Below, piece by piece: positions 1 to 64,000 of a stretch of 64,000 bases of DNA. The position numbers and the translations under genes were made by a program. The stretch's first letter is position 1; every line of letters starts with the position of its first letter. The notes beneath the pieces are model-generated. The model saw only the letters and a program-made list of their open reading frames with translations. It did no database searches and was not told where the DNA came from. Source of the DNA: Veillonellaceae bacterium (GTDB lineage: Bacteria; Bacillota; Negativicutes; JAAYSF01); assembly GCA_012523975.1 (NCBI GenBank), contig JAAYSF010000071.1:1-64000 (forward strand), given 5' to 3'.

Positions 1-179
1 CCGCGAGCCCCTTGCCCGCTTGACGCACCTTGCATTGTCTGGCTTAAAATGTCCTGAAAGTTAACCCGGCTTCCTTTAAAACCAACAGTGTTAACGTTGG
101 CAATATTGTTGCCGATAACATCCATACGGGTTTGATGGTTTTTAAGGCCGGAAACACCGGCGAACATCGAACGCATCAT
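1..179 (-). CDS. flgE: Flagellar hook protein FlgE, N-terminal part (runs off window)
   Basis: Only the first 59 codons are inside the window; the 3' part lies beyond base 1. The product begins [16 protein letters not shown] and carries the rod/hook-family signature [17 protein letters not shown] at about residues 19-35. That motif is shared by FlgE, FlgG and FlgF. The position directly after flgD and the small flagellar-operon gene, and the double Met start, favour the hook protein FlgE. FlgE is exported by the flagellar type III system and polymerises under the FlgD cap. A GGGAGG ribosome site lies about 10 bases before the start. FlgG cannot be excluded without the C terminus. Confidence 0.85.
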
Positions 180-269
180 AATAAATGACCTCCCGAATTT
201 TCGTTTATCTTTTTTATGTAGCTGCGTCAATCAGTCGGCAGCTTGTGGGCTCCCTCAAGAGGTCCAGCC

Positions 270-662
270 CTAAACAATTACAGCGCTGTCAATGTTGGTA
301 AAGACATTATCTTTAATGCTTGTACCATCCATGGCCGTAATAACGGTCTTGTTTTTGATACTTACAATTAGCGCCAAATCATTATTCATTAGCACCAGTG
401 ATTCCTTCGCACCCTTTTGCGCAGCCTTTTCTACCGCACGGTTCAATTTATCCATATCTGTCTGGTTAAGCCGAATATTCCGGTTCTCGAGACGCTGCAT
501 AGCGTGCTGCGAAAACTTTACACCGGTTAATTGCTGTTCCAGTATTTTATTAAATGGAACTGAGCTAGGTGATGACTTGCCTAACGGACGTGGTACAGCG
601 TTTGATGGTTTTTGGACTGGTAAAATGGGCGACTGCGGATAATAAATACGATTATCAGCCAT
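270..662 (-). CDS. Small flagellar operon protein (TIGR02530 type)
   Basis: A 130-residue protein without signal peptide or membrane segment. It matches by eye the conserved small protein found between flgD and flgE in Firmicute flagellar operons. The core, about residues 45-125, contains FSQHAMQRLENRNI followed by alternating helices and strands and the segment VITAMDGTSIKDNVFTNID near the end. The biochemical role of this family is not settled; position suggests a part in hook assembly or export. It follows flgD almost without a gap (flgD stops at 664), so the two are probably translated from one message. Confidence 0.8.
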   Translation of the reverse strand: MADNRIYYPQSPILPVQKPSNAVPRPLGKSSPSSVPFNKILEQQLTGVKFSQHAMQRLENRNIRLNQTDMDKLNRAVEKAAQKGAKESLVLMNNDLALIVSIKNKTVITAMDGTSIKDNVFTNIDSAVIV

Positions 663-663
663 A

Positions 664-1077
664 TTATTTAGCTCCCCAAATTACGCCTTCAACAGAAGTT
701 ACTTTCTCAAGCGCTACATTAACATCGCCTACAACTAAGGACGGTTTTCCATCACTTATCCGTACTGCACTAACTATTCCGGCTTGTTCCTCACCGTAAT
801 CATCAGTCCATCTTACCTGGTTTCCAATCATCCCACTGGCCTGAACAGTCAGCATAGAAGCATTTAAGTTCTGCATTTGCTCTAGGCTGGAAAACTGTGC
901 CATTTGGGCAATAAATTCTTTATCTTCCATTGGATTCATCGGATCCTGATACCGCAGCTGCGTTACCAATAACTTAAGAAACTCATCTTTTCCCATATTG
1001 TCCTGCTTAGTTCTTGCCGTTTGCCCGCTTGCAGTTTGCGTCGTGCTAGTTTGGCCTACGTTATATACACTTGCCAC
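664..1077 (-). CDS. flgD: Flagellar hook capping protein FlgD (short form)
   Basis: FlgD forms the scaffold cap on which hook subunits assemble. Residues about 30-72 hold the conserved N-terminal region, with LKLLVTQLRYQDPMNPMED and then QMAQFSSLEQMQNLN. At 137 residues it lacks most of the C-terminal domains of the roughly 230-residue enterobacterial protein. It is close in length to the Bacillus form. The start is GTG behind GGAGGTGAGAATTA. It lies between fliK and the TIGR02530-type gene, the usual order in Firmicutes. Confidence 0.93.
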   Translation of the reverse strand: MASVYNVGQTSTTQTASGQTARTKQDNMGKDEFLKLLVTQLRYQDPMNPMEDKEFIAQMAQFSSLEQMQNLNASMLTVQASGMIGNQVRWTDDYGEEQAGIVSAVRISDGKPSLVVGDVNVALEKVTSVEGVIWGAK

Positions 1078-1090
1078 TAATTCTCACCTC

Positions 1091-2566
1091 CTAAATCCGA
1101 TAGTCAACTCCAGTTTCTGAAGTAGTTATTCCAGTATTTTCAATAGCCTCAATACTTTCGCTGAATTCATTGCTGCTGTTTTTCTTATTTAGTTGAGATT
1201 TCCATGCCTGCTGTCTGTTTGCCTCACCCTGTCCATTGGAAAATGGTTGGCCTAGTCCAGCATAGACTCCTACATACTCTACTTTAAGTCCTTGTTGAGC
1301 CATATCCTGCCGTAGCTGCTGCATAGAAGCTTCAATTATGCCGCGCACCTCGCTATTGTTAGTATGGAAAGATGCGCTGACTACGCCATTATCAACCGCA
1401 ACCTTTAGTGTGAGTTCGCCAAGATGCTCAGGCTTTAGCTTTATAATCATTTCCGACATATCAGAATTCTTGACTAAGCGCGCATGCTCGACAATCTGTC
1501 CAACGACATTATTTGTATCTTTCGGTGTCTGTGGTATCGGCTGTCCGTCAATGTCAACAACAGCATCAGCTTGATCCTTCATACCGGTTTGGTGAAGTAG
1601 CTGCTGAAAAGGTTGCAGCGGTTTATCAGAGACATTTTCTACTGCTGTTGCTTCGCTTAAATTCTGCTCATGGAATAGACCGTTGTTCGTTGTTTCCAGA
1701 CTGGTATCTGCTGATAAAGACGTCATAGCATTAAGGCTTACTTTACTTTCCTTAACCGGCATATCTAAAGTTTGTACAGGGTCATCTGCTTGAAGACTTT
1801 CATCAGCTGCATTGTTTGCTGCAATTACAGACGCATTTTGGTAGGCGGACACTGTTGCAAGCGGTTTTAATAAATTGTCTGATACTAACTGGCTCTGCCC
1901 TGCAGATATTAATTGTTCAACCGCTATACCTGTGGCCTGTTTTCCCTTGCCGTCAGGATTGTGGGTGCCCTGCTTTTTTACACCGTAGTTTTCCTGCTGA
2001 TTAATAGCAATGGTTTGGCTATTTAGTCCGTTTTGGTTGAGATCTTCTGGCACCGTGGTAACTTGGCTTATGCCAGTCTGCTGCAGTTGCTCCGATTGAT
2101 TAGCTAGAGTTGTAGGAGTGTTAACATTTCCAGTGTTGCCATCAAGCATTTTGGAAGCGCCTTCTGAAATTAACCCGTTTTGACTTGCGACCTGAAATGG
2201 TGATAATTTACTATTGGATTGGTTAAGATTAACTTCTACATCCTGATTAAACATTGTATCAGTAGAAGTTCCAACTTTCCTGCCGCCTTTGTCGTCAGCG
2301 TCGCCTATTGAAACCGGCATTACCACTAAATTATTGAATAATGGGATAACCTCACCAGTCGGCGCAGACGATGTAACATTATTGCGGTCATCCGCTTTAT
2401 GACCGGTCTCCCCTTTAAAGCGCTTTGGGTAAGCAGCCGAATTCAAGACATCGGCAAATGCCGCTTGTTCCTTATTGCTATTAGGTGAGCCGCTTAATTT
2501 ACCGGCTGTACTCTTCTTGTGGGCTTTGGGAAGCTCCGCTGAAATACTTGCCGCTAATACATCCAC
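1091..2566 (-). CDS. fliK: Flagellar hook-length control protein FliK
   Basis: FliK is the exported ruler that switches the export gate from hook to filament substrates. The first two thirds are low-complexity, rich in Gln, Asn, Ser and Thr, as expected for the extended ruler. The C-terminal export-switch (Flg_hook) domain is at about residues 375-440, with the motif IIKLKPEHLGELTLKV. A GTG codon overlaps the ribosome site AAGGAGGTG, so I place the start at the next GTG four codons downstream (2566). The reading frame extends to 2578. It sits between the MotE-like gene and flgD. Confidence 0.9.
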   Translation of the reverse strand: MDVLAASISAELPKAHKKSTAGKLSGSPNSNKEQAAFADVLNSAAYPKRFKGETGHKADDRNNVTSSAPTGEVIPLFNNLVVMPVSIGDADDKGGRKVGTSTDTMFNQDVEVNLNQSNSKLSPFQVASQNGLISEGASKMLDGNTGNVNTPTTLANQSEQLQQTGISQVTTVPEDLNQNGLNSQTIAINQQENYGVKKQGTHNPDGKGKQATGIAVEQLISAGQSQLVSDNLLKPLATVSAYQNASVIAANNAADESLQADDPVQTLDMPVKESKVSLNAMTSLSADTSLETTNNGLFHEQNLSEATAVENVSDKPLQPFQQLLHQTGMKDQADAVVDIDGQPIPQTPKDTNNVVGQIVEHARLVKNSDMSEMIIKLKPEHLGELTLKVAVDNGVVSASFHTNNSEVRGIIEASMQQLRQDMAQQGLKVEYVGVYAGLGQPFSNGQGEANRQQAWKSQLNKKNSSNEFSESIEAIENTGITTSETGVDYRI

Positions 2567-2601
2567 GTATTTATTCACCTCCTTTCAATGATAATGTTGG
2601 C

Positions 2602-3204
2602 TTAGAGGGTACCAGGAGTTTGGGCCTTTAACATTGTCTGACTCAAACGTGCAGCCCGTTCTACGTCCAACAAAGCCATAATTTTAGCTACCTGGCTCTC
2701 ATCCATTTTATTGAAAATAGCGATGACCATATCATCATCAAGTTTATTCATTATTGGAACTACTTCTTCAGGTTTCATATTCTCATAAAGCCGTGCCACT
2801 TTTGAAATCCTTTTTGCTTCTTCGAGTTGCTTGGCTTTGGCTATTTTCTCGCTATCGCTGCCGCTAGGAGGCAATAATACCGGTTGCTGCTCCTGTTTAA
2901 CTGGTTGGTCTGCCGGTTTTTTCGCCTTCGGCGGCTGGATATCTTCAATGTTCTCAAGTTCCACCGGTTCAAAATTCGTTGTTGGTGGAGTAAAATATTG
3001 GCCAATTACCGGATATTCATGAAGCTTTAATCTAGCTATTATGGCCTGTGGATCAATAAACTTCATATATATACCAAGCGCAAAGCCGACACCGGTTAGC
3101 ATTAATATTACAAATGCAATGAGCAGCTTTTTAAATAGCGATCCTTTAGCCTGAGACTGTTGCCCTGAAGTTTTTTGACTGGATTTAAGGTTTATATTTG
3201 CCAT
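2602..3204 (-). CDS. MotE-like / MgtE-N-domain flagellar membrane protein
   Basis: A 200-residue protein with one N-terminal membrane helix (about 23-48), a Pro/Lys/Gln-rich linker, a short coiled coil around 115-140, and an MgtE intracellular-domain-like repeat at about 140-190 (MKPEEVVPIMNKLDDDMVIAIFNKMD). This layout is that of YlxF/MotE-family proteins in flagellar operons. Relatives have been described as periplasmic stator chaperones or FliG-like factors; I cannot decide which applies here. It stands between the lytic transglycosylase gene and fliK. The start is preceded by AAGGAAGG. Confidence 0.8.
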   Translation of the reverse strand: MANINLKSSQKTSGQQSQAKGSLFKKLLIAFVILMLTGVGFALGIYMKFIDPQAIIARLKLHEYPVIGQYFTPPTTNFEPVELENIEDIQPPKAKKPADQPVKQEQQPVLLPPSGSDSEKIAKAKQLEEAKRISKVARLYENMKPEEVVPIMNKLDDDMVIAIFNKMDESQVAKIMALLDVERAARLSQTMLKAQTPGTL

Positions 3205-3232
3205 GTTTACCTTCCTTTAGGTAATAAAGCTA

Positions 3233-3751
3233 TTAAAATTGTGACATAACCTTTGTCACATATGATTTTGTTTCCGGATAAGGTGGAACACCTCCGTAGC
3301 TCTTTACAGCCTCCGGTCCAGCATTATAGGCCGCAACAGCCTTTACTACATCGCCGTTAAATGTATGTAGCATTTTGCGTAGATAGCGCACCCCGCCATC
3401 AATGTTTTCCTGCGGATCGGTAATATTCTGTACACCTAAACTACGGGCAGTATCCGGCATAAGCTGCATAACGCCAACAGCACCAGCCACCGAAACACTA
3501 TTGGTCTCTAGACCTGATTCAGTTCTAGCGACTGCTAATGCTAACTTAGGATCAACACCATGCTGTCGTGCACTGGTTTCAACCAGTTTAGCAATACTTT
3601 GCTTGTTCGTATTTAAGGCGGTTGAAGCGCTCTTTTGCTTTGCCCCTGCCAATACGTCTGCAAAGGCACCAATCGACGTTGGATTTGCCGGTATCATAAA
3701 CCGCTTCTCTATTGTGTTGATACGCTGCGTCACTCTAGTTAATCCGTCCAT
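3233..3751 (-). CDS. Lytic transglycosylase (SLT domain) of the flagellar operon
   Basis: A peptidoglycan lytic transglycosylase of 172 residues. The Slt domain spans about residues 55-170. Its catalytic Glu is near residue 78 in the motif ARTESGLE, followed by GAVGVMQLMP and AVAAYNAGP, the classical Slt motifs I-III. No signal peptide or membrane segment is visible at the N terminus. Export through the flagellar type III apparatus is therefore possible, as for FlgJ-like enzymes, but this is inference. It lies between fliJ and the MotE-like gene, which suggests it opens the murein for the growing rod. Ribosome site AAGGTGATTTA precedes the ATG. Confidence 0.9.
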   Translation of the reverse strand: MDGLTRVTQRINTIEKRFMIPANPTSIGAFADVLAGAKQKSASTALNTNKQSIAKLVETSARQHGVDPKLALAVARTESGLETNSVSVAGAVGVMQLMPDTARSLGVQNITDPQENIDGGVRYLRKMLHTFNGDVVKAVAAYNAGPEAVKSYGGVPPYPETKSYVTKVMSQF

Positions 3752-3760
3752 TAAATCACC

Positions 3761-4204
3761 TTAACTTTTGCGGACATAATTTTGAAGTCCCAATTCATCG
3801 AGATACTTTTGTTCCTCGCTTAATGCTTCTGCTTGGTACTGCAGCAGACGCTTCACTCTAAATTTTTCAACAATCTCATAGTTTTTGGCTGCTTGTTGAA
3901 GCTCCTGCAAACGTTCTTGCTGCACTGCCTGCGCCTCGTTAACACGCATACTTTGGTGTTTTATGTTCTCCCTAATTTTATCGAAGTAATTCTGAAAATC
4001 CTTAAGTTCATCAATAATAGGCGAACTATCTTGATATTTTCTAAAACTGACAATAGACTCAGTTAGTTTTATTGTTAACTTATCAAACTTTTCCTTTTCC
4101 TCATGCAAAACTTGTGATGCCTGCATAAACTTTAGCTGGGCTTGTTCATTTTGCATCTGACGGTATTTTAAAAGGGTATCGAGTCGAAACTGAAATTTCT
4201 TCAT
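3761..4204 (-). CDS. fliJ: Flagellar export chaperone FliJ
   Basis: A 147-residue, almost wholly helical and charged protein starting MKKFQFRLDTLLKYRQMQNE, the typical FliJ N terminus. Heptad-like spacing continues to about residue 135, in line with the antiparallel coiled coil of FliJ. FliJ inserts into the FliI hexamer and links the ATPase to FlhA in the export gate. The gene follows fliI by about 20 bases and has a GAGGTGG ribosome site. Sequence conservation in this family is low, so the call rests on length, N terminus, coiled coil and position. Confidence 0.9.
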   Translation of the reverse strand: MKKFQFRLDTLLKYRQMQNEQAQLKFMQASQVLHEEKEKFDKLTIKLTESIVSFRKYQDSSPIIDELKDFQNYFDKIRENIKHQSMRVNEAQAVQQERLQELQQAAKNYEIVEKFRVKRLLQYQAEALSEEQKYLDELGLQNYVRKS

Positions 4205-4223
4205 AAATCCACCTCTTCATCTG

Positions 4224-5534
4224 TTATTCGGCTAACTCAATCAGCCTGCTAACAGCTTGGTCGAAAGTTGTTGTTTCGTAGACACCCTGCTGTAAAAATC
4301 TTTTAATATCGTCAATCACATTAATTGCTTTATCAATATTTGGGTTGCTGCCATGGGCATAGGCACCGATATTTATTAGGTCCTCGGCTTCTCGATAGGT
4401 CGCCATAATCGAGCGCAACTGCTGCGCCGCTTTATAGTGGTTTTTTTCGACAATTTCCAGCATAACCCTGCTGACACTTGCCAATACATCAATTGCCGGA
4501 TAATGATTCTGTGCAGCCATATTTCGTGTCAGAACAATATGACCATCTAAGATACTGCGTACAGCATCGGCAATCGGCTCATTCATATCATCGCCATCCA
4601 CCAGTACCGTATAAATACCTGTTATTGATCCGCATTCGCCCGTACCTGAGCGTTCTAATAATTTCGGCAGCATAGCGAATACTGATGGCGTATAACCCCG
4701 CGTCGCAGGCGGTTCGCCAATTGTAAGGCCTACCTCGCGCTGCGCCATGGCAAAGCGGGTCACAGAATCCATCATCAAAATTACATTGCGGCCTTGGTCG
4801 CGGAAATACTCTGAGATTGCAGTCGCTGTCATAGCGCCCTTTATCCTGACCAACGCTGGCTGATCCGAAGTAGCTACTACAACAACCGATCTTTTTAAGC
4901 CTTCTTCCCCAAGATCACGCTCAATAAACTCTCTGACTTCACGACCGCGTTCGCCAATCAGCGCGATGACACTTATATCAGCCTCGGTATTTCGCGCCAT
5001 CATGCCCAAAAGCGTACTCTTGCCTACACCGCTGCCCGCCATTATACCAACTCGCTGCCCACGCCCTAAGGTTATAAGACTGTCAATAGCACGGACACCA
5101 ACAGCTAATTTGTTCGATATGCGGCTTCTCAACAAAGGAGACGGCGGTGTTGCATGCAGTGAGTAGCGGTTATTAGTTAGAAGCGGCCCCTTACCATCTA
5201 TTGGGTTCCCCAAACCGTCTAAAATCCTGCCCAATAACTGCGGCCCAACGGGAACTTCCAGCGTCTGTTGGGCTGAAATTACCTCGCAGCCTGGCCCTAT
5301 CCCTTCCATTTCGCCAATCGGCATTAACATTACCCTATTTTGACGGAAGCCGACAACTTCAGCCGGGATTAAAAAATCTCTATTACGCGGCCTGATATAA
5401 CATAGCTCACCAAGACTAACATTAGGGCCGTGGGCTTCGATTACTAAGCCAATTATTTCAGCGATTTTACCGCTAAGCTTCATTGTCTCAACTTTGCTTG
5501 CGGCGCTTAAATATTTATCTGCACAAAACCTCAT
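4224..5534 (-). CDS. fliI: Flagellum-specific ATPase FliI
   Basis: The cytoplasmic ATPase of the flagellar type III export apparatus, 436 residues, normal length. The Walker A motif GIMAGSGVGKSTLLGMMAR is at about 165-183. Walker B is ILMMDSVTRFAMAQRE near 250-266. The export-ATPase signature ATRGYTPSVFAMLPKLLERS follows. Its ATG overlaps the fliH stop by four bases, so the two are translationally coupled; FliH binds and restrains FliI. The first 17 residues (to METMKLSGK) are less conserved, but no better-placed ribosome site was found. Confidence 0.97.
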   Translation of the reverse strand: MRFCADKYLSAASKVETMKLSGKIAEIIGLVIEAHGPNVSLGELCYIRPRNRDFLIPAEVVGFRQNRVMLMPIGEMEGIGPGCEVISAQQTLEVPVGPQLLGRILDGLGNPIDGKGPLLTNNRYSLHATPPSPLLRSRISNKLAVGVRAIDSLITLGRGQRVGIMAGSGVGKSTLLGMMARNTEADISVIALIGERGREVREFIERDLGEEGLKRSVVVVATSDQPALVRIKGAMTATAISEYFRDQGRNVILMMDSVTRFAMAQREVGLTIGEPPATRGYTPSVFAMLPKLLERSGTGECGSITGIYTVLVDGDDMNEPIADAVRSILDGHIVLTRNMAAQNHYPAIDVLASVSRVMLEIVEKNHYKAAQQLRSIMATYREAEDLINIGAYAHGSNPNIDKAINVIDDIKRFLQQGVYETTTFDQAVSRLIELAE

Positions 5535-6283
5535 GGCATTATTTCCTCAAGAGCTCTTTTTATAGCCTCAAACTGAATATCAAGACTGGCGTCAACTGTC
5601 CCGTAGGGTGTATCAATCATACAGCCGCCAGGACTGACAGTATTATCACTAACTACTGATAATGCATCTTCACAGCCAATCATTATCTGCAAATCACGTT
5701 TAGACTGAACCACAATATCATAGTCGATCGGATTCACACGAATAATAATACTCTCTTGATCACGTACTTTTTCTAACGCAGTCTTTACAATTGGCAAAAT
5801 CACTGTCGGATTTTCGTCTATTTCCCGCGCTAAAATCTTCCGTGCTACTGCAAGAGCTATTTTTACTATCTCGCGCTCAGCTTTGATTAGAGTTTCTTGG
5901 TACTCTTGCCGGGCATCAGCTAATATGTTCTCAGCTGTTTCAGATGCACTGTTAATTTTATTTGTCATTTCTAGTTCTGCTTGTTCTTTGCCTTGACGAA
6001 CCCCTTCACTGTAGCCGGCTTGATAGCCCTCCTGCCGACCGGCTTCACAAGCCTGCTGTCTAAGTTGTTCTGCCTCCTGCAAGGCCTGGCTTATGCATGT
6101 TTCAGCTTGCTTTTTAGCATCATCTAGGATTTTCTTTGCCTCATCAATAGCTTCTTGGATTTGTTCTCGTTCTGGTTCTGCAGCACTGTCTTCGGTTTGC
6201 TCGACAATCGCAAATGCCGGACGATGGTTATTAATTATAAGAGGTTCTTCCTGGACTGAAGCAAATTTAATAATTCTAGACAA
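5531..6283 (-). CDS. fliH: Flagellar assembly protein FliH
   Basis: FliH, 250 residues, is the stator-like regulator of FliI. Residues about 35-125 are a long Glu/Gln/Ala-rich helix with Gly-spaced repeats (GRQEGYQAGYSEGVRQGKE), characteristic of FliH. The C-terminal half (about 130-248) resembles V-type ATPase subunit E, with EIVKIALAVARKILAREID. The start codon is TTG, overlapping the end of fliG by eight bases, with GGGGACGAG as ribosome site inside fliG. It overlaps fliI by four bases. Motif and context make the assignment firm. Confidence 0.93.
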   Translation of the reverse strand: MSRIIKFASVQEEPLIINNHRPAFAIVEQTEDSAAEPEREQIQEAIDEAKKILDDAKKQAETCISQALQEAEQLRQQACEAGRQEGYQAGYSEGVRQGKEQAELEMTNKINSASETAENILADARQEYQETLIKAEREIVKIALAVARKILAREIDENPTVILPIVKTALEKVRDQESIIIRVNPIDYDIVVQSKRDLQIMIGCEDALSVVSDNTVSPGGCMIDTPYGTVDASLDIQFEAIKRALEEIMP

Positions 6284-7286
6284 TTATCTCGTCCCCTTTG
6301 CCACGTGACACAATAATTTCACCGGATTCTTCGAGACGACGGATAACATTAACGATTTTTTGCTGGGCTTCCTCAACATCTCTAATACGCACAGGACCCA
6401 TATATTCGATTTCTTCGCGCAGCATTTCAGCCGCGCGCTTAGACATATTCTTATAGATTTTTTCGGCGACTTCAGTTGAGGACGCCTTGAGCGCAAGCGC
6501 AAGGTCCTTAGAGTCAATTTCCCGTAATACAAGTTGCAGAGAACGATCATCAAGCAAGATAATGTCTTCAAAGACAAACATTCTCTTCTTGATTTCTTCG
6601 GCAAGTTCAGGATTCTGAACCTCAAGATTCTCAATGATAGTTCGTTCCGTAGTACGGTCTACCCGGTTAAGCACTTCGACAATAGAATCGACACCACCGG
6701 CAGCAGTAAAATCCTGAGTAGCCAAAGACGATAATTTTCTTTCTAAAATTCTTTCAATATCCTTTAAAACATCCGGCGATGTGCGATCCATCGTAGCAAT
6801 TCGTTTGGCGACATCAACTTGCCGATCTGGCGGGAGCGCAGATAATATTACACCGGCTTGGTCTGGATGGAGGTAAGCCATTATTAATGCAATCGTCTGC
6901 GGATGTTCATTTTGGATAAAGTTCAGGAGCTGAGCGGGATCGGTCTTGCGTGCAAAATCAAACGGTCTAATTTGCAGACTCGCCGTTAATCTGTTTATAA
7001 TCGATACAGCTTTTTCAGCACCTAATGCTTTTTCAAGTACCTCCCTGGCATAATCTAAGCCTCCGGAAGAAATATACTCTTTAGCTAAAGCCATTTGGTG
7101 AAATTCTGACAGAACTTTATCTTTTTGCTCTTGGCTAACTTTTCGCTGATTAGCAATTTCCAAAGTAAGTTTTTCTATTTCCTCTTCCCGCAAATGCTTA
7201 AAAATCTGAGCTGATATCTGCGGGCCTAAGGCGATTAGCAAAATAGCTGCCTTTTGCTTATTTCCCATCTCGTTAGATTGATACAA
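6276..7286 (-). CDS. fliG: Flagellar motor switch protein FliG
   Basis: FliG, 336 residues, is the C-ring component that contacts FliF and the stators and generates torque. The middle domain carries the EHPQTIALIMAYL segment (about 128-140), which includes the EHPQ motif that binds FliM. The C-terminal domain includes IILLDDRSLQLVLREID (about 243-259), holding the charged torque helix, and the end MGPVRIRDVEEAQQKIV. Start is TTG behind GGAGGTGAAATT. It follows fliF by about 18 bases and overlaps fliH. Confidence 0.97.
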   Translation of the reverse strand: MYQSNEMGNKQKAAILLIALGPQISAQIFKHLREEEIEKLTLEIANQRKVSQEQKDKVLSEFHQMALAKEYISSGGLDYAREVLEKALGAEKAVSIINRLTASLQIRPFDFARKTDPAQLLNFIQNEHPQTIALIMAYLHPDQAGVILSALPPDRQVDVAKRIATMDRTSPDVLKDIERILERKLSSLATQDFTAAGGVDSIVEVLNRVDRTTERTIIENLEVQNPELAEEIKKRMFVFEDIILLDDRSLQLVLREIDSKDLALALKASSTEVAEKIYKNMSKRAAEMLREEIEYMGPVRIRDVEEAQQKIVNVIRRLEESGEIIVSRGKGDEIIV

Positions 7287-7304
7287 AATTTCACCTCCTG
7301 ACTA

Positions 7305-8846
7305 TTATTCATCAGCCAACCAAGCCTTTATCAATTGCGCCACTTCTTCGGGCTTAGACTTAGCAAACTTTTCAACTGCTTCACGCTGTTCAAGCTGTTC
7401 TTTTTCCTGCGGAGTCAGTTCTTGTAATTTTTGTGTATCGGACTCCGCTTGTGCCTGTGTTAAAACCTGCTCCAATTCCAACTCATCCTCATGTTGGCGA
7501 CGCCGCGCCAGGTACATTCGAACAAGGTAGAGCAAGACAAGTACTGATATGACAGCGATACCAATTTTTAGCCATAATGATCGCTCTTGTTGTTTTTGAA
7601 AAGCCTCTTCTTCTTTCCGTTGCTTATCAGCTAAATCTGTGTTAAACGGCATGCTTTCAACTGAAATAACGTCACCACGACTCTGGTTAAAACCGATAGC
7701 AGAAGCAACTGTACGTGAAATGCTATCCTGTTGTGTTCGGCTAATTTCGCCGTCTACCAAGACAGCAACTGTTAATCGCTTTATTGAACCGGGGGTTGAC
7801 ACAATCTTTTCTTTAGTTTCATTAATCTCGTAGTTCCGTGTTACTTCTTTTTTCTCGTAGTTCGACTGGGCATTATTACTATTTGTCACATATCCCGGGA
7901 TGTTAGCCGTAGTACCGGCAGGTCCCCCTGGTGCTTGTGAGGTGCCTTCGTAATTCTCATTAAATTCCTGCAAGCTTCTAATTATGCCCTTATCATCTAC
8001 TACTGGCTCGAATATTTGCCGATCCATGGTACGCTGGTCAAAATTAAGCTCAACGCTGACTCTTGCAGCTGCTTTTCCAGGGCCAAGAACTTGCTCTAAA
8101 AGGGATTGCACACTCTTTTGCAAGTCTTCCTGTACTTTCTTAGTCATTTCTATCTGCGTCAATGTCCCTGCACCGGCTATTTCAGCGTCCGACTGATCAT
8201 TCAGAACATGGCCCTTGTTGTCGACTACTGTTACATTCTCAGCCTTTAGACCTTGTATACTGTGCGCTACCAAATTAACAATCCCCTTTACCTGTTGACG
8301 GGAAAGCTGCGCAGATGGCCTTAATTTTAACATGATTGACGCAGTGGCTGGTTTTTCGTTCTTTTTGTATAGACTATCTTCAGGCAGTACAATATGTACC
8401 CGAGCTTTTTCTACCTCTGACATTTGCTCAATTGTTCTGGTCAGTTCACCTTGCAAGGCTTGCAGTAAATACACCTTGTTTTGAAAATCAGTTGTTCCAA
8501 ATTTGTTCTGATCAAAGATTTCAAAGCCTTTACCACCTCTTGGCAAGCCCTGACTAGCTAAATCCAGCCTAATTCGGTAAACATCTTTTGATGGTACCAT
8601 AATAGCTGTACCATTGTTACCGATTTCATGCTGAATTTTCATTTCTTTGAGTTTTTCCCTGACCTCACCTGCATCTGTTACGTCCATATTGGTGTATAAA
8701 GGTACAAGATCGGGCCGGCTTCCCCACCAATAACTCCATGATAAAATAGCAATAAAAATCAGGATTGCCGAACCGATAATCATGTACTTCTGTTTTTTTT
8801 CCATGTTTCCCCACAAGCGCAGAGACTGTTCCTTCCAGTCAGCCAT
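7305..8846 (-). CDS. fliF: Flagellar MS-ring protein FliF
   Basis: FliF, about 513 residues, is the first structure assembled in the inner membrane. Membrane helices lie near residues 22-42 and 430-452. Between them are YscJ/FliF ring-building domains with VHIVLPEDSLYKK and the region AARVSVELNFDQRTMDRQ. The C-terminal tail ends in a FliG-binding helix, AEKVAQLIKAWL-like (PEEVAQLIKAWLADE). The ATG at 8846 has AAGGGTGG at good spacing. An upstream in-frame GTG at 8855 overlaps that ribosome site. Confidence 0.96.
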   Translation of the reverse strand: MADWKEQSLRLWGNMEKKQKYMIIGSAILIFIAILSWSYWWGSRPDLVPLYTNMDVTDAGEVREKLKEMKIQHEIGNNGTAIMVPSKDVYRIRLDLASQGLPRGGKGFEIFDQNKFGTTDFQNKVYLLQALQGELTRTIEQMSEVEKARVHIVLPEDSLYKKNEKPATASIMLKLRPSAQLSRQQVKGIVNLVAHSIQGLKAENVTVVDNKGHVLNDQSDAEIAGAGTLTQIEMTKKVQEDLQKSVQSLLEQVLGPGKAAARVSVELNFDQRTMDRQIFEPVVDDKGIIRSLQEFNENYEGTSQAPGGPAGTTANIPGYVTNSNNAQSNYEKKEVTRNYEINETKEKIVSTPGSIKRLTVAVLVDGEISRTQQDSISRTVASAIGFNQSRGDVISVESMPFNTDLADKQRKEEEAFQKQQERSLWLKIGIAVISVLVLLYLVRMYLARRRQHEDELELEQVLTQAQAESDTQKLQELTPQEKEQLEQREAVEKFAKSKPEEVAQLIKAWLADE

Positions 8847-8894
8847 CGGATCCACCCTTCTTGATTAGCAAAAATAAATTGCTGAGATGTATAA

Positions 8895-9194
8895 TTAGAC
8901 CTGCATTCTCATGACTTCCTGATACGCGTCAACAACTTTATTGCGAACCTGCATAGTAAGCTGTAGGGCAATAGATGCTTTTTCAGCGGCTATGACTGCT
9001 TGGGAGACATCCTGTAACTTCCCTGCTGCTAAATCGAGTGATGCCTTCTCTGCCCTATGTTGAAGAGTGTTTACATCAGTAATTGCCTCGGACAAAAACT
9101 GACTAAAGCTTTTACCAGCTTGCTCTGTTTCAGTTGGGGCCGGATTATTAATCGGTAAACTGACCGGCATTAATTTTAATTGTTCAATACGCAT
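8895..9194 (-). CDS. fliE: Flagellar hook-basal body protein FliE
   Basis: FliE, 99 residues, links the MS ring to the proximal rod. The conserved C-terminal segment VIAAEKASIALQLTMQVRNKVVDAYQEVMRMQV-type (about residues 67-99) is fully present; LQLTMQVRNKVVDAYQEVMR is the diagnostic part. The protein has normal length, no signal peptide, and is exported by the type III route. It lies between flgC and fliF in the standard flgB-flgC-fliE order, with a GAGGT ribosome site before the ATG. Confidence 0.95.
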   Translation of the reverse strand: MRIEQLKLMPVSLPINNPAPTETEQAGKSFSQFLSEAITDVNTLQHRAEKASLDLAAGKLQDVSQAVIAAEKASIALQLTMQVRNKVVDAYQEVMRMQV

Positions 9195-9205
9195 ATATTA
9201 CCTCA

Positions 9206-9637
9206 CTACCTCCCAATTTCCAGCGCTTTAAGAGCCATGCTTTTAGCGGCGTTAACTGCAGTTACGTTTGCCTCATAGGCCCTTGTCGCGGTAATCATGT
9301 CGACCATTTCCGATACGACATTTATGTTTGGCATTTCAACATAGCCTTCTCGATCAGCATCAGGGTGATTAGGATCATATACCCGCCGAGTCGGAGAGTT
9401 ATCTTTGGTTATTCCTGAAACCTTAACACCAGAACCAGGATCCATCTCTTTTGATAAAATTTGGGCGAAGGACTGCCCTGAACGAGGTTCAAAGATAACA
9501 ATCTGACGCCGATAAGCTCCACCTTCAGCCGTTCTAGTTGTATTGGCATTAGCAATATTGTTGGATATTACATCCATTCGCAGCCGTTCCGCAGTAAGTC
9601 CTGAGGCGGCGGCATTAATGGCATCAAACATTCCCAT
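9206..9637 (-). CDS. flgC: Flagellar proximal rod protein FlgC
   Basis: FlgC, 143 residues. The N-terminal rod motif MDVISNNIANANTTRT is at about residues 22-37. The C-terminal helix VSEMVDMITATRAYEANVTAVNAAKSMALKALEIGR is the other rod-family signature (about 108-143). The GYVEMPNINVVSEM stretch is typical of FlgC rather than FlgB. It is separated from flgB by only a few bases and preceded by GGAGACG, so it is cotranscribed with flgB and fliE. Confidence 0.96.
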   Translation of the reverse strand: MGMFDAINAAASGLTAERLRMDVISNNIANANTTRTAEGGAYRRQIVIFEPRSGQSFAQILSKEMDPGSGVKVSGITKDNSPTRRVYDPNHPDADREGYVEMPNINVVSEMVDMITATRAYEANVTAVNAAKSMALKALEIGR

Positions 9638-9639
9638 AA

Positions 9640-10053
9640 CTAGCGTCTCCCTTCATTAATAGCAGATTTAAGACCGGCAAGATGTTTACTTAATTGAGTT
9701 ATTAGAGCATTATAATAAATATTGTTCTTAGCTAAATTAGCCATTTCAACATCGATATCTACATTATTGCCGTCTGTTCTGAACGAAGTTGAATTTATGG
9801 TATTGATAAAAGGAACACTGCCATCTGATGCTCTTTTGGATAAATGACTGGCCTTAGTTTTAGTTAACTTTAAATCGCTTCTACCGCTTAGTTCCGCTTG
9901 TAAAAGTTCTTCGAAAACTACCTCACTCTTTTTAAAACCAGGTGTATTAACATTGGCGATATTGTTGCTTACTACTTTGTGCCGTAAAGAAGCTGCGTTA
10001 ATACCTTGTTCCAATATTGAAAATTGCGGGTTTGATAATATGGCCTTAAGCAT
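9640..10053 (-). CDS. flgB: Flagellar proximal rod protein FlgB
   Basis: FlgB, 137 residues, is the first gene of the flagellar operon. The rod motif [19 protein letters not shown] is at about residues 27-45. The C terminus NNIYYNALITQLSKHLAGLKSAINEGRR is typical of FlgB. The ribosome site GTGGAGG lies a few bases before the ATG. The upstream 175 bases hold the probable operon promoter and a CodY-like box, described separately. Confidence 0.96.
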   Translation of the reverse strand: MLKAILSNPQFSILEQGINAASLRHKVVSNNIANVNTPGFKKSEVVFEELLQAELSGRSDLKLTKTKASHLSKRASDGSVPFINTINSTSFRTDGNNVDIDVEMANLAKNNIYYNALITQLSKHLAGLKSAINEGRR

Positions 10054-10139
10054 GTGAAAACCTCCACAACTTTTGCGTAAATACAGATTTTTTTATTTAT
10101 GCATGGTGCATACTTCTACATATTCTGGCTAAATCCTTT

Positions 10140-10154
10140 AGATTTCTGTCAATT
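10140..10154 (-). promoter_or_regulatory. CodY-like box over a candidate -35 of the flagellar operon
   Basis: Read on the minus strand, this 15-base stretch is AATTGACAGAAATCT. It matches the CodY consensus AATTTTCWGAAAATT at 11 of 15 positions. It contains TTGACA, a perfect -35 hexamer (10147-10152 on +). A good -10 at normal spacing is not obvious; the nearest, CAGAAT, is 19 bases away. The site is about 90 bases before flgB, next to codY. CodY represses motility genes in Bacillus subtilis, so regulation is plausible but unproven. Confidence 0.35.
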
Positions 10155-10228
10155 TCTATGTGGTAAAATTACACGTAGCGACAAAAGTCCTATGTTTTTT
10201 TATAAGAAGGCCATATTGCCTAAGCAAA

Positions 10229-10258
10229 CAAAAAACCACCCTATATACAAGGGTGGCT
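10229..10258 (-). terminator. Rho-independent terminator after codY
   Basis: On the minus strand the stem GCCACCC and GGGTGG, with a loop of about ten bases, is followed by a T tract (TTTTTTG). It lies shortly after the codY stop and before the flagellar promoter region, so it separates the two operons. Confidence 0.85.
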
Positions 10259-10271
10259 TATCAGCTGCTTA

Positions 10272-11048
10272 TTACTTTTTCATTTTTTCTAATTCATCAA
10301 GCAACCGCTCATTTAGAACCTTGATGTAAGTACCTTTCATCCCGAGCGATTTGGACTCAATGACACCGGCGCTTTCAAACTTTCGCAAAGCATTGACGAT
10401 AACCGAACGAGTAATTCCGACCCGATCGGCAATTTTGCTGGCAACCAGCAAGCCTTCATTACCTTCCAACTCATTTAAAATATGGATTACTGCCTCTAAT
10501 TCAGAGTAAGAAAGGGTTCCAAGCGCTACTTGAACAGTGGCTTTTTTTCTGGCTTCTTCTTCCATTTTTTCACTGCGGTCACGCAATATTTCCATACCGA
10601 CAACAGTTGCACCATATTCGGCTAAAACTAAATCATCGTCATTTAAGCCATTACAGAACTTGGCCACAATTAGTGTTCCAATCCGTTCCCCTACGCCATA
10701 AATCGGTACAACAGTTGTAAACTTATCGTCAAACATGCAGGCCGTACCTTCGCTGAATGTACACATTCCACTTTTCAATTTGAGGTTTGGCGATGTCTCG
10801 TTAACGCGTAACAACCATTCAACATAGTGTTCAGGAAAACTAGCTTGCTTAAGGACGCGATCACGCATTAACTCACATTCAAAGTCATCAAGCAAGGCGT
10901 ATCCTAGTACAGTGCCTTCCTTGCTAACAATATATACGTTTGCGCCTATCACACCGCTCAACACTCTTGACATTTCATCATATTCAACTTTTTCCGACTT
11001 TTGCAATAGTTTATTGATTTTTCTGGTGCGTTCTAACATTGATGACAT
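10272..11048 (-). CDS. codY: GTP/branched-chain amino acid sensing repressor CodY
   Basis: CodY, 258 residues, is the global nutritional regulator of Firmicutes. The N-terminal GAF domain (about 1-160) binds isoleucine or valine. The linker and winged helix-turn-helix (about 180-250) contain [29 protein letters not shown], the highly conserved recognition helix. The gene is last in the xerC-hslV-hslU-codY cluster, as in Bacillus (codV-clpQ-clpY-codY). The AGGTGG ribosome site is about ten bases before the ATG. CodY usually also responds to GTP and controls nitrogen, motility and stationary-phase genes. Confidence 0.97.
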
Positions 11049-11094
11049 ATTTCATTTCCACCTTTCATTAGGCCTAACTCATCTTAAAAATTCC

Positions 11095-12486
11095 TCATAA
11101 AATATAGTGGCTTAAATCTTGATCCACAACAATATGAGAAAGTTTTTGTTTAACATAATCACGACTGATAATTAGATTTTTTTCTGTTATATCAGGAGCC
11201 TCATAAGCCAAGTCTTCCAATAATTTTTCCAGGATAGTATGCAGCCGCCTAGCACCGATATTTTCAGTCTGAGCATTTACTTGACAGGCAATTTCTGCTA
11301 GTTCATCAATAGATTCTTCACTAAATTCAATTTTTATTCCTTCTGTTGCCAACAGATTGACATATTGAGTGATAAGGGCATTAGCTGGTTCAGTTAAAAT
11401 TTGTTTAAAGTCTTCTTTAGAAAGACTGGTCAGTTCTACTCTGATTGGGAAACGCCCCTGGAGCTCGGGTATTAAATCTGAGGGTTTCGATATATGAAAA
11501 GCGCCCGCAGCAATAAACAAAATATGATCAGTCTTTACAGTACCGTATTTTGTCACAACGGTTGACCCCTCAACTATAGGCAAAATATCACGCTGGACAC
11601 CTTCGCGTGAAACATCAGGGCCGGATGAGTGGCTGCGACCGGCTATTTTGTCAATCTCATCAAGGAATACTATACCGTAATTCTCAGCGAAATATATTGC
11701 ATCAGCATGAACGTCGTCCATGTCAATTAACTTTTGCGCCTCTTCTTGAATAAAAACCTTGCGGGCATTAGCGACGGTTACCTTCCGCTTTTTTTGCTTT
11801 TTAGGCAAAAAGTTACCCAACATGTCTTGGATATTTATCCCCATTTCTTCGACGCCGGACCCGGCAAACATCCCCATCATAGGATTGGTGTTATCTTCAA
11901 CAGTAATCTCAATTAGCTCATTCTCAAGTTCACCGGCCATAAGCCGATTTCGCCACTTTTGTCTCTCTGATTCCTGGCTGGCTTGATCAATTGTGTTATC
12001 CTTGGGCGCTCCCATCGTGTTTTGTCCGGCAAACAGGACCTCGAACGGGTTACGCGGAGTTTCTTTTTTAGCTGAAGGGTGAAAGTACTCAAGAATACGT
12101 TCATTCGCTAGCTTGAGGGCCTGTTCGTTTACTTCCATCATTTTGGTCTGTTTAACTATTCGGATTGACGTTTCAACTAGATCTCGAATCATAGATTCCA
12201 CGTCGCGTCCGACATAACCGACCTCTGTAAATTTAGTAGCCTCTACCTTAACAAATGGTGCATTAACCAGTTTGGCTAAACGTCGAGCAATTTCGGTTTT
12301 GCCAACTCCTGTTGGTCCAATCATTAATATATTCTTGGGTATTATTTCTTCTTTAATATCAGCAGGAAGCTGCTTACTGCGCCAACGATTTCGTAAAGCT
12401 ACTGCAACTGATTTTTTTGCTTGTTTTTGACCGACAATGTATTTATCGAGCTCTGCTACTATTTGTTTTGGTGTCAGTTCAGCCAA
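11095..12486 (-). CDS. hslU: ATP-dependent protease ATPase subunit HslU (ClpY)
   Basis: HslU is the AAA+ unfoldase that feeds substrates to HslV. Walker A is [18 protein letters not shown] at about residues 52-69. The pore motif GYVGRD follows (about 88-93), and Walker B is [11 protein letters not shown] (about 262-272). The intermediate I-domain, about residues 110-240, is Met/Asn rich. The C terminus ends in DLSHYIL, the tail that docks into HslV. An ATG at 12492 is only one base from GGGAGG, so I prefer the TTG two codons later (12486). It lies directly after hslV. Confidence 0.97.
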
Positions 12487-12503
12487 CGCCATCCCTCCCG
12501 ATT

Positions 12504-13034
12504 TTATAATTCCTCTACAGTAATATGGTTATTGGTATAGATACAGATACCGGCGGCAATCTCAAGAGATTCCCGAGCAATCTCGGGAGCTGTAAGATTT
12601 GAATGTTTTAGCAAAGCCCGTGCGGCTGCTAACGCATAGGAACCTCCTGATCCAATAGCCGTGACGTTATCATCAGGTTCAATAACTTCTCCGTTACCGG
12701 AAATAATTAGCATATGCTCTGAGTCAGTTACAATCAGAAGAGCCTCAAGTTTTCGCAAAACACGATCAGTGCGCCAATCTTTGGCCAGTTCAACGGCAGA
12801 GCGCATAAGGTTTCCGTTAAATTCCTCGAGTTTAGTCTCAAATTTACCAAATAAGGTAAACGCATCTGCGACCGACCCGGCAAAACCAGCCAAAACCTTC
12901 CCATGATAGAGGCGTCTGACCTTCTTTGCATTATGTTTCATTACGGTATTGCCGCCGAAAGTTACCTGCCCATCGCCGGCAATAGCCGTTTTTCCTCGAT
13001 GCCGTACAGCAACAATTGTTGTAGCATGAAACAC
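12504..13034 (-). CDS. hslV: ATP-dependent protease peptidase subunit HslV (ClpQ)
   Basis: HslV, 176 residues, is the proteasome-like N-terminal nucleophile peptidase. After a four-residue propeptide (MFHA) comes [20 protein letters not shown], with Thr5 as the predicted nucleophile. Bacillus ClpQ uses Ser, whereas this one has the canonical Thr. The conserved [13 protein letters not shown] and ICIYTN segments are present. Start is GTG with GGAGGTGG upstream, a few bases after the end of the xerC-like gene, so the two are probably cotranslated. Confidence 0.97.
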
Positions 13035-13047
13035 CTAAAACCACCTC

Positions 13048-13965
13048 CTATGCACGCGGATGTGCATGCTTGTATACTAGTCTTAAACTATCCTTCGCTG
13101 TGTCCATATCCAGCAGATGCGCAGGAAAGCTTACATGTCCCAGCATCTCTCTTATGGATGATAAATCGGCTCCATTTTTTAGTAAATGGGCAGCAAACGT
13201 ATTTCGCAGTGTCTGAGGGCTAATATTTTTTAATCCAGCCAAACGATCTACATATTTTGCGACAATCCGACGGACGCTACGATCAGTCAAAGGGCCGCCG
13301 TTCTTGTTAAGAAAAAGTATATCACTAATATAACTTTGGTCACTCTTACAAAGGTTAGGTCTTCCCTGCCCTAAATAACGTTCAACTGCACCTGCAGCGT
13401 GCCGGCCGATAGGTATCACTCTTTCTTTAATACCTTGCCCGTATACAAGAATGTAATGATTTAATAAATCAACGTCATTAACAGTTAAACCTATTAGCTC
13501 AAAAATACGCAATCCCGAAGCATACAATAATTCTAGAATAGCTGCATCGCGCATTCCCAATGAATCGGAGCCAGGGAGATCCAATAAATGGTTGATTTCA
13601 CAATAATCAAGATACACTGGTGGCCGTTTTTCAATTTTGGGAGTACGGATGTCCTTAGCTGGATTATCGGCAATTACGTTATTTCGGATCAGAAAACGAA
13701 AAAAAGACCTTAAACTTGCTATACGGCGAGCAATGGTCCGCTGGGAATACCCCTGGGCCTTAAGATTACCAAGATATGTTCTGATAAACATATGATTAAT
13801 ATCGTCAAAAAGAGCCTCACTAACACCCTGAAGCTTAGCAAATTCGAAGAAATTCTCAATATCTGCAAGATAGCTGGCCACGGTGAAAGGTGAGGCGTTC
13901 TTTTCAACTGTCAAATATAACAAGAATTGCTTAAATTGCTGCTGTAGCATATAGCTAGCTACCAC
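13048..13965 (-). CDS. xerC: XerC/CodV-type tyrosine recombinase homologue lacking catalytic residues
   Basis: A 305-residue XerC-family protein at the codV position. The SAM-like core-binding domain covers about residues 8-95 and the catalytic fold about 115-300. It aligns without gaps to Xer recombinases through ASGLRIFEL, GQGIKERVIPIG, SPQTLRNTFAAHLL, LGH and VYKHAHPRA. Arg153, Arg254 and His277 are kept. The catalytic Lys is Gln177 (GQG for GKG), the first His is Gln251 (QTLR for HxLR), and the nucleophile Tyr is Asp286. The frame is intact, with no stop or indel. Such a protein should bind DNA-like sites but not cleave. The ribosome site is weak; ATG at 13950 is an alternative start. Confidence 0.85.
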   Translation of the reverse strand: MVASYMLQQQFKQFLLYLTVEKNASPFTVASYLADIENFFEFAKLQGVSEALFDDINHMFIRTYLGNLKAQGYSQRTIARRIASLRSFFRFLIRNNVIADNPAKDIRTPKIEKRPPVYLDYCEINHLLDLPGSDSLGMRDAAILELLYASGLRIFELIGLTVNDVDLLNHYILVYGQGIKERVIPIGRHAAGAVERYLGQGRPNLCKSDQSYISDILFLNKNGGPLTDRSVRRIVAKYVDRLAGLKNISPQTLRNTFAAHLLKNGADLSSIREMLGHVSFPAHLLDMDTAKDSLRLVYKHAHPRA

Positions 13966-14013
13966 ACTTTACTAAAAGAAATTTACTGATTTATATTAGC
14001 ATAATAATGTAAT

Positions 14014-15336
14014 TTACGCAAGATTGTTGTCGAATTTTTCACTAAATTTTTGCAAAGAGCTTAAAGACCGTTCTGCAATCATTTTGTTCTTGACCTTTTT
14101 ATCACGAATTTTTTGGCCAAGGGGAGGCATCAAGCCAAAATTTATATTCATTGGCTGAAAACGTTTTGGATCGGCATGGGTTATGTATTGGCAAAGAGCG
14201 CCGTGGGCTGTATCTTCCGGAAAAATAAGCGGCTCTTTGCCCTTGGCTATCCTGGCGGCATTTATACCAGCCACTAATCCACTTGCAGCTGATTCCACAT
14301 ATCCTTCAACACCGGTCATTTGCCCGGCGAATAACAGATTTGACCTGTCAGCCATTTGCATTGTTGATTTTAAAAGCTTAGGTGAATTGATAAAAGTATT
14401 TCGGTGCATTACGCCAAATCGAACGAATTCTGCATTCTCAAGGCCAGGAATTAATCGAAAAACCCGTTCTTGCTCCGGCCATTTTAGATGCGTCTGAAAA
14501 CCCACAATATTATAAAGAGTCGCGGCAAAATTATCCTGCCTTAGCTGAACAACAGCGTATAGAGCTTCTCCAGATTCTGGGTGATCAAGCCCCACGGGTT
14601 TAAGCGGCCCAAATCGTAAAGTGTCAATTCCCCGCCTAGCCATTTCTTCAATCGGCATACATCCCTCAAAAAAGATAGCCTTTTCGAATTCTTTAATAGG
14701 TGCTGTTTGAGCGGCAGTAAGTTCTTGCCAAAACCGCTCATACTCTTCTTTAGTCATCGGGCAATTAAGATAATCTTCGTCACCTTTACCATAGCGTGAT
14801 GCACGAAAGACCTTTTCATAATTAAGCGATTCACTAGTCAAAATGGGCGCCGCCGCATCGTAAAAATATAAATACTCTTCCCCTGTCATTTGGCTTACCG
14901 CCTCAGACAACTTCTGTGATGTTAACGGCCCACTGGCAATAACAGCTAACCCCTCGGGTATTACAGCCACTTCAGAATTAATAACAGTTACCTTAGGGTG
15001 ATGATTTAAAGCTTCAGTTATAAAACTGCTAAATCCATCTCGGTCTACTGCAAGTGCACCGCCTGCAGGTACCCGATTAGCATCAGCCGCTTTCATAATC
15101 AGTGAATTCATCCGCCGCATCTCTTCTTTAAGAAGGCCTACCGCATTCTCAATTGCCGCCCCCCTTAACGAATTACTGCACACTAATTCGGCAAAATCCG
15201 CGGTGTGATGTGCAGGCGTCATGACCTTAGGCCGCATTTCATATAGTTCTACATTTACTCCCGCCTGGGCTATCTGCCACGCAGCTTCGCTTCCGGCGAG
15301 GCCGGCTCCAATCACTATTACTTTATCTATAGTCAT
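14014..15336 (-). CDS. trmFO: Folate-dependent tRNA (uracil-54-C5)-methyltransferase TrmFO
   Basis: TrmFO, 440 residues, makes ribothymidine at position 54 of the tRNA T loop, using methylenetetrahydrofolate and FADH2. The FAD-binding motif [13 protein letters not shown] is at residues 8-20. Cys53 lies in [11 protein letters not shown], and the catalytic Cys near 225 in [19 protein letters not shown]-terminal [18 protein letters not shown] is also diagnostic. It stands between topA and the xerC-like gene, the usual Firmicute order. Folate genes folP, folB and folK are a few kilobases upstream. Confidence 0.97.
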
Positions 15337-15337
15337 A

Positions 15338-17527
15338 TTATCCCTCGTTACTCTTTTGTTTCGGTTTACTCTTTTCTGACTTCGTTTTTACTTTTTTCGG
15401 TTTAGCCTTTGCTTTATTTTTTCCTGCTGATGTAGTCTTTTTAACCTTTTCTGCAGCACGTGTCGGACAACTCTCACTACTGCACATTGTAACAAACCGT
15501 CCGTTTTTAAAATTGTGACGAACCATAAACGATCCGCATGTTTTACAAGTTTCTTTAAGCGGCATATCCCATGTTACAAATTCACACTCAGGATAGTTCT
15601 TACATCCATAGAACACTTTGCCCCGCTTGGTCCGACGTTCCACTATGCTGCCTTCACATCTAGGGCAGGCAACCCCCATATCTATTAGAAGAGGTTTAGT
15701 GTTGCGGCATTCCGGAAATCCGGGACAAGCTAGAAACTTACCATACCGCCCATGCTTAACCACCATATTGCGACCGCAGTGTTCACACTTTTCTTCAGAA
15801 ATCTCAACCGGCAGCTCAACTGCTCCAATTTCTTCCTCGGCATGGGCCAAAGCAACACTAAAGGGCTTGTAAAATTCTCTTAATAGTTCAATTCGAGACC
15901 CATGCCCCTCAGCAATCTCGTCCAACTTATCTTCCATGTTGGCAGTGAACTTGACATCTACTATTTCATGAAAGTATTGTTTCAGTAAATCTACGACAGT
16001 AAAACCTAGCTCGGTTGGCTGAAACTTTTTGTCCATTCTCATGACATACCCGCGAGCTACAATGGTCTCGATAATTGCAGAATAAGTGCTAGGGCGGCCT
16101 ATACCTTTTTCCTCCAGTGTTTTTACTAACGATGCTTCGGTATACCGAGGCGGAGGTTCAGTAAAATGCTGCTTGGGAGAAATCTTAGCCAGTTTTAATA
16201 CCTGTTCAGGCTTTAAATCCGGCAGAATAACATCTTTATCATTTTCCGGATTTTCCTTGCTTTCAATATATACAGTCATAAAGCCAGGAAATTTAATCTG
16301 CGATCCGGTTGAGCGCAAATTATAACGTCCAGCCTTAATATCGATTGTTAAAGTATCATAAATTGCTGGTGTCATCTGACTGGCAATAAATCTATCCCAA
16401 ATTAAAGTATAAAGCTTTAGCTGATCTTTCGATAAGCTATCGGCCAGTTTCTCAGGTGGATATTCGAAGCTTGTCGGTCTAATTGCTTCATGTGCATCCT
16501 GCGATTTGTTCTTGGAGGAATACACAGGTGCCTTATCAGGCAAATAAGCTCGGCCATATCTAGTTTCTATATATTGTCGAGCCTCTGACTGAGCTGATTC
16601 CGCAATTCGGGTAGAATCAGTTCTCATGTATGTTATTAGACCGACCGGGCCACTTTTACCAATGTCTAAGCCCTCGTATAACTGCTGCGCCGTCATCATT
16701 GTCTTACGCGAGGTGAAGCCAAGCTTGCGGGCGGCGTCCTGCTGCAAGCTGCTTGTTGTAAACGGCGCTGCAGGATTTCGGCGTCTTTCCCGACGCTTCA
16801 CATCACGGACAACAAATTCAGCTTGCTCCAACTCATTTGTAATGATACTTGCTTGGCTTTCATTGCCTATTTCAATTTTTTGCTCATCAACGCTAGTTAG
16901 CTGGGCATCGAAAGCCGGGGCTTTAGCCTTTTCTTTTAACTTTGCAGTTATACTCCAATACTCTTCGGGAATAAAAGCTTGGATTTCTTTTTCCCGGTCG
17001 CAAATAAGCCGTACAGCTACCGATTGTACCCGTCCAGCACTTAAACCTTTGCGAACTTTCCGCCACAATAACGGGCTTAGTTTATAACCTACAATTCTGT
17101 CTAACAAGCGCCGAGCCTGCTGGGCATCTACCCGAGCAAAATTTATTGGGCGGGGCTTCTTAATCGCTTGCTTAATAGCATTCTTTGTAATTTCATTAAA
17201 TTCAATGCGACATGCTTTATCAGGATCGATACCTAATATATGCGCAAGATGCCAGGCTATAGCCTCGCCTTCGCGATCAATATCGGATGCTAAGTATATA
17301 TTATCGACGGCTTTAGCAGTTTCTTTCAAGCCCTTAATTATATCGCCTTTGCCGCGGATATTAATATATTTAGGAGCAAAGTCATTATCTACATCTATTC
17401 CGAATTGGCTCTTAGGCAAATCGCGCAAATGCCCCATTGAAGCCTTTACCGTATAATTACGTCCCAAAAATTTTTCTATTGTTTTAGCTTTTGCTGGCGA
17501 TTCGACAACAACTAGCGCTTTACTCAA
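15338..17527 (-). CDS. topA: DNA topoisomerase I
   Basis: Type IA topoisomerase, 729 residues, relaxing negative supercoils. The Toprim domain opens with [18 protein letters not shown] and includes [17 protein letters not shown]. The active-site Tyr is in [12 protein letters not shown] (near residue 300). Three C-terminal four-Cys zinc fingers follow (starting [16 protein letters not shown] and CKTCGSFM), then a Lys/Ser-rich basic tail. The stop overlaps the trmFO upstream region closely and the start overlaps the end of dprA, so dprA-topA-trmFO form one operon. Confidence 0.98.
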
Positions 17528-18609
17528 TTAATTCCCTCCCTGGCCACACGAACATAGCGCTGGCCGCTTTGCCCGTCTACCAACCCGCGTAATTCTAATT
17601 GCAACAATATATATGTAACTACCGAAGGTGTAAGATTAGTTTTCATTACTATTTTTTCAATTCCGATAGGCACTTCGTATGACAAAACCGAATATATCTG
17701 CATTTCCTCAATCGACAACTCATTATCTTTTTGCTGTGTATTTGCTTTTATATCATATTCTTCTAGAATGTCACTTGCACTGTCAACTAATTTGGCACCC
17801 TGCTTAATTAAATAATTTGTTCCCTTGCTTAATTCAGAAAATATGCTGCCTGGAACAGCAAAAACATCTCTCCCCTGTTCTAAGGCAAAATCTGCTGTAA
17901 TCAGGGCACCACTTTTTCTGGCAGCTTCAATAATGATAGTTCCTAGTGAGAGCCCGCTGATGATCCGATTACGGGCCGGGAAATGAGCAGCGTGGACTAA
18001 TGTGCCTGGAGGATATTCTGATACAACAGCACCCGCTTCGGCAATATTATCAAATAATCGTCTATTCTCGGGAGGATAAACTACATCCACGCCTGATCCT
18101 AGAACGGCAATTGTTCTACCGTTCTTTAGCGCCCCGGCATGAGCGGAACTATCGATGCCTCTTGCACCGCCGCTAACCACCCAGAAACCGCTGGCCGCCA
18201 GTTCTGCGGCTAGCATACCGGCGGCATTCTTCCCATAAGCTGTCGCTCGCCTTGCCCCAACTATAGCAATAGTATAGTCATTGGCCGCTGGCAATGTTCC
18301 GCGGTAATATAGTATTACTGGTGGTTTAAAAGTATTTCTAAGAAGATTAGGATATTCTTCATCACTGATTGTACACAACTTAATTCGCTTTTTTTCCCAC
18401 TCGGCGGCTATCTTATGTACATCTATCTTTTCCCTGTGGTCCAGCAAATTATTACATATAGTATCACTAAAAAGGCGAGAGGAAAATAAAGACTTTCGAT
18501 CAGCAAACCATGCATTTTTAGCACCGCCAAAAAAATCCACAAGCCGTTGCAAGCCGGCGTTACCAATGCCTTCTACCATGTGAAACGCGGCTAAATAATA
18601 CTTGTCCAT
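17524..18609 (-). CDS. dprA: DNA processing protein DprA (Smf)
   Basis: DprA, 361 residues, loads RecA on incoming single-stranded DNA during transformation. The Rossmann core (about 85-290) has VGARRATAYGKNAAG, SGGARGIDSSAHAGAL, LGSGVDVVYPPENRRL and FPARNRIISGLS, all typical. A winged-helix domain ends the protein (about 300-355). It overlaps topA by four bases. A TATAAT at 18630-18635 (minus strand) about 20 bases upstream of the GAGGAG ribosome site may be a -10, but no good -35 accompanies it. Its presence does not prove natural competence. Confidence 0.95.
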   Translation of the reverse strand: MDKYYLAAFHMVEGIGNAGLQRLVDFFGGAKNAWFADRKSLFSSRLFSDTICNNLLDHREKIDVHKIAAEWEKKRIKLCTISDEEYPNLLRNTFKPPVILYYRGTLPAANDYTIAIVGARRATAYGKNAAGMLAAELAASGFWVVSGGARGIDSSAHAGALKNGRTIAVLGSGVDVVYPPENRRLFDNIAEAGAVVSEYPPGTLVHAAHFPARNRIISGLSLGTIIIEAARKSGALITADFALEQGRDVFAVPGSIFSELSKGTNYLIKQGAKLVDSASDILEEYDIKANTQQKDNELSIEEMQIYSVLSYEVPIGIEKIVMKTNLTPSVVTYILLQLELRGLVDGQSGQRYVRVAREGIN

Positions 18610-18660
18610 AACTCCTCAGCAACCCATCTATTATAAAATAATCACTAAAAACTATTTAAT

Positions 18661-19788
18661 CTACCCAATCTTCGCTAGTATATATCTGGCAATGGTGTCA
18701 GCAGCCTCAGGATGTCCGAGCTTATACATATTTTGCTTTAATTCAGTCAATTCTTGCGGTTGTTCTACCAATAGCCTTTTTAGCAAGACTTGGACGTCAT
18801 GCGGTGAATTAGCTTTTATAGCTGCTTTTTTATTTTCTAGATAGCGTGTATTAGCCTCTTCTTGACCAGGTATGGGCCTAAATATTACCATAGGCAACCC
18901 CCGGCAAGCGGCTTCGGCAGCAGTCATTCCACCCGGTTTTGATATTAAAATATCAGCGACAGCCATTAACTCATGGATGTTATCAACAAAACCGAATATT
19001 TTGATTGGACAGCGAAATCCTACTTGGTTATTAATTAGTCTTTTATACATTTTTTTGTTATTACCTGCAACGACGATCATTTGGAAGGAAGCATCAACTT
19101 GATTACAAGCTGAGACAATTCTGTCCATTGGGAAGACTCCGGCCCCGCCCCCCATAATTAAGACTGTTTTCAGCGTTTTATCCATCTCTAACTTAGTTAA
19201 GATTTCTTCTTTGCAAGGTAAGGCTGAAAACACTTGATCAACCGGTATACCTATTGCTTGACTTCTTTCATGAGAAATTCCCCATTTAGCCAAGTCGTCC
19301 CGCATTTTAGTATGTGCCACAAAATAATAATCCAATTCAGGGTAGGCCCATAACCGGTGGACGGTAAAATCAGTAACAGCTGCAATTGACGGAACTCCTA
19401 CTTTGCCGTTTCTGGCTAAGTGCGAAATCATCCCGGCAGGGGTAGCATGTGTACAGACTATCGCATCGGGAGCATAGTTCACTAGAAAACGCTCCATTCG
19501 AGACGAAATATAGCGGCTGACAATTTCCCGCCCCAATAATGCCGCCTTATTAGTATTACCCCAGCCATAGGCCATACCGTAGGCCAACGGGAAATGTTCA
19601 AGCACCTTCAAATAGCCTTTTAAGATTGTATCACCTAGAACCGGACTTATAAAGTCAAATATGTTGGCCATCTTAGTATCAACGCCGGGACTCAGACTTT
19701 CCAGCTTTTTCATAATAGCTTGGGCCGCTCGCATATGACCAGAACCGATTGGTGCAGTAATAAACAATACCTTTTTCGGTTCACGCAT
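18661..19788 (-). CDS. Glycolipid glycosyltransferase (MGDG synthase / UgtP family)
   Basis: A GT28-type glycosyltransferase of 375 residues. The N-terminal MGDG-synthase domain has FITAPIGSGHMRAAQAI (about 8-24), and the C-terminal donor-binding domain has VLIMGGGAGVFPMDR and SKPGGMTAAEAACRGLPMV (about 295-313). Relatives transfer glucose or galactose from UDP-sugars to diacylglycerol. The acceptor and sugar here cannot be read from the sequence. GGAGG lies six bases before the ATG at 19788; an in-frame ATG at 19809 precedes that ribosome site and is unlikely. It is cotranscribed with folK or read from it, with 26 bases between them. Confidence 0.85.
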   Translation of the reverse strand: MREPKKVLFITAPIGSGHMRAAQAIMKKLESLSPGVDTKMANIFDFISPVLGDTILKGYLKVLEHFPLAYGMAYGWGNTNKAALLGREIVSRYISSRMERFLVNYAPDAIVCTHATPAGMISHLARNGKVGVPSIAAVTDFTVHRLWAYPELDYYFVAHTKMRDDLAKWGISHERSQAIGIPVDQVFSALPCKEEILTKLEMDKTLKTVLIMGGGAGVFPMDRIVSACNQVDASFQMIVVAGNNKKMYKRLINNQVGFRCPIKIFGFVDNIHELMAVADILISKPGGMTAAEAACRGLPMVIFRPIPGQEEANTRYLENKKAAIKANSPHDVQVLLKRLLVEQPQELTELKQNMYKLGHPEAADTIARYILAKIG

Positions 19789-19814
19789 AAAATTCCTCCA
19801 TACATGCACGAAGA

Positions 19815-20309
19815 TTAAGCATCTAAATTAATTTGCTTATAAAACAGCACTTTACTATCATCGGTACTTCTGTTCAACAATTCAGTTGCAGTTAAGCCCT
19901 TATATATTGGTAAATCGCCGGCGATATCAATTAAAGGAACTAAAACGAAATTTCGTTCAAACATCCTAGGATGAGGCAGGCATAACTGATCCTCATTTAA
20001 GACCAATTCGTCAAACATCAGTAAGTCGATATCAATAATACGGGGTCCCCACTTCACAGTCCGAATGCGCCCCATAGCCGTTTCGATATCTAAGCATATT
20101 TTTAGAAGTTCATAGGAATTTAGGCCGGTTTTTATACTGATTACTGCATTTAGAAACTCCGGCTGATCTTTAATACCAATTGGTTCAGTTTGATAAATTG
20201 CGGAAACCTTATCGATAGTTATTCCTTCTGTTGCGGAAAGCTGCTTAATTGCATTTAAAATATTTGTCTCTCGCTCGCCGATATTTGATCCTAATCCTAA
20301 TATTATCAT
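19815..20309 (-). CDS. folK: 2-amino-4-hydroxy-6-hydroxymethyldihydropteridine pyrophosphokinase
   Basis: FolK, 164 residues, transfers pyrophosphate from ATP to hydroxymethyldihydropterin. The N-terminal signature ILGLGSNIGERETNILNAI and the family motif WGPRIIDIDLLMFDELVL (around residues 88-106) with catalytic Asp pair are visible. LPHPRMFERNFVLVPL follows. Its ATG comes directly after the folB stop, giving the operon folP-folB-folK in transcription order. Confidence 0.97.
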   Translation of the reverse strand: MIILGLGSNIGERETNILNAIKQLSATEGITIDKVSAIYQTEPIGIKDQPEFLNAVISIKTGLNSYELLKICLDIETAMGRIRTVKWGPRIIDIDLLMFDELVLNEDQLCLPHPRMFERNFVLVPLIDIAGDLPIYKGLTATELLNRSTDDSKVLFYKQINLDA

Positions 20310-20669
20310 TTAGCCTCTCCGTGTAATTTCCAACTGTACATAATCAATTTGTCCAGGTATTGGCACTGCAGGTTTACGAATCCGTACGGTAACACTGTTA
20401 ACCCGGTCAAATTTCAGCAATTCATCCGAAATTTTTGCGGCCAAAGATTCCAATAACTTATATCGGTGTTTTTCAACTATTTCTTTTATTTTTTTATACA
20501 CAGTTGTATAGTCAACAGCACAATTTAAATCATCTGATTCTCCGGCCTCCTTCGTATCTGTATTTATCTCAATATCTACATAAAATCGCTGTCCATGTTC
20601 GCGTTCATAATCAAAAACACCGTGATAGGCATAAAACATCATATTTTGCAACAAAATCTTATCAGTCAA
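20310..20669 (-). CDS. folB: Dihydroneopterin aldolase
   Basis: FolB, 119 residues, splits dihydroneopterin into hydroxymethyldihydropterin and glycolaldehyde. It shows MMFYAYHGVFDYEREHGQRFYVDIEI (conserved YHGV near residue 14), the ESLAAKI segment and the C-terminal KPAVPIPGQIDYVQLEI. The start codon is TTG, inside the end of folP, with GGGGGG upstream. Overlap with folP by eight bases implies translational coupling. Confidence 0.96.
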   Translation of the reverse strand: MTDKILLQNMMFYAYHGVFDYEREHGQRFYVDIEINTDTKEAGESDDLNCAVDYTTVYKKIKEIVEKHRYKLLESLAAKISDELLKFDRVNSVTVRIRKPAVPIPGQIDYVQLEITRRG

Positions 20670-21858
20670 ACAAATCCCCCCTTATCATGGCATCAGTCAT
20701 CTTGGCTACTCTTGCTATCGGCTCTACATCATGAACCCTGACAATATTTGCGCCCTTAGTTATACCTACCGCGACCGTCGCCGCAGTTCCTTCAACGCGA
20801 TCGTCAACCGCAAGATCGAGAACTTCGCCTATAAATCTTTTGCGGGATGTACCAAGCAAAATTGGACATCCTAACGATTTAAGTTCTTCAAGCCTAGACA
20901 TCACGACAATGTTCTGGTCTCCATTCTTGGCAAAACCAATGCCTGGATCAATAATAAAATTTTCAAAGCTTATTCTAGCATTGATGCCGATATCAATACT
21001 GTTTTTTAAAAAATTGCAAATATCAGCCATAATGTCAATCTGATACTCGTTATTTATACGATTATGCATAATTACTACCGGCACATTATACTCCGCAACT
21101 ACTTTTGCCATGTTAGGGTCTTTTTGCAGCCCCCAAATATCATTAATTATATTTGCGCCGCAGTCTAACGCCGCTTTAGCAACACTCGGTTTGTATGTGT
21201 CAATCGAAATCGGCACCTCACATGTTTTCGCCAGTTTTTCCAGCACAGGTAACATACGTTCCATTTCTTGGTTTTCTGATATTTCTGCGAAGCCCGGGCG
21301 AGTTGATTCTGCGCCGATATCAAGTATGTCGGCTCCGGCTTTAATCAGTTCTTCAGCTTTTTTTAGTGCATTATCAAAACTATTATACTTGCCTCCGTCA
21401 GAAAAAGAGTCAGGAGTAAGATTCAATATTCCCATAATAAGTGTTCTATGAGGCTGAATCAAAAGTTTCTTGCCTGGCCATTGGTATTCGCGATAAGAAA
21501 ATTTTTCGGTAGCTTTAATAGCTTTATTTATGGCCTCAGCTATTTTGGGCAAACCCCATGGTTGCATTTTTAATTGTGCCACGGCCAGATTATACTGTTT
21601 CATTGTTGCACAGATAACTACATCGGTATATTCAACACTAAGGTCAGCTGTCCCCCGAGCTACAGCAACTTCGCCACCCTTGGCCAAAAAAGTTTGTTTC
21701 AGTAAATTTGCTGCTTTTGACGAAACTTTTTCAATCTTCAATGTTTTAAATATGGCTTTAGGAGCCATGATATTAATGCCAAATTCGTCACAATTTATTT
21801 TTTTTAATTCTTGGCGAGCTTGGTTTTGAGTTGAAATTTCGACAACTCGAGCGTTCAT
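20662..21858 (-). CDS. folP: Dihydropteroate synthase with N-terminal extension
   Basis: FolP condenses p-aminobenzoate with the pterin pyrophosphate made by FolK. The TIM-barrel core begins around residue 138 with RTLIMGILNLTPDSFSDGG, then DIGAESTRPG, and ends with GTSRKRFIGEV. The enzyme is 398 residues. The roughly 125 residues before the core are absent from the usual 270-280-residue enzyme. They hold no membrane segment or motif I recognise. The gene opens a folP-folB-folK operon and is divergent from the nicotinate phosphoribosyltransferase gene. The start has GGGGG in the upstream sequence. Confidence 0.95.
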   Translation of the reverse strand: MNARVVEISTQNQARQELKKINCDEFGINIMAPKAIFKTLKIEKVSSKAANLLKQTFLAKGGEVAVARGTADLSVEYTDVVICATMKQYNLAVAQLKMQPWGLPKIAEAINKAIKATEKFSYREYQWPGKKLLIQPHRTLIMGILNLTPDSFSDGGKYNSFDNALKKAEELIKAGADILDIGAESTRPGFAEISENQEMERMLPVLEKLAKTCEVPISIDTYKPSVAKAALDCGANIINDIWGLQKDPNMAKVVAEYNVPVVIMHNRINNEYQIDIMADICNFLKNSIDIGINARISFENFIIDPGIGFAKNGDQNIVVMSRLEELKSLGCPILLGTSRKRFIGEVLDLAVDDRVEGTAATVAVGITKGANIVRVHDVEPIARVAKMTDAMIRGDLFD

Positions 21859-21971
21859 GTCAAGTACCCCCTATTGCAGCAAAATATGGTTTTATTGTAT
21901 CATAAGTATTATGCAGAATGGAAATCTGTCATGCAAATAATAGAAAACTATTGGATTTAGGAGGCCTCCAA

Positions 21972-23030
21972 ATGAAATCACGCCTATCCCCGGATGTTTT
22001 TCGCATTCCCGTCGAAGAAATAAAAAACGGGTTTTTTAGCGACAGTTATTTTTTACGCACTCAGGAAATTCTAAATCGTGACAACTACCATCCCCGTGTG
22101 CTAATGCAGGTTTTTCAACGTCAACATGCTGTATTATGCGGTATAGATGAGGCGCTTGCCATTATTCAGAAGTGCGCGCATAATCCAAAAGATTTAGTTG
22201 TAAAAGCACTTCACGATGGCGACGAAATTCGCCCTTGGGAATCAGTGCTCACCATCGAAGGTGACTTAGCAAACTTTTCTCATCTTGAAACTGTTTTCCT
22301 TGGAGTTATAGCTAGACAGACTAAAATTGCAACAAATGTTCGCAGAGTAGTTAAAGCTGCCTCCGGAAAACCAGTTGTATTTTTTCCGTCACGGTTTGAC
22401 TATTACTCGGTACAGCTTGCTGACGGATATGCCGCCCACATCGGTGGGGTAACTGGTGTATCTACCCCGGCCAACGGTGCATATTATGGTGAAGAAGCTC
22501 TTGGTACTATTCCCCATGCACTAATAGCGGCATATAAAGGAGATTCTCTAAGAGCAACAAAGGCTTTTGATAAATACATGGACAAGTCTATAGGTCGGGT
22601 AGCGTTAGTCGATTTTGATAATGATTGTGTTAGAACAAGTCTCCAGATTGCTCGCGAGCTTAAGGATAAGTTGTCGGCAGTTCGCCTGGATACCTCTGAA
22701 ACCGTTGTTGATGCTTCTGTTCTTCCGAATATGGGAATGATCAAACCGACCGGTGTTTGCCCACAGTTAGTATTTAATGTTCGCTCCGCTCTTGATGCGG
22801 AGGGATTCAACCACGTTAAAATTATGGTTTCAGGCGGCTTCAATGCTGAACGTATTGCTCAATATGAGAAAGCCAAGGTTCCTGTTGATATATACGCCGT
22901 CGGAAGCAGCTTGTTTAGCAGTAATAACATCAATTTCACAGCCGATGTGGTTATGGTCGATGGTAAACCCTGTGCCAAATTCGGCCGACGCTATCTTCCT
23001 AATCCCCGCTTAGAAACTGTAGAACTATAG
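21972..23030 (+). CDS. Nicotinate phosphoribosyltransferase
   Basis: A 352-residue nicotinate phosphoribosyltransferase-family enzyme, which salvages nicotinate to its mononucleotide for NAD. Visible family features are SDSYFLRTQEIL near the N terminus, VVFFPSRFDYY, VALVDFDND, AVRLDTSETV, and the phosphate-binding MVSGGFNAERI and AVGSSLF near the C terminus. The ATG at 21972 follows TTTAGGAGG at ideal spacing; an upstream in-frame ATG at 21918 has no such site. It is a single gene, divergent from folP and closed by a bidirectional terminator. The length fits the shorter, archaeal-type clade. Confidence 0.9.
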   Translation: MKSRLSPDVFRIPVEEIKNGFFSDSYFLRTQEILNRDNYHPRVLMQVFQRQHAVLCGIDEALAIIQKCAHNPKDLVVKALHDGDEIRPWESVLTIEGDLANFSHLETVFLGVIARQTKIATNVRRVVKAASGKPVVFFPSRFDYYSVQLADGYAAHIGGVTGVSTPANGAYYGEEALGTIPHALIAAYKGDSLRATKAFDKYMDKSIGRVALVDFDNDCVRTSLQIARELKDKLSAVRLDTSETVVDASVLPNMGMIKPTGVCPQLVFNVRSALDAEGFNHVKIMVSGGFNAERIAQYEKAKVPVDIYAVGSSLFSSNNINFTADVVMVDGKPCAKFGRRYLPNPRLETVEL

Positions 23031-23039
23031 TTAATATGT

Positions 23040-23066
23040 AAACCCCGTCGCAATGCGGCGGGGTTT
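23040..23066. terminator. Bidirectional terminator
   Basis: The inverted repeat AAACCCCG / CGGGGTTT with an inner CGC/GCG extension lies between the convergent nicotinate phosphoribosyltransferase and chemoreceptor genes. It is flanked by A/T on both sides, so it can serve both. Confidence 0.8.
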
Positions 23067-23071
23067 AGATT

Positions 23072-23905
23072 CTAATTCTCTTTATTAAGGTTTTCTGCCA
23101 TCCTAGTTAACTGCTCTGACATTGCCATTAATTCCTGACTATGCGCAGTGAGTTTTTGGATAGTATCGGCTTGCTGAGAGGTCACTACATCGATTTGGCT
23201 GATCTCTGTAGCTATCTGTTGGATACTTTCATTGATCCCGCTTAAAGTATCAGTTATCTGTGTAGCAGAGCTAGCACTATTTACAGCTAGTTTGCGAACT
23301 TCATCAGCCACAACACCAAATCCTCGTCCTAATTCGCCTACGCGGGCTGCTTCTATAGCTGCGTTTAAACCCAATAAGTTAGTTTCACTAGCAACGTTTT
23401 TTATAAAATTAACAACGACATCAGTTTCACTGACTTGTTTATTAGCCTGTATAGATAAACCCTTAAGCATTTTACCACTAGCAGCCATTTCCTCGGCTTG
23501 CGCTAAGACTGATTGAATAGATAATGACAGGTCTGATGCCGAGCTAGATAACTGTTTAGCTGCTGCCAGCAACGTTTCTTTACGGGCCAATGATTCATGA
23601 ATGGCTACCGCACCAAACACTTCGCCATTCTCAATTATCGGGATACTAATTGCAATATAAGGTATACCGTAAACTTCGCTAGGTACTTCTACCAATACCT
23701 TTTTACGCTGCTCCATAGCAATATGCGCGGCTGAGCCTGGCTTAACGGGCTCCCCAACAACTACTTGGTGTGCAAGTTCAGGAATAGAATTTGAAGCAAC
23801 CCATTTCTCACAATCGCAAACAACCATTCCTACTCTTCCGCTAATTAATTGTGGTATATACTCTGCTACAGCGATAAAGCAATTTAATAACGAAATATTA
23901 GCCAT
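23072..23905 (-). CDS. Soluble methyl-accepting chemotaxis-type receptor
   Basis: A 277-residue cytoplasmic signalling protein without membrane helices. Residues about 1-110 form a small sensory domain with CDCEKW (about 30-35) and the PAS/GAF-like run [20 protein letters not shown]. The rest is a short chemoreceptor signalling hairpin, with the tip [26 protein letters not shown] and ADEVRKLA. The layout resembles soluble receptors such as Bacillus YfmS. The ligand is unknown; the two close Cys could bind metal, but that is a guess. It is monocistronic. Confidence 0.88.
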
Positions 23906-24028
23906 ATTACCTCACCTTCCTCTTTTTATTTCCTCGTCCAGAAAGAGTGTAGTTATAACGATCACAATTTACCAATTATTTCGTATTTCGTCATTAATTG
24001 CCATTAACCCTCTAATCCATAAAAAAAA

Positions 24029-24047
24029 ACCTTCCCGTGTGGAAGGT
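24029..24047 (-). terminator. Terminator overlapping the sigK stop
   Basis: On the minus strand, AACCTTCC and GGAAGG pair around a short loop and are followed by nine T. The hairpin begins within the sigK stop codon. Confidence 0.85.
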
Positions 24048-24748
24048 TATTGAATTTCTTCTGCGGAAAGGTTCTTACCAAGCTTGCCTATCGCCCGCTT
24101 TTCGATTCTTGACACATATGATCGCGATATACCTAGCATTTGGGCAATATCCCGCTGTGTTTTCCTGTTACCATCTGGCATTCCAAACCGCATTTCCAAT
24201 ACCCACTTCTCCCGATTGCTAAGACGGCTAATTTGCTTGCTCAGCCGCTCGCATTCACATTGATTCTCAACAGCCTCAGCAACCACATCGGGCGCTGTTC
24301 CTAAAACATCTATCAGTGTTATCTCGTTCCCTTCTTTATCTACGCCAATGGGATCATAAAGACTTACTTCAGCCCTGATTCGGCGAGTACTTCTTAGATG
24401 CATGAGAATTTCATTTTCAATACAGCGGGCTGCATATGTAGCTAGTCGGATTTTTTTTGCCATATCAAAGGTATTTATTGCTTTTATCAGACCAATTGTA
24501 CCAATTGATATAAGATCATCAACGTCTTCCCCTGTATTATCAAATTTCTTTACAATATGAGCTACCAACCGCAAATTACGCTCAATCAGAACATTTTTTG
24601 CTTTTTCATCACCATTTTTCAACCGGTCTAAGTACGTTTTTTCTTCCTTTTCTGTTAATGGTAAAGGAAATGTGTTATTGGTAACATACGAAACAAGGAG
24701 CGCAATCCCCTTAATTATGGAAGCCGCTAACGCTGCAAAAAAAGACAC
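24047..24748 (-). CDS. sigK: RNA polymerase sporulation sigma factor SigK
   Basis: SigK, 233 residues, directs late mother-cell transcription in sporulation. The hydrophobic N terminus FFAALAASIIKGIALLVSYV is the pro-sequence region cleaved by SpoIVFB in relatives. Region 2 has IERNLRLVAHIVKKFDNTGEDVDDLISIGTIGLIKAINTFD-type sequence (about 57-97). Region 4 has RDIAQMLGISRSYVSRIEKRA. The gene is continuous, with no skin-like insertion. Start is GTG behind GGGGGTGATGG. A SigE-type promoter lies 34 bases upstream of the start. SigG/SigF are excluded by the N terminus; SigE would have a longer pro-peptide. Confidence 0.93.
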   Translation of the reverse strand: MSFFAALAASIIKGIALLVSYVTNNTFPLPLTEKEEKTYLDRLKNGDEKAKNVLIERNLRLVAHIVKKFDNTGEDVDDLISIGTIGLIKAINTFDMAKKIRLATYAARCIENEILMHLRSTRRIRAEVSLYDPIGVDKEGNEITLIDVLGTAPDVVAEAVENQCECERLSKQISRLSNREKWVLEMRFGMPDGNRKTQRDIAQMLGISRSYVSRIEKRAIGKLGKNLSAEEIQ

Positions 24749-24781
24749 TAAGCCATCACCCCCGACGGTATCTGTCGATTC

Positions 24782-24811
24782 ATTTTATGGAGGGGCCAGG
24801 CTAAATGTGAC
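24782..24811 (-). promoter_or_regulatory. SigE-type promoter of sigK
   Basis: On the minus strand GTCACATT (24804-24811) and CATAAAAT (24782-24789) are separated by 14 bases. These match the SigE -35 (GTCATATT) with one change and the -10 (CATACANT) with one change, at normal spacing. SigE-driven expression of sigK is the Bacillus arrangement. Confidence 0.65.
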
Positions 24812-24824
24812 TATCAAAAACTGG

Positions 24825-24842
24825 TTATTATCTAGATAATAA
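24825..24842. repeat. Perfect 18-bp palindrome before a small ORF
   Basis: TTATTATCTAGATAATAA is its own reverse complement. It ends nine bases or so before the ribosome site AAGGAG of the 30-codon gene at 24861, so it could be an operator or a 5' hairpin in its message. Confidence 0.5.
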
Positions 24843-24860
24843 TGGTAAGGAGTGTGAATT

Positions 24861-24953
24861 ATGGGGACATATTTAGGAGACCTTGGCATAATTTTTTTAT
24901 CATTATTGATTATTTTGTATATTATGTGGGACAAAGTTTTCCCTAGAGACTAG
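24861..24953 (+). CDS. Predicted 30-residue membrane peptide
   Basis: An ATG preceded by AAGGAG at seven-base spacing opens 30 codons. The product is MGTYLGDLG, a hydrophobic helix IIFLSLLIILYIMW (about 10-23), then DKVFPRD. It is divergent from sigK and convergent with yyaC, whose stop lies one base beyond. I do not recognise a family. Support is the strong ribosome site, the clean single membrane helix and the palindrome upstream. It may belong to the sporulation programme by position, but nothing proves expression. Confidence 0.5.
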   Translation: MGTYLGDLGIIFLSLLIILYIMWDKVFPRD

Positions 24954-25532
24954 TTAGCACGATAGCATACAGATTGATTCCTCTTCCAATACAGGAACAG
25001 CATCCCTCAACGCAAGGCTTATGACTTTACTAAGCTTAACAACAATCGATAGCGGCGTACTCTGAAGATCTAAATACCCGAGCTGCCCGCCGGAATTAAC
25101 AACACCGATTATAGAGATATCACCAACACACGGAAGTCGGTGTCCCACTGCGATTCCAGCCTGCAGACCGCCTTCCCATACTTCGATATTACCAATTTCG
25201 TTTGGTTTTCCTAAGCATGCGTCGATTGCAATTATCAGTGGATGGTGGTACTGGTGTTTTATAACACTTATTGTTTCTACCAAGTTACCGGCATGAACAG
25301 GATAGTCTAAACTCCCGTAAACATTAAGCTTGGTATTTTCTTTTAAGTCCGATCCTATTAAAGGGCCAAGAGCATCGCCGGTATAACGGTCAGAGCCTAT
25401 GCACAGTATAACTATCGATCTTATCTTAAGCCCTTCCTGTTTGCGCAGCAGCTGAACTATATGCTGATGGATTTTATCGCGAGCAAATACATCATGTAAG
25501 TTAGCGGTTAATTTGTTGGCAAATTTACCCAT
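24954..25532 (-). CDS. yyaC: Spore protease-like protein YyaC
   Basis: A 192-residue DUF1256/YyaC protein, structurally related to the germination protease GPR and hydrogenase-maturation protease folds. Key segments are IVILCIGSDRYTGDALGPLIG (about 40-60), YGSLDYPVHAGNL, IAIDACLG, and GDISIIGVVNSGG. Such genes occur only in spore formers. I prefer the ATG at 25532, which has GGAGAGG just upstream, over the in-frame ATG at 25553. CATACAG, close to a SigE -10, is about 40 bases upstream. The substrate is not established. Confidence 0.9.
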   Translation of the reverse strand: MGKFANKLTANLHDVFARDKIHQHIVQLLRKQEGLKIRSIVILCIGSDRYTGDALGPLIGSDLKENTKLNVYGSLDYPVHAGNLVETISVIKHQYHHPLIIAIDACLGKPNEIGNIEVWEGGLQAGIAVGHRLPCVGDISIIGVVNSGGQLGYLDLQSTPLSIVVKLSKVISLALRDAVPVLEEESICMLSC

Positions 25533-25599
25533 TTTACCTCTCCTCTTAGCCATCTTACTAATCTGTATGCTCTAATAACAATATTTACGCCAAAAAATA

Positions 25600-25637
25600 A
25601 AAGCCTCTCTGCATGCAGACGTATGCAAAGAGGCTTT
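25600..25637 (-). terminator. Terminator after the HD-domain gene
   Basis: AAAGCCTCT and AGAGGCTTT arms with an inner TGCAT/ATGCA stem. On the minus strand it is followed by TATTTTTT. Confidence 0.85.
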
Positions 25638-25715
25638 CTACTATTCAATCAAAAAATCTGGAATGTTTATCGTCGGCACAAAGCTCGATAATACAACACT
25701 TGTCTAGTTATCACA

Positions 25716-26288
25716 CTAACCTACTAGCGGCAGTTGCTGATATTCAGGCTGCTTGACAGCGTGCGCTAACGCCCTGGTTAAAAATCCGACATGCTCTTTA
25801 AAATCGATACCCATAGCTTCAGCACTACTAGTAAGCAGTTCCCGATTAACAGCCCGCGCGAAGGCTTTATCCTTAATTTTTTTCATAACCGATTTTACTT
25901 CGAGGTTATCAAGGCTCTTGTCGGGCCGAACTAGAGCGCAGGCAATAATGAAGCCTGTCATTTCATCGACAGCAAGCAGTGTTTTTTGCAATAAGGTACG
26001 TTCACTACTCCAGTCCCTAGCATGCGACTTTATATCAGTGCAAAATTGTTCGTCAAACCCATATGGTTCAAGTAGTTCTTCCACATGATTAAGATGATCA
26101 TCAGGGTACTTTTCAAAATCAACATCGTGTAGCAGACCGACAGCACCCCAGTATTCAACATCCTCGCCAAATTTTTCAGCATAGGCTCTCATTGCTATTT
26201 CAACTGCCAAACAGTGTTTGAGTAACGACTCACTTTTCATATGCTCTCTCAATATTTGCCAAGCTTCAGATCTTGTAACTTGCTTCAT
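25716..26288 (-). CDS. HD-domain phosphohydrolase-like protein
   Basis: A 190-residue HD-superfamily protein. The metal-binding residues are visible as LKHCLAVEIAMRAYA (first His, about residue 24), VGLLHDVDFEKYPDDHLNHV (HD at about 54-55), and IKSHARDW (about 87-94). Such HDIG proteins often hydrolyse nucleotides or phosphate esters, but the substrate cannot be told here. AGGAGGTAGCC precedes the ATG. It is a single gene with its own terminator. Confidence 0.8.
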   Translation of the reverse strand: MKQVTRSEAWQILREHMKSESLLKHCLAVEIAMRAYAEKFGEDVEYWGAVGLLHDVDFEKYPDDHLNHVEELLEPYGFDEQFCTDIKSHARDWSSERTLLQKTLLAVDEMTGFIIACALVRPDKSLDNLEVKSVMKKIKDKAFARAVNRELLTSSAEAMGIDFKEHVGFLTRALAHAVKQPEYQQLPLVG

Positions 26289-26422
26289 AGGCTACCTCCT
26301 GACGATATATGGAATACTTGTAATTATTTACATTATAACAGGTATTGACAAAATGTGAAAGTATGACCGTTAATATAAATTTCCCTGAGCGCATACAGTG
26401 TACTGGAATGGGGGGAACTAAA

Positions 26423-27349
26423 ATGCATTTTATAATATTAGCCGTTATTGGTATCGCTATGCTTATTGGCGGAATTTTTCTAATGAGATATGGCCTGAAG
26501 AAATTATTATGGTTTAAGCTACAGAAAGTTCTTCAACAGCTTACAGTAACGCCTTGGCGCGGTATGATTGTCGGTACAATTGCCGCTGCCGTCATGCAAA
26601 GCAGTACTGCCGTGTCCTTAATTACAATTGGCCTAGTAAGTGCTGAATACATGTCGTTCTATCAAGGGCTTGGAATAATTCTCGGTGCTAATATTGGTAC
26701 TTGCTCAACTGTTCAACTAATGACTATCTCTTTATCAGAGCAATATCTAATACCATTCCTTATGGCATTTTCCTTAATAGCATTAATTAGCCGTAAATTT
26801 CGCTATCCGTCTCTGGCCATATGCGGACTAATTAGCATGTTCACAGGATTAACGCTTTTATCTGATTCATTAGAAACTATTTCTAAATTCAACAATTTGG
26901 TTCATTATCTGATTGCCTCTAAATCCAATCCACTTTTTGGTATCCTAGGCGGCATAGTTATTACCCTACTGTTTCAGTCAAGCAGCGCTGCGACAGGCGT
27001 TTTAATGTTACTGGCAAGTGACGGAATTGTCGATCTAACAACCTCAGCATATGTTGTATATGGCAATAATATCGGCTCGTGCCTTTCTTCCGTTGTAATT
27101 GCTGCTGGAGCACCTTTGGCTGCTAAACGGGTTGCGATGTCACACATTGTTTTGAATGTTTTAGGTGTAATGGTCGCCTTACCCTTCACACCCCAACTTA
27201 TTCAAGCCGCCAGTGGATTTTCTGCTGATTTTGCCGGCCAGGTTGCATTTATTCACACCTTTTTTAATATAGTGTCGTCGATTATCGTTGTACCAATTGC
27301 TAAATATTATGCAAAACTTATAGTGCTACTTGTGCCTAGTCATCGGTAG
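26423..27349 (+). CDS. Na+/phosphate cotransporter family protein
   Basis: A 308-residue membrane protein of the NptA/PNaS family. The two inverted QSSTAV/QSSSA repeats are clear: AAVMQSSTAVSLITIGLV (about 58-75) and LFQSSSAATGVLMLLAS (about 180-196). Each is followed by a GANIGT or GNNIGS motif. Eight or so membrane helices are expected. The GGGGGGA ribosome site fits the ATG at 26423; upstream in-frame starts at 26345 do not have one. Its last codons overlap the end of the convergent znuB-like gene by 24 bases. The PhoU-like C-terminal domain of some relatives is absent. Confidence 0.88.
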   Translation: MHFIILAVIGIAMLIGGIFLMRYGLKKLLWFKLQKVLQQLTVTPWRGMIVGTIAAAVMQSSTAVSLITIGLVSAEYMSFYQGLGIILGANIGTCSTVQLMTISLSEQYLIPFLMAFSLIALISRKFRYPSLAICGLISMFTGLTLLSDSLETISKFNNLVHYLIASKSNPLFGILGGIVITLLFQSSSAATGVLMLLASDGIVDLTTSAYVVYGNNIGSCLSSVVIAAGAPLAAKRVAMSHIVLNVLGVMVALPFTPQLIQAASGFSADFAGQVAFIHTFFNIVSSIIVVPIAKYYAKLIVLLVPSHR

Positions 27350-28171
27350 GCCACGAGAATATTTTGTCTTTAATTCCATCACTTTTCGGCAAATTAATAG
27401 GGTGGCATAAATTCCTACTGCCATAATAACGATAGTCCCGCCGGGAGCTATATCGAGGTAGAATGATATTATCAGCCCCATTAAAACAGATACTACGGAT
27501 ATGGCGGCGGCCGCAATAAGAGTTCCTTTAAAGCTTAATCTTAACAAATAGGCAGCGGCAACAGGCACTACCATCAGCGCGCTCACTAGCAGGATACCTA
27601 CCACTGTCATTCCAACAACTACAACAACTGCCGTTATAACACTAAAAGCCATGTTAATAAGTGAAACGTTTACACCGGTTACACTTGCTACATCTTCATC
27701 AATGGCAATTAGCATAAGCTTATTATAAAGAAAATATATAACAGCGGCGGCCATTGTGCCGCTTATTGCTATTAAGGTCACATCAGTTGTCGTTACTGTC
27801 ATAATACTGCCGAATAGAAAACTCAGTAGTCCGGCGCTAGGCATTTTAGTCATAGTACTAAAAATTATTGCCATAGCAATGCCTGCATAGAAAAAAATTG
27901 CTAGTCCCATATCAGTATACTGTGTATGTCGCCGACGCATTAGTTCAATGCCGATAGCACCGACTACCGTCAGAACTAAGGCCCCAACTACCGGATACCA
28001 GCCAATAAGGTAGCCCCCTGTTACCCCGGCAAATGCAATATGCCCTAATCCATCGCCGATAAGTGATTGACGACGGACAACTACAAATATCCCAATTAAA
28101 GGGCATACAAGCGCGGCAATTAATCCCGCAACAAGCGCCCGTTGAAAAAAATCATACTGTAAAAATTCCAT
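27326..28171 (-). CDS. znuB: Zn/Mn-type ABC transporter permease (ZnuB/AdcB family)
   Basis: A 281-residue permease of the ABC-3 family with about eight membrane helices. Family segments are ALVCPLIGIFVVVRRQSLIGDGLGHIAFAGV at the N terminus (about 20-50) and VVVVGMTVVGILLVSALMVVPVAAAYL (about 180-206). It forms a pair with the ATPase gene four bases upstream. Metal choice between Zn and Mn cannot be settled from sequence alone. The cognate substrate-binding lipoprotein is not in the window. The end overlaps the convergent Na/Pi gene. Confidence 0.88.
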   Translation of the reverse strand: MEFLQYDFFQRALVAGLIAALVCPLIGIFVVVRRQSLIGDGLGHIAFAGVTGGYLIGWYPVVGALVLTVVGAIGIELMRRRHTQYTDMGLAIFFYAGIAMAIIFSTMTKMPSAGLLSFLFGSIMTVTTTDVTLIAISGTMAAAVIYFLYNKLMLIAIDEDVASVTGVNVSLINMAFSVITAVVVVVGMTVVGILLVSALMVVPVAAAYLLRLSFKGTLIAAAAISVVSVLMGLIISFYLDIAPGGTIVIMAVGIYATLLICRKVMELKTKYSRGLPMTRHK

Positions 28172-28174
28172 AGT

Positions 28175-28912
28175 TTAATTCTCCCCTTGAAGACCGGCGT
28201 AAAACCATCGATGGCGGGATTGGAGATGGGTAATATTAAAATCGTTACTGTCACCAAAGAAACATAATCCACGATTAATACATACCACCTTATCTGACCA
28301 TTTGATTGCTTTTTCAATATCATGCGATACCATAATAACTGTAACACCCAAATTACAATTAAGCTGACCTAAAAGTTCGTAAATTTTGGCGCTTGCTTCA
28401 TAGTCAACACCACTGGTAGGTTCGTCTAAGAGTAAAAGCTCTGGATTACCGGCTAACGCTCTGGCCACCATTACGCGCTGCTGTTGGCCTCCGGACAGTT
28501 CTCCAATTCGCTTCTTTCGGATTTCTTTACAGCCTACTAACTGAAGCATGTGATCAACAATGTGGCAGGCAGCACTTTTTGAGCATTTTCTATTTAGACC
28601 TGCTAAAGTACCTAATTTTACGACCTCTTCAACTGTAGCCGGAAACCCACTGATATTCTTTCCATAATTTTGAGGAACATAGCCAATTAGACCGTCATAT
28701 CTAGCCTCTCGCAAATTTTTACCGCGGATAGTAACAGTTCCCGCCTGCGGGGTTAGTATACCTGCAATAATCTTAAGGACAGTACTCTTGCCTGCACCGT
28801 TAGGACCGATTACTGCTGTAAAGCTTCCTTGATCTATAGCAAGTGATAAGTTTTCTAAAACAACATCATCACCATAAGAGAATCTTATGTTTGATAGATT
28901 TACCATGCACAT
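28175..28912 (-). CDS. znuC: Zn/Mn-type ABC transporter ATPase (ZnuC/AdcC family)
   Basis: A 245-residue ABC ATPase. Walker A is IGPNGAGKSTVLKIIAG (about 35-51), the Q-loop is YVPQNYG, the signature is LSGGQQQRVMVARAL (about 139-153), and Walker B is LLLLDEPTSGVDYEA. The Q-loop and DEPTSGVD wording are typical of the metal-uptake ZnuC/MntB group. AAGGTGATTGG precedes the ATG at 28912. About 200 bases of leader lie upstream without a clear Zur or MntR box, though TAAGTT-CCA-AACTTA is present. Confidence 0.9.
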   Translation of the reverse strand: MCMVNLSNIRFSYGDDVVLENLSLAIDQGSFTAVIGPNGAGKSTVLKIIAGILTPQAGTVTIRGKNLREARYDGLIGYVPQNYGKNISGFPATVEEVVKLGTLAGLNRKCSKSAACHIVDHMLQLVGCKEIRKKRIGELSGGQQQRVMVARALAGNPELLLLDEPTSGVDYEASAKIYELLGQLNCNLGVTVIMVSHDIEKAIKWSDKVVCINRGLCFFGDSNDFNITHLQSRHRWFYAGLQGEN

Positions 28913-29042
28913 TTTCCAATCACCTTTTTCAGCATATGTGTACCGCTATGAATAAGCCAAAGTTTTTTCTATCCTAAGGGCCTCTTACGGGATGCATCAA
29001 TTATAGTATTCCCATTTTTACCATTAGAGCATGATCAAGCTA

Positions 29043-29057
29043 TAAGTTCCAAACTTA
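29043..29057. repeat. Inverted repeat TAAGTT-CCA-AACTTA upstream of znuCB
   Basis: Two perfect six-base arms around a three-base spacer, 130 bases before znuC on its leader side. It could be an operator for the metal transporter. It does not match the Zur or MntR consensus well enough to name a regulator. Confidence 0.35.
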
Positions 29058-29118
29058 ATAGTGTACTTTTATTTCATAAATACTCAATCGTGCATTATAT
29101 AATAGCAGTAAAAATAAA

Positions 29119-29145
29119 AGAGGGCTGCTAACGCCCCCAATATCT
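29119..29145 (-). terminator. Terminator after the NlpC/P60 gene
   Basis: GGGC and GCCC arms (with GGGGGCGTTAGCAGCCCTC on the minus strand) are followed by TTTTATTTTT, just after the stop at 29153. Confidence 0.7.
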
Positions 29146-29152
29146 TGCTTAT

Positions 29153-29818
29153 CTACAATATTCTTCGTGCACCGTAGTAACGACTTCCCCAATAACCGCT
29201 GTCCAGCCTGCTTACCATTACACCACGGCTAGACGTCGAGCTAATGAACTTCCCATTCTCAAGATAAATTCCAACATGTGAAGGTCCTGGCGCATATGTA
29301 GTAAAGAAAACCAGGTCTCCGGGTCGCAAATTATAGTAAGATACTGACCGGCCTAATTTGAATTGGTCGTCAGCAGTACGTGGTAAATAGATGCCGGATT
29401 GGGCAAATACATAACGGGTGTAGCCTGAACAGTCAAAGCCGTTAGGTGTTGTACCGCCGAATACATAAGGGACGCCGGTATATTTCATGGCATTTTGGGT
29501 AACTCGGCGAACTACTGTCGCGGAGGTAGCTCTACTGACAGGGATATCCCGTCCCATCAAAAGCTGATAAGTTTGCGTGCCAATAATGCCATCAGCTTCA
29601 AGACCCTTATCTCGTTGGAAGTTTTTAACGGCGTTTTCCGTTACTGTGCCAAAGTCACCATCCGCGGCACCGGTCTCATAGCCTAGCGAACTTAGACGCT
29701 GCTGAATCAACGCAATATCTTCGCCTTGATCTCCTTTTTGATAAGCCGCAGCATACGCGAGCGAAGAAAAACATAATAGAACCATACAAAACAACATGGT
29801 TCGGAAAAGCTTTGACAC
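29153..29818 (-). CDS. NlpC/P60 cell-wall endopeptidase with peptidoglycan-binding domain
   Basis: A secreted murein hydrolase of 221 residues. The signal peptide is at about 1-24, ending ...SSLAYAAA. A PG_binding_1 domain (about 27-90) has IQQRLSSLGYETGAADG and FQRDKGLEADGIIGTQT. The NlpC/P60 domain (about 105-221) has the catalytic Cys in NGFDCSGYTRYVF, His in GPSHVGIYLENG, and LPRTADDQF. It should cut D-Glu-meso-diaminopimelate links in the peptide stem. Start is GTG at 29818 with AGAGGAG upstream; an earlier TTG lies inside the riboswitch. A c-di-AMP riboswitch precedes it. Confidence 0.93.
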   Translation of the reverse strand: MSKLFRTMLFCMVLLCFSSLAYAAAYQKGDQGEDIALIQQRLSSLGYETGAADGDFGTVTENAVKNFQRDKGLEADGIIGTQTYQLLMGRDIPVSRATSATVVRRVTQNAMKYTGVPYVFGGTTPNGFDCSGYTRYVFAQSGIYLPRTADDQFKLGRSVSYYNLRPGDLVFFTTYAPGPSHVGIYLENGKFISSTSSRGVMVSRLDSGYWGSRYYGARRIL

Positions 29819-29822
29819 TTTT

Positions 29823-29955
29823 TCGACTCCTCTCAACGGCCTCCGAGGTTAGCTGACGGGTTAGGGTTGAGGTACCCTGATGAAAGTATTTATACATACG
29901 TCCTTTCAAAATTCACCCTTAACATTTGGTTCCCCGGTCGTAAGCTTGATTAGGC
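29823..29955 (-). ncRNA. c-di-AMP riboswitch (ydaO/yuaA type)
   Basis: Minus-strand leader of the NlpC/P60 gene. The conserved blocks of the ydaO family appear in order: TAATC close to the 5' end, GACCGGGGAACC (29930-29941), GGGTGAA, then ACCCGTCAGCTAACCTCGGAGGC near the 3' side. A 3' hairpin CCTCAAC / GTTGAGAGG runs into the AGAGGAG ribosome site. This class turns expression off when c-di-AMP is high and often controls wall hydrolases of this type. Exact ends are approximate. Confidence 0.85.
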
Positions 29956-30083
29956 TTTATACTGCTGAAAAATAATTTCGCCATTTTTATGCAATATCCT
30001 GCTGGTTTATGCTTTTTTTCTTAATGTTTGCATTCCATTATTTGGTAATTAACCTGAAAGTCATTATCTATGACTAGCGTCCT

Positions 30084-30443
30084 CTATCTGATAATATCTT
30101 GGCGGAGACGCACTGCATCGCGCAAATAGACGTGGCGTATGCTCTTTTGCGGCAGTTCAGTATTCCATAAAATCAACACCCTGATACAATGAGGTAATCC
30201 TAAGGGATTATCGATTTCCTGCGTGCCAAAAAGCGGTACTTCATGCCAGCCTAACGATCTTGCAGCAGCGGCCGGAAATGCAGTATCTAAATCAGGCGTC
30301 GAACTAAAAATTATCGCTCCAATATCCTCTAGATCGATTGAATTTGCCTCTTTCATAGCGTTTAAGAGTTCTGATACGGCGGATAGAATATCATTACGTT
30401 CATTTTGATTAACAGTTATTGCCCCTCGAATTCCGCGTAGCAT
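30084..30443 (-). CDS. aroH: Monofunctional chorismate mutase (AroH type)
   Basis: A 119-residue AroH-fold chorismate mutase, which converts chorismate to prephenate for Phe and Tyr synthesis. The N-terminal MLRGIRGAITVNQNERNDIL and the C-terminal LPHCIRVLILWNT and IRHVYLRDAVRLR segments match the Bacillus enzyme, with the active-site Arg residues conserved in RGIRGA and CIRVL. The ATG at 30443 has GAGGTGA upstream; a farther in-frame start at 30494 has none. It stands alone, next to the hydrogenase operon. Confidence 0.93.
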   Translation of the reverse strand: MLRGIRGAITVNQNERNDILSAVSELLNAMKEANSIDLEDIGAIIFSSTPDLDTAFPAAAARSLGWHEVPLFGTQEIDNPLGLPHCIRVLILWNTELPQKSIRHVYLRDAVRLRQDIIR

Positions 30444-30570
30444 GCTAGTCACCTCATCAATTATCACAAATAATTTTTTAATTATTATTCCCAAGAATGT
30501 TAAATTTCGTTACTTACAGCAAATATCCTTTATTGGCAGGCTAGTTCGACTGGTAAACTCCAATAATGCC

Positions 30571-30593
30571 AACAACCCGGCTTGTGCCGGGCC
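30571..30593 (-). terminator. Terminator after the hydrogenase operon
   Basis: CCCGGC-ACAA-GCCGGG hairpin on the minus strand followed by TTGTTGG, four bases beyond the HupH-like stop. The T tract is short. Confidence 0.6.
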
Positions 30594-30596
30594 GTC

Positions 30597-30974
30597 TTAT
30601 GCTAAACCAAGTTTTTCGGTAATGATTTTGATATCATGCGCTGCATCCTCAGACTGAGCTGCAGCCAACTCCGGGAAAGCGCTTATTTCAATTGTTTCTA
30701 AAATTGGATTGCCCTTTGCATTATAAAAAACGCCATACCAAACGCCAGCAACACCGCTTTCCAGCCATTCGACAGGTTCAGCAACATCATTAAATTTGAC
30801 GGTCACTGTTCCTTGACCTAAAAAATCGTGGATTGCCTGACGTTCCTCAAATGATAAAGCCATCTTATCAATAAAGATTGTCCACGATTCACCAGATTGC
30901 AGAAACCGCGACAACGCATCTTTGATTTCAACTAACACCGCTTTAACCTTTATCGGTAATTGATTATCATCCAA
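30597..30974 (-). CDS. Hydrogenase accessory protein, HupH/HyaF C-terminal-domain type
   Basis: A 125-residue protein similar to the C-terminal domain of HyaF/HupH, an accessory protein for uptake [NiFe] hydrogenases. Visible segments are FLGQGTVTVKFND, VEWLESGVAGVWYGVFYNAKGNPILETIEISAFPEL-type sequence (about 80-115). It has no Cys. Full HyaF/HupH proteins are more than twice as long, so this is a single-domain form. It overlaps the hydrogenase protease gene by eight bases and ends the operon. The role in small-subunit Fe-S assembly is inferred from relatives. Confidence 0.8.
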   Translation of the reverse strand: MDDNQLPIKVKAVLVEIKDALSRFLQSGESWTIFIDKMALSFEERQAIHDFLGQGTVTVKFNDVAEPVEWLESGVAGVWYGVFYNAKGNPILETIEISAFPELAAAQSEDAAHDIKIITEKLGLA

Positions 30975-31449
30975 CCTGTTCTACCTCCGCCTGCCAATCA
31001 GCTAATTGTTTTAGTACAAGACTCTCCAACTTTACAAGGCCCTGTTCAATTTCTGAACTCAATTCTAACCCAACATTCATTGTACCCGGCTGCATGCCAA
31101 CAACCACAATCTCTTTTATTGGCTTTTCCAAAACTTCCATTGTTGCAAGCACATCCTGAATGCCTAGATCGTGCAGAGAAACCTTCTGCTTAAAGTAGGT
31201 TTTAACTTCGCCATCCCGCAATTCATAGATAGATCCGGGCGGCAGTTTGCCAGCAATAGCATCTACAATCAATAATTTATCAGTACCGTCAAGAAAAGGT
31301 ATAAGTCCCATTCCTAACGTTCCTCCGTCTAATACCTGAACATCGTCGGGAAAACGATAATTGTTCATAAGTCTTTCAACCGTCCGAACCCCTAATCCTT
31401 CATCTTGAAGAAGAATATTTCCGATTCCCAGAACTGTTATCTTTATCAT
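30967..31449 (-). CDS. hyaD: Hydrogenase maturation protease (HyaD/HybD family)
   Basis: A 160-residue endopeptidase that trims the C-terminal tail of the hydrogenase large subunit after nickel insertion. The family N terminus IKITVLGIGNILLQDEGLGVR (metal-sensing Glu near 14-15) and the Asp in LLIVDAI (about 60-66) are present. SLHDLGIQDVL supplies the His. The ATG at 31449 has TAGGAG upstream; the overlap with the cytochrome b gene shows coupling. The predicted substrate is the large subunit at 32179-34068. Confidence 0.93.
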   Translation of the reverse strand: MIKITVLGIGNILLQDEGLGVRTVERLMNNYRFPDDVQVLDGGTLGMGLIPFLDGTDKLLIVDAIAGKLPPGSIYELRDGEVKTYFKQKVSLHDLGIQDVLATMEVLEKPIKEIVVVGMQPGTMNVGLELSSEIEQGLVKLESLVLKQLADWQAEVEQVG

Positions 31450-32146
31450 GATCAATATCTCCTATATCATCAGGATCCGCCTTGAGAAATTTAACACCAG
31501 AAAACATACTAGATATTTCGCCGTTCTTATCAGTTAAGTCCGCCCTGATAGTCATATAAACATGAACTATGGCAAATAGTACAATAAACCATGCGACATA
31601 ATGATGAATTAAATGCACATAGTATTCATTTATCAGAAGATGATTGAACCAACCAAAAACTTTGGCACCAAATCGATTAGGATCAATCATATAATACATG
31701 GCAAAACCAGTGACTACCTCGAGTAAAATCATCACATACACCGACGCATAGCCTGCTCTGGCCATATGATTCCGGATATACGGCCTATGCACAGGAGTAA
31801 TAAAAGCGTAATGCATGGCTACATCGATTGTTCCCAGCCAATACTCAAAAGTCCACGGCCGAGGAAATAAACGGTCCCCCTTAAAAACTATCATGCCGTA
31901 TATCCGCATGATAAAGCTAGCGACAAAAATAAATGCCGTTATGAAGTGTATGTAGCGAATAGTCTCCATCGAAAAGAGGGATTCAACGGCATATGTGGCC
32001 TCAGTACCTTGAGTCCCGATATACGCTGGGTTGCCGATGTACAAGCCGGTAATAAACAATATGGTAATCGAAAAAACCATTATCCAGTGAAATAACCGCA
32101 AAAACGGACTGAACACATAAACACACCTTAATGGCTCGGTGCTCAT
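31400..32146 (-). CDS. hyaC: [NiFe] hydrogenase b-type cytochrome subunit
   Basis: A 248-residue membrane protein with four main helices and several His (FSPFLRLFHWIMVFSI at the N terminus, YIHFITAFIFVASFIMR, and HLIHHYVAWFIVLFAIVHVYM near 185-205). The double His pairs fit two haems b. In relatives HyaC passes electrons from the small subunit to quinone and anchors the enzyme. The C terminus is a Lys/Asp-rich cytoplasmic tail overlapping the protease gene. A ribosome site AAAGGGG precedes the ATG. Confidence 0.93.
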   Translation of the reverse strand: MSTEPLRCVYVFSPFLRLFHWIMVFSITILFITGLYIGNPAYIGTQGTEATYAVESLFSMETIRYIHFITAFIFVASFIMRIYGMIVFKGDRLFPRPWTFEYWLGTIDVAMHYAFITPVHRPYIRNHMARAGYASVYVMILLEVVTGFAMYYMIDPNRFGAKVFGWFNHLLINEYYVHLIHHYVAWFIVLFAIVHVYMTIRADLTDKNGEISSMFSGVKFLKADPDDIGDIDHDKDNSSGNRKYSSSR

Positions 32147-32178
32147 TTGACTGACCCCTTTCTCTATTAATATTCTTA

Positions 32179-34068
32179 CTACTTGAATGGATCAGTATTC
32201 ACGACAGTAATTTGCTCGCCTTCCGCGTTATAAAGGTGAGTTGCACAGGCTAGGCATGGATCAAAAGAATGGATTAGTTTCAGAATTTCAAGGGGTTTTT
32301 CAGCTATCTTTACTTTAGTATCAATCATACCAAGTTCATATGCTCCGTATCCGGCTTTGCTGTCCCTGGGGCATGCATTCCACGTACTAGGGACAACGGT
32401 TTGGTAGTTAGCAGTCCGGCCATTTTTTATAACTATCCAATGGCTGAGTCCACCGCGCGGCGGTTCATGCAGACCTACGCCCTGGGCTTCCTGCGGCCAA
32501 GACGACGGCTCCCATTTAACCATATTGGCGACGGTAGTATCGCCTGCTTTAATATTATTCAGCAGCTTATCGGTAAAATACTTATTTACATAGGCAAATA
32601 CTTGTGCCTCAAGCCCTCTCGCTAATGTACGCCCAAGCGTAGACGGGAGCCATTTTTCCGGTGGTAGATTAAGAATTTTGGATACGGCATCTATTTGACT
32701 TACCATCATATTCTCTACCCAGGTCGGCTGGATAATCCCTTTTTTAACTTTAGTGTAAACAATTATATAACGGGCAAGTGGACCAACTTCGGCTGTTTTC
32801 CCTCGCCACTTAGGAGTTTTTATCCAAGAATACTTGCCATTTTCGTCGAGATATTTCCAATTTGTTTTTGTCCCTTCTTTAGGTGCTGTATATTCAGGCT
32901 TAGTAACTCCGTTCCAGGGATGAATATCTGCTTGACCTTCCGGATATTGATACCAAGCATGTTCAACACTTTCAGTTAGAGTATCCGGATCGGCAATGTC
33001 TTTGGGATCGAACGGATGAAATACAGCGTTTGTAACCCCCTGACCAAAGTTCTCAACGACACCATTTGATCTAAGCAAAAGATTGCTGTGATAACTGCCG
33101 TTGCTAGTGCCGCTATACGTTTCATCAGGTAAGTCTCCGAAACCGAGTACCCGTTCTTTGGCAAGCCCGCCCCCATCTAGATAGCCGGCTTTAGAATAGA
33201 TATCAGCTATGGCTAACAAGTCAGGAACATAAAAGGAGTTAACACAATCAATCCCAAAGTTGGCTGACGTATCTACGACTGCTAACCGCTCAGTATTGAC
33301 CGGAGCATTCATATCATTCATTGAGATTGAACAAGACATTCCGCCTACCAGATAGTGAGGATGAGGATTTTTTCCACCGAATATCAAATGGGATTTAACT
33401 AATTCCCGCTGTTTGTCTAACATATTAAGATAATGCGATATCGCAATCAAATGAACTTCCGGAGGTAGTATAGCATAATCGGGATGATCCCAATAATGCG
33501 CTGCAAAGATACCTAATTGTCCGCTATCAACAATTTTCTTCACTTTAGCCTGTATCTCTTTTAAATATGCCGTTGTGGCCTTAGGAAACTCTTTAGGGTA
33601 AGCACTTGTAGTATGTTCAACAGGCCCGCTAAAAGGCAAAGAATATTTCTCTAAAATCGTATTTTGTAAAGCCGCAGCCGCGGCGGGGTCTGCTTTCAGA
33701 GCCTCAACAGGGCTCACCCAGTCCAAACCATGCAAATGGTAGAAGTGAATAAGATGATCTTGTACTACTTGCGATGCATAAATGATATTCCTAATGTAAT
33801 TGGCATTCTTAGGAATTTCAATACCGAGAGCATCCTCAACTGCTCTTACCGAAGCCAAAGCGTGTACCGTCGTACATACTCCGCATATACGCTGTACGAA
33901 AAGCCAAAGATCGCGCGGATCCCTATCTTTACAGATAATTTCGATTCCTCGCCAAGCTGTGCCGCTGGAGAGGGCATCTTGGACTTTACCTGTAGCTTCG
34001 TCTATCATAACTTCAACTCGTAAATGACCTTCAATCCGACTTACAGGATCGACGACAATTCGTTTCAT
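32179..34068 (-). CDS. hyaB: [NiFe] hydrogenase large subunit, group 1
   Basis: About 629 residues. The nickel site Cys are in RICGVC (L1, near residue 63) and DPCLAC (L2, close to the C terminus). The sequence after the last His of DPCLACATH is an 18-residue extension, LYNAEGEQITVVNTDPFK, expected to be removed by the protease. L1 reads RGIEIICKDRDPRDLWLFVQ, typical of membrane-bound uptake hydrogenases. The ATG at 34068 follows GGGGAG; a TTG at 34086 lies upstream of that site. It follows the small subunit gene directly. Confidence 0.97.
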   Translation of the reverse strand: MKRIVVDPVSRIEGHLRVEVMIDEATGKVQDALSSGTAWRGIEIICKDRDPRDLWLFVQRICGVCTTVHALASVRAVEDALGIEIPKNANYIRNIIYASQVVQDHLIHFYHLHGLDWVSPVEALKADPAAAAALQNTILEKYSLPFSGPVEHTTSAYPKEFPKATTAYLKEIQAKVKKIVDSGQLGIFAAHYWDHPDYAILPPEVHLIAISHYLNMLDKQRELVKSHLIFGGKNPHPHYLVGGMSCSISMNDMNAPVNTERLAVVDTSANFGIDCVNSFYVPDLLAIADIYSKAGYLDGGGLAKERVLGFGDLPDETYSGTSNGSYHSNLLLRSNGVVENFGQGVTNAVFHPFDPKDIADPDTLTESVEHAWYQYPEGQADIHPWNGVTKPEYTAPKEGTKTNWKYLDENGKYSWIKTPKWRGKTAEVGPLARYIIVYTKVKKGIIQPTWVENMMVSQIDAVSKILNLPPEKWLPSTLGRTLARGLEAQVFAYVNKYFTDKLLNNIKAGDTTVANMVKWEPSSWPQEAQGVGLHEPPRGGLSHWIVIKNGRTANYQTVVPSTWNACPRDSKAGYGAYELGMIDTKVKIAEKPLEILKLIHSFDPCLACATHLYNAEGEQITVVNTDPFK

Positions 34069-34082
34069 TCCAGCTTCTCCCC

Positions 34083-35174
34083 TCAATCATCGTTATGTTC
34101 ATTCTCATTTTTATGATACTTTTTATGTTGGATAACAGAAGCAATTCCATGTGCGACAACACCAGCTGTGACTGCCCCGGCAGCCACCATTCCTACCTTG
34201 TCTGCATTAGCGATTGTGTTTGGAATAGGTATATTAGGAAGACGCTGGAAGAATGGATCGTTATCCCAAAAATCATTAGATGCGCAGGCAACGCAGGGTG
34301 AACCCGCCTGAATCGGGTAGGACAAACCATTCCACCATCTTAGATTGCCGCATGAATTATAAGCTTCCGGACCGCGACATCCTACTTTATATAAACACCA
34401 GCCAGCTTTACTGCCGATATCATCAAATTTCTCTACAAACATTCCTGAATCAAAGAAGGCGCGGCGATAGCAGGTATCATGAATTCGATTGCCAAAAAAT
34501 TGTTTAGGACGATTTTTACTATCGAGCGGCGGGATTTGACCAAAAATAACATAATGCATTATTGTGCCCGTAATTACTTCCGGTATTGGCGGACAGCCCG
34601 GGATATTAATAATCGGCTTTCCGCGGACAACTTCGCTAACGGCCACCGACTTAGTCGGATTAGGTTTTGCTGCCTGAATGCCGCCCCATGCTGCGCATGA
34701 ACCAATATTAACTACTGCAACAGCCCCTTTTGCCGCTTCTTTTAAGTTTTCTTCGAATGTTTTGCCGCCTACCATACAATAAATTCCGTCTTCACCGACT
34801 GGAACAGCTCCCTCAACTAGGAGCAGATACTGTCCAGCATATTTTTTCATAATCTCTGCAGCATGATGCTCTAATTGTATACCTGCGGCAGCACCGAGCA
34901 CCTCCATATCTTCTAAAGCTATCATGTTTAAAATAACATCCGAAGCTAGCGGCGTTTCAGACCGAATAAATGCCTCGTCACAGCCAGTGCATTCATGGCC
35001 ATGAAGCCATATAACCGGTGGTAATGGGCGATTTTCGGCCGCATAGACCACATCCTGTATCATTGTTGGTGAAAGACCCATTATACCGGTGATGGCGACG
35101 CAAGCTTTCAAGAAGCTGCGGCGGCTTAAATTCTTCTTTTGAAATACGTCCCATAACGAATCTCTTTTTTCCAT
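34083..35174 (-). CDS. hyaA: [NiFe] hydrogenase small subunit with Tat signal
   Basis: A 363-residue Fe-S subunit. The Tat signal SRRSFLKACVAITGIMGL (about residues 17-34) sends the folded heterodimer across the inner membrane. The proximal cluster Cys are in WLHGHECTGCDEAF; NIGSCAAWGG and PGCPPIPE follow. The medial/distal cluster Cys are in the CYRRAFFDSG, GWCLYKVGCRGPEAYNSC and CVACASNDFWDNDPFF segments. A C-terminal helix (VGMVAAGAVTAGVVAHGIASVI) anchors it to the membrane. GAGGCGGG precedes the ATG at 35174. It opens the hydrogenase operon. Confidence 0.96.
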   Translation of the reverse strand: MEKRDSLWDVFQKKNLSRRSFLKACVAITGIMGLSPTMIQDVVYAAENRPLPPVIWLHGHECTGCDEAFIRSETPLASDVILNMIALEDMEVLGAAAGIQLEHHAAEIMKKYAGQYLLLVEGAVPVGEDGIYCMVGGKTFEENLKEAAKGAVAVVNIGSCAAWGGIQAAKPNPTKSVAVSEVVRGKPIINIPGCPPIPEVITGTIMHYVIFGQIPPLDSKNRPKQFFGNRIHDTCYRRAFFDSGMFVEKFDDIGSKAGWCLYKVGCRGPEAYNSCGNLRWWNGLSYPIQAGSPCVACASNDFWDNDPFFQRLPNIPIPNTIANADKVGMVAAGAVTAGVVAHGIASVIQHKKYHKNENEHNDD

Positions 35175-35361
35175 ATCAACCCGCCTCATTCTCAAATTAT
35201 CTAATTTTTCGAATCTTTACAATTCTGAATTATCCATTACTATTTTTTACAAATATATTACAATTCCTGCTAAATATTTGGAAAGTAATATTTTATTTCT
35301 TACTAAGTATTAACGTTTCTGCTAATGCCATCTAATATGGTTACCCAAAATGTATGAAAAA

Positions 35362-35395
35362 ACACCCGTTGCGTAATAACTTACACAACGGGTGT
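35362..35395 (-). terminator. Terminator after the NirJ2-type gene
   Basis: ACACCCGTTG and CAACGGGTGT, a ten-base perfect stem, followed on the minus strand by TTTTTTC, seven bases after the stop. Confidence 0.9.
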
Positions 35396-35402
35396 ATATA
35401 AA

Positions 35403-36386
35403 TTATCGTCCGTAGTCACACCACGGCTCTTCAGCTAAATAATCACCATCAGAATAATAATAAGCTCTAGCTCTGCAGCCTCCGCAAATTTTATCATAAC
35501 CGCAGCGACCACAGCCGCCTTTAAGCTCTTCATGACGCAGTTCATTAAATAAACTGCTGTCACGCCATATTGCATCAAATTCTTTCTCACGTACATTGCC
35601 AACCTTTATTGGCAGATATGGACAAGGATGCACATCTCCATTTGGCAGTATTACGCAATATCCGGTTCCAGCGAGGCAACCGCGCGTAAATCTCATTGCC
35701 ATATTGCGCTGTTTCGCAATCCTCATAAATTGGGGAGCGCATGTTGGTTTTAATTCAATTGAAACTTCATTCTGCTTATCAAGAATGCGTTCAAGTAATG
35801 CTTCGTATTGAGCAGTTTTTAACGTAGTATCCTCAATATCCTTACCACGTCCTGTAGGTACTAGAAAAAACACATGATGCGCGGCGGCACCCACTTCAAC
35901 TGCTAAATCAGTTATCTTAGTAATTTCAGCTTCATTCCAGCTCATTGCCGTTGTATGAACTTGGAACGGAAGACCAGCATTACGGCATGCTTCCATCCCT
36001 CGCATTGTTTGATCCCAGGCACCTTCACATTGCCTAAACCAATCGTGCTGTTTCTTATCAGTACTGTCTAAACTAATTCCTGCCCGCGCAAGACCGGCTT
36101 CCTTTAGCTTTACAGCTACTTCATCAGTAATCAGGATACCGTTTGTGCCAAGAACAGGTCTCATGCCAACACTGCGAGCATGACTAATTAACTCGTAAAT
36201 ATCAGATCTGAAAAGTGGTTCGCCACCGCTTAAAATTATAATTTTAAACCCAGCTTTGGCCATCTCTGATAGCAGTTTTTTACCTTCTTCGGTTGAAAGT
36301 TCATCAGAGCGTCTTGTACCCGCATCGCGGTAACAGTGAATACACTTTATATTGCAAGCTTGTGTGGTATTCCACGAAATAATCAT
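35403..36386 (-). CDS. nirJ2: Radical SAM/SPASM protein, NirJ2 / AhbD-like
   Basis: A 327-residue radical SAM enzyme. The S-adenosylmethionine cluster motif is CNIKCIHC at about residues 12-19, followed by SGGEPLF (about 54-60). C-terminal Cys (RGCLAGTGYC, HPCPYLP, GGCGRCGYDKICGGCRA) form a SPASM-type auxiliary cluster region. The wording matches NirJ2-type proteins of anaerobes, linked to alternative haem synthesis through sirohaem. No other haem genes are nearby. A haem-maturation or peptide-modifying role is possible. It is monocistronic with its own terminator. Confidence 0.82.
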   Translation of the reverse strand: MIISWNTTQACNIKCIHCYRDAGTRRSDELSTEEGKKLLSEMAKAGFKIIILSGGEPLFRSDIYELISHARSVGMRPVLGTNGILITDEVAVKLKEAGLARAGISLDSTDKKQHDWFRQCEGAWDQTMRGMEACRNAGLPFQVHTTAMSWNEAEITKITDLAVEVGAAAHHVFFLVPTGRGKDIEDTTLKTAQYEALLERILDKQNEVSIELKPTCAPQFMRIAKQRNMAMRFTRGCLAGTGYCVILPNGDVHPCPYLPIKVGNVREKEFDAIWRDSSLFNELRHEELKGGCGRCGYDKICGGCRARAYYYSDGDYLAEEPWCDYGR

Positions 36387-36490
36387 TGGGTTATTGCTCC
36401 TTCCTATAATCTAGTCCTATTATCGCAAATTACACTAATTATCGCAAGTAACTAGATTTTCTTGATTTCGCAATACCCTAAAACTAGTAT

Positions 36491-36521
36491 TTAAAAAAGA
36501 AAACTCCCGCATAACGGGAGT
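36491..36521 (-). terminator. Terminator after trxA
   Basis: ACTCCCG-TTATG-CGGGAGT hairpin followed on the minus strand by TTTTCTTTTTT, a few bases after the trxA stop. Confidence 0.9.
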
Positions 36522-36527
36522 AGTAAC

Positions 36528-36851
36528 TTACATAACACTGTCAAGGGCAGCACCAAGTTCTTTTTTCGGCCGAAAGCCAACAATACGTTTGGTTTCCTGT
36601 CCATCTTTAAATACTAATAGAGTAGGTATACTCATAACATTATATTTTGATGCTAGAGACTGCTGCTCATCAACGTTTACTTTTGCGACAATAGCTTTGC
36701 CTTCATAATCGTTTGATAAAGCTTCCACCTCGGGTCCAACCATCTTACAAGGTCCGCACCAGGGCGCCCAAAAATCAACTAATACCGCCTTATCGGCTTT
36801 CAACACTAATTCATCAAATTCAGTTTCGTTTTGAATATTTACCAACGACAT
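36528..36851 (-). CDS. trxA: Thioredoxin
   Basis: A 107-residue thioredoxin, a small dithiol reductant. The active site is [11 protein letters not shown] (Cys about 31 and 34), with the conserved cis-Pro in SIPTLLVF and [16 protein letters not shown]. The ATG at 36851 has a textbook AAGGAGGTAATATTT upstream; an earlier in-frame ATG at 36923 is in the leader. It is a single gene between rnpB and nirJ2. Its leader carries a G/C-rich inverted repeat right at the expected transcription start, suggesting repressor control. Confidence 0.96.
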
Positions 36852-36925
36852 AAATATTACCTCCTTCATATTCGTGAGTAATTTACTATAATAGTATAAG
36901 ACAAACCTAAAACTTCTAATCACAT

Positions 36926-36945
36926 CCCACCCCCCGGGGGGTTGG
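36926..36945. promoter_or_regulatory. G/C-tract inverted repeat, CsoR/CstR-type operator candidate at trxA
   Basis: CCCACCCCCC on + faces GGGGGGTTGG, a 20-base inverted repeat with one mismatch. In the otherwise A/T-rich leader it stands out. It begins about seven bases after the -10 of the trxA promoter, so it covers the transcription start. C/G-tract palindromes are the recognition style of CsoR-family repressors (Cu(I), persulphide, formaldehyde). The regulator itself is not in the window. Confidence 0.55.
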
Positions 36946-36953
36946 TAATTATT

Positions 36954-36982
36954 ATATTAGAGAAATATACAAAAAAAGTCAA
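36954..36982 (-). promoter_or_regulatory. trxA promoter
   Basis: On the minus strand TTGACT (36977-36982) and TAATAT (36954-36959) are separated by exactly 17 bases. The transcription start is predicted close to 36947, giving a leader of about 95 bases before trxA. Confidence 0.65.
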
Positions 36983-36992
36983 CTTAAATATA

Positions 36993-37021
36993 AAACCCGC
37001 AGTTCAACATACTGCGGGTTT
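36993..37021 (-). terminator. Terminator of rnpB
   Basis: AAACCCGCAGT and ACTGCGGGTTT form a strong stem 16 bases after the mapped 3' end of the RNase P RNA; TTTTATATTT follows on the minus strand. Confidence 0.85.
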
Positions 37022-37036
37022 AAAAAATTCATTAAA

Positions 37037-37393
37037 GTTGCAAGTAATCAATAAGCCGAGTTCTGTACCGCAAAAGCGGTGATGATCATTTATCTGGACC
37101 GTCAGTTACCTGACGGCTCTAGCGACACACCCGGAAGGTTAGCGGGCAGCCTCATCCCTTCCCTATTTGGTCTTGCACCAGGTGGGGTTTACCTAGCCAG
37201 TTAGTCACCTAACTGCTGGTGCGCTCTTACCGCACCGTTCCATCCTTACCGGCAAAAACCGGCGGTTTACATTTCTGTGGCACTTTCCCTGAGGTCGCCC
37301 TCGCTGGACGTTATCCAGCACCTTGCCCTGTGGAGCCCGGACTTTCCTCAAATGTCTGAAAAGACATCCGCGATCATCTTTTATACTCACAAC
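37037..37393 (-). ncRNA. rnpB: RNase P RNA
   Basis: The catalytic RNA of RNase P, about 357 bases, which removes tRNA 5' leaders. Conserved blocks on the minus strand are GAGGAAAGTCCGGGCTCC near the 5' end, CAGGGAAAGTGCCACAGAAA, GGTAAACCCC, and the 3' ACAGAACTCGGCTTAT. The ends are placed by the P1 pairing of GTTGTGAGTA (5') with TACTTGCAAC (3'), ten base pairs including two G-U. The architecture looks like the ancestral A type rather than the Bacillus B type, which fits Negativicutes; I judge that by eye. Confidence 0.95.
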
Positions 37394-37403
37394 TTGGATT
37401 ATT

Positions 37404-37432
37404 AGTATAACATATACTATTCACATTATCAA
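37404..37432 (-). promoter_or_regulatory. rnpB promoter
   Basis: On the minus strand TTGATA (37427-37432) and TATACT (37404-37409) with 17 bases between. The predicted start, near 37397, falls four bases before the P1 stem of rnpB. Confidence 0.75.
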
Positions 37433-37456
37433 TGGATTTAATCGCTCTGCCTTTTA

Positions 37457-38158
37457 TTAGGGAATTAGTATTCGGCCGCAATTATCACAATAGGCCATTT
37501 TAATTTTTGCAGTTTCAACTTTTGTTATTGGTAAACTCCGATGGCAGCCGCTGCAATAATCATTATTTAATTTTGCTATTGGCTTATCAAAATTACGTTT
37601 AAGTTCATTATAAGTATGCAGCAATTCTTTATCTATTAGCTGTGAACAAGCTATAATTTCCTGTTCGGTATCTAATATGCTTTTATCTAGTAAAGCCTTA
37701 TCAATCGCAATATTTTGCTGTTTCTCTTCGCGCTGACGTTTTTTTTCGCTAAGTTGTTCATTTAATTTTGCTATCTCCTTAGCTAGTTTGTCACATTGAT
37801 CCATATGATCCAATAATTCATCTTCCTTTAAAGCAATTGTAGCTTTTAGGCAATCATATTTACCTCTTAGTTGCTCTATTTCCTTTACGTTTTTTATCCC
37901 ACTAACATAAAGCTGGTTTTCGATTTTTTTTAATTGCTTGCTAACCCCTTCAATAGAGGTTTCAATTTCAAATGACTGGTTGGAACAGGCAGCTAGACTT
38001 GCTTGGTACTGCTTTATGCTGCTTGTGACCGTCTCAATTTCGTACCACATATTTTTAATTTCTTGTGTGTTAATGGCCTGCCTTTTCTGAATAATAGCAG
38101 TTTTATTCTGCTCAAGCATTTGTAAATTCCATAACATATTTAGCTGCTCCTTAATCAT
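37457..38158 (-). CDS. Coiled-coil protein with C-terminal zinc ribbon (DUF164)
   Basis: A 233-residue protein. Residues about 10-180 form a long antiparallel coiled coil of Glu/Lys/Gln heptads. A C4 zinc ribbon closes it, with CSGCHRSLP and CDNCGRILIP (about 198-233). This design is the YacP-neighbour or CT398-type zinc-ribbon family, which occurs beside nif3 in many Firmicutes. The function is unresolved; the zinc ribbon suggests nucleic acid or protein binding. AAGGAGGAGG precedes the ATG. A terminator separates it from nif3. Confidence 0.85.
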   Translation of the reverse strand: MIKEQLNMLWNLQMLEQNKTAIIQKRQAINTQEIKNMWYEIETVTSSIKQYQASLAACSNQSFEIETSIEGVSKQLKKIENQLYVSGIKNVKEIEQLRGKYDCLKATIALKEDELLDHMDQCDKLAKEIAKLNEQLSEKKRQREEKQQNIAIDKALLDKSILDTEQEIIACSQLIDKELLHTYNELKRNFDKPIAKLNNDYCSGCHRSLPITKVETAKIKMAYCDNCGRILIP

Positions 38159-38188
38159 TAGTACCTCCTCCTTATAGCTTAAATAGCC

Positions 38189-38220
38189 AAAAAAATATAG
38201 ACAGGCATAAACACCTGTCT
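38189..38220 (-). terminator. Terminator after nif3
   Basis: AGACAGG and CCTGTCT arms on the minus strand, followed by ATATTTTTTT. It overlaps the nif3 stop codon. Confidence 0.8.
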
Positions 38221-39337
38221 AATAACGACGAAAAATATCTGTTCTAATATTATCGGTAATAATTTCAATACCCCATTTCTCATTACGAGCTTGGGCCCCT
38301 AGGTAATTACTAAGGTAATCAACAATAACAACTTCTGTAGCAAAGTGTCCGGCATCAACAATAACTATGCCTGCGGCAACGGCTTCCTGGGCTTCATGGT
38401 ATTTTACGTCGCCGGTAACAAGTACATCAGCACCGGCGAAAGCTGCTGAATGAATTAAGCTAGCTCCACTGCCGCCACAGACGGCAACCTTCCAGATAGA
38501 TTTATTCTCAGGTCCGGCGACGTTAACCAAATTTATTCCTAAAGCTTGCTTTACCTCATCCACAAACTCGGCCAACGATTTAGGCGCAGACAAACTGCCA
38601 ATACGTCCTAGCCCTAACTGAGGCCGGGTATTGGCAAGTTGGTATAAATCATATGCAACCTCTTCATATGGGTGAGCCTTCAGCATAGCCTTAATTACCT
38701 TATTGCATATTTTCTCAGACATAACAGTTTCTAAACGCACTTCCCGTACCTGCTCCAACTCGCCTTGACTGCCGAGAAACGGATTAGTACCCTCTAGCGG
38801 CATAAAAGTGCCAGTACCGTCGGTCTGAAAGGTACAGTGGCTATAGTTACCGACATGCCCTGCCCCGGCGTCGCATATCGCGGCCCGAACTGCCTCTGCA
38901 TGAGTATCCGGCACGAATACTGCCAGTTTAAGTAGCTTTTCACTATGACCCGGGGATAATGATTGGACATTAGTCAAGTTTAACTTGCTCGCTAAGATAT
39001 CGTTTATTCCACCTGCAGCTATATCAAGATTAGTATGAGCAGTATAAACTGCAATATCATTCTTTATAAGCTTAGCCAATAGCTTTCCATGAGGCAAATC
39101 AGTACGAATATTCTTGATGCCCTTAAAAATCAACGGATGATGCGTCACAATCATGTCAGAATTATTAGTTATAGCTTGATCAACAACATTATCAGTAACG
39201 TCCAGTGCAATTAAGATTTTAGAAATATCCTGGTCTGGACTTCCTACCAGGAGACCTACATTATCCCAATCTTCCGCTAAATCGCGCGGCGCAAGCTTTT
39301 CGAGTTCATTAATTATTGATTGGCATTTTATAGGCAT
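38219..39337 (-). CDS. yqfO: Nif3-like dinuclear metal protein (YqfO / GTP cyclohydrolase I type 2 family)
   Basis: A 372-residue Nif3/DUF34 protein. Metal ligands appear as VTHHPLIFKG (about 64-73), HTNLD (about 101-105) and the C-terminal VDAGHFATE. The middle part (about 130-230) is the inserted PII-like YqfO domain. The family binds two metals; the reaction is uncertain despite the cyclohydrolase name. It overlaps trmK by ten bases, as in Bacillus (trmK-yqfO). Confidence 0.93.
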   Translation of the reverse strand: MPIKCQSIINELEKLAPRDLAEDWDNVGLLVGSPDQDISKILIALDVTDNVVDQAITNNSDMIVTHHPLIFKGIKNIRTDLPHGKLLAKLIKNDIAVYTAHTNLDIAAGGINDILASKLNLTNVQSLSPGHSEKLLKLAVFVPDTHAEAVRAAICDAGAGHVGNYSHCTFQTDGTGTFMPLEGTNPFLGSQGELEQVREVRLETVMSEKICNKVIKAMLKAHPYEEVAYDLYQLANTRPQLGLGRIGSLSAPKSLAEFVDEVKQALGINLVNVAGPENKSIWKVAVCGGSGASLIHSAAFAGADVLVTGDVKYHEAQEAVAAGIVIVDAGHFATEVVIVDYLSNYLGAQARNEKWGIEIITDNIRTDIFRRY

Positions 39338-40011
39338 GCCTTCTTAGCCTCCAATCCGCGAAGCTTTTCGTTATATTCATAATATTTTGCTGAAAAGTTT
39401 TTGCCTGCTGTCATCTCATCTATAACTCGTTTTGTCTGATTTATCAATTGATCTATATGAACCGACAGTAAGGGCGGCTTTTTATCCCACAGAATTGGGC
39501 CTATTTCATATAATATGTTTTCAAATTCTGCTGATTTACCATGTTCGGCAGCAATTATTTCATAAAGTCTACCATCGTCTAAGATTAAGACCTCATCGAC
39601 AATCTGCCAACCGTTTTTAGTAAACCATTGGCGGACAGATGCTGCTGCTATCATCGGCTGAACAATTAGGCGTTTGAGAGAGGCAACAACTTCCGGCGCG
39701 CTTTGGAGAATATTAATTATTGTAGCTCCGCCCATACCAGCTATCACAGCTGTCTCAATTTCAGCCGGTTTAATAACTTGCAACCCGTTTCCCAGTCTTA
39801 AATTTATACTATCCTGCAGTCCGGCATTTTCTATAGCTTGCTGCGCCGCTTTATATGGACCCAGACTAACTTCGCCTGCGACTGCCCGCGAAACGATTTT
39901 TTCTTGAACTAAAAATATAGGTAAGTAAGCATGATCTGTTCCAATATCAGCTAAAGTTGTCCCACCCTCAACCAGGTTAGCAACAGCTTGTAATCGTGCG
40001 CTAAGTCGCAA
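39328..40011 (-). CDS. trmK: tRNA (adenine-22-N1)-methyltransferase TrmK
   Basis: TrmK, about 228 residues, methylates A22 in bacterial tRNAs. The SAM-binding Rossmann fold shows ADIGTDHAYLPIFLV (about 17-31), EVSLGPYKAAQQAIENAG, and AVIAGMGGATIINIL (about 83-97). The best start is TTG at 40011, behind AGGGGGC at good spacing; an ATG at 40083 without a ribosome site would add 24 residues. It lies downstream of rpoD and the tRNA cluster and overlaps nif3. Confidence 0.93.
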   Translation of the reverse strand: MRLSARLQAVANLVEGGTTLADIGTDHAYLPIFLVQEKIVSRAVAGEVSLGPYKAAQQAIENAGLQDSINLRLGNGLQVIKPAEIETAVIAGMGGATIINILQSAPEVVASLKRLIVQPMIAAASVRQWFTKNGWQIVDEVLILDDGRLYEIIAAEHGKSAEFENILYEIGPILWDKKPPLLSVHIDQLINQTKRVIDEMTAGKNFSAKYYEYNEKLRGLEAKKACL

Positions 40012-40093
40012 TGTCTTGCCCCCTAATGTTATTATGTTTAGTATACTGGAAAATACAAAAAAATGCAAAGCTATGCTTTGCATTTAGTTACAA

Positions 40094-40169
<76 letters not shown>

Positions 40170-40172
40170 TAG

Positions 40173-40247
40173 TGGTGACCCGTAGGGGATTCGAACCCCT
40201 GATACCGCCGTGAAAGGGCGGTGTCTTAACCGCTTGACCAACGGGCC
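40173..40247 (-). tRNA. tRNA-Glu (UUC)
   Basis: 75 bases with encoded CCA. Acceptor GGCCCGT/ACGGGTC. Anticodon arm CCGCC-CTTTCAC-GGCGG gives TTC. T arm GGGGTTCGAATCCCC is perfect. Confidence 0.97.
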
Positions 40248-40271
40248 ATTTTTTAATTTATGTTAAATAAA

Positions 40272-40346
40272 TGGTGGGCCCACCTGGGATCGAACCAGGG
40301 ACCAGCCGGTTATGAGCCGGCTGCTCTACCGCTGAGCTATAGGCCC
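40272..40346 (-). tRNA. tRNA with CAU anticodon (elongator Met, or Ile2)
   Basis: 75 bases with encoded CCA. Acceptor GGGCCTA is paired with TGGGCCC. The anticodon arm GCCGG-CTCATAA-CCGGC gives CAT. The acceptor pairs at the first position, so it is not the initiator. Elongator methionine and lysidine-modified isoleucine tRNAs both use CTCATAA loops, and I cannot separate them by eye. Confidence 0.9.
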
Positions 40347-40396
40347 GGAGATTATAAAACAGGTTTTCCGAAGAAAGCCTGTTTAGCATTCTTAAA

Positions 40397-40472
40397 TGGC
40401 TCCTCGAGTAGGACTCGAACCTACGACCGATCGGTTAACAGCCGATTGCTCTACCGACTGAGCTATCGAGGA
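40397..40472 (-). tRNA. tRNA-Asn (GUU)
   Basis: 76 bases with encoded CCA. Acceptor TCCTCGA/TCGAGGA. Anticodon arm ATCGG-CTGTTAA-CCGAT gives GTT. It is the first tRNA of the four-gene operon Asn-Met-Glu-Val. Confidence 0.97.
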
Positions 40473-40490
40473 ACGTAACTGACAAAATAC

Positions 40491-40519
40491 ATTATAAAAC
40501 AAGTTTTATGTTACGTCAA
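40491..40519 (-). promoter_or_regulatory. Promoter of the tRNA operon
   Basis: TTGACG (40514-40519) and TATAAT (40491-40496) on the minus strand with a 17-base spacer. The predicted start is about 12 bases before tRNA-Asn. It lies between rpoD and the tRNAs. Confidence 0.85.
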
Positions 40520-40526
40520 GCGTTTT

Positions 40527-41639
40527 TTACTCGAGAAAATCTTTTAGTTTTTTACTACGGCTTGGATGACGCAATTTTCGAAGAGCTTTTGCTTCAATTT
40601 GACGGATACGTTCCCTAGTAACACCAAAATGCTGTCCAACCTCTTCTAGGGTACGCGCGCGTCCATCGTCTAACCCAAAGCGAAGCCTAAGGACTTTTTC
40701 TTCTCTTGGTGTTAATGTCTCAAGTACTTCTTCTAGTTGCTCTTTGAGCAACATGAAGGAAGCAGCTTCCGCAGGAGCAGGCGCATCCTGATCTTCAATA
40801 AAATCGCCTAGATGCGAGTCTTCTTCTTCACCTATCGGAGTTTCTAGTGATACAGGTTCCTGAGCGATTTTCATTATCTCTCTAACTCGTTCCACGCTTA
40901 TATCCATCTCGCGGGCAATTTCTTCAGGACTTGGCTCCCGGCCTAACTCTTGCAGCAATTGACGAGATACTCGGATTAGCTTGTTTATGGTTTCTACCAT
41001 ATGCACAGGTATTCTGATTGTGCGTGCTTGGTCGGCAATAGCCCGTGTAATAGCTTGGCGAATCCACCAAGTAGCATAAGTGCTGAATTTATAGCCTTTA
41101 CTATAATCGAATTTTTCAACAGCTTTTATAAGCCCTAAATTACCTTCTTGAATTAAGTCCAGAAAAAGCATTCCGCGTCCAACATAGCGCTTAGCAATGC
41201 TCACTACCAGGCGGAGGTTAGCCTCAGCCAGTCGCCTCTTTGCCTCCTCATCTCCGCCCTCCATACGTTTAGCTAGACTTACCTCTTCTTCGGCGGATAA
41301 AAGCGGTACACGACCAATTTCTTTTAGGTACATGCGAACCGGGTCGTCAATACTAATACCTTCAGGAATGGTCAGATCAACATCGGCCTCTTCCGGAGCT
41401 GTTTCTTCAATTTCAGACATTTCCGAACCATCTAAGCTCTCGACTTCGGGAATTTCATCCACTATCTCAATTCCCTTATTGGAAAAAACTTCGTACATAT
41501 CATCAATCTCATCAGGAGACAAATCATCACTTTGGAGAGTATCCATGATTTCGCCATACGTCAGTACGCCGCCACGTTTTTTTCCTTTATGCAGCAATTC
41601 ACTTACGTGATCATTAATGATATTCTTTTTCTCAGTCAT
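40527..41639 (-). CDS. rpoD: Housekeeping RNA polymerase sigma factor RpoD (SigA)
   Basis: SigA, 370 residues. An acidic N-terminal region 1.1 (about 1-90) is present. Region 1.2 ([21 protein letters not shown]), region 2 ([39 protein letters not shown], -10 recognition [15 protein letters not shown]) and region 4 ([30 protein letters not shown], -35 recognition) are all canonical. AAGGGAGGAGGGG lies before the ATG. The gene follows dnaG, as in the Firmicute macromolecular-synthesis operon. Confidence 0.98.
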
Positions 41640-41690
41640 TTTACTCCCCTCCTCCCTTGGCCGATCAGTTCTTTACGTGCTATTAAGCTA

Positions 41691-43493
41691 TCAATTGTGT
41701 AATTTCTTAATTTCATCTTTTATTCGCTGACTTTCCGCTAATTCCTGCAGAAAGCGACTATCCCCCATGCGTTCTAATTCATCAGCGCGTAGCCGATGTT
41801 CTTCGTATAATGCGTTAAGATGCGCTAAACGAATAGTTCGCATACAATCATCGATAAGTTTATCTACGTTGTCTGTAGGGACTTCCATCAACATAATATG
41901 CGATAACTCGGCATTAGCTGAATCACTTAGATTTGTACACCAAGCTGTATCTGAAATATTTTTTCCCATATTATACGCGTCAATAATAGATTTAATTATT
42001 TCTTGACGATTTTCATCTTGAAAGTCCACAGTAGCGAGACTCGTTTTTACATCTTTTATCAGATTATTATTATCATAAATTAAGCGAATAATATTTCTTT
42101 CAGCTTGTTCAACTGCCTCAGATGGCTTGTTTATTAACGATATATTGTTTATAGTCTTTCCCAAACTTACAGTTTTATCCTTTTGCGCATGTCTCATAAA
42201 TTTGCTCAGTTCGCTCCGGATAGCCCCTTCATCAATAGCTAACAATTGGGATACATGAGCAATATGACTATTTACCTCTACTGCATTTTTAGATCCTGCT
42301 AAGACGGGGATTATCCTAGAAACAACTGCGACTTTGCCTTCCAGGCTTGAATAATCAATCTCCTTTAATGCCTGCTTGATCTGATATTCAATAAGTCCAT
42401 CAGCATTTGAAATCAAATCATTAAAAGCGACAGCACCATGATTTTTTATATACTCATCAGGGTCTTTATCATCAGGAATAGATAAAACCCTTACCTTAGC
42501 TCCCAATTCCTGAACAATCGATAAAGCACGAACTGTCGCATTCCTACCGGCAGCATCACTATCATAAGCAAAAATTATTTCATCCGCCAAGCGCAATATC
42601 TGTTTTGCTTGATCCGGAGTAAAGGCTGTTCCTAACGAAGCCACTACGTTTTTAAGGTTTGCTATATGCGCTGAGATTGCGTCCATATATCCTTCAACGA
42701 CAATGGCTTTACCCGAATCGCGGATACTTTTAAATGCATGCTCCATGCCGTATAGAATGTGCCGCTTATTAAAAATCGGCGTTTCAGGTGAGTTTAAATA
42801 TTTAGGTTGGCTATCATCAAGTACCCTTCCGCCAAACCCAATCACTTTCCCTCGAATATTGGCGATAGGAAACATAATGCGATTACGAAATCGATCATAT
42901 ATTCCATTTCCGTGTGAACGCTCGACAGCCAGGCCGACATTAATTAATAACTGTCTATCTATCCCCCGCCCCATAAACGCTTGTGATAATTTATCCCAAT
43001 GCGGGGGCGCGAACCCAAGCTTGAATTTTTCAATAACCTGTATGGTTATTCCGCGTGATGCTAAATATTCGCGAGCACTCTGTCCGTAACTTGTATTAAC
43101 AAGGCAGGAATAATAAAAATCCCGGGCCATTTCGTTAACTCTAAACAATTCTGCTAACAGCCGCTCCCTGGCCAACTCCTGCTCAGACTTTTCCACTTCA
43201 GGCAACTGGATATTCATCTTCTGCGCTAACACTTTTACAGCATCCATAAAACCGATATTTTCAATTTTCATCAAAAAATTAAAAACATTACCGCCTGACT
43301 GACAGCCAAAACAGTAAAAAAAGCCTTTGTCCGGCGCTACTGAAAATGAGGGCGTTTTCTCATGGTGAAAAGGACAACAGCCCCAGTAATTTCTTCCTTT
43401 TTTCTTCAAAGGAATATATTCCGAAATAATGCCAATAATATTACTTTCGGCGCGTAATCTATTAATAAAATCATCTGTAATTACATATTTCAT
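41691..43493 (-). CDS. dnaG: DNA primase DnaG
   Basis: DnaG, 600 residues, makes primers for replication. The N-terminal CHC2 zinc finger is CCPFHHEKTPSFSV...YCFGC (about 33-57). The RNA-polymerase core has RNRIMFPIANIRGKVIGFGGRVL, VVEGYMDAI and the Toprim AYDSDAAG. The C-terminal helicase-binding part is helical. The ATG at 43493 follows AAGGATGA; a GTA/ATG start at 43520 has no ribosome site. It is directly upstream of rpoD. Confidence 0.97.
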   Translation of the reverse strand: MKYVITDDFINRLRAESNIIGIISEYIPLKKKGRNYWGCCPFHHEKTPSFSVAPDKGFFYCFGCQSGGNVFNFLMKIENIGFMDAVKVLAQKMNIQLPEVEKSEQELARERLLAELFRVNEMARDFYYSCLVNTSYGQSAREYLASRGITIQVIEKFKLGFAPPHWDKLSQAFMGRGIDRQLLINVGLAVERSHGNGIYDRFRNRIMFPIANIRGKVIGFGGRVLDDSQPKYLNSPETPIFNKRHILYGMEHAFKSIRDSGKAIVVEGYMDAISAHIANLKNVVASLGTAFTPDQAKQILRLADEIIFAYDSDAAGRNATVRALSIVQELGAKVRVLSIPDDKDPDEYIKNHGAVAFNDLISNADGLIEYQIKQALKEIDYSSLEGKVAVVSRIIPVLAGSKNAVEVNSHIAHVSQLLAIDEGAIRSELSKFMRHAQKDKTVSLGKTINNISLINKPSEAVEQAERNIIRLIYDNNNLIKDVKTSLATVDFQDENRQEIIKSIIDAYNMGKNISDTAWCTNLSDSANAELSHIMLMEVPTDNVDKLIDDCMRTIRLAHLNALYEEHRLRADELERMGDSRFLQELAESQRIKDEIKKLHN

Positions 43494-43778
43494 AAACTCA
43501 TCCTTAGTAACGTCAGGCATCTACAGGGAATATGCCGATAGCAAACATATATACATTATTACCAAATTTACAGTATTCTATCGCCTTCGCATATTTTAAT
43601 AGTTTCTCTTAAAATCTCAGAATTAAAGTTCAAAAAGGTAAGTTTTGACTTAATTCTACAAGCAGTTAACTAATCCTGCTCATAAAAAGTCAACAGCTAT
43701 GTTTTGTTGATACTATGTATATTCAGCACAAAACGATTTTTTCCTCTTTAAGCTATTGACAAAACCATTTAAATTTGC

Positions 43779-44774
43779 TTACGTTCTTATCCATTTAGCA
43801 GGAATAAATAGCTGTTCAAACAGGTTAATAGCGTACATATCAGTAAGCCCGGCAATATAGTCAACTACAGTCTGCTGCAGTCCCCACTTATCTTCACGCT
43901 CAAGAAACTCTTGCGGCAGACTTCGGGGGTTGGCCATAAAATACTCATATAATTTTTGCACTACATACTTTGCCTTTTTACGATCAGGCTCAAGATCGGC
44001 TGAATGGTATATTTTATCAAACATGAATTCGCGGAATTTTTCCATTGCCTTTTGAACATTATTGGACATGCAGATTTCACTAATACCACTAGAAGTAGTT
44101 ATAATATCTGAGACCATGACAGTAATCATAGTAGACGGATTAGTCCCCAGTACCCGGCTGACTTGTTCCGGTAAATCTACTGGCTTAATCATTCCAGCTC
44201 GGATTCCGTCGTCATAATCATGACATAAATACGCTATCCGATCGCCGAATCTTATAATATTGCCTTCAAGTGTAAATGGCTTATTGGGGCCTGTATGATT
44301 GAGAATTCCATCTTTGACATCTACAGTCAAATTAAGGCCCTGGCCGCTGCGCTCCAGATGCTCCACGACCCGCAAACTTTGCTCGTTATGATTGTAATGT
44401 CCGATAATATCACGAAGCGCATACTCACCAGCATGACCAAACGGGGTATGGCCAACATCATGCCCCAACGCGATTGCCTCAGTCAAATCTTCATTCAACA
44501 TTAACCCCCGCGCAATTGTACGAGAAATCTGCGCTACTTCTAAGCTATGAGTCATACGCATGCGATAATGATCACCTGGCGATATATAGACCTGTGTCTT
44601 GTGTTTTAACCGACGGAAAGCCTTGCTATGAATTATTCTATCCCTATCGCGCTGAAATGCAGTACGAAAATCACAGAACTCTTCGTTATTCATCCGAACT
44701 GCTTCACGGCTTTTACTGGCAAAAGATGATAATATTTTATATTCCTGCGCTTCTATTCGTTCACGAATACTCAT
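43779..44774 (-). CDS. dgt: dGTPase-like HD nucleotide triphosphohydrolase
   Basis: A 331-residue HD-superfamily protein of the dGTP triphosphohydrolase family. The N-terminal motif FRTAFQRDRDRIIHSKAFRRLKHKTQVYI (about 37-66) and the HD residues in THSLEVAQISRTIARGL and ALGHDVGHTPFGHAGE (about 108-123) are clear. RFGDRIAYLCHDYDDGI carries the C-terminal Asp. The shorter length fits the deoxyguanosine-triphosphohydrolase-like class 2 proteins common in Firmicutes. GGGGAGCG precedes the ATG. It is divergent from lptA-like. Confidence 0.92.
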   Translation of the reverse strand: MSIRERIEAQEYKILSSFASKSREAVRMNNEEFCDFRTAFQRDRDRIIHSKAFRRLKHKTQVYISPGDHYRMRMTHSLEVAQISRTIARGLMLNEDLTEAIALGHDVGHTPFGHAGEYALRDIIGHYNHNEQSLRVVEHLERSGQGLNLTVDVKDGILNHTGPNKPFTLEGNIIRFGDRIAYLCHDYDDGIRAGMIKPVDLPEQVSRVLGTNPSTMITVMVSDIITTSSGISEICMSNNVQKAMEKFREFMFDKIYHSADLEPDRKKAKYVVQKLYEYFMANPRSLPQEFLEREDKWGLQQTVVDYIAGLTDMYAINLFEQLFIPAKWIRT

Positions 44775-44845
44775 GTTATCGCTCCCCTACCAAAATTATT
44801 CAGCACTTCGTTCCAATTTTAACTAGCAAATTTAATTTTGAAATC

Positions 44846-44854
44846 TGTTATAAT
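44846..44854 (+). promoter_or_regulatory. Extended -10 promoter of the lptA-like gene
   Basis: TGTTATAAT is a perfect -10 with TGN extension, 24 bases before the GTG start. No good -35 is present, as tolerated by extended -10 promoters. Confidence 0.6.
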
Positions 44855-44877
44855 GAACTTGGAAAGGATGTGATATA

Positions 44878-45348
44878 GTGAAGGCAAAAGTATTTATATT
44901 CTGCATCTTGCTGACAATCTTTTCTATGTCCAGTGTATTCGCAGCTGCACCGGTTATAACTGCTGACCAGCAATATTTTGACATAAGTTCAGGTCTCCAT
45001 GTTTTAAAAGGTAATGTACATATTGAGCACAATGGACGCATTGTCACAGCCGGCGAGGCAAAGACTAATTTAGTCGAGATATGGGGCTCCGGCGGTATAA
45101 CATTTACGCAAGATGACATCAGATTCGTCGGCAGCAATGTTTATGTTTATTTTCCGAGTAATACCGCGAAAATCGATGGCGGAGTTGAATTCTCACGACC
45201 AGGTATTGAAATTAATGCTGAACGTGTAGATTTTAACTGGAAAAGTAAAGTTGCCGTATTCAACGGCAATGTTCAGATTATGCAAAACGGAAAAAGCTGG
45301 CAAACAAACAGCATCAGCTATAACGTTATTTCAAACACAATTTACTAA
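44878..45348 (+). CDS. LptA/OstA-like lipopolysaccharide transport protein
   Basis: A 156-residue secreted protein. The signal peptide is at about 1-23 (VFIFCILLTIFSMSSVFAAA). The rest is an OstA/LptA-type jelly-roll of repeated short strands (ITADQQYFDISSGLHVLKGNVHIEHNG, then VFNGNVQIMQNG). In diderm bacteria LptA carries lipopolysaccharide across the periplasm to LptD. The gene stands alone in the + direction with its own promoter and terminator, not beside lptB or lptC. Its presence argues for an outer membrane. Start is GTG behind GGAAAGGATG. Confidence 0.82.
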   Translation: MKAKVFIFCILLTIFSMSSVFAAAPVITADQQYFDISSGLHVLKGNVHIEHNGRIVTAGEAKTNLVEIWGSGGITFTQDDIRFVGSNVYVYFPSNTAKIDGGVEFSRPGIEINAERVDFNWKSKVAVFNGNVQIMQNGKSWQTNSISYNVISNTIY

Positions 45349-45400
45349 CACCTACCGAATAATATACGCCAAATTATTGTTATTTCCTTTATTAATGCTA

Positions 45401-45434
45401 GGGACCTGCACCAGGGCGGCGCAGGTCCTTTTTG
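45401..45434 (+). terminator. Terminator after the lptA-like gene
   Basis: GGACCTGC and GCAGGTCC arms with an 11-base loop followed by TTTTTG. Confidence 0.85.
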
Positions 45435-45463
45435 CATTTGTTACAACTTTTTGAAAGGTTTCC

Positions 45464-47524
45464 TTATAATTCAACCAATTTGCTCAAATCAGCAACACTT
45501 AAGGCGGTTTGGGTAATAGACTTCAGCAAGGCTAGCCGATTATTCCGAATAGCCTCGTCCTTATCCATAACCATAACCGCATCAAAAAACTTATCGATCG
45601 GTTCGGCTAATTCTGATAATGCCTTTAAAACAGCCGAGTAGTCCTTGATGTCTAAAAATTCACTTACAGCTTGTTTTGTATTAATATATTCCTGATAAAG
45701 AGCCCTTTCAGCCTCTTGACTCAAGAGATCAGGGTTAATCGTGCTGGAAGACGCATTTTTTGCTAAGTTTCCAGCTCGTGTAAATGCTTGAATAGCTTTA
45801 CGTATATGATCACTGCCTATTACTCCTGTAACAGCCCTAGCCCGAAGTACAGTGTCGTAAAGATCATCTATACCTGCAGCCATAACAGCATCAATAACAT
45901 CATAACGAATTTCTTCATCAGACAAAACATTTTTTATGCGAAGACGGAAAAATTCATATATTTCGTTAAGCAGTTTATCAGAATCACTGTCGCTAATTCC
46001 CAGCAACTTGGCTGCTTCTGCGACTATTTCGGTTAAAGACAGGTTATATTGGGCCGCTATTATAGTGTTAACAATCCCTAGCGCTTGTCTTCTGAGAGCA
46101 TAGGGATCCTGCGATCCAGTTGGAATAAGACCGCGACTAAAAGTTGCAACTATATTATCTATCTTATCAGCAATACTAATAGCTCGGCCTGCGAGACTTT
46201 CTGGCAGAGCATCCCCGGCAAATCTCGGTAAATAATGTTCATAAACAGCAGTTGCTACTGACGGCTTCTCACCGCTTAGCAAAGCATATTCCCGCCCCAT
46301 TATTCCTTGGAGTTCAGTAAATTCATTAACCATTGCCGTAACAAGATCAGCCTTTGCCAAAACAGCTGCTCGTGAAGTGTCTAAGACCATTGCTTGGTCC
46401 GCACCCAATCTTTCGGCAATTAAAACAGCTAACTTGTTGATGCGCTGTGTTTTATCATATAAAGTCCCAAGCCCCTCTTGGAACACAATTGTTTTTAGCT
46501 TATCTACTCTATCTGCCAAGGCGATCTTCTTATCTTCTTCAAAAAAGAACCGCGCATCGGCTAATCTTGCCTTTAGAACACGTTCGTTACCCTGCCGAAC
46601 AATATCAATATAATCTGAGCCGCCGTTACGAACAGTGATAAATACCGGCAGTAATTTGCCCTCATTAGAAACTACAGGAAAATAGCGTTGATGTTCACGC
46701 ATTGGCGTAATGATAGCCTCTTGCGGCAAGGCTAAATATTCCTCTTCAAACCGCCCGCACAACGCAGTCGGATATTCGACTAGGAATACAACCTCCTCTA
46801 GTAAATCTTCATCAATAGCTGCGATGCCGCCTTGATTTACCGCAATTTTCTCAACCTGTTCACGGATTACTTTACGCCGCACGGATTGATCAACCATAAC
46901 ATGGTTTTCTGCCAACTTACCAAAGTATTCATCAGCAGATTCTATTGAAATTTCACCTTTTGATAAGAAACGATGGCCGCGCGTAACATTACTGCTTTCT
47001 ACCCCGGCTATGGCAAAGGGAATAACCTCATTGCCATACAGCGCAACGATCCAACGAATGGGACGGACAAAGCGCATATCAAGATTACCCCAGTGCATGT
47101 TTTTGGGGAAATTAAGACTAGTTACTATCCCAGGCAGTATTTCCGGCAGTAAATCATCAACGTTCCGCCCTGTCTCCTTTACCATGGCATATACATAGCC
47201 ATCCTTGACTACCAGATCGTTTACGTCAATGCCCTGACCCCTTGCAAAGCCTTGTGCTGCCTTAGTAGGCGCCCCGCTCTTATCAAAAGCAATGTTTATT
47301 GACGGACCTTTGTTCGCGCTTTCTTTATCCTCTTGGCGGCCGGCAACGCCCCGTACTAGCAATGCAAAACGTCTTGGCGTACCAAAGACTTGTAAATCAC
47401 TGAATCCAATCCGCATATCGATTAACTTTGCTTTGGCATTAGCTTCTAACTGCGTAAGTATGCCAGGCATAAATCTTGCAGGGATCTCCTCGGTACCTAT
47501 TTCAAGTAATATATCTTTTGACAT
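45464..47524 (-). CDS. glyS: Glycine-tRNA ligase beta subunit
   Basis: GlyS, 686 residues, is the tRNA-binding subunit of the bacterial alpha2-beta2 glycyl-tRNA synthetase. It starts MSKDILLEIGTEEIPARFMPG, the family N terminus, and shows RGHRFLSKG, FPVVSNEGKLLPVFITVRNG, and the HD-like middle. The C-terminal anticodon-binding domain is at about 580-680. The ATG at 47524 follows AAGGAGGTAAG; a far upstream start at 47662 lies inside glyQ. It forms an operon with glyQ, controlled by a T box. Confidence 0.97.
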   Translation of the reverse strand: MSKDILLEIGTEEIPARFMPGILTQLEANAKAKLIDMRIGFSDLQVFGTPRRFALLVRGVAGRQEDKESANKGPSINIAFDKSGAPTKAAQGFARGQGIDVNDLVVKDGYVYAMVKETGRNVDDLLPEILPGIVTSLNFPKNMHWGNLDMRFVRPIRWIVALYGNEVIPFAIAGVESSNVTRGHRFLSKGEISIESADEYFGKLAENHVMVDQSVRRKVIREQVEKIAVNQGGIAAIDEDLLEEVVFLVEYPTALCGRFEEEYLALPQEAIITPMREHQRYFPVVSNEGKLLPVFITVRNGGSDYIDIVRQGNERVLKARLADARFFFEEDKKIALADRVDKLKTIVFQEGLGTLYDKTQRINKLAVLIAERLGADQAMVLDTSRAAVLAKADLVTAMVNEFTELQGIMGREYALLSGEKPSVATAVYEHYLPRFAGDALPESLAGRAISIADKIDNIVATFSRGLIPTGSQDPYALRRQALGIVNTIIAAQYNLSLTEIVAEAAKLLGISDSDSDKLLNEIYEFFRLRIKNVLSDEEIRYDVIDAVMAAGIDDLYDTVLRARAVTGVIGSDHIRKAIQAFTRAGNLAKNASSSTINPDLLSQEAERALYQEYINTKQAVSEFLDIKDYSAVLKALSELAEPIDKFFDAVMVMDKDEAIRNNRLALLKSITQTALSVADLSKLVEL

Positions 47525-47525
47525 T

Positions 47526-48401
47526 CTACTTACCTCCTTTAAGCAGGGGATAACCGAGTTTTTCCCGTTGCTCAATATAAGCTTGCGCACAAAGTCTCGC
47601 CATATGGCGCACCCTGCCGATAAAGCCGGTTCGCTCACTAACACTGATTGCTCCGCGCGCATCTAGAAGATTGAAGGCATGTGAGCATTTGAGTACGTAA
47701 TCGTAGGCAGGTAAAACATAGCCAGCTTCGATTATGCGCATAGCCTCTTTTTCGTACATATCAAATAGTTTAAACAGAAGACTAATATCGGCAATCTCAA
47801 AGTTGTAGGTTGATTGTTCTACTTCATTGCGATGGAAAACATCGCCATATGTAATACCGTTGACCCATTCAATATCGTAGACATTTTCCTTACCTTGGAT
47901 ATACATTGCCATCCGTTCTAAACCATATGTTATTTCAACAGAAACAGGCTTTACGTCTATGCCGCCGACCTGCTGAAAGTAGGTGAATTGAGTAATCTCC
48001 ATACCATCGAGCCATACTTCCCAGCCTAGCCCCCAAGCTCCAAGGGTTGGTGATTCCCAATTGTCCTCAACAAATCTTATGTCATGTTTATCGGGATCGA
48101 TTCCTAACCGCGCCAGACTTTGCAAGTACAGTTCCTGTATATTGTCAGGTGATGGTTTCATAATAACTTGAAACTGATGATGCTGAAACAGGCGGTTAGG
48201 ATTATCGCCATAGCGGCCATCATTAGGACGACGCGATGGTTCGACATAGGCCACATTCCATGGTTCCGGTCCTAAAGCCCTTAGAAATGTGGCGGGATTC
48301 ATTGTACCAGCACCTTTTTCAATATCATAAGGTTGCTGTAAAATGCAGTTTTGCTCAGCCCAAAAATTTTGCAGAGCTAGTATTATTTCCTGAAATGTCA
48401 T
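47526..48401 (-). CDS. glyQ: Glycine-tRNA ligase alpha subunit
   Basis: GlyQ, 291 residues, is the catalytic class II aminoacyl-tRNA synthetase subunit. [65 protein letters not shown]-type sequence opens it, with conserved motif 1 and 2 elements; [22 protein letters not shown] is also typical. The ATG at 48401 has GGGAGGCG upstream. It is the first gene of glyQS and is preceded by the T-box leader. Confidence 0.97.
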
Positions 48402-48677
48402 TGTGTTCGCCTCCCTGAATTTTGTTAAATAAAAAAACAAACCTCCCGCCCACGTAACAATAAGTTACAGGGACGAGAGGTACTCCCGCGGTTCCACCCT
48501 GATTGGCAAAACTGCCCACCTTGTGTTATGGCAAGTTTTACTCTCCAGCTAGAAAGCTTGGATTTCCTCTTGCAGCTTGGGAACGCCGTTCACTTGCAGT
48601 TATCAGGCTTCCACTCGCCCTGATTCGCTGAATGCGCAAGCTACTATTTTCCCGCATCGCCATGATTTTTATTTCTA
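48402..48677 (-). promoter_or_regulatory. T-box leader of glyQS
   Basis: The conserved T-box sequence AGGGTGGAACCGCGGG is at 48485-48500 on the minus strand. A terminator hairpin follows: CCTCTCGTCC pairs fully with GGGCGGGAGG (48442-48480) before TTTGTTTTTTT. The T-box bulge sequence can open the alternative antiterminator when uncharged tRNA-Gly binds. The upstream 150 bases hold the specifier stem. The specifier should be a glycine codon; GGC occurs there, but I could not fold the stem to prove it. Confidence 0.92.
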
Positions 48678-48683
48678 GGTGTA

Positions 48684-48712
48684 AATATATCAAATGTGTT
48701 AGTATTTGTCAA
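48684..48712 (-). promoter_or_regulatory. glyQS promoter
   Basis: TTGACA (48707-48712) and TATATT (48684-48689) with a 17-base spacer on the minus strand. The start is predicted near 48677. Confidence 0.85.
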
Positions 48713-48733
48713 ACTCTATAAATGGAGACTTTA

Positions 48734-48761
48734 TTCAGATGGCGTTTTAACGCCATCTGAA
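48734..48761. repeat. Perfect 13-bp stem-loop without T tract
   Basis: TTCAGATGGCGTT pairs with AACGCCATCTGAA around two bases. It lies between the DUF4342 gene and the glyQS promoter. No run of T follows on either strand. It may be a Rho-assisted terminator, a processing site or an operator. Confidence 0.6.
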
Positions 48762-48787
48762 CTCTAGTCGAAATTATCCAGGGACTT

Positions 48788-48833
48788 ACTCGCTCTTGCT
48801 CCAGCTTGTAGATGCGGGAGTCTTAGAGCGAGT
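48788..48833 (-). terminator. Hairpin after the DUF4342 gene
   Basis: ACTCGCTCT and AGAGCGAGT, with an inner CTCC/GGAG pairing, begin at the stop codon. No T tract follows, so termination is plausible but not sure. Confidence 0.45.
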
Positions 48834-49291
48834 TAGTCATCGGATAAAGTATCTATTTTCTTAGGTGGTTTATATTCCTGACTATCTTCAACCGGCTGCT
48901 CGTCAGCGTTTTCGCCACCTTCACCACGGACGACTTCAATAGTACAACGTTTAAATACGGCTACTAAGACCCCCAAAGCAGCCAATTGCGGCAAAGCAAT
49001 TGCTCCAATCGCTCCGATAGAAACTGGAATCTCAACCAATGTCTTACCATCATTTTTAATTCGTATCTTATTGACATTGCCCTCATGGAGTAATTCTTTT
49101 ACTTTGTCTATAACCTCTGTTGATTTCAAGCTGAATTCTTCGGTCCATCTAGTCTGTTTTTTCCCTTCTAATTCTATCAAGGCATCAACTACATTGCCAT
49201 TGCTTCTTTCCAAAGCATCTTTGGCTTCGCGGTATGATAAACCGGTGCGTTCCCGTATAAGATCAATTTTTTCTAATGTAATCTCTTCCAT
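48833..49291 (-). CDS. DUF4342 protein with UBA-like N terminus
   Basis: A 152-residue protein. Residues 1-45 resemble the UBA/TS-N fold seen in elongation factor Ts and NAC (IRERTGLSYREAKDALERSNGNVVDALIEL). The DUF4342 region (about 55-120) has VNKIRIKNDGKTLVEIPVSIGAIGAIALPQLAALGVLVAVF, a hydrophobic stretch that could sit in or on the membrane. The end is acidic. The ATG at 49291 has GGAGGG upstream; an ATG at 49324 does not. The role is unknown. It is not in the Bacillus version of this region. Confidence 0.8.
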   Translation of the reverse strand: MEEITLEKIDLIRERTGLSYREAKDALERSNGNVVDALIELEGKKQTRWTEEFSLKSTEVIDKVKELLHEGNVNKIRIKNDGKTLVEIPVSIGAIGAIALPQLAALGVLVAVFKRCTIEVVRGEGGENADEQPVEDSQEYKPPKKIDTLSDD

Positions 49292-49401
49292 ATCCAAACC
49301 CTCCAGCGCGAATTTTTCGTGCATTTAATATTACCCATAGTAAGGGCGTTTTATCCCCGCTTACTTATTATCAGCCGACCGAGATTCCAAAGCAAATCTC
49401 G

Positions 49402-50145
49402 CTATCGCCCCGCAGCCATAACCTCTCTTATGAAAGAGATAGATTTCAGCGGCTTATCGATATGATACCTTAAGTAACAGCTGAATAACTTTTCGGTCTC
49501 TACAAGCGTTGCGCCACTAACGGTAAAATGGCCCGGATTATGCCATTCAAGATTTAATAAGTTGTCAAGGAATTTGCCAACCTCCATGCTAAACTCAAAA
49601 TTCTCCGGAGTACGGCATTCCGAGCATACACCGCCGCCGGAAGCTATACTAAAGTAAGCAGGAAGTACTAACTCCTTACAGCAGACGGTACATTTATTGT
49701 AATGCGGCGAAAAACCCGTTAAAGCCAAGAGCTGCCAAGCACCTGCTAAGCTAGCAACCCGCGGGTTTCGTTGTGAAAGCAGCTTAAAAATACCTTCCAG
49801 CAAGTCAAAAATTTGCGGTTCCGGCTGACGATCAGGACACAATTCTGCCGTCAGTTCGGCTATAAAGGCGCCATAAGCCAATAGATCCAGTTTCTCCCGC
49901 AGTTCTCGGAAAGTATTTATTGTTTCATATTGTTTTATATAATCAAGGCTATTACCTGAAGCTAAAGATACGTTAATATGCATAAATGGCTGCATCCCAC
50001 TAGCCAAACGATTTTTCGGCCGTCTTGCCCCGTAAGCAATTGCCGTAATTTTCCCATGCTCACGTGAAAACAAAGTAACCATCTTGTCGGCCTCACCCCA
50101 ATTGCGCACAGCCAACAAGATGGCTTCAGTTTGATACTGTGTCAT
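49402..50145 (-). CDS. recO: DNA repair protein RecO
   Basis: RecO, 247 residues, mediates RecA loading on gapped DNA with RecR and RecF. An OB fold is N-terminal (QTEAILLAVRNWGEADKMVTLFSREHGKITAIAYGARRPKN). The helical C-terminal part carries a C4 zinc site with CTVCCKEL and GGGVCSECR (about 153-187). Position next to yqzL and era-side genes matches Firmicutes. The ribosome site is the GGAG in the end of the yqzL-like gene. Confidence 0.95.
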   Translation of the reverse strand: MTQYQTEAILLAVRNWGEADKMVTLFSREHGKITAIAYGARRPKNRLASGMQPFMHINVSLASGNSLDYIKQYETINTFRELREKLDLLAYGAFIAELTAELCPDRQPEPQIFDLLEGIFKLLSQRNPRVASLAGAWQLLALTGFSPHYNKCTVCCKELVLPAYFSIASGGGVCSECRTPENFEFSMEVGKFLDNLLNLEWHNPGHFTVSGATLVETEKLFSCYLRYHIDKPLKSISFIREVMAAGR

Positions 50146-50151
50146 AATAAC

Positions 50152-50289
50152 TTACATGCACTCCATCTTACTATTGGAATTTTCACTAGTCTCACTGGTG
50201 TTATTAGGCCTAATACACGAACGATACGCCAGATATGCTCCAATATGTCCTGTACTTTGGAATATCTCCCACATTAGATCCCTAAGCAT
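50152..50289 (-). CDS. yqzL: YqzL-like small protein
   Basis: A 45-residue protein directly before recO. The N-terminal MLRDLMWEIFQSTGHIGAYLAYR aligns by eye with YqzL (MLDFTWKVFSQTGNIDTYLLFKE). It sits at the same place, between era-side genes and recO. The family function is unknown. The C-terminal half is Ser/Asn rich and ends with two Cys, unlike the short Bacillus protein. An AAGGGATGA ribosome site precedes the ATG at about ten bases. Confidence 0.75.
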   Translation of the reverse strand: MLRDLMWEIFQSTGHIGAYLAYRSCIRPNNTSETSENSNSKMECM

Positions 50290-50319
50290 CACTTGACATC
50301 ATCCCTTCGTGCGTTATTA

Positions 50320-51636
50320 TTAATCGACCATCTCGGAATCCTTAACTATTAGTTGAGGAAGAAGCGTGGCTTTTACCCTAACGATACGAAATCCATTAAC
50401 CTTTAACACTTCGAAGACATAGTTCCCGATATTGACTTTATCGCTAACTTCTGGACGCCTGCCTAAAAGTCCAAATATATACCCTCCAATGGTATCTTCT
50501 TCATGATCTTCTAATTTAATATCTAAAAGCTCTAATACATCATCCAAAAGAACCCTGCCGTCAAACTCATAACCATCGTTTAATCGCAAGATCTCAGTTT
50601 CGACAGCATCATCATGCTCATCTTGAATATCACCGACAATTTGTTCCAGAACATCCTGCAAAGCTACCAATCCGGCGGTTCCGCCGTATTCGTCTGCAAC
50701 CACCGCTAAATGAATCCTTTTACGCCGCATAACTTGGAGGAGTTTTGCAACTGACATACCTTCAGGTACTACGAGGATTTCCCTCATGATAGTTTTTAAA
50801 TCTTTGTCGGCGCTATCACACATATCAAAATCCATTAAATCGCGAATATGAATCATGCCAATGACGTGATCTTTATCTTCAACGCACAAAGGATATCGTG
50901 TGTGATGGGTTTCGTGCACTATTTTCATGTTTTCATCAAATGAATCGTCCGCAAATAAGCATATCATGTCTTGACGCGGCACCATTACTTCGCGTGCTAA
51001 GCGGTCCGCAAAATCAAAAACATTGTCAATAAGCTCACTTTCCATTTGATCAAGTACACCGCCACGCTGACTGGCACTGACGATCATGCGCAATTCTTCC
51101 TCAGAATGAGCCAAATCAGCCTCATTAGCAGCTTTAACTCCAAGAAAGGCCAGGACTGTTTTAGCAGCTTTATTAAATACCAGAATGAGAGGATAGCCCA
51201 CCTTATGGAAAATGTATAACGGCCATACTGCAAATAAGGCATACCTTTCCGCCTGCTGAATGGCCATTGATTTTGGTACCAATTCCCCAAAAACAATATG
51301 CAAAAAAGTAATAATAGTAAAACCAATCACAGTACTGATAGTTGAGATAAGCCAATCAAGCTCTGGTAAATAGGTCAGGATTAAAGGTCCTATTAATGAG
51401 GAAACTGCTGGCTCACCCAGCCAACCCAGCGCTAGTGATGCTAATGTAATGCCTAGTTGCGTAGCGCTTAAATAGGTATCAAATGATGAAACTACTTTTA
51501 AAGCCAGTTGAGCTCTCCGATTGCCCTGATGCACTAATTCCTCAAGCCTTGTCTTACGTATTTTAAGCAGTGAAAACTCAGCTATAACAAAAAAACCATT
51601 CATTAACACCAGCATCAAAACCGCCAACAATTTCAT
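50320..51636 (-). CDS. CNNM/TlyC-type membrane protein (DUF21, CBS, CorC-HlyC domains)
   Basis: A 438-residue membrane protein. The DUF21 domain with four helices covers about 1-195. Two CBS domains follow (VPRQDMICLFADDSFDE ... TRYPLCVEDKDHVIGMIHIRDLM, then VPEGMSVAKLLQVMRRKRIHLAVVADEYGGTAGLV). The C-terminal CorC_HlyC domain has DGYEFDGRVLLDDV and DTIGGYIFGLLGRRPEVSD. The family is linked to Mg2+/Co2+ efflux. The ribosome site is weak; a promoter is likely 85 bases upstream. It is inserted between recO and era relative to Bacillus. Confidence 0.92.
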   Translation of the reverse strand: MKLLAVLMLVLMNGFFVIAEFSLLKIRKTRLEELVHQGNRRAQLALKVVSSFDTYLSATQLGITLASLALGWLGEPAVSSLIGPLILTYLPELDWLISTISTVIGFTIITFLHIVFGELVPKSMAIQQAERYALFAVWPLYIFHKVGYPLILVFNKAAKTVLAFLGVKAANEADLAHSEEELRMIVSASQRGGVLDQMESELIDNVFDFADRLAREVMVPRQDMICLFADDSFDENMKIVHETHHTRYPLCVEDKDHVIGMIHIRDLMDFDMCDSADKDLKTIMREILVVPEGMSVAKLLQVMRRKRIHLAVVADEYGGTAGLVALQDVLEQIVGDIQDEHDDAVETEILRLNDGYEFDGRVLLDDVLELLDIKLEDHEEDTIGGYIFGLLGRRPEVSDKVNIGNYVFEVLKVNGFRIVRVKATLLPQLIVKDSEMVD

Positions 51637-51722
51637 ACCACTAGATAAAGGCGACTCGATAGCGCATCTCTCCCTCGACAGTTACAAGCGCCTTACCTAA
51701 TCAAGCAGGCGATTTATAACCA

Positions 51723-51751
51723 TCTATAAAATATTATGTCCCGTTTGCCAA
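51723..51751 (-). promoter_or_regulatory. Candidate promoter of the CNNM/TlyC gene
   Basis: TTGGCA (51746-51751) and TATAGA (51723-51728) on the minus strand with 17 bases between; each has one or two mismatches. Confidence 0.4.
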
Positions 51752-51837
51752 TTATAAATTAACGCTGCACGCATCCATAAAAGCAGTCTTCTTTACAAAT
51801 GATACCATTCAGATACCCAAATGGTCAATAAATAGAA

Positions 51838-51860
51838 TAGCTACCGACATGCGGTAGCTA
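51838..51860 (-). terminator. Terminator after era
   Basis: TAGCTACCG and CGGTAGCTA arms with a five-base loop, about 30 bases after the era stop. TTCTATTTATT follows on the minus strand. Confidence 0.7.
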
Positions 51861-51887
51861 AAAAAAACCATGCTTTTAAGACATTTT

Positions 51888-52784
51888 TTATTCATAACCA
51901 AAATTTTTAAGGATACCTTCACGATTACGCCAATCTTTTTTTACTTTTACCCATAAATCAAGATAGGCTTTTGACCCTAGCAATGTTTCAATATCGTTTC
52001 TTGCCTGTTGACCAATTTCTTTTAACAACTGCCCTTTTGCCCCAATTACTATTCCCTTCTGGGAATCACGCTCTACATATATTACGGCCCGTATATAAAG
52101 ATCTTCGTTAGTCCTAGTCGTTATTTCCTCGATATCGACCGCAATAGCATGGGGGATTTCTTCCCGAGTCAGGTGCAGTGCCTTCTCCCTTATGAGCTCA
52201 GCAATTATTAGGCGTTCAGGCTGATCGGTCACCATATCTTCGGGATAATATTGCGGTCCTGGTTCAAGATATTTTTTTATTTCACTAACCAGAACTTCAA
52301 GATTAGTCCGCGCCAATGCCGATATTGGAACAACAGCAGCAAAGTCGTATGCCTCGGTATATTTTTGGATCATTGGTAAAAGCTCTTGTTTTGGTACTTG
52401 ATCGATTTTATTTACAACCAATACAACAGGGGTCTTTACTGAAATAAGGTTTTCCATTATAAACTGCTCGCCTGCCCCAAGCGAGGCGGTTGCATCAACA
52501 ACAAATAAAATGACATCAACTTCGCGTAAAGTCCGAGTAGCCGTCTCAACCATATACTCGCCTAATTTATGTTTTGGCTTATGAATACCGGGAGTATCCA
52601 TAAATACAATCTGAGCATCTTCAGTGGTCAGCACACATAAAATCCGATTGCGCGTCGTTTGGGGTTTGTCCGACATTATGGCAATCTTTTGGCCAATAAG
52701 GCTGTTTACTAACGTTGATTTACCGACATTAGGCCTGCCGATTACCGAGACAAAGCCAGATTTATAGCTCTCTGAAGTATTCAT
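51888..52784 (-). CDS. era: GTPase Era
   Basis: Era, 298 residues, binds GTP and 16S rRNA in 30S assembly. G1 is GRPNVGKSTLVNSL (about 17-30). QTTRNRI is the switch I region. G3 is DTPGIH (about 63-68). G4 is NKID. The C-terminal KH domain has GIVIGAKGQLLKEIGQQAR (about 246-264). The start ATG overlaps the cdd stop by four bases. GGAG in cdd serves as ribosome site. Confidence 0.98.
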   Translation of the reverse strand: MNTSESYKSGFVSVIGRPNVGKSTLVNSLIGQKIAIMSDKPQTTRNRILCVLTTEDAQIVFMDTPGIHKPKHKLGEYMVETATRTLREVDVILFVVDATASLGAGEQFIMENLISVKTPVVLVVNKIDQVPKQELLPMIQKYTEAYDFAAVVPISALARTNLEVLVSEIKKYLEPGPQYYPEDMVTDQPERLIIAELIREKALHLTREEIPHAIAVDIEEITTRTNEDLYIRAVIYVERDSQKGIVIGAKGQLLKEIGQQARNDIETLLGSKAYLDLWVKVKKDWRNREGILKNFGYE

Positions 52785-53179
52785 TTTTTCTCTACTCCTA
52801 TCAAATCCGTATTACTAAACGAGAACGGCAGAAGTTCTTCAAGGCTGACTTCCCGTTTTTCGCCTTTCAAATTACACATTATAATCTTATTTATTTTAAA
52901 TTCGGCGATAACCTGCCGGCAAGCACCGCACGGCGCTACAGGTTTTTCAGTATCAGCAGCAACGGCTATTGCTTTTAAATTAGTCTGCCCTTCTGACACA
53001 GCTTTAAAAATTGCCGTCCGTTCTGCGCAATTGGTTAGTCCATAAGATGCATTTTCAATATTACAGCCTTGATAAATGTCGCCATTTCCCGTCAGAACTG
53101 CCGCGCCAACTTTGAACCCCGAATATGGTACATAAGCGTCATCCCGTGCTGAAATTGCTGCATTTATTAATTTTTCCAT
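52781..53179 (-). CDS. cdd: Cytidine deaminase
   Basis: Cdd, 132 residues, deaminates cytidine and deoxycytidine. The zinc-binding catalytic motif is ENASYGLTNCAERTAIF (Glu and Cys about 50-58) and PVAPCGACRQVIAEF (two Cys about 86-89). The size is that of the tetrameric Bacillus-type enzyme. The ATG has TTAGGAGG upstream. It follows dgkA by one base and overlaps era, as in Bacillus. Confidence 0.97.
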   Translation of the reverse strand: MEKLINAAISARDDAYVPYSGFKVGAAVLTGNGDIYQGCNIENASYGLTNCAERTAIFKAVSEGQTNLKAIAVAADTEKPVAPCGACRQVIAEFKINKIIMCNLKGEKREVSLEELLPFSFSNTDLIGVEKK

Positions 53180-53180
53180 T

Positions 53181-53552
53181 TTATCCTCCTAACAGAATCG
53201 CCAGCTTAGGCAAGAATAGTAATCCTCCGGCTATTAGCGAGGCTAGCGCTGCTAATAATACTGCTCCAGCAGCAATATCTTTCGCCGCCTTAGCTAAGAG
53301 GTCATACTCTGGGGTAATAAGATCGACAACAACTTCTATTGCCGTGTTGACAACCTCAGCTATAAGTACCAACATAACATATAGTCCCAGAAGTAAAAAT
53401 TCTACTCTCGACAGTTCTAAATACCAGCCTAACATAAAGGCCATAATTGCGGCTGCCAAATGAATTTTTATGTTTCGCTCGCGCTGTACACAGTAAATAA
53501 TTCCTGCTAAAGCGCACTTGAACGAATTCACTAAATTACCTCTTTTAGTCAT
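53181..53552 (-). CDS. dgkA: Diacylglycerol/undecaprenol kinase (DgkA family)
   Basis: A small integral-membrane kinase, about 123 residues. Three helices are visible. The active-site segment ERNIKIHLAAAI (about 24-35) and the AEVVNTAIEVVVDLITPEYDLLAKAAKDIAAGAVL signature are present. Gram-positive members mostly phosphorylate undecaprenol. The ATG at 53552 is one base after the ybeY stop. A GTG at 53531 has the better ribosome site AGAGGT and is an alternative start. Confidence 0.95.
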   Translation of the reverse strand: MTKRGNLVNSFKCALAGIIYCVQRERNIKIHLAAAIMAFMLGWYLELSRVEFLLLGLYVMLVLIAEVVNTAIEVVVDLITPEYDLLAKAAKDIAAGAVLLAALASLIAGGLLFLPKLAILLGG

Positions 53553-53553
53553 G

Positions 53554-54021
53554 TCATTTTCTTGATATTCCCATGCGTAATAATATATTTTCCTCTTGTT
53601 CACGCATCTTCTTTCGTTCATTTTCGTCTTCATGGTCGTAACCTAAGAGATGGAGCATACCATGAACTGTCAAGAAGGCTAGCTCCCGTTCCAAGCTATG
53701 ATTATATTCTAGAGCTTGTCTTGCAGCTGTTTCAAGCGAAATAATAATATCACCGAGCAGCGATTCTTCCGGACCGTCAAAAACCTCCGGCTCTTCACCC
53801 TCATTGAGCGCGAAAGAAAGAACATCGGTAGGACGGTCTATACCACGGTAATCCCGGTTTAATTCATGGATATATTCATCGTTGACCAAAACCAGGCTAA
53901 CTTCGCATTCCTCAGCTATCGCATGAACTTCAGCAGTCTTTTCGAGTACTGCCTTCATCATTTGCTCCATTTGCGGCGTTACACTCATCTTTTGTTGTAG
54001 ATTGCTTATTACAATTTCCAT
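53554..54021 (-). CDS. ybeY: Endoribonuclease YbeY
   Basis: YbeY, 155 residues, is a metal-dependent RNase for 16S rRNA 3' maturation and quality control. The zinc triad is [11 protein letters not shown] (about 116-126). [16 protein letters not shown] is also diagnostic. The ATG at 54021 has AGGAAGGG upstream. It lies 92 bases inside the end of pgpH, so the two genes overlap in different frames. Confidence 0.97.
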
Positions 54022-56122
54022 TTTTACCCTTCCTCTTTTCCAGTTCTTTAACAGCCTCTGGATACTCAATTCTACTGTGGAACATGCTCGACAGCACTCT
54101 AATAAAAACATCGCCTATGGTATTAAGATCCTTCAATGTTAAATCACATTCATCTAATTGACCGTCATTAAGACGCTCACGGATTATTTTGCGGACCATC
54201 GCCTCAATCCTGTTGATGTTAGGCTTAGATATTGACCTTACCGCAGCCTCTGAAGCATCTGCAAGCATAATCAGCGCGGCCTCCTTAGTTTGCGGCCGAG
54301 GCCCTTCATATCGGAAGTCAGTTTCGAAAACACATTCGCCATGTTCGGTTTCAGTAGCACGTTTATAGAAGTAGGATACTAATGTAGTTCCGTGATGCTG
54401 CTGAATAATATCGACGATAACCTGAGGAATTTTATATTCACGGCAAAGATCCAGACCGTCCTTAATATGTGATGTAACGATTAACGTACTTAAAGACGGG
54501 GCTATCTTATCATGGGGATTCTCACTATCAACTTGATTCTCGATGAAGAAAAAAGGTCTCTTAATCTTTCCAATATCGTGATAGTAAGCGCCAACCCTTA
54601 CCGTAACCAAATCAGCACCAATTGAATCGGCTGCCGTTTCAGCCATGTTACCAACTAACACACTGTGGTGATATGTACCCGGCGCCTCCAGCAAGAGCCG
54701 TTGCAAGAGCGGATGATTAGGTTGGGCAAGATCTAGCAGTTTTATTGGCGTAGTAATACTAAAGGTCTGCTCTAAATAAGGCAGTAACCCGGTTGTTATT
54801 ACCGCAGCCCCAATACCGCTAACAACGCCTAACAAGCCTTGCATTAACACTTGCGAGCTATTTACCTGCTCTACGAATCCGCTTGCTGCTATTACAATAA
54901 AATTAACAGCCGCAATCCACAGCCCTGTCCGAGTGACGCTATAACCATGAGCCATTTTAGAAACACTATATACACCGGCCATACTGCCAACTAAAGCTAC
55001 AGCTACGGGTCTCAGCTCGTGGTCAACGATTACGGAGAAAAACATCGCTAATGCAACACTAACCAAAAGGCCGATTCTGGTATCGATCAAAATAGCCGCG
55101 AGTAGGGCCCCTGCTGCCAGGGGAGCTGCGAAATTTGAGTAATAGTGGGCAATTTTAGCCAATAGGAGTGCGACAAGTATAATGAGTCCAAGTAAGACTA
55201 ACTTCAAGTCACTTTCGTATACCGGGCGAGCAAACTTATACAAATAACCCATAACAAGGGCCATTATAACAAGCACAAATAGGGTAAGTCCGAAGATACG
55301 CAGTTCATTGGCCTGACCTTTATGCAGTCCAAGTTCTTCCATGGCATGGATTTGATCACCGGTTACTATATCACCGCGGCGGACAATAACCTGCCCCTTT
55401 TTTACTGTCTCACGAACAGGCTCAATACCAGCTAACGCTACCTGTTTTCGCTTTTCCGTTTCTTTGACATTCAAAATATAATTCGGGCTTAACAATGCTT
55501 GCGAAACACCTGCAACAACTAATTCAACATTTTTTGATAGCCGCAGTTCTTCGGTTTCGATAACCACGTGCTTTCTAGCAAAATCTAACTCATCATCCCG
55601 AATACCCCGTTGAAAATACTTGCGCAGAATGTTACGAGTCTGTTCTTCTGCCTGTGCTAATTCAGTTTCATCTAGTTCGGTAAGTGCTGAGATTGTTGCG
55701 CCTGATAAAGATGTTTTGATACTATGCCGGAGTTTGTCCGCCCAGTCTTCTTCCGATTTTAGTGTATAATCGGAAACAACCAGCCGGGCAGCATTGAAAA
55801 TTGCTGTAACACTCTCATCAGCCCTAGCCATTACATTAATATCTAAATCATAGACATTAGCAACACTAGCCAGAACTTCCGACTCTAATTTTTTAGTCTT
55901 ACCGTTATCGACATACGACACGGTCCGCGGCGCGATAATATCCCGGTCACTTACCTGACCAATCTGAAACGAAACCTTGTCCGGTATAAAATCAGCAGAT
56001 AAAATCACCATGAACAAGAAAAAAAATGCCAAACCTAAAACAATGCGACGGACGGTTGGCTTGGCATAAATGCTGGCCGGTTGCGCAAAAAAATTCCGCA
56101 GCCGATTATTTAATGATATCAT
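53930..56122 (-). CDS. pgpH: Cyclic-di-AMP phosphodiesterase PgpH (7TM-HD protein)
   Basis: A 730-residue membrane protein. The N-terminal 7TMR-HDED extracellular domain is at about 55-270, seven helices are at about 280-470, and the HD domain lies at about 485-690 with [20 protein letters not shown] and [14 protein letters not shown]. PgpH degrades c-di-AMP. The last 30 or so residues ([27 protein letters not shown]) are Cys/Asn/Lys rich and lie over ybeY in another frame. It overlaps phoH by 17 bases. Confidence 0.95.
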
Positions 56123-57110
56123 ACTTACTCACTCCACCCAAACCATCATCTTGCTGCTCATATAAATCGTAGGCTTTAATAATTCGGCCTACAATTTCGT
56201 GCCTGATGACGTCGTGTTCTGTTAATGAAACACATTGGATCCCCGGAATATCCTGAAAAACTTGTTGGGCCTGTTTGAGACCTGACGGAGTGTTGGCTGG
56301 CAAGTCAATCTGGGTTATATCACCTGTCACTACCATCTTTGAACCAAAACCAAGACGAGTTAAAAACATTTTCATTTGCGGGGGGGTAGTATTTTGGGCC
56401 TCGTCCAGAATTATAAATGAATCATTTAAAGTTCGCCCACGCATATACGCAAGTGGAGCTACTTCAATAATGTTTTTCGCCATATATTTTTGGAAGGTTT
56501 CAGCCCCCAAAATGTCATAGAGCGCATCATATAAAGGCCTAAGATATGGGTCGACCTTTTCCTGTAAATCGCCCGGCAAAAATCCAAGTTTTTCTCCTGC
56601 TTCTACAGCTGGCCGGGTCAAAACTATACGGTCAACTTCCTTGTTCTTTAAGGAAAATGCTGCCATTGCCACAGCAAGATAAGTTTTCCCAGTTCCTGCC
56701 GGTCCTATACCAAAGGTTACGTGATTATGCCGGATGGCCTCAAGATACCGCTTCTGCCCTAGCGTCTTAGGCTTTATATGACGGCCGCGAGCAGTCACTA
56801 GTACTGTATCAGCAAACATCTGATGCAGATGGGCTCCTTGCCCCTCCTTTATCATCCTAATACTATAACGTACGTCATGTACGGTAATGGCATTTCCGGA
56901 TCGATATATATATAATAATTCGTTAAATAATCCGGCAACTTTATCAACCTCGTCTTCATTGCCGATAACAGTTATTTCGTCACCACGCGTCATAATTTTG
57001 ACAGTAAAAGATTCACAAATGAGTCGTAAATTCTCATCATTACGCCCTAGGATGGCAAAAGCCTCTTGGCTATCGTTTAAAGTAATACGTTGCTCTGTTA
57101 ACCGCTGCAA
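56106..57110 (-). CDS. phoH: PhoH-like ATPase
   Basis: A 334-residue PhoH-family protein. An N-terminal KH-like region (about 1-100) precedes the P-loop GIGPAGTGKTYLAVAMA (about 133-149). Walker B is SFIILDEAQNTTP (about 231-243). VVTGDITQIDLP is a further ATPase motif. The protein is thought to act on RNA. Start is TTG behind GGGAGGC. It sits between yqfD and pgpH exactly as in Bacillus. Confidence 0.96.
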   Translation of the reverse strand: MQRLTEQRITLNDSQEAFAILGRNDENLRLICESFTVKIMTRGDEITVIGNEDEVDKVAGLFNELLYIYRSGNAITVHDVRYSIRMIKEGQGAHLHQMFADTVLVTARGRHIKPKTLGQKRYLEAIRHNHVTFGIGPAGTGKTYLAVAMAAFSLKNKEVDRIVLTRPAVEAGEKLGFLPGDLQEKVDPYLRPLYDALYDILGAETFQKYMAKNIIEVAPLAYMRGRTLNDSFIILDEAQNTTPPQMKMFLTRLGFGSKMVVTGDITQIDLPANTPSGLKQAQQVFQDIPGIQCVSLTEHDVIRHEIVGRIIKAYDLYEQQDDGLGGVSKYDIIK

Positions 57111-57131
57111 AAATTAGCCTCCCTGTGAGCT

Positions 57132-58352
57132 TTATTGGCTCAATATTACAACACTTTGGCCTATTTCTTCGATAGTTTCCACACTAACCTTCACCCGGAC
57201 GAGATTTGGTTCAGAGGTGTCCAATACTTCACTTGTACGAGATAAAATATACGCAGTTTCCGGAATTAGATTTTGGACAGCCGCTAACGCTTTAGCCCTT
57301 GCGTCATCCCTTGCTTCGTCAATAGTTCTTGTCGCCCAAGATGTGGTAACTTCATGAAAGATATTAATTTCAGATTCGACGGTAACCCCGCTATTCCTCC
57401 ATTTAGGAAGTTTTTTGTATATTACCTCTGTTTCGAATTCAGCGTTCGGATCAAGGTCAGCGCTCTTAAGGGAAATTTTATTACTTCCTATATTTATGTT
57501 AACAGCAACTTCCCGATTGCCCGTTCTCTGGTATATCGGGGTTGCCAGTTCGGTCTCTCCATATGTCTCATACCATACACGCGCTTTGGCAATACCTTTC
57601 GCTTTCACAAACTGGGGAGGAGAATTGGCCGCATCCAGCTGTCCAGATACATTATCGGTTATTTGCTCGGGAACAACCCCCGTTATCAGTAAATCACCCT
57701 TCTTAACAGTATCGCCTTTTTTCACCATAGGCTTGCCACTCAAAACAATAAACTCTACTATAACTCCGTCTTTAGCTGCAATAATATCGGCCGGCGCATT
57801 ATCCTGCTGTTTGGGCATGGTTTTCTCAACAATCTCAATTTCAGCGCGTGTACCTGTGAATGTTATTCCCGCCCATGCTATTTCCGGAATATTAAGCTGA
57901 ATTGTCTTCTCTATTTGTTTGGCATTAACTGAATCTTTAACAATACCAGGCTTTAAACCGCTTTGACTGGCAATTTCCTTAATCATTTCAGTAGTGAGCT
58001 GTTTAGTGCCTTTTACATCTACAAACCATATATATGATGCCATAATATTCAACAAAATAAAGCTGAGACTCGCCCCCACAAGCATCATTTTACGACGTTT
58101 TATGCGCTTAATAATGAATGGCAGTCCCCGATAAGATACCACACGTACACGCACCTGGCTAACCCGAGTTATGGGGCGAATTCTAAAAAAATCATTTAAT
58201 CTCATATTAGCGTATAAATCATCGTCGCGCTTTACAATATCCCATAGCAAAATATGCTGTGCGATACATAAATTAACGAACTTTTCGGGCATCAGTCCTC
58301 TAATCCTTACTCTAACCATTCCGTAGATATAATTAGATAACTTATATGTCAT
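57132..58352 (-). CDS. yqfD: Sporulation protein YqfD
   Basis: A 406-residue protein with one membrane segment (about 90-108, MMLVGASLSFILLNIMASYIW) and a large part outside. It carries the YqfD signature: RPITRVSQVRVRVVSYRGLPFIIKRI near the N terminus and WAGITFTGTRAEIEIVEKTMP. Bacillus yqfD is expressed under SigE in the mother cell and is needed for efficient sporulation. Its ATG lies ten bases inside yqfC, with GAGGGA upstream. A SigE-like promoter precedes yqfC. Confidence 0.92.
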   Translation of the reverse strand: MTYKLSNYIYGMVRVRIRGLMPEKFVNLCIAQHILLWDIVKRDDDLYANMRLNDFFRIRPITRVSQVRVRVVSYRGLPFIIKRIKRRKMMLVGASLSFILLNIMASYIWFVDVKGTKQLTTEMIKEIASQSGLKPGIVKDSVNAKQIEKTIQLNIPEIAWAGITFTGTRAEIEIVEKTMPKQQDNAPADIIAAKDGVIVEFIVLSGKPMVKKGDTVKKGDLLITGVVPEQITDNVSGQLDAANSPPQFVKAKGIAKARVWYETYGETELATPIYQRTGNREVAVNINIGSNKISLKSADLDPNAEFETEVIYKKLPKWRNSGVTVESEINIFHEVTTSWATRTIDEARDDARAKALAAVQNLIPETAYILSRTSEVLDTSEPNLVRVKVSVETIEEIGQSVVILSQ

Positions 58353-58617
58353 AAACAACATCCCTCACTGTACCCTCAACAAGAATTTGCTCAATCTGTA
58401 AATTGCTAAGCGATAAGTTATTACCGTTTATAATTAATTCTCCTTGACTAACTTTAATACGTACCAGCGATGGAGTGTACTCGATAATACCTTTATGATT
58501 TTCTATTAATATCTGCTTATTGCCCAACATGGTAATGCGCGGTAAATCCAGAACAATATCCTGCGGTATCTCGAGAATTCCTGCCAGCTTTTGCAGTCCT
58601 CTGTTTCGACTCGGCAT
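58342..58617 (-). CDS. yqfC: Sporulation protein YqfC
   Basis: A 91-residue YabP/YqfC-family protein. Conserved sequence is LAGILEIPQDIVLDLPRITMLGNKQILIENHKGI (about 12-45) with GELIINGNNLSLSNL. It is produced in the mother cell in spore formers. The ATG at 58617 has GGGAGGGAG upstream. It overlaps yqfD by 11 bases, so the pair is translationally coupled. Confidence 0.92.
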   Translation of the reverse strand: MPSRNRGLQKLAGILEIPQDIVLDLPRITMLGNKQILIENHKGIIEYTPSLVRIKVSQGELIINGNNLSLSNLQIEQILVEGTVRDVVYDI

Positions 58618-58642
58618 GACACTCCCTCCCTTCATATATAAA

Positions 58643-58650
58643 AATGTATG
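58643..58650 (-). promoter_or_regulatory. SigE-type -10 of yqfCD
   Basis: CATACATT on the minus strand is a perfect match to the SigE -10 consensus CATACANT. The -35 at about 14 bases (GTACTAAA) is weak. It lies about 30 bases before the yqfC start. Confidence 0.5.
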
Positions 58651-58703
58651 CTCAAAACAATCATTTAGTACATTAGATAATAGCTTTGCTAATCACACAT
58701 ACT

Positions 58704-58740
58704 AAAAAAGCGCCTGGAACCCTTCAGGCATCCAAGCGCA
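58704..58740 (-). terminator. Terminator after the HerA-type gene
   Basis: GCGCTTGGA and TTCCAGGCGC arms on the minus strand followed by TTTTTTAG; it separates herA from yqfC. Confidence 0.85.
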
Positions 58741-58758
58741 GTGTAAGTTAGACTCTTA

Positions 58759-60321
58759 TTAAGTTATCGGTGACAAAATATCGACTGATGGCATCAGATT
58801 GGTATTTACATTGTCCGTCCCCCAACAATTAAACCGCTTTGTTATGAAGTCTTCAAACTTATGAACCTTAACCGGAGCAGCAAATCGCATATAATTGGTT
58901 GCTACAATCATTTCGCCACAATCCAAGTTTTTTATCTCGTTACGCTGTTGCAGTATATCTTTACGACACATAGCCTCTAATTTATTTCGATCAGCTTTGG
59001 AAGCCAAGCCAAGGATAAATAAGGTATTTAATTGCGATAATACCTTGTCAGCCAATAAGCGCGGCTGTTGGTCAACAACACACATACCGAGATTGAATTT
59101 ACGGGCCTCACTAACTAAGCGAGCAAAAACATTATTGTTGGAATGCTCCTTTTTGCCTAAGAATCGATGTGCTTCTTCAAGTACAATTAAAACCGGTTTT
59201 ACGTTGCTGCGTTCGCTATCGGTTTTACCAGCATAATTTTGAAGAAGCTTTTTGGATAATAGCGTAGACAAAGCCTGTTCACCTACTGGGGAAATATTTT
59301 TTAGTTCTATAAGAACTATTTTCCCTTCTTCGAGTTCTCGCATAATCTTTTGAATTGCGGTTTGCTGTTCTTCTTCGATATTCAATTCTTGCTTCAGATT
59401 CCAGCAAATACTTTTTATCTTACTAATTGTTCTGGCTTGAAATTTTTGACCGGTACAGCCTGCCAATTCACCAATAATATCCTCAGTTTCATATCTAAGC
59501 ACATAATCCATCCAACTTTCTTGCCATACCTGGGACATTTTATAAATGGCATCCATCTGCGACTCAGTGAGAGTTGCACAGGCAGTAATATCCTCTGGAT
59601 CTACCTCTTCGAAGTTAATAGCCAACTTTTGACTATATACCGCTTGCGGACTTGTATTATAAACACTCAGCCTATCTTTGGCCCTCGGATGGGTCGATAA
59701 GTCTTTATAATATTCGTTATGAACATCAAAAATTAGTAAGCCATAGTTACCATTATCTATTATCGAACTCGCCAAAACCTTAACTAAATTACTCTTGCCT
59801 GAGCCGGTAGTCCCAAATACGCCGATATGCTCGGTAATGGCTTTAGAGCCATATATACCTACAGGTAATCCCATAACACCGCGTCCCGATTTTAAAAAGC
59901 CAATTTCGAGATCACCTTTCATTTCGGTCAACAGCGCGCTATCGTCCGGACTTAGCGAACGCACCTCGCAAAAAAAGTCAGGACAGGTTTTAGGATTGAA
60001 TAAACTTCCCTGGGTATCAGCATAGCACAGTTGCTCCGCCATACCGATTTTTACAGTGTGGTTTCCCCCTAAATAAAAATCCAACTCTTCTTGATTATCA
60101 ACCTGACCATCGTTATTGAGCTTGCTCATTAGGTAATTTACCCCATTTATATCAGACCACCGTGATTTTACCTTAAAATCATATAATCTAATATAGAAGC
60201 GATCACCATTCTTCCCTTCAACAACTAAAATATCGCCAAAATCTACATCTTGATTAGGAGCAACGACAAATTCAACATAGGTGCCTTTTGCATAAGTCAA
60301 GCGCCCTTTATATTGTGACAC
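58759..60321 (-). CDS. HerA-type ATPase (DUF87)
   Basis: A 520-residue HerA-family ATPase. An N-terminal beta-rich HAS-barrel region (about 1-150) precedes the ATPase. Walker A is GVFGTTGSGKSNLVKVLA (about 167-184), Walker B is PVLIVLEEAHRFLG (about 378-391), and FNLGMCVVDQQP with LSQLNTLFILGLASKADRNKLE follows. In archaea HerA is a translocase that works with the nuclease NurA in end resection. No NurA neighbour is present. It is a single gene with terminators on both sides. Start is GTG behind GGGGGGC. An HerA-DUF87 defence or repair role is possible. Confidence 0.85.
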   Translation of the reverse strand: MSQYKGRLTYAKGTYVEFVVAPNQDVDFGDILVVEGKNGDRFYIRLYDFKVKSRWSDINGVNYLMSKLNNDGQVDNQEELDFYLGGNHTVKIGMAEQLCYADTQGSLFNPKTCPDFFCEVRSLSPDDSALLTEMKGDLEIGFLKSGRGVMGLPVGIYGSKAITEHIGVFGTTGSGKSNLVKVLASSIIDNGNYGLLIFDVHNEYYKDLSTHPRAKDRLSVYNTSPQAVYSQKLAINFEEVDPEDITACATLTESQMDAIYKMSQVWQESWMDYVLRYETEDIIGELAGCTGQKFQARTISKIKSICWNLKQELNIEEEQQTAIQKIMRELEEGKIVLIELKNISPVGEQALSTLLSKKLLQNYAGKTDSERSNVKPVLIVLEEAHRFLGKKEHSNNNVFARLVSEARKFNLGMCVVDQQPRLLADKVLSQLNTLFILGLASKADRNKLEAMCRKDILQQRNEIKNLDCGEMIVATNYMRFAAPVKVHKFEDFITKRFNCWGTDNVNTNLMPSVDILSPIT

Positions 60322-60381
60322 TCAATTGCCCCCCTTCTGTACCAAGTTTTTAATACGACTCAATTTTTATTTTGTACAAAC

Positions 60382-60431
60382 AAAAAAAAATAATGCCTTA
60401 TCAACACTTGTATTTAGTGACAAGGCATTAC
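60382..60431 (-). terminator. Terminator after the 142-residue protein gene
   Basis: AATGCCTTGTCAC... and ...TGATAAGGCATT form a long stem on the minus strand, followed by TTTTTTTTTT. Confidence 0.9.
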
Positions 60432-60524
60432 AAAAATAAGGGAATATGAAATGACTTTACTTAAAAACTTTCTCACTACTTAATATATTATTTAGCACCC
60501 TAGAAAGTTACTTGGTTATATTTA

Positions 60525-60953
60525 CTAGAAATTTGATTTGGGACGAATTGCCGCTAACGGACGATGAGCCCGCGGTGGCAAGAGAACCTCAGCCCAGATT
60601 ATACCATTTAGTATTACGGCTTGATCAATTTGAGCTTTTTGCTCATTCTGCTTCTCAACCAAGGCCTGCGTCGGCGCAGCAGCTTCGCTATTACTGACCT
60701 TTGGCGGCAGCGGGTAGTTATTTAAGTGGACAGAACCTGTCGCTTTAATAGCTTTTGAATATTGATACGCCAGATCTTTATTCGTAGAAGCAGGAACAGA
60801 CTGCATCTTTGGCTTAGGCTTTTGGGGAATGTCTGTTGGATCAGGTATCTCGGGTATTTCCGGATATTCATATTCCTTAGATTTCTTGCTTTTGAAGAGT
60901 TCCGGGATAATATACAAAGCCGCCATTAAAACAAGCGTTATAATAATGTCCAT
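60525..60953 (-). CDS. Hypothetical single-pass membrane protein
   Basis: A 142-residue protein. One N-terminal helix (IIITLVLMAALYIIPELF) is followed by a charged turn and a Pro/Glu-rich stalk (YPEIPEIPDPTDIPQKPKPK). The remaining part is Ala/Gln rich and has a segment NGIIWAEVLLPPRAHRPLAAI near the end. The orientation with most of the protein outside the helix start is uncertain. It lies at the yqfB position, directly after floA, but does not look like YqfB. No function is proposed. Confidence 0.6.
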   Translation of the reverse strand: MDIIITLVLMAALYIIPELFKSKKSKEYEYPEIPEIPDPTDIPQKPKPKMQSVPASTNKDLAYQYSKAIKATGSVHLNNYPLPPKVSNSEAAAPTQALVEKQNEQKAQIDQAVILNGIIWAEVLLPPRAHRPLAAIRPKSNF

Positions 60954-60957
60954 AATA

Positions 60958-61962
60958 TCACCGTTGCTTAGGTTCTTCCGGTTTCACTGCCGGTACGCCA
61001 GGGCCGACTTTACTGATAGATTCCCGCATCTGCGTATCAGCAAGAACATTATTCATATTGTAATAGTCCATTACCCCAATTCGCCCCTCTTTTAGGGCAA
61101 TAGCCAACGCATGAGGCACTTCGGCTTGGGCTTCTATAACCTTAGCCTGCATCTCTTGGCTATAAGCTTTCATTTCTTGTTCTTTAGCAACTGCCATCGC
61201 CCGGCGTTCTTCAGCTTTAGCCTGCGCAATCCGCTTGTCAGCCTCGGCCTGATCGGTCAAAAGCTCAGCGCCGATGTTGCGGCCAACATCAACGTCAGCG
61301 ATATCGATAGATAAAATCTCAAAGGCAGTGCCTGCATCTAATCCTTTATCAAGCACTGTCCGTGAAATATAATCTGGATGTTCAAGAACATCTTTATGAC
61401 TATTAGACGAGCCAACACTTGTTACGATGCCCTCACCAACTCTGGCAATGATAGTCGCTTCTCCGGCTCCGCCAACCAATCGATCAATATTGGCTCTAAC
61501 TGTGACCCTAGCCATAATCTTTAACTCAATCCCGTTTTGAGCCATAGCTGAAACAACCGGGGTTTCAATAACCTTAGGATTTACACTCATTTGCACTGCT
61601 TCAAGTACATCACGTCCAGCCAGATCAATCGCTGCAGAACGCTCAAAAGGTAATGGTATCTGGGCTCGATGTGCTGCGATCAAAGCATCGACTACCCTAT
61701 CAACATTTCCTCCTGCCAAATAATGCGCTTCTAACTGATTTACGCTTACATCAAGACCGGCTTTGTTGGCCTTGATAAGCGGAAGTACAATATAGGCTGG
61801 CGGCACACGCCGAAGCCGCATACCGACTAACGTGAAAATACCGACATTAACACCGGCTGCAATAGCTGAAATCCACAATCCAAGCGGTACAAAGTGCAAA
61901 AAAAGCGCAGCCGCCGCTAAAAATAATATCAAAATAAGCCCTGAACCGATTAATCCTGTCAT
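60958..61962 (-). CDS. floA: Flotillin-like protein FloA
   Basis: FloA, 334 residues, builds functional membrane microdomains. Residues about 1-45 hold two short hydrophobic segments. The middle has the SPFH/YdfA pattern [46 protein letters not shown] and [21 protein letters not shown] Glu/Ala/Lys helix follows ([20 protein letters not shown]). It is cotranscribed with nfeD upstream, the normal pairing of FloA with NfeD. Confidence 0.96.
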
Positions 61963-61978
61963 TCAATCAACCTCCATT

Positions 61979-63265
61979 TTAATTTTCCGCAGGTCTCACA
62001 ACAATTCGATTGCCGCTAGTATTCACCACCTTTAGTTTAGTTCCTTGCGGTATGAATTGTCCCTCCGAAACAACATTTAGCTGTTTGCCGTCAATGGCCA
62101 TTATTCCTGCCGGCCTAAGCGGAGTTATCGCAATGCCTTCTCTATCAGTATAAGCTTTGTAATCATCACTGCTTACAAAACCCTCCGCATCAGTTGCAGA
62201 ATCCTTGAGAACCAATTTAGTCCACAATTTGCTAGACGGAAGCCGTTTAAGGATAAGTAGAAAAATCAGAACCGCAATAACCAAACTAGTCGCCAATAAC
62301 GAGAGAGCAGCTGTAGAAGCACCTAAAACCAGAAAGAAACTAAGTAAAATTGCCGCTAAGCCACTAACGCCAAAGATTCCTACTCCAGGCGTATATAATT
62401 CAACAAGTAGCAGCAACAATCCGCCAAAGAACAGAGCCAATTCCACCCAACCAGCAAAGCCAACCCACCACTGCGAAATAAAGAATAAGCCGGCAGCAAC
62501 GAGTCCCACCAATGCCGCTACTCCCGTACCCGCAGTTTTAATCTCGGTTAGTATTGCCAGAATGATGATGGTGATAAGCAATGACTTCGTTGCTTCTTCC
62601 GATAACCAGCCGGAAAACGTGTCCCGCCAAGACGGGGTATATTCCAATAGTTCATTGCCCGCTAATCCATAATGAGCCAAAACAGAGGCTCTGTCAGGAG
62701 CTACCACATCGGCATAGCCTAAGGAGGCCGCTTGATAGTCCGTCAAGGCCACAATCTTGCCTGGCTCAGCAACCCCGACAAAACCAAGCGTCTTATCTAC
62801 CATCGCTTCGGCAATTTGGGCATTACGACCTGTTTTATTTGCGGTAGCAGCGAATTCAGCCCTCAAGGCTGCAATATTTTTTTCAGTCGCCGGTATCGGT
62901 TCAGCCGCTCCAATGCTGCCCCCGGGAGCAATAGCAATTTGGCGATGAGCAATGGCAATAAGAGCCCCTGCGGACCACGCCCGGTTTTTTATATAGCAAA
63001 TTGTATTTAATGGGGTTTCGCTTATCATGTCGCGAATTTTCACAGCAGCGTCTACCTGCCCACCAAAAGTATCAAGTTCTACTAATATAAATTGAGCGCC
63101 CATTGTATTAGCGTCATTTAGAGCTCGCTGAATTAACGCAGTCTGCCCACCATTAATTTCACCTTTTATATTGACAATAACTACTGGGGCCGCTTCAGCA
63201 GCTGGATGCCACAACATAGCTATTGCTATCAGAAACAGAACAAGAAGCGCCTTCATGGAACGCAT
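61979..63265 (-). CDS. yqeZ: NfeD-type membrane serine protease (YqeZ)
   Basis: A 428-residue NfeD1b protein. A signal peptide (about 1-26) precedes a ClpP-type protease domain (about 27-215), with the nucleophile Ser98 in RAWSAGALIAIA and FGGQVDAAVKIRDMI before it. Four helices (about 220-330) and a C-terminal NfeD OB-fold domain (about 360-425) follow. It works with FloA in membrane microdomains. The ATG has GGGGGTGAG upstream. It overlaps no gene; floA follows by 16 bases. Confidence 0.96.
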   Translation of the reverse strand: MRSMKALLVLFLIAIAMLWHPAAEAAPVVIVNIKGEINGGQTALIQRALNDANTMGAQFILVELDTFGGQVDAAVKIRDMISETPLNTICYIKNRAWSAGALIAIAHRQIAIAPGGSIGAAEPIPATEKNIAALRAEFAATANKTGRNAQIAEAMVDKTLGFVGVAEPGKIVALTDYQAASLGYADVVAPDRASVLAHYGLAGNELLEYTPSWRDTFSGWLSEEATKSLLITIIILAILTEIKTAGTGVAALVGLVAAGLFFISQWWVGFAGWVELALFFGGLLLLLVELYTPGVGIFGVSGLAAILLSFFLVLGASTAALSLLATSLVIAVLIFLLILKRLPSSKLWTKLVLKDSATDAEGFVSSDDYKAYTDREGIAITPLRPAGIMAIDGKQLNVVSEGQFIPQGTKLKVVNTSGNRIVVRPAEN

Positions 63266-63352
63266 TTACTCACCCCCATTCAATTGTATATATAGTTTAT
63301 TCCCTACTAGGTACCCCAATACCTCTCTGCCGATGATATCAGGCATAAAATT

Positions 63353-63382
63353 AAATCCGGCACCGTATTCGGTACCGGATTT
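63353..63382 (-). terminator. Terminator after yqeY
   Basis: AAATCCGG[C/T]ACCG arms on both sides of a short loop (13-base stem with one mismatch), followed by AATTTTAT on the minus strand. Confidence 0.8.
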
Positions 63383-63384
63383 AA

Positions 63385-63837
63385 CTATTTATTCAATAAT
63401 TCACGTACAATGGCGTTAACCATTTTACCATCAGCGCGACCTTTAACCTTAGGCATTAGCACGGCCATAACCTTACCCATTTCTTTGGGACCAGAAGCCT
63501 GAGTAGAGTCAACAGCTTCCGTTACTAAACTGCGAACTTCCGCTTCACTTAATTGTTCGGGGAGGTACTGCGTCAGAATTTCAATTTCCTGCTGAAGGCT
63601 CTGCACTAAATCAGTACGGTTAGCTTTTTGGAACTCTTCTAGCGAGTCCCGACGCATTTTAACTTCTTTTGCTAATACCTCTAGAACCTCTTCCTCAGAG
63701 AGTTCCTTTTTTCGATCAATTTCCACATTTTTTATATTGGCACGTACCATGCGGATAACCGAAAGACGCAACTTTCCTGCTTCTTTATCCTTCATGGCCT
63801 GCTTCATGTCTTCAGTCAATCGCTCTTTTAGCGACAT
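63385..63837 (-). CDS. yqeY: GatB/YqeY domain protein
   Basis: A 150-residue YqeY protein. It has MSLKERLTEDMKQAMKDKEAGKLRLSVIRMVRANIKN-type sequence at the N terminus and the C-terminal tRNA-binding-like tail VLMPKVKGRADGKMVNAIVRELL. The tail resembles the end of the amidotransferase subunit GatB. The role is thought to be tRNA-related but unproven. It follows rpsU, as in Bacillus rpsU-yqeY, with GGAGG before the ATG. Confidence 0.95.
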   Translation of the reverse strand: MSLKERLTEDMKQAMKDKEAGKLRLSVIRMVRANIKNVEIDRKKELSEEEVLEVLAKEVKMRRDSLEEFQKANRTDLVQSLQQEIEILTQYLPEQLSEAEVRSLVTEAVDSTQASGPKEMGKVMAVLMPKVKGRADGKMVNAIVRELLNK

Positions 63838-63854
63838 TCTTAATACCTCCGAAA

Positions 63855-64000
63855 CTAATTAAACTTACGTTTACGGGCTGCTTCGGACTTCTTCTTTCTT
63901 TTTACACTGGGCTTCTCGTAATGCTCGCGTTTTCTAACTTCAGCGAGAGTACCAGCTTTTTGGCAAGTGCGCTTAAACCGGCGGAGTGCACTATCGATTG
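63855..64000 (-). CDS. rpsU: Ribosomal protein S21, C-terminal part (runs off window)
   Basis: The last 47 or so codons of rpsU. The peptide [21 protein letters not shown], then [23 protein letters not shown], is characteristic of S21. The 5' end lies beyond base 64000. It is followed by yqeY after 17 bases. Confidence 0.96.

Follow-up and report, generated by a model that had tools for sequence, protein, structure and literature searches.

XerC normally helps to separate linked chromosomes, and accounts of the XerCD/dif system usually present it as nearly universal among bacteria and as serving chromosome dimer resolution. The locus analysed here lies in a 64,000-nucleotide window (the whole stretch of DNA studied) of a Veillonellaceae genome, and raises the question of why an xerC (codV) gene that has lost catalytic residues, the nucleophile included, should persist as an intact reading frame. 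The best reading of the comparative sequence data is that the product, without catalytic activity, has been kept as a DNA-binding partner of XerD, dimer resolution having moved to another tyrosine recombinase, termed TyR. That XerC became non-catalytic after TyR, with a 29-bp palindrome of its own, took over strand exchange in dimer resolution is considered probable (roughly 70%).

The xerC locus and its altered active site

The features of the locus, all on the minus strand, are as follows.

12504..13034, minus strand: hslV, neighbour downstream of the dead xerC
13048..13965, minus strand: catalytically dead xerC/codV, 305 codons, GTG start (with an ATG at codon 6, 13950, as alternative start), best NCBIfam family TIGR02224, score below its cut-off
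13051..13080, minus strand: C-terminal tail, residues 296-305 (...YKHAHPRA), conserved
13081..13245, minus strand: active-site region, residues 241-295, constraint largely lost
13108..13110, minus strand: codon 286, Asp for the nucleophile Tyr279 (alignment with E. coli XerD)
13201..13203, minus strand: codon 255, Asn for the His after LR (His248 column, near-invariant in 36 intact XerCs)
13213..13215, minus strand: codon 251, Gln for catalytic His244 (alignment with E. coli XerD)
13435..13437, minus strand: codon 177, Gln for catalytic Lys172 (alignment with E. coli XerD)
13636..13944, minus strand: N-terminal SAM-like core domain for DNA binding (residues 8-110), still constrained
14014..15336, minus strand: trmFO, neighbour upstream of the dead xerC

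The stop-free ORF of 305 residues, ending in KHAHPRA, occupies the orthologous position trmFO-xerC-hslV, the codV place named by the original prediction. Alignment with E. coli XerD bears out the four replacements proposed there (Lys172 to Q177, His244 to Q251, Tyr279 to D286 and the His following LR to N255), and likewise the retention of the three remaining catalytic residues, R148, R247 and H270 in XerD numbering. The alignment had been described as gap-free; a phmmer alignment to 1a0p places a 3-residue insertion near residues 210-215 and leaves the catalytic columns untouched. A sequencing error or misalignment behind the dead active site was ruled out, since the changes are unambiguous and D286 and the first Gln-for-His recur in a related genus of the same family (G001), the nearest relative.

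The protein resembles XerC/CodV of XerCD-dif in its locus (trmFO-xerC-hslVU), its length and its two-domain fold, and also in the N-terminal domain and the tail. TIGR02224 XerC is its best NCBIfam family, with a score of 267.5 bits that lies below the cut-off of 335.15; the XerD model gives 264.7 bits, also below its cut-off of 330. It differs from XerC/CodV at four positions that are invariant in intact XerC (near-invariant in the His248 column), and within the catalytic R-K-H-R-H-Y set of the TIGR02224 equivalog the K, the first H and the Y are replaced. Pfam recognizes a SAM-like N-terminal domain and a phage-integrase domain. The AlphaFold model shows the two domains of the Xer fold, at a mean pLDDT of 78 that falls to 51-68 over model residues 241-300, and its top Foldseek match is XerD 1a0p, with modest TM-scores.

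The prospective partners of the dead XerC are present in the genome: an XerD with all six catalytic residues intact on contig C17, and a dif site with an exact XerC arm on contig C65. The original prediction had asked for a full xerC/xerD pair elsewhere in the genome, of which only the XerD half was found. A second XerC was ruled out by a Pfam scan, in which the matches are XerD, the dead XerC, TyR and two further integrases, and no others.

The locus was compared across 101 genomes, namely the source genome (G000) and 100 relatives, of which two belong to its family and the others to its class. Among the relatives, 36 full-length XerCs are catalytically complete. Incomplete XerC ORFs occur in four of the 101 genomes: the source genome; G001; G038, from a separate family whose members G011, G029 and G045 have an intact XerC; and G017, from a third family, whose XerC has lost the first catalytic His and kept the Tyr. 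The source and G001 proteins have in common D286, Q251, P115, I154 and S269, the last three at columns that are otherwise near-invariant. Because they share these five derived states, XerC was most likely inactivated before the two genera split. In G002, which represents a third genus of the family, only a short codV fragment remains between trmFO and hslV (about residues 7-68, E 6e-4), and clearer fragments lie in the same place in G007 (E 1e-11) and G044 (E 1e-9). Other families of the class in the 101-genome comparison have no trace of codV. In sister lineages codV was first reduced to a fragment and later lost. The replacement can be traced by stage, with XerC intact, dead but constrained, fragmentary or absent, and both the incoming recombinase and the site on which it would act can be named.

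A Cre-like recombinase and its palindrome at the terminus

TyR of the source genome is a 326-residue tyrosine recombinase with the full set of catalytic residues, encoded on contig C65 and starting 33 bp after the palindrome. It reached the cut-off of no NCBIfam model, the XerC, XerD, XerS and XerA families included, and lies far below every Xer model (70.9 bits against NF001399, cut-off 279); its AlphaFold model is nearest to Cre. TyR was found in 48 of the 101 genomes, none of which has an intact XerC. By rows of the tree, intact XerC without TyR accounts for 34, TyR with XerC lost for 15, TyR with a dead XerC for 3, neither for 5, and TyR with intact XerC for 0. This is the pattern of a single-recombinase system, with one intact tyrosine recombinase and XerC absent or dead. 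Several genomes have neither an intact XerC nor a detected TyR (for example G013, G040, G047, G057, G058 and G078). Three of these that are nearly complete (G040, G057 and G078) also lack a detectable FtsK gamma domain along with TyR and a codV-place XerC, and so have no recognized dimer-resolution system.

In the source genome the palindrome comprises 29 bp (11+7+11), ACTAGCGATAA-TTTATAG-TTATCACTAGT, at C65:100211-100239, about 0.3 kb from the old dif. A search of the 101 genomes with the pattern ACTNNNGATAATTTATAGTTATCNNNAGT, allowing up to 3 mismatches, matched 37 of them: 33 have a single match, and in four (G006, G050, G067 and G077) a second, weaker match occurs; the reversed-pattern control gave 4 matches in total. 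The matches fall mostly in TyR genomes, with G003, G024, G027, G076 and G089 as exceptions, and in family f12 the palindrome is sometimes distant from TyR (167 kb in G085). TyRs at 48% identity have their own sites immediately upstream, ATATACGATAA-TTTAAGA-TTATCGTATAT and ATGTTCGATAA-TTTAAGA-TTATCGAACAT, in which the outer arm bases co-vary on both sides, which is what binding of the two arms by a single protein would predict.

Measured from dnaA, with some genome lengths rounded, the palindrome of seven genomes lies at 0.470-0.498 of the circle and TyR of seven others at 0.474-0.493; the old dif of XerC-intact genomes lies at 0.425-0.470. The site is therefore palindromic, essentially single-copy and located at the terminus, a position taken from closed relatives, the source genome being in 99 contigs. 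In several XerC-intact relatives dif adjoins lexA, often with a LysM gene in between, and it is this lexA(-LysM) neighborhood that TyR and the palindrome occupy.

Once TyR had taken over dimer resolution, catalysis by XerC would have become dispensable. TyR would act alone at the palindrome, as XerS, XerH and XerL act alone, and probably under the guidance of FtsK. Involvement of FtsK is suggested by its gamma domain, which is kept in 95 of the 101 genomes, among them TyR genomes without detected XerC or XerD, and which scores 102.3 bits in the source genome (contig C49).

Constraint on the dead XerC, the old dif and XerD

Between the source genome and G001 the XerC proteins are 62% identical, compared with 96% for XerD, 93% for HslV and 87% for HslU; the dead XerC therefore evolves fast. 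These two tips of the codon analysis belong to different genera, and a contig search for nearer relatives of the source genome gave one remote match. In a two-ratio codon model the omega of XerC is 0.212 on the two tips versus 0.087 elsewhere (2dlnL 20.7), and omega = 1 is rejected on them (2dlnL 97.7), with the caveat that synonymous sites are near saturation; no omega rise was found on the same tips for XerD or HslU.

The relaxation is unevenly distributed along the protein. Omega is 0.137 versus a background of 0.105 over residues 8-110 (2dlnL 2.1), 0.225 versus 0.092 over residues 111-240, 0.370 versus 0.028 over residues 241-295 (2dlnL 100.6) and 0.042 versus 0.076 over the tail residues 296-305, the likelihood ratios being optimistic because branch lengths were fixed from the whole gene. 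None of the 14 near-invariant positions of the N-terminal domain is lost in either protein, versus 16 and 20 of the 62 in the catalytic domain of the source and G001 proteins, respectively. By these measures, the N-terminal domain and the C-terminal tail of the dead XerC are still under purifying selection, and loss is concentrated mainly around the active site. The original prediction had argued for selection on the protein and for a DNA-binding or partner role; the dN/dS estimate that it called for supports the former, and the latter is favored by the constraint that the N-terminal domain and the tail have preserved.

The raised overall omega would also be expected if codV and the old dif were merely decaying without function after the TyR takeover, and the codV fragment that alone remains in the sister genus G002, the absence of codV from other families and the altered XerD arm of the old dif in the source genome are in keeping with such a passive relic. 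We regard this explanation as unlikely. Inactivation predates the split of the two genera, as judged from the five derived states, yet both ORFs are full length; neutral evolution is rejected, with the N-terminal domain and tail evolving like those of intact XerC; and the core of the old dif persists where the dead ORF persists.

Most of the XerC-intact relatives examined have a dif of the form ACGTCCGATAA-TATCTA-TTATGTTAAGT or nearly so. The Bacillus-like dif consensus had no match in the source genome, and a looser core search recovered the dif of its group. The old dif of the source genome, ATGTCCGATAA-TATATA-TTATGTATACA at C65:99879-99906, has an intact XerC arm and core; its 3 mismatches are confined to the XerD arm. 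The core GTCCGATAA-N6-TTATGT lies beside TyR in exact form in the source genome, G001 and G038 and with 1 mismatch in G017. TyR genomes without an XerC ORF have no exact core and few 1-mismatch matches, mostly with unrelated spacers. Retention of the old dif alongside a dead ORF fits a protein that is still used there, although age since replacement could contribute. An XerD-arm-like site, TTATGTAAACT, occurs on the contig of the window, 35 kb past its end (L106, C71:99285), and is a candidate XerD binding site.

The old dif and the TyR palindrome are separated by some 0.3-1.2 kb in the four genomes whose XerC is dead. Such proximity might suggest that the dead XerC, sitting on the old dif as on an accessory site, regulates TyR or serves it as an accessory subunit. 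We consider this improbable, since most TyR genomes have no XerC at all and the orientation and spacing of the two sites vary among the four genomes. An IMEX at dif, an element inserted there by the Xer enzymes of the host, was ruled out because there is no second dif copy: only one old dif is found near TyR in G000, G001, G038 and G017, and no element with two flanking dif copies.

The K172R substitution (GRG) is present in XerD of G017 (L054), of G038 (L055) and of four f11 genomes, G012 (L197), G030 (L099), G039 (L203) and G046 (L205); these cases come from three families, and TyR is present in each. The substitution was seen in no TyR-negative genome examined, and its confinement to TyR genomes suggests that XerD catalysis has been relaxed too, while XerD stays highly conserved. 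The replacement as a whole offers a natural separation of the catalytic from the non-catalytic roles of XerC and XerD. Another proposal is that the dead XerC supports recombination by XerD alone at the old dif, with XerD making the first strand exchange, other enzymes resolving the junction and TyR being a mobile-element integrase located nearby by chance. The six catalytic residues of the source XerD and the intact XerC arm and core of its dif would allow this. The changed XerD arm (TTATGTATACA), K172R in G017 and G038, the recurrence of TyR and its palindrome at the terminus where XerC and XerD are both undetected, and the lack of a two-dif-flanked element next to TyR together make it very improbable.

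If the dead XerC is instead a retained partner, it would still bind the old dif at its XerC arm and pair with XerD as a non-catalytic complex. In Bacillus subtilis, XerD is an SMC unloader at the terminus (Karaboja 2021, as cited in PMC12322038), and by analogy with the activity described there, such a role may explain why XerD is retained in many TyR genomes. The complex of dead XerC and XerD might perhaps serve this unloading at the terminus, or position FtsK or TyR.

Relation to known systems and origin of TyR

XerS/difSL and XerH/difH each pair a lone recombinase with a linked site (PMC5357621), and the TyR arrangement resembles them in having one recombinase gene by an inverted-repeat site near the terminus. 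TyR differs from them in falling outside the Xer subfamily, in a site with perfect or near-perfect 11-bp arms and a 7-bp spacer, and in that a dead XerC and a conserved XerD may persist alongside. The Legionellales recombinase XerL likewise acts singly; its repeats are long and perfect, and its gene is unlinked to its site (PMC9765430). XerL replaces XerCD order-wide and shares with TyR the long uninterrupted inverted repeats, whereas the TyR site often adjoins its gene. The TyR system would work like those of XerS, XerH and XerL, yet it belongs to no Xer family with an available model, and it provides a concrete, testable single-recombinase system for this class. The open-access literature on the class yielded nothing on XerC or dif, subscription papers lying outside the search.

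Cre/loxP and the plasmid multimer-resolution recombinases are the other point of comparison, as the TyR model best matches Cre and relatives of TyR on Alicyclobacillus plasmids (47-48% identity, up to 47.6%) have a site of the same kind. These 11+7+11 CGATAA/TTATCG sites, ATGTCCGATAA-GTGATTG-TTATCGGACAT and AGTATCGATAA-GATAAAG-TTATCGCTAGT, lie about 0.8-0.9 kb upstream; none was found for a TyR relative on one Paenibacillus plasmid. In contrast to the plasmid enzymes, TyR is chromosomal, located at the terminus and retained across many families. Presumably, the chromosome acquired a plasmid module for multimer resolution, which came to serve at the terminus and replaced XerCD catalysis there.

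The TyR tree rejects a grouping of the three TyRs from the source family (p-AU 1.9e-5), and the source TyR is 86% identical to that of G038 versus 79% to that of G001, so that TyR modules have probably been exchanged between lineages. Parsimony gives 5 independent replacements, a count made uncertain by weak support for the backbone of the species tree; a phylogenetic sign test had too few supported pairs. A wider proposal is that a Cre-like plasmid-type recombinase with its 29-bp palindrome repeatedly replaced terminal XerCD catalysis in the class, spreading from lineage to lineage as a module, and that dead XerC and XerD were kept for a time as a pseudo-recombinase on the old dif, so that XerCD/dif would have a non-catalytic function that outlives dimer resolution. 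We hold the case for this proposal in full to be evenly balanced.

Palindromes also occur in other settings. In G003, which is 84% complete and in which TyR and XerC were not found, a perfect palindrome lies near lexA (L175, C154:15837) and an exact old-dif core elsewhere (C5:7549). A perfect palindrome in G024 (L189, C6:84368; also L227) stands beside helicase and vWA genes, the genome being XerC-intact and without TyR; perhaps a mobile element or plasmid uses the site in G024, or the sequence is contamination. An imperfect palindrome in G089 (L187, C11:156646) lies within phage-like genes, including a tape-measure-like ORF. The second, imperfect palindromes of G067 (C17:171489) and G077 (C9:40023) have other tyrosine recombinases no more than about 1 kb away, and possibly mark elements that target the new dif.
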